Shown here: one piece after another, positions 1-44,099 of the stretch
Layout: each line of letters starts with the position of its first letter
Numbering within the stretch: the first letter of the stretch is position 1
Virus record (IMG/VR): IMGVR_UViG_3300010354_000166
Coordinates: 1 to 44,099 of that record
Length of the DNA stretch: 44,099 nt
Strand: one strand, 5' to 3'
From: a virus
Notes under the pieces: generated by a model
What the model saw: the letters and a program-made list of their open reading frames with translations, nothing else
Told to the model about the DNA's origin: nothing
The model's database searches: none
Position numbers and translations under genes: made by a program

Positions 1-1124
1 AGTAGTACACCAGCAAAGGTGTTACCAGTGTCATCAACGTTGAGGTTTGCATTTAGAGCAGGAGTGTAATCGAGTACACCAGCCATGCTTAGAGCAGAAG
101 CAACGTCAGCAGAACACATGATAACATTACCCTTTCCTCTACGAGTTTGCTGTGCAATAGCGTTAGCATCACGCTCGATTTGGAAGAGTAGACCCTTGAA
201 CTTCTCAACTGACCAACGACCGTTGGAGTCAACGTCAAGGTCAAATGCACCAGCAGTAGCAACGTTTGCTTGAGCACCAGGCTTAGCAACTTTATAGATG
301 GTGCGGATAACTTCACGGTTGATTTCAGCAAGAATCTCGCTAGAAAGAATATTAGCGAGTTCTGCCTCAGCATTTAGACCGTGAATTGCCTTAAGGTCCT
401 GAGCAAGCTCAAGGCTGTACTCAGCTTTTAGGGCACGGGATTTTGCTTCAACAAGAACCTTCTCAATTGAGAAGTTCATCTCATTGAACTGAGGACCACC
501 TGACTGACCGAGATTCTCGGAGTCAGTGGTTTGCATACCCTGACCAGTAGTATAAGCAAGACTACCATCGGGATTAAGAAGACCTGGGTTAGTACCTGAT
601 TGTGCAGTAGTACCAAAACCTACAGAAGTACCATCATCAGAACCTCCAGTGTAATCACCTTGAGTTGCTGAGTTAGTGCTATTCTGTGCAGAGTATGCGG
701 TTTCTACTTCATCATAGAAGGTCTCTCTACCACCAGTACGATCAGTACCATAGCGTGAACGCATTGCAAAGATAAGTCCAGTAGGACCATTCATTGGTTG
801 AACGCCAGCAAGGTCATAAGCGACCAAGTTAGGCATTGAACGACGAATTAGTGAAATTAGAACAGGATCGAAACCTGCAACTGGACCACCAGCATCAGCA
901 CCACCACTGAATCCTGCAGAACCGTTTCCGGTAACAGTACCCATGGTTGGGCCTTCAGTTAAGAATCCTCCTTCGGAGAAAGAGCTTTGCTCTCTTAAAA
1001 ATCTTTCTTGGTTTTCGAGCAGGACTGCGGTTACAGCTCTTCTGTGAGAATCTTTGATAGGATCTAGACCATCAAAGTCGAGAAGGGGTGCCCACTTTTC
1101 CTGCAATCTTTCTGATTGAAACAT
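1..1124 (-). CDS. gp23: Major capsid protein gp23 (C-terminus cut by window edge)
   Basis: This is the major head subunit, which forms the hexameric capsid lattice and in T4 is matured by the gp21 protease. I translated it directly: it starts MFQSERLQEKWAPLLDF at 1124 and stays open to base 1, about 374 residues. The sequence has the typical cyanophage gp23 order: a short N-terminal helix, a segment ending in a Gly/Ala-rich stretch (GNGSAGFSGGADAGG), then SMPNLVAYDLAGVQPMNGPT, GLIFAMRSRYG and NFSIEKVLVEAKSRALKAEY. An AGAGGT ribosome binding site sits just before the ATG. It is the last gene of a gp20-gp21-gp22-gp23 run, the T4 order. Its base composition is visibly less AT-rich than the tail genes, as expected for a very highly expressed gene. 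Only the C-terminal part is missing. Confidence 0.97.
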   Translation of the reverse strand, partial: MFQSERLQEKWAPLLDFDGLDPIKDSHRRAVTAVLLENQERFLREQSSFSEGGFLTEGPTMGTVTGNGSAGFSGGADAGGPVAGFDPVLISLIRRSMPNLVAYDLAGVQPMNGPTGLIFAMRSRYGTDRTGGRETFYDEVETAYSAQNSTNSATQGDYTGGSDDGTSVGFGTTAQSGTNPGLLNPDGSLAYTTGQGMQTTDSENLGQSGGPQFNEMNFSIEKVLVEAKSRALKAEYSLELAQDLKAIHGLNAEAELANILSSEILAEINREVIRTIYKVAKPGAQANVATAGAFDLDVDSNGRWSVEKFKGLLFQIERDANAIAQQTRRGKGNVIMCSADVASALSMAGVLDYTPALNANLNVDDTGNTFAGVL

Positions 1125-1164
1125 TGCGTTTTACCTCTTTGTAAAAATGAAATTGTTTTGTTTG

Positions 1165-1178
1165 ATTTAATATTAAAT
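1165..1178. repeat. 14-bp perfect AT palindrome between gp22 and gp23
   Basis: The sequence ATTTAATATTAAAT is its own reverse complement. It begins immediately after the gp22 stop codon and lies in the 54-bp leader of gp23. It could be an RNA processing or weak stem-loop site, or chance in AT-rich DNA. No exact TATAAATA late promoter box is seen in this leader, so gp23 may be expressed by readthrough from gp22. Confidence 0.3.
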
Positions 1179-2375
1179 TCAGCGATTTGCAACTGCTGAA
1201 AGAGTTTTCAGATATCTGTTCATTGAATCTGAGTGATACTCAGAAGCAATTTCTACTCCTTCTGAAAGTGTTTCAGTTGTTACTGATGGAGCAACTACTC
1301 TTGAAGGGAAATATGATTCCTTCAAAGTCTCCAGTTTTTCACGATATTGTGTTTCACTTTCAAACTCTACACTTTCAGCAAGTGAAGCGAGCTTTTCCTT
1401 CTGTGTGGTCGCTAGACCTTCGGAAATTTCATCAAAGATTCTATCTGCAACCGACTCAGAGAGACGCTTGTTGAGTTGAATATTTCTGTCAATTTGCTCG
1501 TTGAGTTTTGTCTCCATATCATCTAGTTTTTCTACCATGCTCTCAAGTACATCATATTTGTCTTCAGGGATTTCTACATAATGTTCTTCAAAAAGTTGCT
1601 TGAGACCACCAAGGAATGACTCAGTGAGTTCTTCCTTGAGACCAGTCTCAATAGCAAGAGTGTTTTCATTTATCCACTCTTCTGCAACATATTCTAGATA
1701 AGAATCAACACGCTCTTCTAGTTCTTCTGCAATTGCTTGAACTTCTTCTACGAGACGCTCCTCATATTGAACTTCAAGTGACTCACGAATTTCATTAACT
1801 TTTGAGCGAAGAGCAGATTCAAAGATGATTCTTGCTTTTTCTTGGAACTCTTCAGAGAGTTCTTCGCCTTCTAGAAGGGCATTAACATCTTCTTCGATAT
1901 CAAACTCTTCTTTCATTTCTTCTTCATCATCTTCCTCACCTTCTTCATCTTCATCTTCTTCTTTTTTAGATTTTTTCTTCTTACCTTCTTCCTCTTCTTC
2001 TTCCTCAGAGATTACTTCATCATCCTCGTCAATCTCTTCTTCAATATACTCGTCATCATCAAGGTCTTCATCTTCCTTAATGGCATCGGATTTCTTGATA
2101 CCTTTCATAGGATCGGCACCCTTTGCACCTTTATTAACTATGTCCTTAACTTGCTTAAGGGGTGATGCAGCATCTTTAAGTTGTGCTGAACTATCATCTG
2201 GTCTGTAATTATCTGGAGTAGGTCCACCTAAATCTTCCCAGTTTCCAGTTTGACCATCAGGAATACCTGTGGACAATTTCTTCATTGGATCCCCTGCTTT
2301 AGCATTAGCATTTACAGCAGTTCTGGATTGCTTAGTGCCTACTTCCATTTCCTGTAAGTTTTTACCACGAGACAT
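1179..2375 (-). CDS. gp22: Prohead core scaffolding protein gp22
   Basis: This is the main internal scaffold around which gp23 assembles; in T4 it is degraded by gp21 during head maturation. The 398-aa product has a Gly/Pro/Lys-rich first 100 residues and then a strikingly acidic low-complexity tract at about residues 100-175, with long runs of Asp/Glu broken by KKKKSKK. The remainder is long charged helix and coiled coil (LEERVDSYLEYVAEEWINEN; LDDMETKLNEQIDRNIQLNKRL). It lies between gp21 and gp23 as in T4. It is clearly longer than T4 gp22 (about 270 aa from memory), mostly because of the N-terminal extension and acidic tract. A GGAGAG ribosome binding site and an exact late promoter box lie upstream. 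Identification rests on position, composition and helix pattern rather than a catalytic motif. Confidence 0.93.
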   Translation of the reverse strand: MSRGKNLQEMEVGTKQSRTAVNANAKAGDPMKKLSTGIPDGQTGNWEDLGGPTPDNYRPDDSSAQLKDAASPLKQVKDIVNKGAKGADPMKGIKKSDAIKEDEDLDDDEYIEEEIDEDDEVISEEEEEEEGKKKKSKKEEDEDEEGEEDDEEEMKEEFDIEEDVNALLEGEELSEEFQEKARIIFESALRSKVNEIRESLEVQYEERLVEEVQAIAEELEERVDSYLEYVAEEWINENTLAIETGLKEELTESFLGGLKQLFEEHYVEIPEDKYDVLESMVEKLDDMETKLNEQIDRNIQLNKRLSESVADRIFDEISEGLATTQKEKLASLAESVEFESETQYREKLETLKESYFPSRVVAPSVTTETLSEGVEIASEYHSDSMNRYLKTLSAVANR

Positions 2376-2415
2376 TTGTAACTCTCCGTTTAACCTTTTG
2401 TTAATTAACTATATT

Positions 2416-2423
2416 TATTTATA
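2416..2423 (-). promoter_or_regulatory. T4-type late promoter box for gp22
   Basis: The minus strand reads TATAAATA, an exact match to the T4 late promoter -10 element recognised by the phage gp55 sigma system. It lies in the 58-bp gap between gp21 and gp22, giving a leader of roughly 35 nt before the gp22 ATG. It is the only exact match I noted in an intergenic gap of this window. Confidence 0.7.
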
Positions 2424-2433
2424 ATTTAATATT

Positions 2434-3081
2434 TTACAGTGAATTTAAAAACTCACTGAAAAGATTTAATTTTTGTTCCTCTAGTTGATTAGAGTCAACT
2501 AAAGTATTAATTCTCTTATGAATTCTTGATACTTTTTGCTCAAGAACACCATTATTCCAAACCCACTCGACACCTTCCATGATTCCTTGAACGAAAGCAT
2601 CAGGTGCAGAAGGATCCGCAACAATATCAGCAGCAGTGGCAAGCATAAAATCCTCACCAACTTCCTTATATCCTTTATTGTTTTCTCTTAGTGAACCAAT
2701 ACCGCGAGAAGAAACGCCAAGACAGACACCATCCTTAAGAAGTGATTCTGCAATTTTTCCCATAGGTGTAGAAAGAATTTGTGCCTTACCCATAAAATTA
2801 TTACCTTTTTGTTCTAAAGCAACAATTTTATGAGAAACTCTATCAAGATTTACAGTAGGTCCATCAGGATGACCTAGTTCTCCAAGAGCACGTCCTTTTT
2901 GAACATAATTCTCATTATAACGCTTTACTTCCCTTTCCATAATTGAAAAAGGATACATTCTACCATTACGATTTACACACTCGCTCTGAAGAAAAACACC
3001 TTGAATGTATAGTTTTTTACTATCACCAGTTCCTTCGGTAATAATTTCTACCTTTTCTATTTCTTCTGTAATTAGTTTCAT
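2434..3081 (-). CDS. gp21: Prohead maturation protease gp21
   Basis: This serine protease (T4 gp21 / U35-type family) is packaged in the prohead core and cleaves scaffold and capsid proteins before DNA packaging. The 215-aa product shows the family signatures. GRMYPFSIMEREVKRY lies near residues 40-55, and GELGHP (His71) supplies the likely catalytic histidine. VSSRG (Ser124/Ser125) supplies the nucleophile region, followed by the conserved DIVADPSAPDAF segment at about 152-163. The start at 3081 gives MKLITEEIEK. It sits between gp22 and two virion-type genes, at the T4 position. No exact late promoter box is seen directly in front; only 4 bp separate it from the preceding 88-aa gene, so the two are probably cotranscribed. 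Confidence 0.96.
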   Translation of the reverse strand: MKLITEEIEKVEIITEGTGDSKKLYIQGVFLQSECVNRNGRMYPFSIMEREVKRYNENYVQKGRALGELGHPDGPTVNLDRVSHKIVALEQKGNNFMGKAQILSTPMGKIAESLLKDGVCLGVSSRGIGSLRENNKGYKEVGEDFMLATAADIVADPSAPDAFVQGIMEGVEWVWNNGVLEQKVSRIHKRINTLVDSNQLEEQKLNLFSEFLNSL

Positions 3082-3085
3082 TTTC

Positions 3086-3352
3086 TTAGTTAGTAAATCC
3101 TACTTTTGCCGCCTTAATTGCTGCTGATGACCAAATAACATCAGTCGGAAGTTTTTCTAAAAATTCAACTGAATTTGCTGGCATTGAAAAATAAATCGTA
3201 GTTGCTGCTCCAACTACAGTAGAAACTCCAACAGTAACAATTCCTGAAGTGTTATTATGAAGTCTTACACAAGTTGCATTAGTAATACTTGAAGCAGCAC
3301 CAGCAGATGCTCCAGTATTAACTTCAGATTCAAATATTTTTGTCCTTTGCAT
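3086..3352 (-). CDS. Small virion-type protein of unknown function (88 aa)
   Basis: The protein begins MQRTKIFESEVNTGASAGAA, and the rest is Ser/Thr/Val/Ala-rich and probably all beta strand, ending PTDVIWSSAAIKAAKVGFTN. There is no signal peptide or membrane segment. The composition, size and position between gp21 and another virion-like gene resemble small structural or decoration proteins. I believe similar short proteins occur in marine T4-like phages, but I cannot attach a function. It ends 4 bp before the gp21 ATG, so it probably shares that transcript. A near-consensus late box lies about 23 bp upstream. A capsid decoration or tail-associated role is inference from context only. Confidence 0.8.
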   Translation of the reverse strand: MQRTKIFESEVNTGASAGAASSITNATCVRLHNNTSGIVTVGVSTVVGAATTIYFSMPANSVEFLEKLPTDVIWSSAAIKAAKVGFTN

Positions 3353-3374
3353 TTTATGAAAGATTATTATTAGT

Positions 3375-3382
3375 TATTTATT
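3375..3382 (-). promoter_or_regulatory. Late-promoter-like box (AATAAATA)
   Basis: This is a 7 of 8 match to TATAAATA on the minus strand, placed in the 61-bp gap ahead of the 88-aa gene. Such AT-rich matches occur by chance in this DNA, so support comes mainly from its intergenic position. Confidence 0.4.
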
Positions 3383-3413
3383 ATTTAATTAAGTTAGATT
3401 ATAAAATAGAACG

Positions 3414-4748
3414 TCATCTACTAATTTCTTCCCAGTCGATAGATGCATGAATATCAGCACCATCAAGATTAGAGGTAGCAACAAGGGAAAGTTCATAAGG
3501 TGTCCCAGTCAATCCATTTCTTTCTAACTGAAACTTAAATAATGCTTCTTTAAGAATATCTACTGGAGTAGATCCCTGAGCGGAACCATTCAAATATCCA
3601 GATGCCAATACTCTTCCTCCAGTAAAAGTTCCTCCATCAATCTTATATTCAATAGCACTATCACTACCAGCATCTATCCAAGTTCCACCATTAGATGTTC
3701 CACTTGCTCTTACTTGCCAGTTATAATTTGCATTATTTGTAATGCCAAGAATTGAAAGTGCAGTTAAAATTGTAATTGCATCCAATCTATTTGGAGTTGT
3801 TTTGAGGCGAATTGATAGAACTGTATAATAAGTTCCTGCAGTTGCTAAATCGACTGGTGTTTGAATTGGTGTTCCAACTGCTTGTTGCAATCCACGAAGT
3901 TCATAACCACCCTCTGAAATTACAGAAGAACAAACTTGTTTAAGTGTGCTAGCACTTGTTGTAATACCAGTATTAGAAATCTCATATCTAATAGGTAATG
4001 ATGCTGTTGTAATATAAGTTGTGTTGATAATATTTGCATGATGGAATGAGTGACAATGAATAAACTTACCATTAATCACAAATCCCAATCTTACGGTTCC
4101 AAGCCCTAACCATTCAATATCCATCCACATAATCTGTGCTTTACTGATATCTAATGTAACTCCAGATGGATTTAGATAATCCGCACCAAGCATAGTATCA
4201 ATATTCCAGTTTGCTTGAGATACTCTTGTTTCTGTTGTAATTCCGGGAACAAAAGTTCTCTCTACAAAATACAAATCACTCCCATCAAGTTCCAAATACA
4301 TCCCATTATCTACACCAAAGTATCCTACTCTTTGACGAAGATTTTCTTTTGCTGGGTTCATTACAAATGTATTTAATACTTGCAATGATTTTCCGGGTTG
4401 ATATGAGAATACTTTTGTAGTTTCTCTGATGACTGAACACCCACTTGTTGTTCCAATCCCAATATTAACTAAACCTTGTGCGGTTACAAATCCAACCGTA
4501 GATCCTGTTCCAACTATCAAACTTGACCAAAGATTATTATCTCTATATCTGTGAGATGAATCAAATAGTGTAAGTGGGGCAGAAATTCTTTGCCTACCAA
4601 ATGCATCAGTTGCTATTGGAGGAAGAGTAACTGGAAAAGGATTATCAATTGTAACTTGTTGCCCATCTCTCGTTGCAATATTATTAACTTCAAATAAACT
4701 TCTTTCTTGATTTAGATAATCTTGAGTAGTTATATTCCATTGAGCCAT
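3414..4748 (-). CDS. Virion-type structural protein of unknown function (444 aa)
   Basis: I place the start at ATG 4748 (MAQWNITTQDYLNQ); an upstream TTG at 4754 is possible but overlaps the preceding stop. The ATG gives a compact TGATAATG junction, with the preceding stop at 4753-4751. The protein is beta-rich, with a notable early motif DAFGRQRIS followed by PLTLFDSSHRYRDN near residues 50-75. Jelly-roll-like stretches follow, and a late GGTWIDAG / SAIEYKIDGG segment. There are no transmembrane segments and no enzyme motifs. I associate this motif set with unannotated structural proteins in marine myoviruses, but cannot name the family. Its place among head genes suggests a capsid-attached fibre or decoration protein; that is inference. 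It is co-oriented and tightly coupled to the small gene before it. Confidence 0.85.
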   Translation of the reverse strand: MAQWNITTQDYLNQERSLFEVNNIATRDGQQVTIDNPFPVTLPPIATDAFGRQRISAPLTLFDSSHRYRDNNLWSSLIVGTGSTVGFVTAQGLVNIGIGTTSGCSVIRETTKVFSYQPGKSLQVLNTFVMNPAKENLRQRVGYFGVDNGMYLELDGSDLYFVERTFVPGITTETRVSQANWNIDTMLGADYLNPSGVTLDISKAQIMWMDIEWLGLGTVRLGFVINGKFIHCHSFHHANIINTTYITTASLPIRYEISNTGITTSASTLKQVCSSVISEGGYELRGLQQAVGTPIQTPVDLATAGTYYTVLSIRLKTTPNRLDAITILTALSILGITNNANYNWQVRASGTSNGGTWIDAGSDSAIEYKIDGGTFTGGRVLASGYLNGSAQGSTPVDILKEALFKFQLERNGLTGTPYELSLVATSNLDGADIHASIDWEEISR

Positions 4749-4750
4749 TA

Positions 4751-5068
4751 TCAATCAATCCATTCTAATTTTGAAGGGTGATATCTTTTTGTTTTTGTGA
4801 TATTGTAATTTTTTTCTTCTGCTGGATAAATTTGGTGAACAATTGCACCAGGATATTCACCTTGAAGTTGTTCACCTAAATCTCTTTTGGAAGGAATACC
4901 ATCTTTTGTGACAAGTTCCATTCTGTAAAGATTTCCTTGCCACATTACATCCGCAACATATTCTTCACCAACTTGCTGAGATTCTGGTTGAGAATTTAAA
5001 TATAAATTTCCATTAAAATCACCAGCGATATTAATTGACTCTGAAATAAATTGCTTAAAAGATTTCAT
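4751..5068 (-). CDS. Candidate internal head protein with capsid-targeting-like N-terminus (105 aa)
   Basis: The N-terminus MKSFKQFISE|S closely resembles the 10-residue capsid targeting sequence of T4 internal proteins (MKTYQEFIAE|A in IPIII, from memory), including the I-x-E pattern cut by the gp21 protease. The rest has a small alpha/beta region with W43-x-G45-x-x-Y48, then P59-S60 and Q69-x-x-Y72-P73. This pattern recurs at the C-terminus of the 540-aa protein near the terminase. The gene sits in the T4 gene 68 position, between the gp67-like gene (1 bp upstream) and the gp21 cluster. I infer that it is packaged in the prohead core and processed by gp21, either as a core component or as a protein injected with DNA. 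I do not see sequence proof of gp68 homology. Confidence 0.8.
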   Translation of the reverse strand: MKSFKQFISESINIAGDFNGNLYLNSQPESQQVGEEYVADVMWQGNLYRMELVTKDGIPSKRDLGEQLQGEYPGAIVHQIYPAEEKNYNITKTKRYHPSKLEWID

Positions 5069-5069
5069 A

Positions 5070-5225
5070 TCACTCTTCTGTTACGTTATCAAATAATGAT
5101 GCAGCAACAGCAGGTCTTAGAGTGTCAATTTTTTCTGCAGATTTTGCAAATAAAATATCCTTTATTTTATCGCTGATTTGTGAAGGTGACTCATTTGCCA
5201 CGATACTATTCATAAGATCATCCAT
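5070..5225 (-). CDS. gp67-like prohead core protein (51 aa)
   Basis: This short gene reads MDDLMNSIVANESPSQISDK and continues through a helical stretch (AKSAEKIDTLRPAVAASLFD) to NVTEE and a TGA. T4 gp67, the prohead core protein encoded just after gene 20, starts with a similar pattern as I recall it: an acidic residue, Leu, Ile, then Asn-Asp, followed by a helix with an Ala-x-x-Ile-Asp motif ending in Phe-Leu. Here the gene also follows gp20 directly. Unlike T4 gp67 it stops right after the helical part and lacks the acidic tail. The downstream ATG begins 1 bp after its stop (TGATATG), so the two are translationally coupled. It is shorter than 60 codons and easily missed. Confidence 0.78.
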   Translation of the reverse strand: MDDLMNSIVANESPSQISDKIKDILFAKSAEKIDTLRPAVAASLFDNVTEE

Positions 5226-5252
5226 ATTTTTAAGTTATTAACTATAGTTTAT

Positions 5253-6929
5253 TTAGATTCCTTTTTCGGTTGGAGGATTTGTTCCCTTTTCATCTACTGA
5301 AGGTTCTATTGGAACTTGTCCAGATTGTCCATTGATATTATCTCCAGATGATAATGGCAATCCAGTATTTGGATCGATAGGAGCATTAGGATCTGGAATT
5401 TTTCCAGATTCAATTTCTTGCTTAATTAAAATATCCTGCTCTACAATTTCTTCATCAGTTTGCCTCAGAATTTTTCTTCTGACATAATCCTGAGAATAAT
5501 ATTTACCGATATAAGGTTCTGCAGTAGCAGCCATATTTAATCTCTCAGTCATTAATTCAGCTTCTTTTAGTTCTGAGAAGTGATTATCATATAAGAAATC
5601 ATATTGAATATGCTCTCTCATTACCTTCCAATCTTCTGGAGTAATAATGTTTTTGAGAATCAATTGAGTTCTCAACATGTCACTAAACATATTTGAAAAT
5701 CTCTTTCTCAATCTTCCAACAAATTTAGTAAACTTTAATTCATCACGAAGAATTTCTGAAGAGCGACCAAGGTTAAATCCACCTTCTCCACCAATTCTTG
5801 TTGGGGGAACATTCAATGAGCGATAAAGTTTTTCTTGGAAATACTTAATATCTGTGATTTCTCCGAGATTTTGACCACCGGGAAGTGTAGTGATTTCAGT
5901 TCCTCTACCACCTTCACGACGAGGTAGCCAGAAATCCTCAAGCATACTCATAAATTTCTTATCATCACGAATTTCTCCAGTTGATGCGTCATAAACAAGT
6001 TTGTTACGATAACGCATCATAACATCACGAAGATATTGTTCCGCTTTTACTTTAGGAAGATTACCCACATCAATATAGAAAATTCTTCTTTCTGGGGCAC
6101 GAGATAATCTGTAAATTACAAGACTATCTTCAATCATACGAAGTTGATTGAGTGATTTAATTGCTTTATGTAAATAAGAAAGGCAAGTCCCTTTATTCCT
6201 ATCTACCAATCCAGAAGTGCAATATGCAATAGAATCTCTGGCAATTTTTATTCCACCATTTTGAGCTGGGGAAGCAGCAGTTGCTTGTCCTCCCATTGCA
6301 CCAACTGGATAAGATCCTTTTGGATTAAAGATAAAATATTCTTCAATTTCTGGAAAACTATAATCCAGAGGATCATTAATATTTGACTGTACATAATTAG
6401 AATTATCATCCTTTTTTTTCTTCTGCTGACGAACATAACGCATTTTCATAGCGTCTATGTAACGTAGTTCTTGAATTCCTTCTTGGGGATTTTTTAGATC
6501 AATTACCTTATGGTAATAAAGTCTGCCGTCAATATACCAATTTCTATAAATTTCATGAGATTTTTTATCAAAATCTAACAATTCTAAAATATATTTAAAT
6601 TCTTCTCTAATTCTTTCCTTTATGCCGTCGCTTGCATTTAGATTAGATAGTTCAATCTTTACTGGAGAATCATTTGTATCTGAAACAATTGCTTCATTTA
6701 CAATATCTTCAATTGCACTATCTACTTCTGGATGAAGCGCCATCTCACGATAACGCTTAATCATTTCAAATTCAGTTCTATAGACACCTTCTATGTCTAC
6801 ATATGCACCAAAAAATCCACTTGTCAAATAATGATCAACCCCGTCCTCATTGTTTTGAGGAACGGGGGATACTATATTAGGTGACTGATTATCATTATCA
6901 TCAATAGAAAATCCAAATAGTCTTGCCAT
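5253..6929 (-). CDS. gp20: Portal vertex protein gp20
   Basis: gp20 forms the dodecameric portal at one capsid vertex, nucleates prohead assembly, and is the channel through which the gp17 motor packages DNA. The 558-aa product has the expected landmarks. MARLFGFSIDD is followed by GGVD-type residues and the SGFFGAYVDIEG segment, then RYREMALHPEVDSAIEDIVNEAI, typical of T4-type portals. LSYLHKAIKSLNQLRMIEDSLVIYRLSRAPERRIFYIDVGNLPK follows (given here only as landmark blocks around residues 260-310). The C-terminal half contains NVPPTRIGGEGGF and SEILRDELKFTKFVGRLRKRF. The C-terminus is Pro/Gly-rich and probably disordered. It follows gp19 on the same strand with a gap of about 34 bp. Confidence 0.97.
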   Translation of the reverse strand: MARLFGFSIDDNDNQSPNIVSPVPQNNEDGVDHYLTSGFFGAYVDIEGVYRTEFEMIKRYREMALHPEVDSAIEDIVNEAIVSDTNDSPVKIELSNLNASDGIKERIREEFKYILELLDFDKKSHEIYRNWYIDGRLYYHKVIDLKNPQEGIQELRYIDAMKMRYVRQQKKKKDDNSNYVQSNINDPLDYSFPEIEEYFIFNPKGSYPVGAMGGQATAASPAQNGGIKIARDSIAYCTSGLVDRNKGTCLSYLHKAIKSLNQLRMIEDSLVIYRLSRAPERRIFYIDVGNLPKVKAEQYLRDVMMRYRNKLVYDASTGEIRDDKKFMSMLEDFWLPRREGGRGTEITTLPGGQNLGEITDIKYFQEKLYRSLNVPPTRIGGEGGFNLGRSSEILRDELKFTKFVGRLRKRFSNMFSDMLRTQLILKNIITPEDWKVMREHIQYDFLYDNHFSELKEAELMTERLNMAATAEPYIGKYYSQDYVRRKILRQTDEEIVEQDILIKQEIESGKIPDPNAPIDPNTGLPLSSGDNINGQSGQVPIEPSVDEKGTNPPTEKGI

Positions 6930-6939
6930 TATTAAAATT

Positions 6940-6947
6940 TATTTATC
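6940..6947 (-). promoter_or_regulatory. Late-promoter-like box (GATAAATA) upstream of gp20
   Basis: This 7 of 8 match to TATAAATA lies in the short gp19-gp20 gap. Two further AATAAATA matches overlap the gp19 stop region at 6957-6968. The first box is only about 10 bp from the gp20 ATG, so the more distal boxes would leave a better leader. The cluster suggests late transcription can start here, but AT-rich chance matches cannot be excluded. Confidence 0.35.
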
Positions 6948-6963
6948 TTGTCTACCTATTTAT

Positions 6964-7557
6964 TTATTGATAATTTTCCTGAGCACCTTGAGGAGTCCAG
7001 TATTGAACTTGGAACTCTACTGTAAATTCCTCAATAGTATCAGAAGTATCGTATGAAAGATCAATCTGAGATATATTAGTTGGGAAAATATCGTAGAATT
7101 TATAAAGAGCAGCAGTTTCAAGACCTGTACCTGTAGGAGTATTAAATCCTAAAGCAGATGGTGATCTTCTGAATTGCTTAACATAAGCATCTACCATATA
7201 TTCAGTTGGATTAGTAGCACCACTACCATCACCATATTGACCAATTTTTTGCATCCACAATTCCATTACATTTCTAATTACAAAATCTTGATCATTAATA
7301 ACGGTTACAGTCCAAGTATCAAAGGTTCTGTCTCCAGCAACTTTGAAAATACGACCTCTAAAGGGAACATCAATCGGTGCTATGTTTGATGCTGGAAGAG
7401 CAGCTGCTTTACATAACATACTGAAATTTGCTTGACCATCAGAACCATTTTCGTAATTAATACTTTCAGGTAATGTTGGGATTGCAACTTCAAATAGATT
7501 GGGTCTTGCACCACCACCAGACAGTGCCTTTTTAAAATCTGAAAGAGAATGAGCCAT
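6964..7557 (-). CDS. gp19: Tail tube protein gp19
   Basis: gp19 polymerises into the inner tube of the contractile tail. The 197-aa product starts MAHSLSDFKKALSGGGARPN and then LFEVAIPTLP, typical of T4-type tube proteins in cyanophages. The central block RGRIFKVAGDRTFDTWTVTV and the C-terminal TVEFQVQYWTPQGA are further landmarks. Length is slightly more than T4 gp19 (about 163 aa from memory). It follows sheath gp18 and precedes portal gp20, as in T4. The start is fixed by an excellent Shine-Dalgarno sequence (AAAGGAGG) about 9 bp upstream, the strongest I noticed in the window, in keeping with the high copy number of tube subunits. Confidence 0.97.
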   Translation of the reverse strand: MAHSLSDFKKALSGGGARPNLFEVAIPTLPESINYENGSDGQANFSMLCKAAALPASNIAPIDVPFRGRIFKVAGDRTFDTWTVTVINDQDFVIRNVMELWMQKIGQYGDGSGATNPTEYMVDAYVKQFRRSPSALGFNTPTGTGLETAALYKFYDIFPTNISQIDLSYDTSDTIEEFTVEFQVQYWTPQGAQENYQ

Positions 7558-7566
7558 TTTAGAATT

Positions 7567-7574
7567 CCTCCTTT
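7567..7574 (-). promoter_or_regulatory. Strong Shine-Dalgarno sequence for gp19
   Basis: The minus strand reads AAAGGAGG followed by AATTCTAAA and the gp19 ATG at 7557. It nearly fully complements the 3' end of 16S rRNA and decides the gp19 start. Confidence 0.8.
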
Positions 7575-7592
7575 TTAATTAATTTATGTAAA

Positions 7593-9779
7593 TCAAACGC
7601 TTCCAGCAACTTCTTCAAACGAAACACCAGTTCTGGTTGCTACGAATGTAAGAGTTACATAATTAATTGATTTAGCAGGTTTCAGGAAAATATCTGCCCT
7701 GAATTCATTATTATCAATAACTTCTGGAGTGTTATTGGATTCATCACATTTTACAAAGAATCCATAAAGACCTCTTTTTGCCTGAACATCGCGGAGATAA
7801 GGTTCAACAACATTGACAAAGTTTGCTCTAGTAATCTCATCATTTAATTCAAAGATTTGTGCTTGAGCAAGTCTTTCAAGTGATTGTTCAACTGTTAAGA
7901 AGAGGCGACGAACATTAATTCTATCGAATGCTGATGCATAACCAAGAGCAGTTTTATCTCCGTAAAGAAGAATACCAATACCTGGCTGATTGATAATCGC
8001 GTTGACTCTTAATGGATAAAGTTGATCTCTTTGAGATTTATTTGGGTTATATGCAAGTTTGATTGCATTGTTAAGAATGCCTCTTTGCTGTCCAGCAGGG
8101 GAGAACCAAGGATATGCAAAGATAGAAGTTCTTACCATCAAACCAGCAACATCAGCATTACATGGAATGTAACGGAACTTATTGTTAAAGCGATCATAAG
8201 TATACTTGTATCCACTATCAAATACTGCATAAGATGAAGATGAAAGTGGTGAGAAGAATTCAATTACATTGTCAGTTTGAGTATCTGTATTTGTTACATC
8301 AACAACATCTAAACGATGTGGAGAAATAACAGCAACACAATCTTTTCTTAGATTTGCAACAGAAATTAGATGATTTGCTTTTGCCTGAGAATCAAATTTG
8401 TTTTGAAGTCCGGGACCCATAATTAAATAGTCAACCGCAAGTTCATCTCTATTTGAGAATAGATTATATGAAGTAATTAAATCGCCAAGAGTAGCTTGCA
8501 TTCCACCAGAAGCAGAGTAATCAACTCCTCCTGTTAGATTATAAGTTACATTTCCTAAAGCACTGAAAGTTTTTCCTTGTGCAGGTTCATTCCAAAGACC
8601 TTCTGCAGTTGTAAATTTAGTGAAAGAACTACTAAATCCAACTGGAACTACATCTTCATTTACATTCAAATCATCTGAAGGATTATCCCCAGCATAAACA
8701 TAATTTGAATATAATGCAAGATAATTTTTCCACCAAATTTTTTGAGGAGAATTTACTGCAGATACAGCATCAGATGCTTTTGATAGTCCAACATGCTTTT
8801 CAAGAAGATTACCTTGAATGCCAGTTACTGATCCAGTATCGTCAATAACTACAATATGAATTTCATCACTGTTACATTGTCTGTCTGATCCATATTCAGT
8901 TGTGCCTGGTTTTGGAGCAACCGATCTCCAATAAATGCTAGTGTTTGTTAGATTTAAAGTTTGTTGATCATACCAGTCCAAGAGATCATTCGATCCAGAT
9001 CCAATTAAAGCAGTAGCAATTCCAGGACCAGTTGCACTAATTATTCCTACTGTATTTGTGGGTCTAAATGATCTTAGTTGATTTCTTTGAGCGTAAGTAA
9101 TAGGAGTTTCAGTCCCATCAGTTGCAACTAAGGATACAATTTTAACATCAACTGTGCTTGTTCCTGTTCCTACACCAGTAATTATACCTTTTAAGTATCC
9201 ATTAAAATTAGAGGTAGTTCCAACTCCTGCAGAAGGAACATTTACTAAAGCAGTTGTAATTCCATATCCAACTTGAGCAAAAGTGACAGCAGATCCTATC
9301 TTTACAATTTGATCAGCTTTGTCATCAATTACGCAAACTTTAAGATTATTTGACCAAGAACCGGGAGTTTTGGCTGCAAAAATATAGTTTGCAATATCAT
9401 CAGAATGATATGCTTCATAGTCATCGTAATTTTTAATTTTTAAAGTTGTATCTCCTGCAGTAGAAACACCAGAAGAATTTCTGATCGCATTAGCATTTCT
9501 AAGTGTATCACCATTTGTTCTTACAACTTTAAGAACACCACCATAAGAAAGATATGAGGATGCACTCATCCAATATTCATATTGGGCATCGGTAGAAATT
9601 GGTTTACCGAAAACATTAATAAGATCTTGTTCTGTTGTGATGTCAATTGGTTCGTCTATTGGTCCAATTGCAAAAGGTCCAGCAATTGCACCGATATTAT
9701 CCAGTACATTATCAGCTCTTCCTACTGTAAGATCAACCTCACGGATCAGTACACCGGGAGATAATTGAGGAGTCGCCAT
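7593..9779 (-). CDS. gp18: Tail sheath protein gp18
   Basis: gp18 forms the contractile sheath around the gp19 tube. The 728-aa product begins MATPQLSPGVLIREVDLT, the characteristic sheath N-terminus, followed by GPFAIGPIDEPI and a fold with YWMSASSYLSYGGVLKVVR near residues 65-85. The conserved C-terminal sheath domain is clear: LYPLRVNAIINQPGIGILLYG, INVRRLFLTVEQSLERLAQ and VEPYLRDVQAKRGLYGFFV, at about residues 590-690. It is somewhat longer than T4 gp18 (659 aa from memory), consistent with an enlarged outer domain in the middle. An AGGAGA ribosome binding site lies just upstream. It sits between gp17 with its small satellite gene and gp19, as in T4. Confidence 0.97.
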   Translation of the reverse strand: MATPQLSPGVLIREVDLTVGRADNVLDNIGAIAGPFAIGPIDEPIDITTEQDLINVFGKPISTDAQYEYWMSASSYLSYGGVLKVVRTNGDTLRNANAIRNSSGVSTAGDTTLKIKNYDDYEAYHSDDIANYIFAAKTPGSWSNNLKVCVIDDKADQIVKIGSAVTFAQVGYGITTALVNVPSAGVGTTSNFNGYLKGIITGVGTGTSTVDVKIVSLVATDGTETPITYAQRNQLRSFRPTNTVGIISATGPGIATALIGSGSNDLLDWYDQQTLNLTNTSIYWRSVAPKPGTTEYGSDRQCNSDEIHIVVIDDTGSVTGIQGNLLEKHVGLSKASDAVSAVNSPQKIWWKNYLALYSNYVYAGDNPSDDLNVNEDVVPVGFSSSFTKFTTAEGLWNEPAQGKTFSALGNVTYNLTGGVDYSASGGMQATLGDLITSYNLFSNRDELAVDYLIMGPGLQNKFDSQAKANHLISVANLRKDCVAVISPHRLDVVDVTNTDTQTDNVIEFFSPLSSSSYAVFDSGYKYTYDRFNNKFRYIPCNADVAGLMVRTSIFAYPWFSPAGQQRGILNNAIKLAYNPNKSQRDQLYPLRVNAIINQPGIGILLYGDKTALGYASAFDRINVRRLFLTVEQSLERLAQAQIFELNDEITRANFVNVVEPYLRDVQAKRGLYGFFVKCDESNNTPEVIDNNEFRADIFLKPAKSINYVTLTFVATRTGVSFEEVAGSV

Positions 9780-9815
9780 TTAGTTTTTCTCCTAAGACTC
9801 GGGTTATCTAAAAAA

Positions 9816-9823
9816 TATTTATT
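9816..9823 (-). promoter_or_regulatory. Late-promoter-like box (AATAAATA) upstream of gp18
   Basis: This is a 7 of 8 match to the late box in the 84-bp gap between the zinc-ribbon gene and gp18. It would give a leader of about 30 nt carrying the AGGAGA ribosome binding site. Placement is good for a tail gene promoter. Confidence 0.5.
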
Positions 9824-9863
9824 AAAAAGTCATTTTTGACAGGGGAAATCTGGCGTGAACAAT

Positions 9864-10094
9864 TTACCAGTCAGGATATTCCCATTTTATTTTAGGTGTA
9901 CTCTTTTTTCTTGAGGAAATAATCCTTTTTTTTGCACATTCTTTACATTCATAAGAAAATGAAGAAGATACTGGTCCTCTATCTTTTCTTGTTCTATAAA
10001 ATTCTCCAATTAAATTTTTAGTCAACCCACAAGACCTACATTTTCTTTCATATAAAAATAAGTGATCAAAATTTAAATGATCTTCTAAGTCCAT
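9864..10094 (-). CDS. Small zinc-ribbon protein overlapping the gp17 stop (76 aa)
   Basis: I choose ATG 10094, which shares one base with the gp17 stop in a TAATG junction; a GTG at 10109 would extend the protein by five residues. The sequence has two CxxC pairs, C19-R-S-C22 and C50-K-E-C53, separated by FYRTRKDRG, followed by a basic KKRIISSRKK tail. This is a four-cysteine zinc ribbon of the type seen in many small phage proteins and in some HNH-associated proteins. No HNH catalytic histidines are visible, so I do not call it a nuclease. It is translationally coupled to the large terminase, so a role as a small DNA-binding packaging accessory is possible but unproven. Confidence 0.75.
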   Translation of the reverse strand: MDLEDHLNFDHLFLYERKCRSCGLTKNLIGEFYRTRKDRGPVSSSFSYECKECAKKRIISSRKKSTPKIKWEYPDW

Positions 10095-11755
10095 TAGATA
10101 TAATTCCACATATAAGAAAATTCTGCCTGAGAATCACCATATTCATCTGTATACCATCTATCTCCATCTTTATCGACAAAAGTACTTTCGTCATTTATAC
10201 CATCAACAATAAAACCAAATGGTGACATATCTTGCTCTACTTGGTTTTTTTGTTCTTCATATATTTTTTTTCTTATATCTTGATCTGTAAGTTCTTTAAA
10301 ATAATCTTGAAGAATCAACCAAGAATACATTACTAAGCACATTACTAAATCATCGTTTCTACCTTCTTCCGCCTCAAAAGAATTTCCTTTTTGAATAAAA
10401 GTTGTAAGTTCATTAATGATCTCAAAATCATTAAATACAAGTTTATTATCTTCAATAAGAGTTTTGAGATTTAAACATCCAACCTTTTTAGTTGTTTTTG
10501 ACATTTTTACGCCAAGTTGGACTTTTTTTCCAGAAAATCCTTGACCAAGAATTTGTCCTGCTCTTCCTCGCATAGAACTCATAAGAAGATTCGAATATTC
10601 TAAATCATAATGAAGACCAGCAGCTACTTGATCTCCAACATCATTGACCTCACATAGAACATATGCTTTATTATAAGATGTTGCAACTTCTTTTATAATT
10701 TGGGGAAATAATATAGGTCTTATTTGATTATTTCTATATTTTGCAACTACTTTATGTGGGAATTGAGAAACATCTATAACTGCAAATGCAGAAAAATCTT
10801 TTTCTACGCCACGAGCGACATCAACAGTAATCACATATGTATGGTCCTCCTGAGGGTCCTCAAAGACATCTAATCCTGCACTAGATGTCTTTGGTTGTTC
10901 AAATACTAATCTATTAAGTACAGGACCAGAGATCAGTGTATCTGATGATCCAAGAAATAAACATTCAAATTCTTGTCTCCACTGTGCCTCAGAAGTATTT
11001 GCAATAGTGGTTCTTTTGAATTCCTCATCTCTTCCGGGAACATCTGTCCAATGAACTTCAATTGGAACATAAGCGTTCTTACTTTTTTGCGCATCATCCC
11101 ATAGACGATAGAAATGGTTCATACCATAAGGAGTACTAACCACAATAACCTTTGAAGATAGTCCAGATGTAATTACAGGATATACTGAACTAAAGAAATT
11201 ATCCGCAACAGTATTTGGAACGAATGCAAATTCGTCCAAGAAAATGATATTATAAGTTCCACCTCGAATTGATGATGCAGAAGTTGATGCAGCAGTAATC
11301 TTGGATTTATTCTCAAGTTCCATAGAACCCTTATTCCAAGATATTACTCCTTGCTGCAACCATTTTGGTAGGTTTTCATAACCTGTTTGTAGGCGATCAA
11401 GAAGATCTCTTGCAGTTGATGCTTTGTTCGCAAGAATTGCTATATTTACATTATCATTAAAAATTGCATAATGAAGAAGATAAGAAACTACTGTGGTACT
11501 TTTTCCAGATTGACGAGGAAGCTTACAAATACTGAAACGATTATTATGAAATGTCTCAATCATCTCCTCTTGAAAAGGATAAGTATTAAATTTTGATAAT
11601 CCGTGATCAAGAGTTACAATTTTTATATAATTCTTTGCGAAATAAACTGGATCTTTTGCACATTTAATCCACTCAAGAACTTGTTCTTCAGTAAATTCAA
11701 TTTTTGTATTTGCCTTCTTGAGCAGAGGATTGCCCAAATAGTATTCTTCAGACAT
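10094..11755 (-). CDS. gp17: Large terminase subunit gp17
   Basis: gp17 is the ATPase motor and headful nuclease that packages DNA through the gp20 portal. The 553-aa product shows all the motifs. The Walker A variant PRQSGKST is at residues 80-87, Walker B IIFLDEF at about 170-176 (D174, E175) and the coupling motif VSTP at about 206-209. The C-terminal RNase H-like nuclease supplies D312 (ITVDVARG), E369/D372 (LCEVNDVGD) and D468/D469 (GRNDDLVM). The start at 11755 (MSEEYYLG) overlaps the last 8 bases of the upstream homing endonuclease gene, and the stop overlaps the next gene by one base. In T4 gp16 directly precedes gp17; here three genes intervene. Confidence 0.98.
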   Translation of the reverse strand: MSEEYYLGNPLLKKANTKIEFTEEQVLEWIKCAKDPVYFAKNYIKIVTLDHGLSKFNTYPFQEEMIETFHNNRFSICKLPRQSGKSTTVVSYLLHYAIFNDNVNIAILANKASTARDLLDRLQTGYENLPKWLQQGVISWNKGSMELENKSKITAASTSASSIRGGTYNIIFLDEFAFVPNTVADNFFSSVYPVITSGLSSKVIVVSTPYGMNHFYRLWDDAQKSKNAYVPIEVHWTDVPGRDEEFKRTTIANTSEAQWRQEFECLFLGSSDTLISGPVLNRLVFEQPKTSSAGLDVFEDPQEDHTYVITVDVARGVEKDFSAFAVIDVSQFPHKVVAKYRNNQIRPILFPQIIKEVATSYNKAYVLCEVNDVGDQVAAGLHYDLEYSNLLMSSMRGRAGQILGQGFSGKKVQLGVKMSKTTKKVGCLNLKTLIEDNKLVFNDFEIINELTTFIQKGNSFEAEEGRNDDLVMCLVMYSWLILQDYFKELTDQDIRKKIYEEQKNQVEQDMSPFGFIVDGINDESTFVDKDGDRWYTDEYGDSQAEFSYMWNYI

Positions 11756-12236
11756 ATATATACCCTTGTTCTTTCCAATTCTTCATTCTGTAATTGAGAC
11801 ATTGTAATGATATATTTAAACATATAGATGCTTCAGTCATTGAATTATATTTAACTCCATTAATAATTACTTTTTTATTAAAGTGACTGTTATCACTATT
11901 TCCTGAAATATTATTACCAAATCTTCTTCCTTTTAATTTTTCACTGCGTTTTCTTTTTGTCTCTTCGCTCTGTTTTTTCCCAGTATTTTTCTCAACTGCT
12001 TTCATTAAATTATTCATAAAATATTCATTTCCATGCCATATTTTTCTGTGAAATTCTTCACTGCAAATATATAAATGTTCTGGTATATCTTTACCACCTT
12101 CACTTCTTGGAGGAAAATGGTGTACATGCATACCTTTCATTTGTTCTTTTGTCAATCCCCAATGTTTTCTTGCAATGTTTCGAACAACAACCGCATTTAG
12201 TCTAGTATTTGGCACTCTCACTATTGAACTACACAT
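11748..12236 (-). CDS. Free-standing HNH homing endonuclease with NUMOD modules
   Basis: This 162-aa product is a likely selfish mobile gene. Residues 37-50 (HVHHFPPRSEGGKD) form the first half of an HNH motif, followed by LYICSEEFHRKIWH with H63. Residues 89-104 (QSEETKRKRSEKLKGR) match the NUMOD3 DNA-binding motif. Residues about 122-152 (VIINGVKYNSMTEAS, NISLQCLNYRMKN) match NUMOD1, a helix-turn-helix-like module. Such proteins cut an intron- or insert-free allele and spread the gene by recombination. It overlaps gp17 by 8 bp, so its 3' end supplies the gp17 translation start region. The catalytic part looks complete, so the gene is probably active, though activity cannot be judged from sequence alone. 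Confidence 0.9.
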   Translation of the reverse strand: MCSSIVRVPNTRLNAVVVRNIARKHWGLTKEQMKGMHVHHFPPRSEGGKDIPEHLYICSEEFHRKIWHGNEYFMNNLMKAVEKNTGKKQSEETKRKRSEKLKGRRFGNNISGNSDNSHFNKKVIINGVKYNSMTEASICLNISLQCLNYRMKNWKEQGYIYV

Positions 12237-12242
12237 AATTAA

Positions 12243-12497
12243 TTACCATTTAACTTTATTTGCCCAATAAGCAGCAGACATTTTTCCTTTTGAAATGTTT
12301 TTGGCATGTCTAGATTGAAATCTATGACGACGACTTGCATATTCCTCAGATTCACCTTTTTTCTTAGGAGAACCTTTTACTCCTTTTTGTCCAAAACGAA
12401 TAAGTTCTTCTTTGCCACCCTCACATGCTTTTACTACATGAGATTTACCAGTTTCTCCTGAACCATGTGCTTGTGCTTTTGGTTTATTGCAAGGCAT
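12243..12497 (-). CDS. Small basic conserved protein (84 aa)
   Basis: The protein begins MPCNKPKAQAHGSGETGKSH and is rich in Lys, Gly and Arg. Its C-terminus has SRRHRFQSRHAKNI followed by KMSAAYWANKVKW. This resembles a recurring phage motif (basic Arg-rich stretch, then Y-W-x-x-K-x-W) that I associate with DUF6321-like small proteins; the assignment is from memory. There are no enzyme motifs or membrane segments. The basic character suggests nucleic acid contact. It lies between the 540-aa protein and the homing endonuclease, within the gp16-gp17 packaging module, with only 6-11 bp on each side. Function is unknown. Confidence 0.75.
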   Translation of the reverse strand: MPCNKPKAQAHGSGETGKSHVVKACEGGKEELIRFGQKGVKGSPKKKGESEEYASRRHRFQSRHAKNISKGKMSAAYWANKVKW

Positions 12498-12508
12498 TTC
12501 TGCCTTAT

Positions 12509-14131
12509 TTACTTTTTTTCGTCAAGTATTTCAACCTCTTCACCCATAGGTTTTACATAATTCTTATTAGGACCCAATTTACCACCATTTCCACCTCTAT
12601 AAGCATAAATTAGAGGTTCTCCTTGTTTAAATTCTGCGACTCTATAAGTAACTACTCTTGAATCGGGGTAAATCTTCTGAATCTCATCAGAAATCTCAGT
12701 TCTTGAAGGAACCTTTGCTTGCGGAAAGAATATTTGTATGGTATAATATTTACCTCTCCAAGATAAAGTTACAAAGATGTTATTTCCAGTTTGGGCAGAA
12801 ATTCTTGCTGCTTCGCTGACACAGTTGGGAACTTCTTTTCCATTTTTTATTTTTGTTGGAGGATTGCCTAATTTTTTACCTTTCCAGCACTTATCTGCAC
12901 CAACATTTTTTCTTGCTTGCTCAATTCCCTCATCAACATCTAATGTTTTTGGATATCCTTTTTGTCCTGGTTTTTTTCTAGGAAGACCTTTTTCTCTACG
13001 CTTATGGATATTTGCCCAAAGACCAGGATTCTCTTCTTCTATAGAACCAGCCTTGATAATATCAATAAATTCAGCGTAATAGTTGCCATTTGCATCTGTT
13101 ATTATGGTACTCTCTTTTTGAGTTTCCATTTTTTTGAGTTTTGTATAATAATTTGGAAGTTCATCTAAATGCTGAAGAGCAGTTATTCTAGCAAGTTTTT
13201 TATCTGAAGTATGCTCAGATTCAACTTTTGTCCCTATTTTAACTTGCTTCTGAATTTCATCTAACGAGATACCATGCTTTTTAGCAAGTTCTTGAGGGGA
13301 TTTATATGATTGTGTTGGTCCTTTTGGATCCTTTTCTTCTGCCATCGGACACTGACCCACCCCATGCACGGGACAAGATTTTCCTTTTTTAGTATGAGTA
13401 CAAGATCCTTCAACTGGTTTACCAATTCCAACTTCAGTTGGTTTAATTTTTTGTCCAGGAACTTTCATTCCTTCGGGAAGTGGTTTGCATACCTTATCAG
13501 TATTACACCAATACATTCCCTTACCACACTTCTCTTCGCCTAGAATTTTCTCAACTAAAGAAATTTCTTCTTTTTTTACAGATGGTAATGATACTGCCGC
13601 TGCTTTTTTCTTTTGAAGTTCTACTGCTTTTGGTCCAAGTTGTTTTGCTGCATCTGGTGTCAATGCTCCAGCACCAGAAGATTTTTTAATTGCAAAACTT
13701 GGTTCTTTTGCTTCATCTAAACCTTCATCACTTTGAAGATACTCCGCTGCAGTATCAATATAATCTGCTGCTTTTGTAATCTTTGACTGTACCCAAGCAG
13801 GAAGTTGCTGCTTACCTGTCTTTATAGATTTTCTAAGATTTTTAATTGCTCTTTCTATAGAATCTAATTCATTTCTTGCCATATATCCTTCATCATCTGC
13901 TTTCTTACCAGAAGCAATTTCTTTGTGATCTTCGTGAATTTTTTTCATTTTTCCTTTAATCCAATCGTCTGGTGTCTTTTTATATTTATTTACAAAAGCA
14001 TTATGAAGTTCTTTGGCAGTGATATTATGAGATTTCATAATTTTTCTCATTAAATTATCAATAGAATCATAAGAGATATCTTTTAAATTTAATAATCTAT
14101 TTTCTAATTCAGTTACTGCTTGAGTTAACAT
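12509..14131 (-). CDS. Mosaic protein of unknown function with DUF5661-like domain (540 aa)
   Basis: The protein reads as a string of small domains. Residues 15-60 (DISYDSIDNLMRKIMKSHNI and KKTPDDWI) form a helical domain common in phage proteins of unknown role. Residues 202-262 are Cys/His-rich (C202, C209, C215, C244, C253, H256, C261) and may bind metal. Residues 285-337 (KHGISLDEIQKQVKIG, VESEHTSD, HLDELPNYYTKLKKME) match my recollection of DUF5661. Residues 369-395 (PGLWANIHKRR, KKPGQKG) resemble another phage motif, and VPNCV follows at 434-438. Residues 458-490 share a W-x-G-x-x-Y...P-S...Q-x-x-YP pattern with the 105-aa candidate internal head protein. It lies directly after gp16. 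No function is assigned; packaging or a virion-internal role is context inference. Confidence 0.82.
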   Translation of the reverse strand: MLTQAVTELENRLLNLKDISYDSIDNLMRKIMKSHNITAKELHNAFVNKYKKTPDDWIKGKMKKIHEDHKEIASGKKADDEGYMARNELDSIERAIKNLRKSIKTGKQQLPAWVQSKITKAADYIDTAAEYLQSDEGLDEAKEPSFAIKKSSGAGALTPDAAKQLGPKAVELQKKKAAAVSLPSVKKEEISLVEKILGEEKCGKGMYWCNTDKVCKPLPEGMKVPGQKIKPTEVGIGKPVEGSCTHTKKGKSCPVHGVGQCPMAEEKDPKGPTQSYKSPQELAKKHGISLDEIQKQVKIGTKVESEHTSDKKLARITALQHLDELPNYYTKLKKMETQKESTIITDANGNYYAEFIDIIKAGSIEEENPGLWANIHKRREKGLPRKKPGQKGYPKTLDVDEGIEQARKNVGADKCWKGKKLGNPPTKIKNGKEVPNCVSEAARISAQTGNNIFVTLSWRGKYYTIQIFFPQAKVPSRTEISDEIQKIYPDSRVVTYRVAEFKQGEPLIYAYRGGNGGKLGPNKNYVKPMGEEVEILDEKK

Positions 14132-14139
14132 TTTTACTT

Positions 14140-14580
14140 CTATTTATTTTCTTCATCATTTAACTTAGTTTTTAATAACTTGGACAATTCCGCCGTAGAA
14201 CCAACAAAAAGGGCATTAGTCACATTTGTTGGTCCACTTGATGATTTAACTTCTTCAATATCTTTTAATTTTTTTTGAAGTTCCATCAATTTATCAGTAG
14301 CATCTGAAACATTCTTAATCAACTGACCAACAACTTCATATGCTCTAGGAGATTCAGTTTCTTGTGCTAATTCCAAAACACTGTTAATTGCTTCTTGACC
14401 TTTTTCTATGATAGAATAAAAATTACCCCTAGAATATTCATAATCTCTTTTTATATCATTGGTAATTGAATTTGTTTCTTTTTCTTGTGCTTTTTCAATT
14501 TTTATAGGTTCTATTTGATTCTCAATAATTTCACTGGTCACATTAAAAACCTCATCTAATTTATCAAATTTTTTAGGCAT
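14140..14580 (-). CDS. gp16: Small terminase subunit gp16
   Basis: gp16 recognises phage DNA and stimulates the gp17 ATPase at packaging initiation. The 146-aa product has a disordered, charged N-terminus and then RDYEYSRGNFYSIIEKGQEA, NSVLELAQETESPRAYEVVG and a coiled-coil ATDKLMELQKKLKDIEE, the pattern of T4-type gp16. The short C-terminal tail (TNVTNALFVGSTAELSKLL) is also seen in cyanophage relatives as I remember them. Length is close to T4 gp16 (164 aa from memory). It directly follows gp15 as in T4, with a gap of about 7 bp. It is separated from gp17 by three accessory genes. Confidence 0.93.
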   Translation of the reverse strand: MPKKFDKLDEVFNVTSEIIENQIEPIKIEKAQEKETNSITNDIKRDYEYSRGNFYSIIEKGQEAINSVLELAQETESPRAYEVVGQLIKNVSDATDKLMELQKKLKDIEEVKSSSGPTNVTNALFVGSTAELSKLLKTKLNDEENK

Positions 14581-14587
14581 AATGTCC

Positions 14588-15592
14588 TCAACTAAATTCT
14601 AAACCACTAAATCCAAAATCATCTCCAAGTTCAATTAGGGAATTATCCACTTCAGTAATCAATTTAACTTGAGTACCAGAAACATGATTTGAAATTGGTG
14701 TACTATAAGCTCCTCTAATAACACTTAAAGAATTTCCTGTTTTCTCTGAAACATATAATGTTTCATTGTTTAAAGTAAAATAAGAATTTAATGGTATATT
14801 TGAAGCATCTGCTACTTGAATTGTAGTGCTTCCTAGATCAACATCTGCACTTAAAATAGTAGTTACTTCATCAGTATAATTTTTAGTTGCAGTTGGTGTT
14901 ACTGAATATGTAAGATCTCTTGTAGTTGATTGAGTATCTCCAGAAATAAATCCAAGAGAAACTTTTTTGATGATATCTTTGGAAGAAGCAGAAGAAACAG
15001 GACCAAAAAGATAAGTTTTTGCTGTAAATTTTAAAGTATAAATTAATGCTCTTCTTGTAGTATAATCTCCTTCATAATCATCTTCCATTGTAACGCTATC
15101 AAGAACAATTGGTATATCTCTTTTTTCACCAATTGTATCGACCAAATTTATAGTTAAAGTATAAGAGGGTTGAAAATATGGTAATATCTGCTCAACAATT
15201 TGAAGCATATCATCATTCAACTTAGTCATTATACTTAATTCAAAATCCATATTATATGGAACAGGCATATAAGTTTTTCTTATGTCTGTTCCATCAGTGA
15301 CTGATTTTGATAGGAATGTTTGTGTTGTTGTTAATTTTCTTGCAGTATCATAAGTTAATCCAGTAAATTCAAATGACATTCTTGGTAATGTTATTTGAAC
15401 AGGAGTATTTAAATTTGGTTGTTGTTCAACTCTTGCTAAAAATTTCTGAATAGGTCCATATGCTAGAGGAACTTTAATAACTGATACTACCTCTTTCTGA
15501 TTATTGGTTTGTCTTATTTCAATATTATTGAATAGTGTTCCAAAACCAATTACAGTTTTACGAAGAATTTCGTGATAAAAATACTCAAACAT
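14588..15592 (-). CDS. gp15: Tail completion / sheath terminator protein gp15
   Basis: gp15 caps the tail and links it to the neck proteins. The 334-aa product starts MFEYFYHEILRKTVIGFGTL and then FNNIEIRQ, followed by KVPLAYGPIQKFLAR and ITLPRMSFEFTGLTYD, diagnostic for T4-type gp15. The first 220 residues are the conserved domain. Residues about 240-315 form an extra C-terminal beta module (ADVDLGSTTIQVADASNIP, NNETLYVSEKTGNSLSVIRG, ISNHVSGTQV). Related modules occur in both giant tail proteins of this window. Gene order gp14-gp15-gp16 is as in T4, and the gene lies about 33 bp downstream of gp14. Confidence 0.95.
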   Translation of the reverse strand: MFEYFYHEILRKTVIGFGTLFNNIEIRQTNNQKEVVSVIKVPLAYGPIQKFLARVEQQPNLNTPVQITLPRMSFEFTGLTYDTARKLTTTQTFLSKSVTDGTDIRKTYMPVPYNMDFELSIMTKLNDDMLQIVEQILPYFQPSYTLTINLVDTIGEKRDIPIVLDSVTMEDDYEGDYTTRRALIYTLKFTAKTYLFGPVSSASSKDIIKKVSLGFISGDTQSTTRDLTYSVTPTATKNYTDEVTTILSADVDLGSTTIQVADASNIPLNSYFTLNNETLYVSEKTGNSLSVIRGAYSTPISNHVSGTQVKLITEVDNSLIELGDDFGFSGLEFS

Positions 15593-15624
15593 TTTTATTG
15601 ACCTATTTTAATATATTTAACAAA

Positions 15625-17049
15625 TTAAGGAGTTCCAAATGGATTTACTTCACTAAAATCTAAAATTGAATCGGATTCTTGTTCAATAATATCATTTTGT
15701 CCAAAATTATTATTATCGGTAGTTAAGTTTCTTCGTCTTATACTATAATTTGCCCCAGAGTTTGTTCCAGTAACAACTTCTCCGGGTAAAAATGTTCCAG
15801 TTGAATTCGAAACTTCTAAAATCTTAGTAACAGAATTCCAAGATTTAACTCTTGCAGTGATACTACTTATACTGCCAACAATAACTTCATTATATTGATA
15901 TGTTCCAAATCCAACTATAACATTAGGAGAACCAATTTGTATCTGTGGAACTTGAGTATATCCTAATCCTGCATTAGTTATTCTAATTTGAGTTACTGAT
16001 CCAGAATCATTGATTACAGAAGATGCCTGTGCTGATATAGAAGATATTCCAATAAACGAAACTAATGGTGGATTTGTATATCCAGAACCTCCATTAGTAA
16101 TTGTTATTATTCCAACTATACCATCTCCAATTGTTGCAATTGCATCCGCACCAGAACCTCCTCCACCAGTAAATGATATTTTAGGTGCAATAGTATATCC
16201 AAATCCGGGATTGATTAATTCAATTCCTTGTACTCTTAATAATGTTTGATTTGGTTCGCAAAGATCTACTATTCCCCCAATCATGGTTGCTATTCCAGTA
16301 GCAGTCACTCCTCCATAAGGTGCGGATGAAAATGCTACTGTTGGTGAAGCATTATACCCAGAACCTCGATTGATAATATTTACATATCTCACTCCACCAT
16401 TAACTATTGAAGTAACTGCTGATGCAGTAGATCCCATACCTACTAATTGAAGCGTTTGAGTCACAGTGTATTGTGGGCGATCAGTTAAATCATCTCCAGT
16501 TCCATCAGTATCTATTCCTTGAGGATTATCAATGAAATCTATACCAGTATTAATAACTTCATTTTCATATCTAAAGAGTTCACATCTTAATTCATAAACA
16601 TAATTTTTTCTCAATTGATAAAAAGGTTTTTCATGTTCAACATACTTAATTTCAAATAATCTATTTCCATATGGAAAATAGATTAAATCCCCTTCTTTTG
16701 GTCTATTAGATATCTCAATATCTTCTAAATTTTTAATTAACGTTGATACATATACTTCCCATCTTTCTTTTGATATGATTAAATTCAAATCGTCTAATTC
16801 TTGAATTCCAAATTTTGATAGAATAGTTCCTTGCCCACCATATCCTTCATAAGAATCTACATATGCCTCTATCGGATAAGCAAAATTAAATTGGGATTCA
16901 ATAACTTCTTTTATAACAGATTTTTTTGTTATATATTGACGAGGAAGATAATATACATCAACACCGTACATCCTTAAAGATTCGTTTACTAAATCTTGAA
17001 GAAGATTTTGCTCTGACTTTGAACCATTTAAAAAGAAGGGATTTAACAT
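15625..17049 (-). CDS. gp14: Neck protein gp14 with GSGY-type repeat insertion
   Basis: gp14 closes the head after packaging and contacts the tail. The first 195 residues (MLNPFFLNGSKSEQNLLQDL, YYLPRQYI, FNFAYPIEAYVDSYEGYGGQG, SKFGIQELDDLNLIISKERW, FPYGNRLFEIKYVEHEKPFY) are clearly T4-type gp14. After NPQGIDTDGTGDDLTDRPQ, at about residues 210-370, come four degenerate repeats of about 35-40 residues with the core x-N-x-G-x-GY-x-x-x-P (RGSGYNASPTVAF, NPGFGYTIAPKISF, NGGSGYTNPPLVSF, NAGLGYTQVPQIQI). The C-terminus resumes with a short tail (IEQESDSILDFSEVNPFGTP). The length of 474 aa versus about 256 in T4 (from memory) is explained by this insertion. Only 4 bp separate it from gp13. Confidence 0.94.
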   Translation of the reverse strand: MLNPFFLNGSKSEQNLLQDLVNESLRMYGVDVYYLPRQYITKKSVIKEVIESQFNFAYPIEAYVDSYEGYGGQGTILSKFGIQELDDLNLIISKERWEVYVSTLIKNLEDIEISNRPKEGDLIYFPYGNRLFEIKYVEHEKPFYQLRKNYVYELRCELFRYENEVINTGIDFIDNPQGIDTDGTGDDLTDRPQYTVTQTLQLVGMGSTASAVTSIVNGGVRYVNIINRGSGYNASPTVAFSSAPYGGVTATGIATMIGGIVDLCEPNQTLLRVQGIELINPGFGYTIAPKISFTGGGGSGADAIATIGDGIVGIITITNGGSGYTNPPLVSFIGISSISAQASSVINDSGSVTQIRITNAGLGYTQVPQIQIGSPNVIVGFGTYQYNEVIVGSISSITARVKSWNSVTKILEVSNSTGTFLPGEVVTGTNSGANYSIRRRNLTTDNNNFGQNDIIEQESDSILDFSEVNPFGTP

Positions 17050-17053
17050 AACT

Positions 17054-17899
17054 TTATCCGATCATATCTAATGGAGGTAATTCATAAGTGCTTGACATTT
17101 TTTCAATTAAAACATCAATCTCTCTTTGAGCATCCTCAAAAAGTTCTCTACCATTATATTCTATTCCGCCAGGAAGTTTCATTCCTCTGAATTTAGCACT
17201 TAGATTTAATCCCCATTGACGTTTAATTAATGATGTTAAATATGGTTTTAGAAATGAATCATTCCAAACTCTAGAATAGTCATTTGGATCCATCATTCTA
17301 TAGCAATCAATTATGAGATAATGATCAGGTTTTAAAGCACTCCAATCAATGTCCATATAAAGTCGATCTTGTCTTTTATTAAAACGAATTTGTTTTTGTG
17401 TAGTTAATAACCAATCAATATCTTCAAGATATGTTTTTACCATTGAATAGGTTAAAAGTTCTGTAGAACCCCAGTAGTAAATATCGTTTAAAAATAACTG
17501 ATATTTAATACTAAACATTCCGCTAGCAATAGAGTTAGACCCTTCAAAATGAAATACTTTATTTACTCCTATAACATGAGGTGGAACTTGCAAATAATTA
17601 CTATTTTCAAAATAATTAAAAGTTGTTGCAGTTCCAACTATATTTGCTGTTGCTGAAGTTGAAGCAATACCAACTCCATTGATTCCTTTTGCTCTTCCTC
17701 TATCAATATCTTCCTGAGTTACTTTATATTTTAAATAAGTTTGATAAACACCATCAAAGTGTCTTTCTTGGAAGAGTTGAAGAGCATCATCAACAAGATC
17801 TTCTATTTGCTCTTGTGCAACGTTTATCTCCAAAACAGGAGCACCTAATTTTCTTAAACAATAATCGATCAATTCTTGTCTAGATGATGGTTGTGCCAT
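17054..17899 (-). CDS. gp13: Neck protein gp13
   Basis: gp13 with gp14 forms the neck that seals the filled capsid and receives the tail. The 281-aa product begins MAQPSSRQELIDYCLRKLGA and contains PVLEINVAQEQIEDLVDDAL, QLFQERHFDGV and, near residues 195-215, DRLYMDIDW and HYLIIDCYRMMDP. These are hallmark blocks of T4-type gp13. The C-terminal half includes NDSFLKPYLTSLIKRQWGLN and KLPGGIEYNGRELF. The ATG overlaps by one base the stop of the small 54-aa gene before it (TAATG), so translation is coupled. gp14 follows after 4 bp. Confidence 0.96.
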   Translation of the reverse strand: MAQPSSRQELIDYCLRKLGAPVLEINVAQEQIEDLVDDALQLFQERHFDGVYQTYLKYKVTQEDIDRGRAKGINGVGIASTSATANIVGTATTFNYFENSNYLQVPPHVIGVNKVFHFEGSNSIASGMFSIKYQLFLNDIYYWGSTELLTYSMVKTYLEDIDWLLTTQKQIRFNKRQDRLYMDIDWSALKPDHYLIIDCYRMMDPNDYSRVWNDSFLKPYLTSLIKRQWGLNLSAKFRGMKLPGGIEYNGRELFEDAQREIDVLIEKMSSTYELPPLDMIG

Positions 17900-18063
17900 T
17901 ATAGTTTTGATACTACTTCTTGTTGTTTAAAATATAATTTAATATATGACTTAGCAAGAGTTTTTAAAATTTCAATATCAGTTATACTATCTATATCTCT
18001 TGAAAGTTTCTCATATTCAAATAATTTAGACATATTTTCTAAAGAAATGCTATCAGGATCCAT
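17899..18063 (-). CDS. Small conserved protein upstream of gp13 (54 aa)
   Basis: This short gene translates as MDPDSISLENMSKLFEYEKL and then SRDIDSITDIEILKTLAKSY, ending KLYFKQQEVVSKL. It is helical and charged, without cysteines or membrane segments. I recognise the pattern from cyanophage genomes, where a short protein like this precedes gp13, but no function is known to me. Its start overlaps the preceding gene by 11 bp and its stop overlaps the gp13 ATG by one base, so it is embedded in a coupled neck operon. A small chaperone or neck assembly role would be guesswork. Confidence 0.8.
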   Translation of the reverse strand: MDPDSISLENMSKLFEYEKLSRDIDSITDIEILKTLAKSYIKLYFKQQEVVSKL

Positions 18064-18295
18064 TTACTAAATTCCTCAATAAGTTTTTAATTTCACTAAT
18101 ATCATTGTGAATATCATTCAATTCACTTTCAATTTTTTCTATTTTTTTACTTTCTCTGTACTTTTTTTTATATTCTTCAACATATCTATTATAACCCTCA
18201 TAGTCACCATTTACAATAGCTTCAGAATTAATATCTCTGAAAAGATAATTTTTATCTTTTACTTTTATGAGATCTTGGTTTTCTTCGTAAATCAT
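18053..18295 (-). CDS. Small coiled-coil protein (80 aa)
   Basis: The sequence begins MIYEENQDLIKVKDKNYLFR, with an N-terminal region containing DINSEAIVNGD. It is followed by a long charged helix (EEYKKKYRESKKIEKIESEL and NDIHNDISEIKNLLRNL) with heptad-like hydrophobic spacing, so a coiled coil is likely. Similar short proteins with a folded head and a coiled-coil tail are common in marine phages near gp13, as far as I recall. It lies 12 bp after the DUF4815-type giant and overlaps the next gene by 11 bp. Function is unknown. Confidence 0.82.
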   Translation of the reverse strand: MIYEENQDLIKVKDKNYLFRDINSEAIVNGDYEGYNRYVEEYKKKYRESKKIEKIESELNDIHNDISEIKNLLRNLVNGS

Positions 18296-18307
18296 AGGTT
18301 TTCAATT

Positions 18308-21300
18308 TTATACTCTTGGTTTTGATGTAGCAATTGCCCTTAAATCCTTTATCAAAGGTGGATTTGCTTGGTTTGTTGATGACATAACAATTTTGATAGA
18401 GAATCCATCGAAATCGGCAAGATCATCAACTGAGAACTCATAATCTTTGAATAATATATCAGAAGATTTAATTACTTTACTATCAGGAGATCCATTATTT
18501 TGTGAAAAATCAGTAACTCTCTTAATACCTTGACCGTCAACTTGATAATTTGACCATCCTGGAAATAAATCATAGTTACTTCCGGAATTTGAAGAATCTG
18601 ATCTAAATGTTCTGTAAAGAACTCTGATATCACTATCAGTTGTCATACTTGCAGATAGAAGAACCTTGATTGAATTCGCAGGTAATTTTAGTTTTATTGG
18701 GTTTGACAAATAAACAGCAGCGTGTCTATCAGAATCCAAACTTCTTATTGTGTCATCATCTGCATATCCTTGATCATTATTTGTTCCGATTGGATTATTA
18801 ATTAAATTAGATGTTAAGATTACAGATGTTTGAATAGTATCAATTACTGGTGATATTCTGGAGTCATTGCTTGTCATTAAAAATTCCATTGTTAAAGATC
18901 TATTTCCAGGAGCTTCTGTAATAAATCTATTCTCATTAACCTCAGAACAAATCAATCTTGGAGTATTAAAGAAATGTGGAGTATCTAAAGAAATATTTTC
19001 AAATCCCGAATCAATAAATGACTTTTCATTCCCACCAACACTTGTTCCAGTAAATGTTCTTACTCTTGGAGTAATACTTGTATTTGGAAGTAAAATGTTT
19101 GCAATATTTGGTGTAATAACTTCAAATTGAATATTATTAGTAATATTAGTGCCAGTATCTCCAGTTTGCTTAGTTTCAGCAAAGTAGAGATTATTTGTCC
19201 TATCAGAACCTATTGGATCTCCATTATAATCTGTACTACCATTTTCAATCTTAATATGATAACTATTCAAAGTAGTTGGATGAATAGATTGATCAACTAA
19301 AGTTAAATTATGAACTTTATTAATTCTTCTCAAGGAAACTCCAGAAAGTTCGTATTTATAGACCTGTGCCCCACTAAAATGTGACTGTAGTTCTGTTCCA
19401 TCAACTTTTCTTAAAGACTCACTAGAGGTCAGAGTGTCACCTGAAACTCCAGTATATCCAATAACTTCTTCATCTATAATTACATAACCAGTGTTTGCTA
19501 CACTTACAGTAATACCCTCAAATTGGGTAAATCCTATTCCAGTTCCTGGAGTTAATGGGATTGTTATATTAGTAGTTGAAATATCTGAACTTAACTTTGA
19601 ATTAATTTCATAATTTTCTGGTCTAAATTTACTAATTTTAACATAGTTTTCCTCAGAGTGCATACCATGATTTATTTGATAAACTTTAATATGTTCTCCA
19701 GTATAATATTGATCTGGAGTTCTAGAACTTACTGTTACTCCAGGACCAACAAAAGCACTATTTCCGGAAGAATCAATATAAGATAGAGTTGTAATTCCTA
19801 CAGTGAAATCACCCTGAACGTTATCTAAAACAAAAGTATTATTTGATGAGATTGAAGATACAGTTACTTTGCCACCATAACCAACTCCAGATCCAATTTC
19901 TGGTATTATCAAAGAATCTCCTTCTTGATATCCAGATCCACCTGTTGTAATTGTAACTGTTCCTATTCCTGTAGTATTTCCATCGATTTGAATAGTAGCA
20001 ACTGCTCCAGCACCATATCCAGTTTCTGTTATCAGTGATACTCCAGTAAAAGTTCCGGAAGTATATCCGCTACCAACTTTAGAAATTGTAACTCCAGCAC
20101 CAACTGCAACGCTTCCTGCTATACCGATTAGAGTTCCTGAAGTGGATCCCTGAGTTATAGTTGTTCCGGGAACAATAATATTTGGATTATAACCTGTTGA
20201 CCCTAATCCAACAACAGTTCTTTTCGAAAGTAAAACAAATTGATTTTCTCCAGTTACTGTGACTTTACCATTTCCCAAAGAAAGTTTTGGATTAAAGAAT
20301 CTTACAAGACCTTCACTATCAAAATCTGCCCTATAAATTCTATATTTCAAATCTTCCATTTGAGAAGGAGTCCAAACAGTTCCATTCTGAGATTTGAATA
20401 AACTCCCTAGAGTTGGTTGTTGAGATATTTTTACATTTGGTTGTAAAATATCATTTTGACCCATTTCCGAAATGAATACTCTATAGTTTGGACTACCTGA
20501 TAGTAGTACTATCGCATATTCTGAAGAAACTTGACTTCCTACAGGAGCATTTCTAATATCTTGTAGTTTAGGTCCATTTAAATATACTGGGGATGGGAAA
20601 GTAAATTTGGTTGGAACTGAGCTATCTAAAGAAAGGCTTATTTCATCTGGTGAAAGAGTAACCTCAGAGAATGGAACAACCATATTACTAGGCACACCCG
20701 CAACCAGAGGTCTAATTTGAAGTGTAACAGGAAGTTCTTCATCTTTGTTCTCAAAGAATATTTCAACAGAAGTTATGAAAACTCCAGATTCATCTTTTAC
20801 ATAGAAAGATTGTCCTAAAGGATCAAAAGTTCCTTCTTGAATTACAACATTAGAACCAGTTGTACCTGTTTGAACGCGAGTTACGGTATTGGTAGTTATA
20901 TTTTCAGTTATGTTTGTTATTTGTGTAGTAGTTTGTCTTCTTGCAGGAATAACCTGAATATTTCTTGTAGTTAAAATATTTACATTTCTCACATTTGTAA
21001 TCGCAGAAGAAGTAAATTCTGCTTCACCCGCACTTTCACTAAATTTAGTATTTGGGATTATTTCATTTGATGTTCCTGCATTTGGATTTAGTGTTGGAGT
21101 ATCAATTATTGTAAAAGTATTATCTCCATTTATCCATTTTGGATTTTCTGCTATAGAAGGATCAGGAACAAAAAGTGATCCTATCAATCTACCACTAGCA
21201 TCAGAAATCAATCGAATATTTGTTATTCTAGCAACAGCACCTGAAGTTTTTCCTATAATAGTCATACCAACTGCTGCTAATCCATAATATTCTACTTCTG

Positions 21301-24300
21301 AACGTAGTTGTAATGCATTAGTGTCTACGTTTAAAAATGTAGAAGATTCGCTATAGGATGATGGTGGAGTTTGTTGTGTATATGGAATGATTTTAAATAC
21401 ATCTGTTGGAGAATTATGAGGTCCAAAACGATGATTTGGAGAGCAAACTCTAAATCTGAGAACAGAACCTAAAAATGTTGGAGAACTTTCTACAGTTTCT
21501 CCGACAACAAATCTTCCAGAAACCATTTGGATTTCTAGTAATTTTGGAGTAATATATTTTTGAACATCTATTCCTTCAAAGAATGAATAGAATCTTGTTA
21601 AAGGTCTGAGCCCTTTAACATCAAATTCTATATTTCTACTTCTCAAGAATCTAACTGTTTCTTGAGAGAACGTAACAGTTTCTGTAACTGTATTTCCGAG
21701 ATCAACAATTTCCGGTGGAATAATTACTGTTCTTGTGTTAGATACTGTTCTTTGTACTGTACTTACGGATGACTCAACTTCTTCACTGAAAATAGGAGTT
21801 CCGCCAGGAGTAAACTGAACAACTGCAGTTCTATTCCCTGTTGTTGGAGTATTTTCAATCTGAGTTATAAAGTTACTTGCAACATCTGGGGGGAAAAGCG
21901 AATTTATATATGCATACAGATCACTTCTACTACTTGGTGTTATTCTTCCTGGTGCAACTTCCAATCTTAAAGTGTTTCCAGTAATTCTGAGTCCTCCTCC
22001 AACCAAAGCAGGGGAAAAAGTTGGTGGTACGGAACTTTTATTGAGATTACTTTGAATTGTTCGAGCATTTGCAATCCAATCAAAGGAATCTGAAACTACT
22101 CCAGTTTGTGGAGATGGGGCATTAACTCTTACAGTTCTATTTGTTGTAACATTTTGTGTTGTTGTAATATTAATGTCTGGAAGGGGATCTGCAGTAACTC
22201 TATTTTCATTAAATGAGCGAGTTGTGTCCGTTCTTTCTTCTACCCAAGTATCAATAGGAGGTCTAAGTTCTATGAGACCTGACCAAAAACGAACTAAGAA
22301 TGGGGTTACACTTTCAGATTTAGTGGCATATTGCTGGTCAATGTATAGAACTTCATCATAGTTTAATGTAATTAAGTCTCCAGTTTTCTTTACACCTAAA
22401 GATCCTAAATCACTAACAAAACTGTGAGATATATTTGGATTATAAGTTTGTCCTACCCCAGATATTGCCTCAGAACCTAATTGAAGGTCCAACTGTGTTG
22501 TATAATGAGAAGGTCTTAGTGTATTTGTTGTTTTATCAATTGCTGCTCTAAATGAAGGATTATTTACATCATGATAATCATGACTACTAAAATTATCAGC
22601 AAAAAATCCACACTTAAATCTATCTAATCCAGTATCAGCATCTTTAATGGTAAAGTTTTCTGTTTTGGATTCTAGCATTGATAAAGTTGTGAACTTTTCA
22701 ACTCTATCAATTCTATTTTCAAGCAAAGCAATGTCAGACATTCTATATCTCTTATGCTCAGACATATTATAACTAATATTCTTTGCATCAAAAACATAGG
22801 GAGGAATAAAGACATATGCAATGTCTAAACAATTTTCTCTTTTTGAAGGAGGAATGGGGAAATCTGATGGTGTTCCTTGAACAACTTCAAATAAACCATT
22901 TGGGTTTAAATTAATTAAATCAATTCTTCCTTGATAGTAAGAATAGTTTACTAATAGATTTTCTCTTGAAACTAAAGTATATTCTGAATATAAACCATCA
23001 GCAGCAAAGTTTCTTGAAGAAAACTCAAATGGAGATTTAGTAGATAAAGTATAAGGTGCAACTCTTGGTCTTAAATCAATTACGTCAGATAAACGAGTTC
23101 CCCTATAAGTTGGGATATCATACTTATATCCGTCTGTTGAGTAACTATTTACAGTAACAAATTCTCCAGTATCATTTTGATCAATAGTATAATTTTGAAA
23201 GATTATTTTTATTTTTTTAGTTGGTTCTGAAGATCCACTCTTTCTAACAATTCTACCATAATCATAATAATAATCTCTTTGCCCATCATCTAAAGTATAG
23301 TTTTGAGTTATATTTTTATCTCCGATTGTTTTATCAATTATTAGAGAAATTATTTTAGACTCATCACCAGTAATAAGTTCGCCAGTTTGGAATTGTAAAG
23401 TATTTAAATAAGCATACTCTAATTTATCAAAATCTTTTTTTGCTGTAATTATAGCAACTGCTCCAGAGGTTGAACCTGTAATTTTTTCTCCAACCAAATA
23501 ATCTTGATTATTGTTAGATGGTCCAGTAAAAGATGATAATTGTAAAGTCGGTAATTGTGGATCAGAAGTTCCAGTTGATTCATAAATTGCCAGCACACGA
23601 AGAACATCCGGAACATTCAAACAAATTTCAGTATCTTGAACTCTAGTTCCATATACATTATTATAAGTAAGACCATCATTTAAGGTAGTAGTTCCAATAC
23701 CAGAAGATACTAATTTAGAATTTGAAACTATAATTGATGTTGTTTTGTTTAATTTTTTAATCTTAGATGAGGGCGCTTTATTTGATACTGTTGCAATTAC
23801 ATCAGCATTACCACTAGTTTTTGATAATCCTCTGAATGTTATGGATTTTAAATCTTGAGCAATATCAAATTTATCAAATCTCATTGGCTCTATTGAACCA
23901 TCAGCATATGTAATAACAAATCTATCTTCATCAAAACTTTCAAAGTAGATATCTACATCTGAAGGATCAATAGTTATTGTTAAACTGCCATCATTTTGAA
24001 CTGCTATTGATGTAAAAGATTTTCTTTGAATTATTTCTGATTCTGAGATTGATAGAGAACTTATATTAGATTTTCCAATCTGTGTATATAAAGAGGAATC
24101 TCTTGATGAAAAATTATTATTAAGTTTAATAATATTTGTAACCTCAACAGAACCACTTGGAACGCTACCGTTACAAACTCCAGATACTGTAGTAACAGAA
24201 CCTAAAGTAAATGATGTTCCTCCAGAACTAACTGCGGTTACTTTATTATATACAGGATCTCCAGTAAAGGTAGTACTTGCATAAGATACTATATCACCTA

Positions 24301-26080
24301 CTTTTAATATAGTGGCGAAATTATTGTTAATACCGGCAGATACTACACCATTATTAATTCTAAAAGTAGTTCCTGGAGAAGAAATATAAGATTTTGTACT
24401 TAATACTAAATCTGCATTAAATGTTGATATTCCAACTTGAGAATAGATTGATTTTACATCAGATGCTGTGTAATCAGTTACGGATGCAATTAAGCGATTA
24501 TTATCAACTTCATTTATACTTATTGGTTCATTTTCTAAAAACTTACCTGAAACTTCATATAGAGATAATGTTTTTGAATTAGAAACATCTAATCTTAAAT
24601 ATCCTTCAGCGTTACTTCTTTTACCTTTAATTACTGCAGGAGCAGTTAATGTAATTTCTTTAGTTAAAGTTATTGTAGTATAGGTCTCAATATCAAATAA
24701 TCTAATGTGCAACCTACTAGTATCATCAATATAATCACTTTCAGGAACATAATCATAAACTCTTGCTACTCCAATTTCAGTTCCAGATGCTTGAGAAGGA
24801 TTTGCTCCAATTCTACTATCCATCAGTTTTACAACTGAGGTTGTAGCTATTCCTATTCTAGGAGATCCATAAGAATTATTTAAAATGCACAGAACACCAG
24901 CATTAAAATCTACATTTATATTGTTTACTGTTGCAGTTGTTCTTGGTTTTGGTACATCTAAAAGCCTTGAAGAGATAGTTTCTACATCATATCCATTTAC
25001 ATATGCTTTTCCTGGTCCAATTTGATACACCATTAAATCATCTGATGGTGTATTTCCATTTGCAGTTAACTGCTCACTAAAATATATTCCTCTATTTAAA
25101 ACCCTATCATTTAAACTATCTCTAATGTTTAAACTGAAAGGTTTTACAAAATAATTACCAGATTCATCAAAAGTTCTTCTTGCTAACTCGTCTCTAAGTA
25201 TATTATATTCTGGATTTTTGTCAAAAAATTGAGTTACTCCACCTTCGACTCTTAAGATTTCTACAAATCCTTCAGTATTAGTGTCGTCTAATCTTTTCTT
25301 TGTTAATTCTAATTCTATTTTAAATCTATCTGCTCCAGGAGCAGCATAATTTGAAAATCCTTGAGCATTATCAAATAATGATTCATCTTCATCTGAGGTT
25401 ACTACCTTTTCAATTACATCAAATCCAACTTTGTATGAAGGATTTCTATTATATTGATCTAATATAATAGTTTGCTCCTGCACATTTGCAAAAAATCCTC
25501 TTACAAAATATACTCCATTTGCAATTGATACTGCAGATCCTTCAGAGATGGAATTTTGAGAAATAGTGTTGCAAAAACCTTGACCTGTTTGGATAGTAAA
25601 GTTTCCATAGGTTAATGCAGTTTCTAGTACTAAAGTTTCACCATCCTGAAATCTCTTATTTGAAAAATCTTCTCCTCCACTTTGAAGATATTTCAGATAA
25701 AGAGTGTAGTTTCCTCTTTCAGATTCAATATTAGTAATTGTAAAAATAATTTCTGCGGAAACACCACTAGTATTTCCTCTTATTCTTTTTCCTTTTAATT
25801 GATCATAATATAATGATATTGGAATTCCGTTATATTGGGATTCAATTTCAACACAATAAAATGGTGTTTCGTATTTTAGTTGCCCAGGAATTACAACAGA
25901 TCCCTCTTTGAATACATGCCTTCCATACTGCTCAATTTGATTTTGTAATATTGACTGTAAGGTTGTTAATTCTCTAGCCTGAATAGGATATCCAGGCTTA
26001 AAAAGTACCTTATAATAATCTCTATCCTTGTCAAAATCATCAAAATATGGAGAGACATTGAGATTTGTTTCCTGTGACAT
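18308..26080 (-). CDS. Large DUF4815-type virion protein (2,590 aa), gp10-region
   Basis: The N-terminus (MSQETNLNVSPYFDDFDKDR, KPGYPIQARELTTLQSILQN, FKEGSVVIPG) matches my memory of DUF4815, found in cyanophage tail structural proteins. The next 500 residues include the YFVRGFFANV and YQIGPGKAYVNGYDVET landmarks of that family. Further on come RNIEFDVKGLRPLTRFYSFF (near residue 1480), an Asn/Thr-rich middle, two GSGY-type repeats (about 2010-2060) and a DEEVIGYTG module (about 2205). The terminal segment is SLDSDRHAAVYLSNPIKLKL with LFPGWSNYQVDG. No enzyme motif is seen. It lies between gp8 and the neck genes, where T4 has gp9-gp12. I infer a large baseplate-peripheral or tail-fibre network protein; which T4 protein it replaces is not settled. 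Confidence 0.88.
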   Translation of the reverse strand: MSQETNLNVSPYFDDFDKDRDYYKVLFKPGYPIQARELTTLQSILQNQIEQYGRHVFKEGSVVIPGQLKYETPFYCVEIESQYNGIPISLYYDQLKGKRIRGNTSGVSAEIIFTITNIESERGNYTLYLKYLQSGGEDFSNKRFQDGETLVLETALTYGNFTIQTGQGFCNTISQNSISEGSAVSIANGVYFVRGFFANVQEQTIILDQYNRNPSYKVGFDVIEKVVTSDEDESLFDNAQGFSNYAAPGADRFKIELELTKKRLDDTNTEGFVEILRVEGGVTQFFDKNPEYNILRDELARRTFDESGNYFVKPFSLNIRDSLNDRVLNRGIYFSEQLTANGNTPSDDLMVYQIGPGKAYVNGYDVETISSRLLDVPKPRTTATVNNINVDFNAGVLCILNNSYGSPRIGIATTSVVKLMDSRIGANPSQASGTEIGVARVYDYVPESDYIDDTSRLHIRLFDIETYTTITLTKEITLTAPAVIKGKRSNAEGYLRLDVSNSKTLSLYEVSGKFLENEPISINEVDNNRLIASVTDYTASDVKSIYSQVGISTFNADLVLSTKSYISSPGTTFRINNGVVSAGINNNFATILKVGDIVSYASTTFTGDPVYNKVTAVSSGGTSFTLGSVTTVSGVCNGSVPSGSVEVTNIIKLNNNFSSRDSSLYTQIGKSNISSLSISESEIIQRKSFTSIAVQNDGSLTITIDPSDVDIYFESFDEDRFVITYADGSIEPMRFDKFDIAQDLKSITFRGLSKTSGNADVIATVSNKAPSSKIKKLNKTTSIIVSNSKLVSSGIGTTTLNDGLTYNNVYGTRVQDTEICLNVPDVLRVLAIYESTGTSDPQLPTLQLSSFTGPSNNNQDYLVGEKITGSTSGAVAIITAKKDFDKLEYAYLNTLQFQTGELITGDESKIISLIIDKTIGDKNITQNYTLDDGQRDYYYDYGRIVRKSGSSEPTKKIKIIFQNYTIDQNDTGEFVTVNSYSTDGYKYDIPTYRGTRLSDVIDLRPRVAPYTLSTKSPFEFSSRNFAADGLYSEYTLVSRENLLVNYSYYQGRIDLINLNPNGLFEVVQGTPSDFPIPPSKRENCLDIAYVFIPPYVFDAKNISYNMSEHKRYRMSDIALLENRIDRVEKFTTLSMLESKTENFTIKDADTGLDRFKCGFFADNFSSHDYHDVNNPSFRAAIDKTTNTLRPSHYTTQLDLQLGSEAISGVGQTYNPNISHSFVSDLGSLGVKKTGDLITLNYDEVLYIDQQYATKSESVTPFLVRFWSGLIELRPPIDTWVEERTDTTRSFNENRVTADPLPDINITTTQNVTTNRTVRVNAPSPQTGVVSDSFDWIANARTIQSNLNKSSVPPTFSPALVGGGLRITGNTLRLEVAPGRITPSSRSDLYAYINSLFPPDVASNFITQIENTPTTGNRTAVVQFTPGGTPIFSEEVESSVSTVQRTVSNTRTVIIPPEIVDLGNTVTETVTFSQETVRFLRSRNIEFDVKGLRPLTRFYSFFEGIDVQKYITPKLLEIQMVSGRFVVGETVESSPTFLGSVLRFRVCSPNHRFGPHNSPTDVFKIIPYTQQTPPSSYSESSTFLNVDTNALQLRSEVEYYGLAAVGMTIIGKTSGAVARITNIRLISDASGRLIGSLFVPDPSIAENPKWINGDNTFTIIDTPTLNPNAGTSNEIIPNTKFSESAGEAEFTSSAITNVRNVNILTTRNIQVIPARRQTTTQITNITENITTNTVTRVQTGTTGSNVVIQEGTFDPLGQSFYVKDESGVFITSVEIFFENKDEELPVTLQIRPLVAGVPSNMVVPFSEVTLSPDEISLSLDSSVPTKFTFPSPVYLNGPKLQDIRNAPVGSQVSSEYAIVLLSGSPNYRVFISEMGQNDILQPNVKISQQPTLGSLFKSQNGTVWTPSQMEDLKYRIYRADFDSEGLVRFFNPKLSLGNGKVTVTGENQFVLLSKRTVVGLGSTGYNPNIIVPGTTITQGSTSGTLIGIAGSVAVGAGVTISKVGSGYTSGTFTGVSLITETGYGAGAVATIQIDGNTTGIGTVTITTGGSGYQEGDSLIIPEIGSGVGYGGKVTVSSISSNNTFVLDNVQGDFTVGITTLSYIDSSGNSAFVGPGVTVSSRTPDQYYTGEHIKVYQINHGMHSEENYVKISKFRPENYEINSKLSSDISTTNITIPLTPGTGIGFTQFEGITVSVANTGYVIIDEEVIGYTGVSGDTLTSSESLRKVDGTELQSHFSGAQVYKYELSGVSLRRINKVHNLTLVDQSIHPTTLNSYHIKIENGSTDYNGDPIGSDRTNNLYFAETKQTGDTGTNITNNIQFEVITPNIANILLPNTSITPRVRTFTGTSVGGNEKSFIDSGFENISLDTPHFFNTPRLICSEVNENRFITEAPGNRSLTMEFLMTSNDSRISPVIDTIQTSVILTSNLINNPIGTNNDQGYADDDTIRSLDSDRHAAVYLSNPIKLKLPANSIKVLLSASMTTDSDIRVLYRTFRSDSSNSGSNYDLFPGWSNYQVDGQGIKRVTDFSQNNGSPDSKVIKSSDILFKDYEFSVDDLADFDGFSIKIVMSSTNQANPPLIKDLRAIATSKPRV

Positions 26081-26086
26081 GATTTT

Positions 26087-27670
26087 TTAAAATTGCAAAA
26101 TGACCTTAATATCTTCTTTTTGGTTTGGAGATCTTGTAATCGCAGCCCTATTATCAACGTAAATAATAGAACCTGAATATTTTTTAACTTCTGGAGAAGA
26201 AACTCCCCTCACAAAAGATTGTCCCAAGTTATATGTCCTATTATTTAGTGCCGTACTTATACCTGGATTTGCTATAGTTCCAAAATTAACATCTATTAAT
26301 AACTCAGAAGATCCTCCAACAATAGCAAAAGAACCAGTGCCCGTAGGATAAGAAGTAAACTCCTGCATTTCAAATCCATATTGTGGAGAAGTGTTTCTTG
26401 TGCCGTTTGTATTAAATCCTACTAAATTTCTATCTTGCCAATATTTTAATACACCAGTATTTGCATCATAAGAAATAACTCTTCCTACAGCAGTAACTCC
26501 TGTCCCTATAGTTTGCTGTATTTGGGAATTTGCAGTAAATGAAACATTTTTATATAAATCCACATTACCAGAAGGACCTACTAATTTTAATGCCCCTAAA
26601 GCACTTACAACAGAATCTGTTAGTTTTTCGTTAGATTGATATTTCTCTGGATTTTGAACTATACCTATTCTTGCTATAGAATTTCCAACAATAAAATCCG
26701 GATTATTAGTGTCATTCTCAAGACGAGAATAGACCATAGTTCTATATGCACCTAATTCCCTATAGATATCAAATCCATGACCACCTTTAGGTGGAATTAT
26801 AACATCAAATTTTGGTCTAATAGTGCCTGTAGGTACATTACCTCCTTCCAAATCAACACTTCCATAAGTATAACCACTTCCGCCATTAGAAATAGTTATA
26901 GATTCAACCTTCGAATCATTGTTTATTGTAATAGTTGCTGTTGCATCAGAACCATCTCCCTTAATTGGGACATTAGTATATGTTATATTGGCGTTACCTA
27001 AACCAGATCCTCTGTCAGTAACAATACCAATTTTTAATTGACCACTATTAGTTGCATTATTTCTTACTGTAGCATTTTCTGCAGATGTTTCCCAATTTTT
27101 TGGTACAGGAATATATTCTTCAGTAACAAATTTAGTTATTTCTGTAGGTGTTATAGTATAAAGGTATTTCCAAAGATAACCATCTCCGCTTGCTCCTGCA
27201 GATTTTGGCTCTAAATCAGTAAATGTTGGTTCATCTAAGGATGGTTTTCCGTTTGGATTTTCTGGACTAATACCATTGTAAAGACAAATATATACCCTAT
27301 AATCTCTATTTACTACATAAAAATTTGAAGAATATAAATTTGTTGAACCAGAAGGTTTTGATGTAGTATCTCTACTAATATCATGCCTATACATATCATA
27401 GGTAGTTCCAGATTCCCAATTAATTCTTCTTATTACCTGCCTAGCATCTTCAGAATTAATTTTTTTCAAAGCAATCATAGTATCCCAATAAGAATTTTCC
27501 TCATCAAAATTATCTTTAGGTGCTATCGGACTTGAAGACCAGTTAGGATCATACTCAGAAGAATTTGTTAGTCCCACAAACATATAATAGGAATCTTGAG
27601 AAGAACTTATCCCAGAAATAAAATTTTTGGAATTTAAAATTCTTAATTGATTTGTTATAATTGCAGCCAT
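26087..27670 (-). CDS. gp8: Baseplate wedge protein gp8
   Basis: gp8 is a wedge component of the contractile-tail baseplate. The 527-aa product begins MAAIITNQLRILNSKNFISG, followed by SYYMFVGLTNSSEYDPNW, DNFDEENSYWDTMIALKKI and YRVYICLYNG. The block GDGYLWKYLYTITPTEITKF is also typical of cyanophage gp8. One GSGY-type repeat (SITISNGGSGYTYGSVDLEG) is inserted near residue 265. The C-terminus ends in YVDNRAAITRSPNQKEDIKV, the usual end for this family. It lies between the 3,485-aa protein and the DUF4815-type protein, fitting T4 order (gp7, gp8, gp9/10). Late-box-like AATAAATA/CATAAATA sequences overlap the stop of the upstream gene. Confidence 0.94.
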   Translation of the reverse strand: MAAIITNQLRILNSKNFISGISSSQDSYYMFVGLTNSSEYDPNWSSSPIAPKDNFDEENSYWDTMIALKKINSEDARQVIRRINWESGTTYDMYRHDISRDTTSKPSGSTNLYSSNFYVVNRDYRVYICLYNGISPENPNGKPSLDEPTFTDLEPKSAGASGDGYLWKYLYTITPTEITKFVTEEYIPVPKNWETSAENATVRNNATNSGQLKIGIVTDRGSGLGNANITYTNVPIKGDGSDATATITINNDSKVESITISNGGSGYTYGSVDLEGGNVPTGTIRPKFDVIIPPKGGHGFDIYRELGAYRTMVYSRLENDTNNPDFIVGNSIARIGIVQNPEKYQSNEKLTDSVVSALGALKLVGPSGNVDLYKNVSFTANSQIQQTIGTGVTAVGRVISYDANTGVLKYWQDRNLVGFNTNGTRNTSPQYGFEMQEFTSYPTGTGSFAIVGGSSELLIDVNFGTIANPGISTALNNRTYNLGQSFVRGVSSPEVKKYSGSIIYVDNRAAITRSPNQKEDIKVILQF

Positions 27671-27687
27671 TTTAGTTTTTTATTTAT

Positions 27688-30600
27688 TTATGAGAGGTAA
27701 TCTTGATATTTAAGCGGTGAATATCTATAAACTAATGGAGAAGTTTGTATTCCAGAATATCCGGATAAATTATATGCAGAAAATTCCTTTGGAGTTTTTC
27801 TCTTGAAATCATGTATTCTTCCCCAACTATAATTTCCATAAAAACCACTATATCCAATTCCAGTTAATCCTGAATAATCAGCTTTAACTATAACTTTAGC
27901 AACATCAACCAATCCAACACTTCCGGGAACATTTGTTTGTCCTATTGAAACAGATGCTACTTGGTAAACATTATCAATATATGAGGATATTCCAATAGTG
28001 CTTCCAGAAATTGTTTTTGATGTTGTAATAGATCCAACATTAGAATTTGACACTACAAAATAGTATCCAACAGATATTCCACTTTCTTCTATTATAGGAG
28101 TTCCTACAATAGAAGGATCTCTGAGATATGAATTCTGAGGAATGTAAAAATCAAATACCAATGCACTTGATCCCCCAAAGGTAGTTGTAGATACTCCAGT
28201 AATATATCCAAAATCTCCTTCATATTCAACATCAGTTATCAATTCAGTTGATACTGGAGTTATATCATCCTGAGATTGTATTATAATTTCATATGTTGGT
28301 CCCTCATTTTCACTATCAAAGAATGTCTTAACTCCTTCCACAAATATTTGATCTGTAGAAATTCCCACATTAGAAATTATATTAGTTACTGGATATATTT
28401 TTGGTTCATATATTTGTCTTCCTTTAGAAACTTCTTGTCCTTGTATAATTTTATCTTCATCTTGTAAACACCAAGTTAAAGGTCTTAAATAAGAATCATC
28501 TGTATTGATTCCTGGACCAGGATATGTATTTGTTTCTAATATCACTGGAGATTTGATGTCAAAAACAGTTCTTTCGTTTTCTGAGAATTGTAAATTATCA
28601 TCAAAAAGAGTAACACCATCTCCAATTTTTATAGTTTCCTCCACATCTTTTTCCAATATATCAACAGAAGATGTTCCTTGATAGAATAATACTTTTGAAT
28701 TATCCCCTTCTCTTGGAGCTTCATCGAAAGTAATTATACTTCCATCAAATGTATAATTTTTTCCAGGAATTTGCAGAACATCATTTATAAAAATTAGAAT
28801 AGCATTTTGTGGAATTAAGTTTGATCCTGCTTTAGATGTAATTGTTTTGGGAACATTATTCTCTCTTAAAATGAATGATTTTCTGAATCCATTAAAAAAT
28901 CGGTCTAAAGGATCAAATGCTTTTAAATCACCAAAATACCAACCAGAAAATTCATCTGAATATGTCCTTTCTATGAATATTTTAAATTTATCAAAAATTC
29001 CAGTATTTGTAGGAATTCCCGATACTCCTCCAGTTGGAATTGTTAATACTTGTCCAGATTTATATCCATATCCCAAATTTGTAAATTCAAAGGAAAGTAC
29101 TTTTGAATCTTGATCAACTATTAAATTAACTTTAGATTCTGTACCAACTCCAGATGAACTTGAATCATATATTAAAGGTATATTTGAATATGACAACGGT
29201 GAATCAAATATTACTATTGGTGGATTTGTAGAAGTATATCCAACTCCGGGATTTGTTATACTAACTCCAACAATATTTCCATTATTGATAGATGCAATAC
29301 CGACATAGTTTATATTTTGGTTGGATTTTACTGCAACCCTAACTGTCTGAATTTGTCTATAACCAGATCCACTATTTCCAATACTTATACTTTGAATTGT
29401 ACCTGAAATTGATACTATTGCCGTTCCACCAGCAGATACTAAAGGTTGATATCCAAATCCTTGAGTTGATCCAGCAGAAATAATTACGCCACCAATTGGA
29501 ACACTTGAATTATTTACATCATATGAAACTGAAGATGAGGTGCCAGTGAAAGAAATTGTAGTAACTCCAATATTTTCTTCTAAGAAGAAATCTCCGGTAA
29601 AATTAAATCCATTTGGACCTTGAACTATTCCATTCAAAGTAATAATAGCATTTCCAGTAGAAATTCCTACAATATTTTGAGAATTAGACTTAAGAGTGAA
29701 ATTTTTCTCTATTCCATCAAAATTATCTGAAATATCGTCAAAGATATAATTTCCATAATATGGGTCATAATTTGAACTTATAATACCAGATCTTATAAAA
29801 ACTCTTCCAGTGAAAGAAGAACTTGTAGTAATTCCAGAAAAATCTAATTCATCTGGTAATAGTGATTCTACAGGAGTATCACCAATAGGAGGTTCTACAA
29901 AATACAGTGTATTATCGACAATATTATAGTTTCCATTTATTTTACTTACTAAACTACCAGAATTATGTGATGTTAAAGCAGATCCTAAGGTGTTTCTAGT
30001 AACTTCCAAATCACTTCCAGATAAAGACAATACCTTCATAAACTCATCATTAATTTTTATATAATTTCCAGAAGAAACTGATAATATACCAACTATAGGA
30101 ATTATATTTGTATTAATTCCAACTAAACTAGATGTAATTGATGTTATTGCAGTAGATACAACTGGAGATTGAACAATATTGTCTATTGTTATTAATGATT
30201 TAGAATTCTGTTTTTTGGAAACAAATATATGTGTGGTTCCTGTCCCTACATTTGATATTTCAAGAACATTTGGTATTGTTAAAAGCGCATCTGATGCTGA
30301 TGAAGAAACTCTAACTGAAAAGTCATTATCTTTTACAATATAAATCTTATTTGGAAGTATATCAGTAGTTCCAATTCCAACAATATTTGTAGTAGTTATT
30401 CCTATTGGAGTACCATCTTCTGGATATCTATACTCAATTTCTTCTCCAGTTACATAAAAGTTATTTGGAATTTGAATTGTGTTATCTGTTATACTAATTG
30501 CAGCACCAACAAATTCTCTTTTAAAAACGGGAATAGAATCTGATGTTATATCGAAAGATTGTGATGAATAGTCGAAGTTTTGAGAAATATCATCAAGTAA

Positions 30601-33600
30601 AATAACTCTGTTTCCGAGCATTTCAAAATAATCTTTCAATAGCACATTTTTCATGTATATTTGATTAGATCTATATTCATTATTAAATTTAACTGAACTT
30701 TCAGAAGCAAAATCAAAATCAGTCCTGCAATTTACATCAGCAAAACTTTCAATATCAACAAAGCTATTACTTAAACTGTCAAATGTTATAGGAATACCTT
30801 CCGAAGATATTCCTGGCAACGAACTATTAATTAATAAATTTGAGAATTTTTTAAATCCAGCAGTATGATTTAAGTTAGAAACTATTTCATTCCATTTTTC
30901 ATATTCTATTTCAGATTTTAATGAATATGAAAAATATTGATAATAATCATTATCATGGATTCTTTGAAGATCATTATTTAAAAATCCAGTTTCCAATTCC
31001 CATCCATCTTTAGCAACTGATGAAGATGTTATATTAAAGAATGCGGAATTTACTTTTTTTATATCTAAAATTCTACCTACAGTATTTGATGAATTTCCGA
31101 TAATAGTATCACCCTCAGAGAAAATATCATTAGTTAATACATATAAGTATGACTTATTATCGTCCCATTTATCGACAATACCAGATAATTTTTCATTTTC
31201 AGAATAAATTTTTTCCCCAGATAAGAATGGGAATTTTTTTAGCACGGGATTAAAACTTACAACATTCTTTATTGCAACAACACTACCTTTTATAAAGGCA
31301 TCATCATAAACTCCTGGAATTTCTTCCGAGTTTAAATAAGAACTCATATTATATGTTATAGTTGGATTTGTAGTTACTCCAACATTAATTCCCAATGAGG
31401 TTATTTTAAAGGAACTATAGTTGTAGTCCTCTGAATTATATCCTTTTCCTGAAATTACATTGACATTTTCAATAAAGATATCATCTCCAACCTCAAATGG
31501 GAATAGTGATGAACTCAAAAACGTTCCTGGTAATGTTAAGGTAACATCTTTAGTGTTTTCATCATAGAATATAGAATTAATACCAATACCATTAGAATTA
31601 TTTACTGGAATAATTTTTATACTTTCACTTCTAATGCCATTTGTGTTTTTTATAATTGTGACTTTTTTACTAGAAATAGAATATTGTAATTTTACATCAG
31701 GAATTTGTTCTCCTGTTGATTCATCAATCACTAATAAATCTGGTGATGAAGTGTAGTTTGATCCTGTGGTAATTATACCAACACTATCAAATACAAATAA
31801 TGAATCAATCTCAAAAATTTGAGGAATTTTTGCTTTTGGTCTAATTGTTAAATCCGAATAATAATCATAACCAATATTCTTTAATTCTACTTTATTGATA
31901 GCACCAATATTTGTAGATATTATATTAAATTTTGCATTTTTTCCATATTCAGATTCTATAGATTCTACATATGGAACTTTTTTATAATCTTTACCCACAT
32001 TCTCTATTTTTATACTTTCAATACCACCAAAAGCGGATTTTGATGTAGTTGTGTATGTTATTTCTGAATTATTAACAGTATATGTGCTATTAAATTCTGA
32101 ACTCGTGGTATTTAAATTATATTTAAATGATTGTGATGAAATTTCAGAAACAGTATGATCACCGGAATAGACACTATTAATTTTGCTTATTAGATTATTA
32201 TCTTTTTGCTCATAATCTACAATGATTTCTTTTTTTACTGCTAAATTGTCTTCCAAATTTATTGGAACTAATCCATAATATATTTTTTCCGGAAGATTGC
32301 TAGTTAATTTTACAGTCAAGTTTGCAGAATTATCTACACCAATCACTCCAGATTTAGTGATTTCCTGCGATACTTGTGAATTAACGAATTCCAATTTATT
32401 AATTAAATTAGAATCTTCAAATAAATTAAAGTCAAATGCAGATTTAATCGAATTGGTTGTATATGATAAAGATGGATCAGATAAATTAAATATTATAGTT
32501 TGTCCCTTGATTCCTCTTACTATTGGATTTATTTGGGATAAAGTTCCTGTGCCAGAAGAAGAAAACTCAATAACTATTGGATCTTTTTTAGTTGAATTGT
32601 ATAGTGAATTTGATAATTTTATTATATTTTCCGATATGACTACTATGTAATAGATTTTATTACTGATTAATCCTCCTATTGGAGATAGTGATGTATAAAT
32701 TACCTTATCTCCGGTAGAATAACCATGATTTGTAATTTTTAATGTATTATTTTCCGTAGAAATTTCCTCAATATTTTTTGGATTAACTACCAATCTTCTA
32801 TTGTGGTCATTATATTTTACATACACTGTAGTTGTGAGTCCAGAAATAATATCTAAAGAAATATTATCTTCTGGAAGTAATCCATGAGGAGAATCAGTAT
32901 TTACAGTAATAACATTATTGCTTATTCTAGCAGATAATATGCCATCATAATTTGTTTTTATGCTATGATATTGCCCTGTTCCATTTCCAGTAAAGAATAA
33001 AGTATTTGCTGTTGTTGTCCCAATTCCAACTAAATTTCCTTCCGATCCTATTGCTACTCTAGTAGTGGATAATCCTATTAGATCATTATTGATCTTTACA
33101 ACATAAATGTTAGAATTATTCTGTAATTGATAAGAAGATGATCCATCTATAGATACTGATATTGATGTTCCACCATTATTTGAATAGGTAATCTCTTCAC
33201 CAGTATTTAAATTATGATTTGGAAGATATAAAGTTTTGATCGGAGATACTACATAAGTTTCTCCTACTCCCGGATTAGAGAAATAAATTGTAGATGTAAT
33301 TCCAGATACTCCTTTTGATAAAGTTTCTTTAGGGTCAAAATAGAGTTCCCTATTTGTTTTATAGTTGTAAAAACTTGAACTAATATCTAAAGATAATTCA
33401 AATTTACGAGGATTTTCGGTCAACAAAGATCCAGAAGAATATGAAGTAATTCCAGTAATATTTTGAATATTTCTAATTACTTTTATTCTTGATGATTTTT
33501 TATCTACGCTTAGAATTTTTATGTGCTCAGATCCAATCGAATAAACATCATTCTCTCTAATATAAGGGAAATCTAAAGCACCAGAAATATTAAAATAAGT

Positions 33601-36600
33601 AACAATACCAGTATTAGTAGTACTGGCTATTGAAGTAGTAAGTATTAAAGTATTATTTGCAATTTTAATCGTTGAATTTTTATTATATTCTAAATCTCCA
33701 GTAATTGAAATAATATCATTATTATTTAAATTATGAGGAACACTTGTAAATCCTAATAATTTAGTGTTATCTTTTGGTGAAGGAATAAATTCAGTATTAT
33801 CAAAGAATGTAGAAGCAACAGAAATTTGACTAACTGCTTTTCCTTCAATTTCAGAAACAAAAGCATATGCAGATCTCCCTTCAGTACCTTCATTATTGAA
33901 GATAATTTTATCATCTACTTGATAATCTGATCCAGAATTAATAATTTCAATTGAAGATATTGATCCAGAAAGTACATTTGATATCGTAGCAATTTTTGAA
34001 TTATCTGGATTATTATTAAAGATATAATCATATCCACTATAATTTTTAGTAAGATTGTATGGTTTCGTATTACGAATCCAATTCATCTGATTTAAATTAA
34101 TATTATCTTGATTAGAAGTAGATTTGAAGTTAAACTCAATAGGTTTTGATTTATAAGAATTTCCTATTACATAAGGAAATTGTGGTTCTTTATCTTCATT
34201 TAATGTTGAAAAGTATGCATATGTTCCATTTGGATACTCTGGGGTTATGCAAAATCTTCCATTATTCTCATCCAAATCTCCAGTATAATCAAATTTATAA
34301 TCATTAATGAAAAATCCAGATCGATACAAATTAAATGAAGGTCTTCCTTCCAATGAAAGTTCAGGACCATCTTTTTCTCTATACCCACTAACTAATGCCT
34401 TTATTGGTGAAATTTGTTTTGGTGAGGAATATCCATATGGTCCATAAATTGGATTCCCATCATATGCCCAACCAACTAAAGGTGAGTGATACTTAGTGTT
34501 ACTTTCATTATCATTTTCAATATCCGGAATAAAATAAGTTTGACCAGAAACATTATTCTTCGAATATAATGATGATCTTAATTTAAGTGGAAGATATAAA
34601 TGAGAATATTGTAATCCATAATTTGGATTTATTCCTACTGCTATAATTCCTTCATCGTCAGAAATTCTATTAGAATCCTTAATTCTTTCAACTAAATTGA
34701 TTTCCCAAGATTTTGTTTTTGATTCAAATTTTGCTTCTCTTCCTGCTGGTATTACTTGAATAAAAGTATTGTCTTGAGAATATCCACCTCCACCAGATAT
34801 AATATTAATTTTAGTAATCTTTCCTAAAGATATTACAGGAACTAAGACAGCACCTATTCCATCGCCATTTACTACTATATCGGGAATACCTTCATAATTA
34901 TAACCACTAGATTGTATGATTACATCAACTATACTTCCATTTTTTGATACTATTGGTATTATTTCAGCAGAAGAACCTGTTATTAAATCGATCGTTGGTT
35001 GTCTATTATAGTTAATAATTTCCTCTGATCCATAATTATTTCCACCATCTTCGACAAATACTGATTCTATTTTTCCTCTAAAAACTGGATTTACTTTTGC
35101 ATAAAAATCCTGTCCACTTGTAGTAGCAATTCCAATTGCCCCTAGTACTGATACTTGTATTGGAGGATAATTGAAAATATGTTTTCCAGATCCAACTGAT
35201 TCTAAATTTATAAATTGATCAGTTTTATAGAAATAATCTTTATTGTTAGAATTATTTGATGTTTGATATAATTTAAATTGATTATCATCTATTTTTTTAA
35301 CATAATATTCCGTTGAAGATGATAATCCGGAAATGGGAATATCTGTTGAATCATATCTTATAATTTCTCCACTTTCATATCCATGATTTTTAATAACAAT
35401 TGTATCAGATGCAGTATTAATTCCTATAGGAAATGCTATTCTTTTTTTATTAGAATACCCAGCACCACTATTAACTATAGAAATTGTTCCTATTCTTTTT
35501 TTCTTTTTAGTTGATTTGAATGAATGAACCCCACTACCAATTGATGTGAAATTGATCGTATTAATTCCAGATATTGCATCACTTGTAGATTTATAAAGCT
35601 TTATTGAAGTATCAGTAATCTTTTTTACAATATAAGTTGAATTAGTATTTAACCCAGAAATAGCAGTTTGACCCTGAGTTACATATATAACTTCTTCATA
35701 ATCTTTAAATCTATGATATGTAGAAAATCCTATTATTTTTTGAGTGAAATTTAATAGAGTTGAATTTTCAGAATTTAATTCTGCAGCATGGTCAAATTGT
35801 ACTAAATTTACTTCTGCAATTGCTCCATTGCCATTTCCACCAGTTATTGATATTTTTGGTATTTCAATATAATCAAATCCAGGATCAATAATATCAATTC
35901 TCTCTAAACCACCTGTAACAGTGCAATATGCACTTGCACCAACTCCAATTTGGTCTGTTATACTTATTTGAGGTGGATTGATAATATCGTATCCATTTCC
36001 AGAACTAGTAACTATAATATCTTCTATAGGACCATAGAAAACTTTATCTTTTGATTTATAATTTAATAACTCAACCCCATTTGCAAGAATACCAGTAAAT
36101 CCATAATTAGTTGGAATTGGTTCAAATTCTTCTAGAGGATCTGTTATTTTTCGTAATAGTTTCTGGTTGTCTAATTGTTTTATATTTAAAGATAAATCAT
36201 TGAACTCAAAAAACGATATAGAACCTGATAATGTTCCTACTATTTCTATATAATTTTCTGAAAATATATTTTCACGACTTCTTGCTAATTTAATAATACT
36301 TGAACTTATTTCTTTTACATAATAAACACCATCTAAAATATTACTATTATTTGTTGTACTGGATTTAAATACAACACAATCTCCAGTATAGAAGAAATGA
36401 TCTTGATTTAAATTAATTTCTTCGCCGCTTATTTCTATAGAAGATATATTAATAGTACCATCTTTAACACTTAATTGTGCGTTGAGATAATTGGGTAAAG
36501 ATGGTGATGCAACATAATATGAATCATTTAAATCTGTATATGAATTTATAACATTTGCATTACATATATTAATATTTGAATAATTTACAGAATTAACTTT

Positions 36601-38145
36601 CAATAATTGTTTTTCTATAGTATTAGCAGATTCAATATCAATAATTGAATTTGGATTAATTGTAATAGAATTTTGATTTACAATAGATGATACTTTTCCA
36701 CTTACCTCATTTAATATAAAATCATCTCCAACAGCAAAAGAATGCTCATCGTATAATTCTACCAAGTAAGTACTTGCATCCGATGCATTTATACTTTTTA
36801 TATTATATCTAACTGGAATATTAAATATCCAAGAATTTGCCCTGATATCTTTTACTTCTTCACCTAAGGTCTCAATTTCAATAGAATTATTTTTTTGATA
36901 TAAGATAGAATTATTTTTATCAACAATATTTAAATCTTGAATAACACCAGTTATCCTAACCTTTACTATTTGATCTTGGTTATTTCCATAATATCCATAT
37001 GCATATTCATTTAATTTTATTTCAGTTGTTTTTGGAATGTTGTTAGTTATTCCACTGCACCCAAAAAATTGATTTATAGATTTTGATTGATATTGAATTA
37101 AAATTTGATCATTACCAACATTAACTACCAATTCTCCAGAACTTGGAAATCCTACTGTAGAATCTACATCTATAAAATTAGAATTCAAACTAATATTAGA
37201 TGTTAAAGTTGTTTTTGGATGAATACTAAATTCTCCTCTTGTTGTACCTCTAACACTAATATCTCGATTATAATCATAATCTAAACTTAGAATAAAATAT
37301 TCTTTTGAATTTTTTAATACTTTTTCAACCTTAGATATTGTACCATTTGCTTCTTCAAAATATCCTTGATCTTGAAAAAGTAGAGTATTTACTAAATTAG
37401 TTGGATCTCCTTCTACAGGTTCTACTATAAGTTTTTTGAAAATTCTATACTGTGCATCTGAAGGTTGAATTAAATAATCTCTTGGTTTAATAACATCAAC
37501 AACCTTACCATATAGTGCTGAAAATAAAATCTTGAAAGAAGAATCAGTTCCTTTAGATGAATAAAAATCTTTAGATTGCTTTACAAATAAAGATTCATTT
37601 AGTCCCTCATAAAATTCTTGATCTTCTAGTCCTGGTACTAATTGAATCTTAATTTTTTTATAAAATTCTTTTAAAAATAAAATACTTAAATTCTCTACTA
37701 TTGTTCCCACTGAATGAGAATTTGCATCAGTTGTAGAGAATACTAATTGATCTATTTTCTGAGAATCTTTAAGAGATGATACACCACTAAATCCACGAAC
37801 ACAACCAGTGAACGTATTGGTAGTGATTCCAGTATAAGTGATTATTTCATCATCAATCTTTAATAGTCCATATTCTGACGGAAATCCTGCAGTAGAATCA
37901 ACTTGAATTTCAGTATCAAAAAAATCTACCTCTGTACTTAGAGTTGTACTTTCTATTAAATTGGAAACATTATCAATTTTAATATATTTGTCAATATTTT
38001 GAATAATATCGTAAGAACTTCCTTGAGATTCTTGGGAGATATAATATTGAGATAAAAATTCAGATGCTAAAGGAAATTCCTCTTTAACGTATTCTGGAAG
38101 TTGATTTTTAATAATTGAACTGATTTTAATTCTTTGCTCTGTCAT
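27688..38145 (-). CDS. Giant tail/baseplate protein with YHYH domain (3,485 aa), gp7 position
   Basis: This is the largest gene in the window. The N-terminus (MTEQRIKISSIIKNQLPEYV, EFPLASEFLSQYY, FYSSKGTDSSFKILFSALYG) is typical of large cyanophage tail proteins that follow gp6. Residues about 1210-1330 contain a clear YHYH-type domain: YHSPLVGWAYDGNPIYGPYG, GRFCITPEYPNGTYAYF and PYVIGNSY. Two repeat families are scattered along the protein. One is a GSGY-like beta repeat; the other is an NHGY-x-x-G-x-x-V-Y...GL...YYV...IKL module seen about five times. DEIITYTG-type modules lie near residue 97 and, degenerate, near 2705. The C-terminus ends YSPLKYQDYLS. Position between gp6 and gp8 equals T4 gp7, but I see no sequence proof of homology. 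Very AT-rich. Wedge or peripheral fibre function is inferred. Confidence 0.9.
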   Translation of the reverse strand: MTEQRIKISSIIKNQLPEYVKEEFPLASEFLSQYYISQESQGSSYDIIQNIDKYIKIDNVSNLIESTTLSTEVDFFDTEIQVDSTAGFPSEYGLLKIDDEIITYTGITTNTFTGCVRGFSGVSSLKDSQKIDQLVFSTTDANSHSVGTIVENLSILFLKEFYKKIKIQLVPGLEDQEFYEGLNESLFVKQSKDFYSSKGTDSSFKILFSALYGKVVDVIKPRDYLIQPSDAQYRIFKKLIVEPVEGDPTNLVNTLLFQDQGYFEEANGTISKVEKVLKNSKEYFILSLDYDYNRDISVRGTTRGEFSIHPKTTLTSNISLNSNFIDVDSTVGFPSSGELVVNVGNDQILIQYQSKSINQFFGCSGITNNIPKTTEIKLNEYAYGYYGNNQDQIVKVRITGVIQDLNIVDKNNSILYQKNNSIEIETLGEEVKDIRANSWIFNIPVRYNIKSINASDASTYLVELYDEHSFAVGDDFILNEVSGKVSSIVNQNSITINPNSIIDIESANTIEKQLLKVNSVNYSNINICNANVINSYTDLNDSYYVASPSLPNYLNAQLSVKDGTINISSIEISGEEINLNQDHFFYTGDCVVFKSSTTNNSNILDGVYYVKEISSSIIKLARSRENIFSENYIEIVGTLSGSISFFEFNDLSLNIKQLDNQKLLRKITDPLEEFEPIPTNYGFTGILANGVELLNYKSKDKVFYGPIEDIIVTSSGNGYDIINPPQISITDQIGVGASAYCTVTGGLERIDIIDPGFDYIEIPKISITGGNGNGAIAEVNLVQFDHAAELNSENSTLLNFTQKIIGFSTYHRFKDYEEVIYVTQGQTAISGLNTNSTYIVKKITDTSIKLYKSTSDAISGINTINFTSIGSGVHSFKSTKKKKRIGTISIVNSGAGYSNKKRIAFPIGINTASDTIVIKNHGYESGEIIRYDSTDIPISGLSSSTEYYVKKIDDNQFKLYQTSNNSNNKDYFYKTDQFINLESVGSGKHIFNYPPIQVSVLGAIGIATTSGQDFYAKVNPVFRGKIESVFVEDGGNNYGSEEIINYNRQPTIDLITGSSAEIIPIVSKNGSIVDVIIQSSGYNYEGIPDIVVNGDGIGAVLVPVISLGKITKINIISGGGGYSQDNTFIQVIPAGREAKFESKTKSWEINLVERIKDSNRISDDEGIIAVGINPNYGLQYSHLYLPLKLRSSLYSKNNVSGQTYFIPDIENDNESNTKYHSPLVGWAYDGNPIYGPYGYSSPKQISPIKALVSGYREKDGPELSLEGRPSFNLYRSGFFINDYKFDYTGDLDENNGRFCITPEYPNGTYAYFSTLNEDKEPQFPYVIGNSYKSKPIEFNFKSTSNQDNINLNQMNWIRNTKPYNLTKNYSGYDYIFNNNPDNSKIATISNVLSGSISSIEIINSGSDYQVDDKIIFNNEGTEGRSAYAFVSEIEGKAVSQISVASTFFDNTEFIPSPKDNTKLLGFTSVPHNLNNNDIISITGDLEYNKNSTIKIANNTLILTTSIASTTNTGIVTYFNISGALDFPYIRENDVYSIGSEHIKILSVDKKSSRIKVIRNIQNITGITSYSSGSLLTENPRKFELSLDISSSFYNYKTNRELYFDPKETLSKGVSGITSTIYFSNPGVGETYVVSPIKTLYLPNHNLNTGEEITYSNNGGTSISVSIDGSSSYQLQNNSNIYVVKINNDLIGLSTTRVAIGSEGNLVGIGTTTANTLFFTGNGTGQYHSIKTNYDGILSARISNNVITVNTDSPHGLLPEDNISLDIISGLTTTVYVKYNDHNRRLVVNPKNIEEISTENNTLKITNHGYSTGDKVIYTSLSPIGGLISNKIYYIVVISENIIKLSNSLYNSTKKDPIVIEFSSSGTGTLSQINPIVRGIKGQTIIFNLSDPSLSYTTNSIKSAFDFNLFEDSNLINKLEFVNSQVSQEITKSGVIGVDNSANLTVKLTSNLPEKIYYGLVPINLEDNLAVKKEIIVDYEQKDNNLISKINSVYSGDHTVSEISSQSFKYNLNTTSSEFNSTYTVNNSEITYTTTSKSAFGGIESIKIENVGKDYKKVPYVESIESEYGKNAKFNIISTNIGAINKVELKNIGYDYYSDLTIRPKAKIPQIFEIDSLFVFDSVGIITTGSNYTSSPDLLVIDESTGEQIPDVKLQYSISSKKVTIIKNTNGIRSESIKIIPVNNSNGIGINSIFYDENTKDVTLTLPGTFLSSSLFPFEVGDDIFIENVNVISGKGYNSEDYNYSSFKITSLGINVGVTTNPTITYNMSSYLNSEEIPGVYDDAFIKGSVVAIKNVVSFNPVLKKFPFLSGEKIYSENEKLSGIVDKWDDNKSYLYVLTNDIFSEGDTIIGNSSNTVGRILDIKKVNSAFFNITSSSVAKDGWELETGFLNNDLQRIHDNDYYQYFSYSLKSEIEYEKWNEIVSNLNHTAGFKKFSNLLINSSLPGISSEGIPITFDSLSNSFVDIESFADVNCRTDFDFASESSVKFNNEYRSNQIYMKNVLLKDYFEMLGNRVILLDDISQNFDYSSQSFDITSDSIPVFKREFVGAAISITDNTIQIPNNFYVTGEEIEYRYPEDGTPIGITTTNIVGIGTTDILPNKIYIVKDNDFSVRVSSSASDALLTIPNVLEISNVGTGTTHIFVSKKQNSKSLITIDNIVQSPVVSTAITSITSSLVGINTNIIPIVGILSVSSGNYIKINDEFMKVLSLSGSDLEVTRNTLGSALTSHNSGSLVSKINGNYNIVDNTLYFVEPPIGDTPVESLLPDELDFSGITTSSSFTGRVFIRSGIISSNYDPYYGNYIFDDISDNFDGIEKNFTLKSNSQNIVGISTGNAIITLNGIVQGPNGFNFTGDFFLEENIGVTTISFTGTSSSVSYDVNNSSVPIGGVIISAGSTQGFGYQPLVSAGGTAIVSISGTIQSISIGNSGSGYRQIQTVRVAVKSNQNINYVGIASINNGNIVGVSITNPGVGYTSTNPPIVIFDSPLSYSNIPLIYDSSSSGVGTESKVNLIVDQDSKVLSFEFTNLGYGYKSGQVLTIPTGGVSGIPTNTGIFDKFKIFIERTYSDEFSGWYFGDLKAFDPLDRFFNGFRKSFILRENNVPKTITSKAGSNLIPQNAILIFINDVLQIPGKNYTFDGSIITFDEAPREGDNSKVLFYQGTSSVDILEKDVEETIKIGDGVTLFDDNLQFSENERTVFDIKSPVILETNTYPGPGINTDDSYLRPLTWCLQDEDKIIQGQEVSKGRQIYEPKIYPVTNIISNVGISTDQIFVEGVKTFFDSENEGPTYEIIIQSQDDITPVSTELITDVEYEGDFGYITGVSTTTFGGSSALVFDFYIPQNSYLRDPSIVGTPIIEESGISVGYYFVVSNSNVGSITTSKTISGSTIGISSYIDNVYQVASVSIGQTNVPGSVGLVDVAKVIVKADYSGLTGIGYSGFYGNYSWGRIHDFKRKTPKEFSAYNLSGYSGIQTSPLVYRYSPLKYQDYLS

Positions 38146-38146
38146 T

Positions 38147-40057
38147 TTATTTTCTTATAAGATCTCCGTTTGAGTAACTTGAAGTTACAAAATAATTTGA
38201 ACCGGATATGTCGCCACCAGATGAAATAGTATCTGATACCATATTAACAACACTTTTTTCAAAATCAAGTTGTAAATAAAGATCTTGTAATCCGATTACA
38301 TCATTTGATTTTGGAATTGCAGAAATTTCAATAATTGAATCTTGTCCAAATTTTTTAACTGTACTAGTTATATTCACTGGATATAAAATAATTTCACCTT
38401 TTTTATAATCAATTGTGCCAACATCTTTTCTTATTATTTGATAAGTATCCTGAGAATTTAATTTAAAGAATATTATTTTTCCTGTCTTTTGATCTGAATT
38501 TGGTATATCTGTAAGATATACTGTATCAGAAATTCCAGCAACATTAAAACCAGAAGATTTGATATTGAATCCATTTAATGATTTTATATGAAATTCATTT
38601 CCATAGCAAATTTCATATGTTGCAAATTGAGATAAGGAAGCTCTTAGATCTCTTCTAATGGATAATTTTGTTATATTTGAAGTGATAGCTTCGTTTGTAT
38701 CGTCTATTATTTTTAAAAACTTACTATATTTAAATCTAGCACCATACTTATTAACTTCAGAAGAATTTGAATAATTTATAATATTATTTAAAACTAAGGA
38801 CTTTAAATAATCTACATTGAAAGTTTTATTGGTATCATAATAAACAGTAGAATCTATCTCTACAAAAATATACTTAAGATCTAGAATTTCTGGAACTATT
38901 CCAGCAACACTATATCTTCTTAGATATTTTTTGATATTATCTTTTACCGAACTTGGTATAAAGGTACTATTGTATGGTTTTATTGATATAAAAACTCTTC
39001 CGTATTTTGGTGGATTTAAATCTTCTCCACCAAATACAGATATAGATTCTGTTTCCGGATAAATCTTTGGAATCAGTGTCTCATAATCAGTAGAGGTCAC
39101 TGCTCTATTTTGAGACGCATATATTCTAGGAGCATATTTTTTAATAGAGTTTACTGATTCAATTTCTCTTCCATTTTGAGAAACTGCATTAGTAGTAATT
39201 AATGATATTGAACTATTAACAACACGATTATTATTATCAACTATTCTTCCACTAAAATTAAAGGAAGACACTCCATTTGCAGATTCACCATTCGTTACAA
39301 TATAAGAAACTTCTATGTAATTAGTATTATCTAATTTTTTACCAAAAACTCCATCGCCAAATATGAGTTCATATCTTTGATCTTCTATTTCTTGAATAAA
39401 GAATACTCTAGAAGAAGAATTGATATCAAATAAGTTCTTTGAAAGATTGAATTTTATTCTATTTGAACTGGTTTGATTATCTCGGACAAAAACTTTAATG
39501 CTGTCAATATCAATATTTGGATTATCTAAAATAAATCTTTGATCTGGATTATTTGAATCTATAGTAAAATTGGTGACAATATATGTGCCTTCATATACAT
39601 CAATATTGTCAAATAGAGCAATACCATTTGATACAGGTGCTGTAATATCCTCATGTATAGTAAAAGAATAACTTTGACCACCAAAGGATGAACTTGAAGC
39701 ACATACCACACCCTTTTTAAGAGTCAGTGTTATAGGGTTTGTTGTTAATGCACTAGTATCTACAAAAAATGATATATTTGCTCTCGATGAAGTCCTAGAA
39801 TTAGGAACATAACCAATATTTCTTGCTAGAGATACTACATTTTCTCGGAGAGTAGCACTATCAATAAAAACCTCATTGCTAACCATGTTAGCATTGTATG
39901 AGGTAATGTAAGTATTGTATGCTAAAACATCAACAATAGTGGAAAGATTTGACCCTTCAAAATCATAATCAGTAAAGTTTGAATTCGCTCTAAGATAATC
40001 ACGAATTGAACTTTTGATTTGATCGAAATCTAAATTAGTAAAATTAACTAGTGCCAT
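38147..40057 (-). CDS. gp6: Baseplate wedge protein gp6
   Basis: gp6 forms the continuous ring of the baseplate wedges and belongs to the baseplate J-like family. The 636-aa product starts MALVNFTNLDFDQIKSSIRD and has NFTDYDFEGSNLSTIVDVLA, TYITSYNANMVSNEVFIDSA and SLARNIGYVP, diagnostic for T4-type gp6. Later landmarks are IYASQNRAVTSTDYETLIPK, YPETESISVFGGEDLNPPKY and GRVFISIKPYN at about residues 310-360. It follows gp25 with no spacer (gp25 stop and gp6 start are adjacent) and ends 1 bp before the giant gene, so gp25, gp6 and the giant are one transcription unit. Length is near that of T4 gp6 (660 aa from memory). Confidence 0.97.
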   Translation of the reverse strand: MALVNFTNLDFDQIKSSIRDYLRANSNFTDYDFEGSNLSTIVDVLAYNTYITSYNANMVSNEVFIDSATLRENVVSLARNIGYVPNSRTSSRANISFFVDTSALTTNPITLTLKKGVVCASSSSFGGQSYSFTIHEDITAPVSNGIALFDNIDVYEGTYIVTNFTIDSNNPDQRFILDNPNIDIDSIKVFVRDNQTSSNRIKFNLSKNLFDINSSSRVFFIQEIEDQRYELIFGDGVFGKKLDNTNYIEVSYIVTNGESANGVSSFNFSGRIVDNNNRVVNSSISLITTNAVSQNGREIESVNSIKKYAPRIYASQNRAVTSTDYETLIPKIYPETESISVFGGEDLNPPKYGRVFISIKPYNSTFIPSSVKDNIKKYLRRYSVAGIVPEILDLKYIFVEIDSTVYYDTNKTFNVDYLKSLVLNNIINYSNSSEVNKYGARFKYSKFLKIIDDTNEAITSNITKLSIRRDLRASLSQFATYEICYGNEFHIKSLNGFNIKSSGFNVAGISDTVYLTDIPNSDQKTGKIIFFKLNSQDTYQIIRKDVGTIDYKKGEIILYPVNITSTVKKFGQDSIIEISAIPKSNDVIGLQDLYLQLDFEKSVVNMVSDTISSGGDISGSNYFVTSSYSNGDLIRK

Positions 40058-40459
40058 TTATCTGTTTGGCTGAAGTGCAAATGATAATTGTTGAGGAAGA
40101 ACATCAATTCCTACTATACGATAGTTTATCGTAACATTATATTCATTATTGTCATAATTTGGAGAAACAATAACATCAATTAAATTAACTCTAGGTTCAT
40201 AGTTTCTAATTGTATTTTCAATTTCACTTTTAATAATTGAAGAAGAAATTTCATCAATATTTTCGAATAATGACTGACTGATACTTGAACCTAGATTTTG
40301 ATTGAAGAACTTTTCTCCGGGAACAGTGAGAACAAGATTTCTAACTGATCTTGCAATCGCAGATTCATTTTTAAGTGCCACCAAATCATTGTTCAGAGGA
40401 TTAATCTGAAAGGTCATACTTATATCTTTAAACCCTTTACTAATCCTCTCTAAAGGCAT
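40058..40459 (-). CDS. gp25: Baseplate wedge protein gp25
   Basis: gp25 is the small wedge subunit that initiates sheath polymerisation at the baseplate; the family is gpW/gp25. The 133-aa product has MPLERISKGFKDISMTFQIN, then SVRNLVLTVPGEKFFNQNLG, and the conserved EPR motif at residues 88-90 (NYEPRVNLIDVIV), which is the family signature. The C-terminus YRIVGIDVLPQQLSFALQP is a typical cyanophage ending. Length equals T4 gp25 (132 aa from memory). It precedes gp6 as in T4. A GATAAATA late-like box overlaps the stop of the preceding small gene. Confidence 0.97.
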   Translation of the reverse strand: MPLERISKGFKDISMTFQINPLNNDLVALKNESAIARSVRNLVLTVPGEKFFNQNLGSSISQSLFENIDEISSSIIKSEIENTIRNYEPRVNLIDVIVSPNYDNNEYNVTINYRIVGIDVLPQQLSFALQPNR

Positions 40460-40479
40460 ACTAAGTATTAAAACTGTAT

Positions 40480-40487
40480 TATTTATC
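40480..40487 (-). promoter_or_regulatory. Late-promoter-like box (GATAAATA) upstream of gp25
   Basis: This 7 of 8 match to TATAAATA overlaps the end of the upstream 81-aa gene and would leave a leader of about 14 nt for gp25. No clear Shine-Dalgarno follows. It is a plausible start for the gp25-gp6-giant unit. Confidence 0.4.
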
Positions 40488-40731
40488 AGTGTTTTTGAAA
40501 TTCATAGAGAGGTTCTGTTCCGTATTCCCAATCATCATAATCCTCATCATTTCGAATCTTTTCATGAATTTCATTTTGTCTTACAAAATCATGTTTTTTT
40601 GGAACTAAGAGATCATTATTAATTTCACGAAGCATTTTTTTATCATTCATAGAATCATAATCTGTTGCTAATTTATTAGTTCCCCACATTTGCATCATAA
40701 GTTCAGTATTTCTATCTGAAGATTTTCCCAT
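40486..40731 (-). CDS. Small charged protein upstream of gp25 (81 aa)
   Basis: The protein begins MGKSSDRNTELMMQMWGTNK and ends DDWEYGTEPLYEFQKH. It is hydrophilic, mostly helical, with an acidic C-terminal third and no cysteines. An AGGAG ribosome binding site 7-9 bp upstream supports the start. I associate proteins of this kind with the region just before gp25 in cyanophages, but know no function. The gene ends within 27 bp of gp25 and probably shares its transcript. In T4 the recombination gene uvsY lies near gp25; this product does not look like UvsY to me. Confidence 0.8.
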   Translation of the reverse strand: MGKSSDRNTELMMQMWGTNKLATDYDSMNDKKMLREINNDLLVPKKHDFVRQNEIHEKIRNDEDYDDWEYGTEPLYEFQKH

Positions 40732-40780
40732 TTTTAAACTCCTGATTTGTAATCAGAACTTTTTAAGGGGTTACTATCCC

Positions 40781-41377
40781 TTAATTGATTAAAAATCCTT
40801 TTCTATGATAGTCTTCGTCTTTTATATACCTATATTCACTATCTATATGATTATCATCTTTCCAAATCGGAATAGCAATAGAATTATTATGTTTAAAATC
40901 TGAATTTCTACGAAAATGAACTTCTATAAGTTTATCACCAATAAATTCACAATTAATCCAATCATAATTACCAACTAATTTTTCTAAAATACTTGGATAT
41001 TCTATCTTCTTTTCTATTTTTTCCCACTTAGACCACTTATAGAGAGGTGAATCCGGTTTTCTTAAACCTCTAACAACCAAAGAACACTGTCCTCTATAAA
41101 AATCAACACTCAAATGTTCTCCTTCAAATATTTCACACCAGAACTCAGAAGGATGCAGATGTTCTGTATTATTCTCCAAGTGCTCTATCCGAGAGTAACG
41201 CCCCATACCCATAAGATTCAGAGAGGGTCTTACAATATAAAAGTCGGGTTTTGGAACTGAAGCTCCCGCAGGACCACAGTTATACTCCAAAACCCGACTT
41301 AAAAATAGTTTATTATAAACCCAGAGGTCTTCATTGTGAATGTAATTCCACTCGTCAGAAGCCTCTGAGAAATACAT
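40781..41377 (-). CDS. Conserved cyanophage protein of unknown function (198 aa)
   Basis: The sequence starts MYFSEASDEWNYIHNEDLWV, continues LFLSRVLEYNCGPAGASVPK and DFYIVRPSLNLMGMGRYSRI, and has HPSEFWCEIFEGEHLSVDFY. These blocks are familiar from T4-like cyanophages but carry no named function. The RPSxNLMGMGR segment followed by FWCEIFEGEH is loosely reminiscent of ATP-grasp enzymes; I do not assign that. No signal peptide or membrane segment. The ATG shares one base with the stop of the 46-aa gene before it (TAATG), so the two are coupled. A weak stem (AAGGG/CCCTT) lies in the 49-bp gap downstream. Confidence 0.85.
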   Translation of the reverse strand: MYFSEASDEWNYIHNEDLWVYNKLFLSRVLEYNCGPAGASVPKPDFYIVRPSLNLMGMGRYSRIEHLENNTEHLHPSEFWCEIFEGEHLSVDFYRGQCSLVVRGLRKPDSPLYKWSKWEKIEKKIEYPSILEKLVGNYDWINCEFIGDKLIEVHFRRNSDFKHNNSIAIPIWKDDNHIDSEYRYIKDEDYHRKGFLIN

Positions 41378-41517
41378 TATTTACCCTGACCTCTATATTT
41401 TTTTCTTGCCTTATTCCGAGAAGTATCGGAATATTTTGTATTCTTCCCAAGACCCTGACGAGTAGTTTTGGGTTTGGATTCAATTTGGACTCCGTTAAGA
41501 TTCGGTCTTTTTGCCAT
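41377..41517 (-). CDS. Small basic conserved protein (46 aa)
   Basis: This 46-residue gene reads MAKRPNLNGVQIESKPKTTR, then QGLGKNTKYSDTSRNKARKK and YRGQGK. It is strongly basic, with 13 Lys/Arg, and has no hydrophobic core, so it is likely disordered or nucleic-acid binding. I recognise this short KPKxTRQG...KNTKYSxTSRNKARK...YRGQG pattern from cyanophage genomes. Its stop overlaps the next ATG by one base. It sits 19 bp downstream of the glycosyltransferase-like gene in the same operon. Function is unknown; its conservation and coupling argue that it is real despite its size. Confidence 0.82.
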   Translation of the reverse strand: MAKRPNLNGVQIESKPKTTRQGLGKNTKYSDTSRNKARKKYRGQGK

Positions 41518-41536
41518 TTTCTAATACCTCAAATAA

Positions 41537-42307
41537 TCAAATAATTCGTGTTTTTTCGTGCCCTACGCGAATACGAGGATCACACCAGATTTCATAACCT
41601 TGTTCCTTTGCATCGAGACAGAATGAAACATCTTCCCCACACATGTCTTGAACAGCACCAGATTCAAATACTTGCATCTTAGGAGCAAACCAAGGATATT
41701 CAAGATTCTCAAATACTCCTTTTTTAATCAGAACCCAACCAAATCCAGTATAATCAACTGTAAATGGTTTACGACGCTTGCTGATGCTTTCAACGGTCTC
41801 ATGATTCATGACACCGCCATTTTTACGGAAATCATCTTCTTCTAACCAGTGTGCAACTGAAGTTGTGTGACCATCTTCTGTGGCATACCAACCAGCAACG
41901 ATTTCCTTTTCTTCTTCCTCCTCATTCAGAGCAAGATCACAGAGTTGCCAGAATTTCTTAGAATCAAAAACAATATCACTATCAATCCAGAGTTGATAAT
42001 CATATTCAAGTTTTCCATCCCAAGGAATCTGTTTCGGACCTCTGAGAACATTTGCCCCCAGAACTTTGCAACGAGCAAAGTTTACCATTGATGAGTAATC
42101 TTGTGAAATCTGAATACTCATTCCATTTTGAACTAGATCAAAGCATAATTGAACAAATGCTTTGAGAAAGATAAACGAACAACCTCTTCCCGGTAAACAG
42201 AAGACGATTGATTTGCCTCTCATTCTTTCTTTGATTGCCTCATAATCCCATTCTTCAGTTTTTGATGGAGTGGGCGCTTTTGCTTTTACAGTGAAACCTT
42301 TTGCCAT
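41537..42307 (-). CDS. Glycosyltransferase-like protein (256 aa)
   Basis: The protein shows a GT-A-like layout: RGKSIVFCLPGRGCSFIFLK near residue 30, a central LWIDSDIVFD with the D109-S-D111 metal-binding motif, then VAGWYATEDGHTTSVAHW, TGFGWVLIKKGVFENL and CGEDVSFCLDAKEQGYEIWC with DPRIRVGHEKT. The DxD, the second acidic ED and the final GHxKT histidine fit an NDP-sugar-dependent glycosyltransferase. Acceptor and sugar cannot be told; virion protein or host surface glycan are both possible. An acidic EEEEEKE loop lies near 129-135. A good sigma70-type promoter stands directly in front, separating it from the two small genes upstream. It heads the 46-aa and 198-aa gene pair. Confidence 0.85.
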   Translation of the reverse strand: MAKGFTVKAKAPTPSKTEEWDYEAIKERMRGKSIVFCLPGRGCSFIFLKAFVQLCFDLVQNGMSIQISQDYSSMVNFARCKVLGANVLRGPKQIPWDGKLEYDYQLWIDSDIVFDSKKFWQLCDLALNEEEEEKEIVAGWYATEDGHTTSVAHWLEEDDFRKNGGVMNHETVESISKRRKPFTVDYTGFGWVLIKKGVFENLEYPWFAPKMQVFESGAVQDMCGEDVSFCLDAKEQGYEIWCDPRIRVGHEKTRII

Positions 42308-42330
42308 GAGTAAAATTAAACCTCAAATCA

Positions 42331-42360
42331 ATTTTAACAGATTATATATGGTATTGTCAA
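42331..42360 (-). promoter_or_regulatory. Sigma70-type promoter for the glycosyltransferase operon
   Basis: On the minus strand a perfect -35 TTGACA (42360-42355) is followed by an 18-bp spacer and a -10 TAAAAT (42336-42331) preceded by TG (TGTTAAAAT, extended -10). It overlaps the stop of the 61-aa gene and would leave a leader of about 18 nt with a GAGG ribosome binding site. This differs from the TATAAATA late type, suggesting expression by host sigma factor. Confidence 0.6.
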
Positions 42361-42542
42361 TGGGAAGAATTCAGATACACTTCTTTATTTACTGATAGTT
42401 CTTCATAAGATAACTCAGAGGTGTTAGAAAGAAACTCTGCGAGACGATTGAGAATACTCCAAGTTTGTTTAAATTCTTCCTCTTTGAGGCAATGATATAT
42501 GCACTGTCCACGAAGATATATGTGATATATTTTGTCGGGCAT
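42357..42542 (-). CDS. Small conserved cyanophage protein (61 aa)
   Basis: The protein reads MPDKIYHIYLRGQCIYHCLK, then EEEFKQTWSILNRLAEFLSN and SYEELSVNKEVYLNSSH. The pattern KIYxIYLxxQCIYxxLxEEEF...W...L...YEExxVNKE is one I know from T4-like cyanophages, with no function attached. It looks like a small folded alpha/beta protein, with no membrane segment. It begins 5 bp after the membrane protein gene upstream and ends inside the sigma70-type promoter of the next operon. Confidence 0.82.
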   Translation of the reverse strand: MPDKIYHIYLRGQCIYHCLKEEEFKQTWSILNRLAEFLSNTSELSYEELSVNKEVYLNSSH

Positions 42543-42547
42543 GTTTT

Positions 42548-42730
42548 TTATTTCGTCAGTGCATTATATATCATCACAATCAGAATTCCCAGAGGCACTC
42601 CAAGAATTCGGAAAACCTTACCGGGATAACGAATTAACCAACCGGCAAATACCACTTTCCAAAAATTCCAGTAGGGGGTTTTTGAGTAATTTTTTTGGCG
42701 GGAAATTTTTTGAGGTGAAGGGTAATTCAT
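42548..42730 (-). CDS. Small membrane protein (60 aa)
   Basis: The sequence begins MNYPSPQKISRQKNYSKTPY and continues WNFWKVVFAGWLIRYPGKVF, then RILGVPLGILIVMIYNALTK. The C-terminal 25 residues contain a hydrophobic stretch (VFRILGVPLGILIVMIYNAL) long enough for one membrane helix, and an upstream amphipathic VVFAGWLIRYPGK segment. I recall WKVVFxGWLIRYPGK-type proteins in cyanophages; function unknown. The N-terminal 20 residues are less certain and the real start could be slightly downstream, but there is no internal ATG. It is the first gene of the AT-rich block; a change in base composition begins just to its right. Confidence 0.75.
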   Translation of the reverse strand: MNYPSPQKISRQKNYSKTPYWNFWKVVFAGWLIRYPGKVFRILGVPLGILIVMIYNALTK

Positions 42731-42758
42731 TAAGGTTTTATATCTGGGGGATTTTTTT

Positions 42759-42881
42759 ATGGACTTTGAGGTTTATAGAACACATGGTCTTATGGGTCGT
42801 TGTAGGTTACAGGGACCCTTTGATTTTTATCGCATGGCGCCCGCCATAAGGAACGCTTATCAATCAGAACACTGTCCATAA
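42759..42881 (+). CDS. Possible plus-strand small ORF (40 aa)
   Basis: This open frame (MDFEVYRTHGLMGRCRLQGP, FDFYRMAPAIRNAYQSEHCP, TAA) follows a G-rich GGGGG stretch about 7 bp before its ATG. It is the only plausible gene I see on the plus strand. The residue mix looks protein-like, but I do not recognise it and nothing else supports it. It fills most of the 228-bp gap between the membrane protein gene and the small-gene array. It contains a 14-bp inverted repeat (ATGGCG, CC, CGCCAT at 42834-42847). Confidence 0.3.
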   Translation: MDFEVYRTHGLMGRCRLQGPFDFYRMAPAIRNAYQSEHCP

Positions 42882-42917
42882 GCACGACTAATCACTGTAT
42901 TTAAGCACGGATACTAG

Positions 42918-42946
42918 GGGTGCTAAGTGTCACAAACTCAGCACCC
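42918..42946 (-). terminator. Stem-loop after the small-gene array
   Basis: GGGTGCT pairs with AGCACCC, then after one A/C mismatch AGT pairs with ACT around a 7-nt loop. It lies 12 bp past the stop of the last small gene in the array. No U-tract follows on either strand, so it may be a processing or stabilising hairpin rather than a standard terminator. Confidence 0.45.
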
Positions 42947-42958
42947 ACTAAGTATACC

Positions 42959-43123
42959 TTACTGCCCGGTGAGTTTGTTCTCAATAAAGACCATAAGTTC
43001 GCCAACGTCAACTAGAGCGTTGTGCCAATGATGCGCCAGTCCATACTCTTCAATAAACTCGACACCGACACAGCAATGGCAGGCAAGTGTGAGAGCGTTA
43101 GCGTAAGGAATTGCAGCGGGCAT
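42959..43123 (-). CDS. Small-array gene 5 (54 aa, unknown)
   Basis: This frame reads MPAAIPYANALTLACHCCVG, then VEFIEEYGLAHHWHNALVDV and GELMVFIENKLTGQ. It carries a CHCC cluster near residues 15-18 and HHWH near 31-34, so metal binding is conceivable. No family is recognised. Its leader carries the CCCCCTGATTCTT-type element (43131-43150) that also precedes small-array gene 2. Base composition is clearly richer in G and C than the phage tail genes. It is the last of at least five co-oriented short genes, each separated by a stem-loop. Confidence 0.62.
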   Translation of the reverse strand: MPAAIPYANALTLACHCCVGVEFIEEYGLAHHWHNALVDVGELMVFIENKLTGQ

Positions 43124-43130
43124 GAGACTA

Positions 43131-43150
43131 AAGAATCAGGGGGGAAGAAT
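43131..43150 (-). repeat. Leader repeat B, copy 1
   Basis: The plus strand reads aagaatcaggggggaagaat; copy 2 at 43888-43907 differs at one base. Both copies lie 7-10 bp before a small-gene ATG on the minus strand, and contain AAGAAT twice. The placement suggests a shared translation or regulatory leader. Confidence 0.7.
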
Positions 43151-43151
43151 T

Positions 43152-43172
43152 GAGCAGTTTAGTGTCATGCTC
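43152..43172 (-). other. Stem-loop between small-array genes 4 and 5
   Basis: GAGCA (43152-43156) pairs with TGCTC (43168-43172) around an 11-nt loop. It is weaker than the G/C-tract hairpins in the other gaps, but it occupies the same place between neighbouring short genes. Confidence 0.35.
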
Positions 43173-43185
43173 AGGACGGGTTAGA

Positions 43186-43365
43186 TTAACCCAGATAATA
43201 GCGGGCAACCTTATCAGTACCCTGACTCACGAGATACTGATTCATTGTATCAACCCACTGTTGCATTTGCTCTACCGTGAGGCGGCGATCATCGTTAACG
43301 ATAACAACGGCGCCGCTGCTGGTCTGAAGCAGGGCACGGTTGAGATTGGTCGGGGTGTAGGTCAT
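43186..43365 (-). CDS. Small-array gene 4 (59 aa, unknown)
   Basis: I choose ATG 43365 (MTYTPTNLNRALLQTSSGAV, VIVNDDRRLTVEQMQQWVDT, MNQYLVSQGTDKVARYYLG). An ATG at 43401 would add 12 residues, but those codons are the 29-bp leader repeat A, which also precedes the next gene where it cannot be extended to a start. A GGGAG Shine-Dalgarno 7 bp upstream supports 43365. The product looks like a small alpha/beta fold (SGAVVIVNDDRRLT then a helix). No family recognised. GC-rich compared with the tail genes. Confidence 0.7.
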   Translation of the reverse strand: MTYTPTNLNRALLQTSSGAVVIVNDDRRLTVEQMQQWVDTMNQYLVSQGTDKVARYYLG

Positions 43366-43369
43366 GGGT

Positions 43370-43398
43370 TGTCTCCCGTGTTGACTCTGTAATTCTAC
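43370..43398 (-). repeat. Leader repeat A, copy 1 (29 bp)
   Basis: This 29-bp stretch is identical to 43628-43656. On the minus strand it contains a TAGAAT box near its 5' end, preceded by TGG (extended -10-like), and a GGGAG Shine-Dalgarno near its 3' end, ending 4 bp before the ATG. It appears to be a complete portable 5' leader. Confidence 0.85.
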
Positions 43399-43405
43399 CA
43401 TGTCG

Positions 43406-43427
43406 GGGGGACCGTTGCGGGTCCCCC
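43406..43427 (-). terminator. Stem-loop between small-array genes 3 and 4
   Basis: GGGGGACC pairs perfectly with GGTCCCCC around a 6-nt loop (GTTGCG). It lies 7 bp after the stop of gene 3 and just before leader repeat A of gene 4. It lacks a clear U-tract on the minus strand, so it could be a terminator, a processing site or an end-protecting hairpin. Confidence 0.55.
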
Positions 43428-43434
43428 TGTTTGA

Positions 43435-43623
43435 TCAGTCCTGAATCTCAGTGGTGAACAGAAGCACCAGATCGATCAGGCAATCTGCGAAACTGTTAAC
43501 CCCGTTAATCTCCCGCTCAGCAAACTCGGTCGCCACTTTGAGATTGGGGGCGTCGATTGCCACGCTGTCATTCTCGATACCGTTAGGACCGTAGAAGGTG
43601 GCAAGGAAGGTAAAGGTGAACAT
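43435..43623 (-). CDS. Small-array gene 3 (62 aa, unknown)
   Basis: The product reads MFTFTFLATFYGPNGIENDS, then VAIDAPNLKVATEFAEREIN and GVNSFADCLIDLVLLFTTEI. A beta-strand start with an A/T/F alternation, then a helix (LKVATEFAEREI), suggests a small alpha/beta protein; the hydrophobic end (CLIDLVLLF) is too short for a sure membrane helix. No family recognised. The GGGAG Shine-Dalgarno 7 bp upstream is part of leader repeat A copy 2. It has a stem-loop on each side. Confidence 0.7.
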   Translation of the reverse strand: MFTFTFLATFYGPNGIENDSVAIDAPNLKVATEFAEREINGVNSFADCLIDLVLLFTTEIQD

Positions 43624-43627
43624 TGGG

Positions 43628-43656
43628 TGTCTCCCGTGTTGACTCTGTAATTCTAC
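43628..43656 (-). repeat. Leader repeat A, copy 2 (29 bp)
   Basis: Identical over 29 bp to copy 1 at 43370-43398 and placed the same 4 bp before a small-gene ATG. In this copy the reading frame cannot be extended to an ATG upstream, showing the repeat is untranslated leader rather than coding sequence. Confidence 0.85.
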
Positions 43657-43666
43657 AGGATGGATC

Positions 43667-43685
43667 GGGGGATCGGAGACCCCCC
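43667..43685 (-). other. G-tract/C-tract stem between small-array genes 2 and 3
   Basis: GGGGG (43667-43671) can pair with CCCCC (43681-43685) across a 9-nt loop. It lies after the gene 2 stop and before leader repeat A copy 2, matching the pattern of the other gaps, but with a shorter stem. Confidence 0.35.
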
Positions 43686-43694
43686 TTGTGCCAG

Positions 43695-43877
43695 TCAGTC
43701 GATTGTCACACCCCGAACATCCGCCGCATAAGATTCCCGGTAAGTCTTGGCGATTGAAACAACATCATTACCGCAATCCATTCCAGCAAAGGTTTGGGCG
43801 GTGTGAGTTGCAGCATCATGAGGCGCCCAGTATTCTTCCTGAGTTTGGATGTTGCAGCAGCGGGAAAAGATTGCCAT
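43695..43877 (-). CDS. Small-array gene 2 (60 aa, unknown)
   Basis: I choose ATG 43877 (MAIFSRCCNIQTQEEYWAPH, DAATHTAQTFAGMDCGNDVV, SIAKTYRESYAADVRGVTID); a TTG start at 43889 is possible but lies inside the leader. The protein has CC at 7-8 and one more Cys at 35, plus helical AATHTAQTF and SIAKTYRESYA. No family recognised. The leader carries element B copy 2. GC-rich, on the minus strand like its neighbours. Confidence 0.62.
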   Translation of the reverse strand: MAIFSRCCNIQTQEEYWAPHDAATHTAQTFAGMDCGNDVVSIAKTYRESYAADVRGVTID

Positions 43878-43887
43878 GGTTTGAATC

Positions 43888-43907
43888 AAGAATCAGGGGG
43901 AAAGAAT
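43888..43907 (-). repeat. Leader repeat B, copy 2
   Basis: The plus strand reads aagaatcagggggaaagaat, 19 of 20 identical to copy 1 at 43131-43150. It ends about 10 bp before the gene 2 ATG and directly abuts the stem-loop at 43908-43929. Confidence 0.7.
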
Positions 43908-43929
43908 GGGGGGATTGTTTGATCCCCCC
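43908..43929 (-). terminator. Stem-loop between small-array genes 1 and 2
   Basis: GGGGGGAT pairs perfectly with ATCCCCCC around a 6-nt loop. It is 7 bp past the stop of gene 1. On the minus strand it is followed by ATTCTTT, a modest U-rich run, so this is the most terminator-like of the array stem-loops. Confidence 0.6.
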
Positions 43930-43936
43930 TTGAGAA

Positions 43937-44098
43937 TCACTGACCGTTAGTGTAATCTCCGATGATGATTCCATTCTGCCGAACTTGAGCATAACCAAAC
44001 TCGATAGACAGATCGAGGCAGAGATCCCACGCTTGGTCCTCATCGGTGGTGGTATTCTCCCAAGGGGCAGAAGGGCAGATCACGTCGAGGCGGGTCAT
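43937..44098 (-). CDS. Small-array gene 1 (53 aa, unknown; start near window edge)
   Basis: The frame reads MTRLDVICPSAPWENTTTDE, then DQAWDLCLDLSIEFGYAQVR and QNGIIIGDYTNGQ before TGA. The ATG lies one base from the window end, so a longer upstream start cannot be excluded and its leader cannot be seen. The pattern of a beta start, a helix (EDQAWDLCLDLSIEFG) and a final hairpin (AQVRQNGIIIGDY) looks like a small folded protein. No family recognised. Composition and the stem-loop after its stop match the other array genes. Confidence 0.6.
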   Translation of the reverse strand: MTRLDVICPSAPWENTTTDEDQAWDLCLDLSIEFGYAQVRQNGIIIGDYTNGQ

Positions 44099-44099
44099 G

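Follow-up and report, generated by a model that had tools for sequence, protein, structure and literature searches.

Leader A of a cyanophage small-gene array as the probable downstream half of a portable promoter-terminator unit

An array of small genes in a T4-like cyanophage

The window, i.e. the whole stretch of DNA analysed here (44,099 bases of an IMG/VR virus record), is a fragment of a T4-like cyanophage of the freshwater type. Matches to Synechococcus phages of both freshwater and marine origin, for example B23, S-SRM01 and Bellamy, were obtained for its structural block. Near one end of the window, a sequence-only reading had recognised an array of at least five short, co-oriented frames; five were confirmed, with the minus strand being used throughout:

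43937-44098, minus strand: gene a, ORF 44098-43937 of 53 aa
43695-43877, minus strand: gene b, ORF of 60 aa without a family match
43435-43623, minus strand: gene c, ORF of 62 aa, found at 5 loci in IMG/VR
43186-43365, minus strand: gene d, 59 aa, starting at an internal ATG of a 71-aa ORF
42959-43123, minus strand: gene e, 54 aa, the final gene of the array, followed by the AT-rich structural block

The G+C content of the array (42900-44099) is 50-58%, compared to 25-39% across most of the remaining window (1000-41000), as if its pool of small genes came from, or were common to, phages or hosts of higher G+C content.

When ten of the small proteins were compared with PHROG, one matched families of unknown function, one produced a marginal match only, and eight produced none. 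Gene a matches PHROG 17176/25733, whose function is unknown, and the PHROG matches of gene d are marginal at best. The predicted model of the gene a protein (pLDDT 91.6) has the order strand-strand-helix-strand-strand and returned no significant match against the PDB. The T4/RB69 antitoxin Dmd appears there at low significance (E about 1, TM about 0.6), a likeness between a predicted model and a known fold that may serve as a lead only, and the single viral match at E <= 0.001 is an unnamed protein.

Leaders and stem-loops of the array

Two leader elements, A and B, had been described as recurring in front of these genes, together with stem-loops in the intergenic gaps. The features located in these gaps are as follows:

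43908-43929, minus strand: hairpin after gene a, GGGGGGAT-CAAACA-ATCCCCCC with a T-rich tail, terminator-like
43888-43907, minus strand: leader B copy 1, 19/20 identical to copy 2, no -10 recognised
43623-43711, minus strand: full putative promoter-terminator unit before gene c, covariance model E 1.3e-17
43710-43687, 43685-43667 and 43655-43650, minus strand: box, hairpin and -10 (TAGAAT), respectively, of the gene c unit
43678-43673, minus strand: -35 position of the gene c unit, CTCCGA in the loop region, non-consensus
43628-43656, minus strand: leader A copy 1, -10 plus 5'UTR with GGGAG
about 43367-43427, minus strand: partial unit before gene d, E 2.5e-4, model positions 27-86
43370-43398, minus strand: leader A copy 2, identical to copy 1 over 29 bp
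43151-43192, minus strand: two stacked stem-loops between genes d and e, fold z -3.2
43131-43150, minus strand: leader B copy 2, 19/20 identical to copy 1

The two copies of leader A do agree at 29/29 bp, and each ends 4 bp before an ATG; no third copy was found in the window when 3 mismatches or fewer were allowed (chance expectation, 0). The duplication of leader B is equally genuine, as order-1 Markov shuffles of the region attain at best 17/20 for a repeat of this kind, compared to the 19/20 observed, and the pair is therefore not attributable to chance. The two leaders had been presented on a par, and in this respect the earlier description requires correction: leader A forms the downstream half of a putative promoter unit with a wide distribution, whereas in leader B, a private repeat of this phage, no -10 was recognised. 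The possibility that leader B represents a second general leader was rejected, as an exact-pattern scan finds it in this phage only.

The intergenic stem-loops were borne out as well, with very uneven significance (RNA-fold z of -0.6 to -3.2). A terminator scan of these hairpins was passed only by that at 43929-43908, after gene a, where the unit model gives a weak match (43929-43901, E 0.49). The partial unit before gene d possesses a hairpin (43427-43405) and a -10 (TAGAAT, 43397-43392) with a fold z of -2.6, and its upstream box is missing. All three matches of the unit model within the window (full, partial, and weak) fall in the array. The stacked pair in the gap separating gene d from gene e has no recognisable -10 and contains TGACACTAAACTGCTCA, perhaps a decayed box.

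The unit and its spread among cyanophages

The window contig breaks off inside the array, at an ATG directly after a full unit. A second contig, L001, shares 5,826 bp with the window without a single difference and then extends upstream, where the unit of gene a (L001:5824-5911) lies just beyond the window contig end. L001 carries seven full units of the same phage, six of them past the end of the window, and these share one order: a stop codon, ...TGGCACAAGGGG-hairpin-CCCC..., TATACT or TAGAAT, AnnAGTCAACC..., and ATG. In more general terms, the unit is approximately 88 bp in length and consists of a pseudo-palindrome (TGTGMCASTT-N4-AASTGGCACA), a variable hairpin, a TATAAT-like -10, and a leader of approximately 25 nt that ends at the ATG, leader A corresponding to the -10 box and 5'UTR.

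A pattern scan of IMG/VR with TGGCACAAGGGG-N6-22-CCCC retrieved at least 120 stretches; among the 142 matches listed, all but about a dozen exhibit the unit layout on inspection, and these matches come from marine as well as freshwater contigs. A covariance model built on 78 units, with copies counted at E <= 0.05, detects the unit in all ten complete Kyanoviridae genomes examined, at 6-43 copies per genome: ACG-2014f (43), S-SRM01 (33), B23 (32), P-SSM2 (26), S-CRM01 (24), S-PM2 (22), Syn1 (13), Bellamy (9), Syn9 (8), and S-CREM1 (6). At the same threshold, 0 copies are found in T4 and 0 in the podovirus Syn5, and the unit matches no Rfam family above the gathering score. Further copies of the unit of leader A, on which the sequence-only reading had made its proposal depend, are thus many, both in this phage and in other cyanophages, and nearly all of them precede an ORF.

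Most units occupy the spaces between small genes to which no function has been assigned. In ACG-2014f, 28 gaps between annotated genes measure 60-110 nt, and 24 of them contain a unit; in 31 of 34 cases, the first base of the unit is followed 81-93 nt later by the next annotated start. In Syn9, units at 50,999 and 51,210 separate gp77, gp78, and gp79, while in S-PM2 a unit (11346-11432) contains the published stem-loop 11369-11391, after S-PM2p038. Contig ends seldom fall in units, and the idea that units are general contig breakpoints was rejected on these grounds.

Gene gain and loss at units

That units occupy most of the longer gaps is also what would be expected under the principal alternative to a portable element, in which the units would be strong early promoters of the ordinary sigma-70 kind, resembling each other through selection for co-expression, with genes shuffled by other means; breaks would then appear at units merely because units fill the intergenic gaps. 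We regard this alternative as unlikely, in view of the differences between related genomes.

One gene and one unit of L001 are missing from L002, a 90% relative, with the junction lying in the common leader, a cassette difference which argues against mere co-expression. In the variable region of seven ACG-2014f isolates, eight distinct insertion/deletion loci were found. At four of these the junction is inside a unit, with 45-81 bp shared, compared to 0.58 loci expected if junctions were placed at random (P = 0.0015). Where the insert is present it stands between two units; the isolate without it has a unit resembling a left/right chimera of that pair. Intergenic junctions are expected for any viable insertion or deletion of a gene, and the specific part of this evidence is the 45-81 bp sharing and the chimeric recipient units, which speak against selection for co-expression alone. 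At the remaining four loci the junction is outside units, in agreement with the alternative. One ACG-2014f site holds a 3.4 kb methylase-helicase block in some isolates, other blocks elsewhere, and nothing in US4.

The association of one gene with many different leaders and neighbours is likewise at odds with co-expression as the sole explanation. Relatives of gene a occur in 160 IMG/VR stretches and, in the 79 examined, are flanked by at least 11 upstream and at least 26 downstream gene families and preceded by 23 leader variants. Among 48 distinct regions upstream of gene a, a -10 is present in 43 (1.3 in shuffles) and a hairpin in 33 (5.6 in shuffles). The suggestion that a leader shared by unrelated small genes reflects their modular gain and loss is therefore supported by the L001/L002 difference, the ACG-2014f chimeras, and the neighbours of gene a.

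Two further observations were made in these genomes. ACG-2014f C90 (NC_026927) carries two near-identical tandem units without a gene between them (38212-38394), where C9 and US37 have a single unit; the tandem pair looks like an emptied cassette. In L002, an inserted ORF (L002:2335-2808) that resembles an HNH homing endonuclease, as judged by eye, sits between a 61-aa ORF and the next large gene, and this site is empty in the window (about 42307) and in L001.

Promoter and hairpin elements

Of 107 nonredundant units, 37 have a TTG located precisely 17 bp upstream of the -10, while any other spacing accounts for 3 at most. The best -35 overlaps the hairpin loop, and is mostly inside it, in 126 of 147 units; in the phage of the window, the -35 hexamers are far from TTGACA. 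The start codon typically follows 21-27 nt past the -10.

The inner stem of the hairpin covaries, with 18 two-pair extensions observed compared to 4.5 in shuffles (0 of 2000 shuffles equalled this value), in a direct arm shuffle of a unit set pre-filtered for hairpin presence, which entails a mild bias. RNAalifold on a MAFFT alignment of the units recovers only three pairs, because stem lengths differ among units. A T-run follows the hairpin in 20 of 107 units and is absent from the full units of the phage of the window; this scarcity renders intrinsic termination doubtful for many units, including the full ones of this phage, while termination appears likely, on the strength of the motif, where the T-run is present. 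The stop codons of the upstream genes lie near the unit edge and fall in each of the three frames. A role as a three-frame stop cassette was rejected, since stops occur in all three frames within 16 nt in only 6 of 107 units.

The covarying stems, and the absence of the T-run from most units, would suit a reading of the hairpin and leader as an mRNA stability or processing element that sets the translation of the small genes, with little transcription start. However, many ACG-2014f units are without a hairpin and retain the box, the -35 position, and the -10, which indicates that the promoter part is the constant part of the unit; as the distance from box to -10 is also fixed (see below), we consider this reading very improbable. 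Chance repeats or assembly artefacts deserve practically no credence: although the window ends at an array repeat, the same units are present in the independent contigs L001 and L002 and in finished phage genomes, which refutes this explanation.

The upstream palindromic box

Among 52 nonredundant units from reference phages and long contigs, 51 have the right half of the box beginning 35-38 nt upstream of the -10. This half, as opposed to the left half, belonged to the search pattern, and its invariance in the first set of units is therefore by construction. A scan with the box only, outside ACG-2014f, finds a -10 34-39 nt on for 51 of 62 boxes, compared to 14-22% of random positions, and thereby confirms the fixed distance from box to -10.

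The two halves of the box vary independently (a match of 5.90/10 within the same unit and of 6.00/10 to other units). An RNA hairpin at this palindrome was rejected, as neither positions -10/-1 nor the two halves exhibit covariation, and the lack of covariation between the halves favours a DNA site over an RNA stem. A sigma-54 promoter (TGGCAC-N5-TTGC; -24/-12) was also rejected, since GG and GC are separated by about 4 bp more than such a promoter allows, and since a TATAAT-like box is located at a fixed distance downstream. Host origin of the palindrome was discarded, since the exact pattern is scattered among unrelated bacteria and a scan for it reveals no enrichment in the picocyanobacterial hosts (Synechococcus, Prochlorococcus).

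We tentatively suggest that this 24-bp box, centred approximately 55 bp before the expected start in units across Kyanoviridae, might bind a dimeric factor controlling a regulon of small early genes, a possibility that we rate below even. Candidates for such a factor are a host activator, a protein delivered by the virion, or a phage repressor. Marine T4-like cyanophages have been reported to be without motA and/or asiA (PMC5780444), and the conserved box might account for early control where these T4 switch proteins, AsiA and MotA, are reportedly absent.

Proposed working and significance

Taken together, Kyanoviridae very probably carry a portable unit that combines promoter and terminator, with leader A as its downstream half, and that doubles as homology for gene exchange. 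Direct support comes from the anatomy of the unit, its copy number, its intergenic placement, the fixed -35/-10 and box/-10 spacing, and the junctions inside units. From the sequence we infer promoter activity, terminator activity, early timing, and protein binding at the palindromic box. The hairpin would end transcription of the upstream small gene, or protect its mRNA, and a host-type sigma-70 RNA polymerase would restart at the -35/-10 pair that overlies the same hairpin, with the -35 position in the loop and the -10 about 17 bp downstream. The leader of approximately 25 nt would supply the ribosome site and end at the next ATG, such that small genes would be transcribed as independent units, singly or a few in a row. 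Early use of host sigma-70 is suggested by the -35/-10 pair and by the placement before small genes of unknown function. With dozens of copies in the same orientation, homologous recombination could insert or delete single genes or blocks, and a chimeric unit would remain.

Small genes without a known function are abundant in T4-like cyanophages, and many of them are headed by the unit. A recognisable unit could therefore help to find probable early genes throughout a genome and to fix where they truly start, while the chimeric junctions offer a concrete mechanism by which single genes may enter and exit these genomes.

Comparison with known systems

An early-gene element of the cyanophages Syn9 and P-TIM40, reportedly discovered by Doron et al. 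in 2016 and said to be conserved among T4-like cyanophages, may correspond to the palindromic box of the units.

The arrangement of hairpin, leader, and short gene had been thought undescribed, a view that finds no support, as it matches the promoter-early stem-loop (PeSL) cassettes of T4-type phages (Arbiol 2010 and Comeau 2014, as cited in PMC4503421). As portrayed in that account, PeSLs combine a stem-loop with a sigma-70-type promoter, are repeated between small nonessential genes in variable regions, and shuffle genes through recombination between copies. The cyanophage unit also occurs in many copies between small genes of variable regions, and recombination between its copies inserts or deletes genes. 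As regards the promoter, the -10 is present and the TTG at 17 bp is found in 37/107 units, by consensus only, with a poor -35 in the phage of the window; as regards the terminator, the stem covaries, but the T-run is limited to 20/107 units and many ACG-2014f units have no hairpin. Compared to PeSLs as that account describes them, the unit differs in its -35 position within the hairpin loop, its upstream pseudo-palindrome, its optional hairpin, and the frequent absence of the T-run. Moreover, the unit model has no match in T4, and the unit is therefore PeSL-like in its working and is not filed as a homologous member.

In the S-PM2 ORFanage, an early promoter and stem-loops have been described, including the stem-loop 11369-11391 after S-PM2p038, and the same 2015 paper considered PeSLs in S-PM2 too sparse to explain gene acquisition (PMC4503421), in contrast to the 22 model matches at E <= 0.05 observed here. 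In the haloarchaeal virus HGTV-1, a TATA-like box and an inverted repeat precede most ORFs of one genome arm, a motif that has been likened to PeSLs (PMC3950731), although it involves an archaeal promoter in an unrelated virus. While the overall architecture is thus not new in kind, the interlacing of the -35 with the hairpin loop, the palindromic box, and the family-wide density in cyanophages look to be new.
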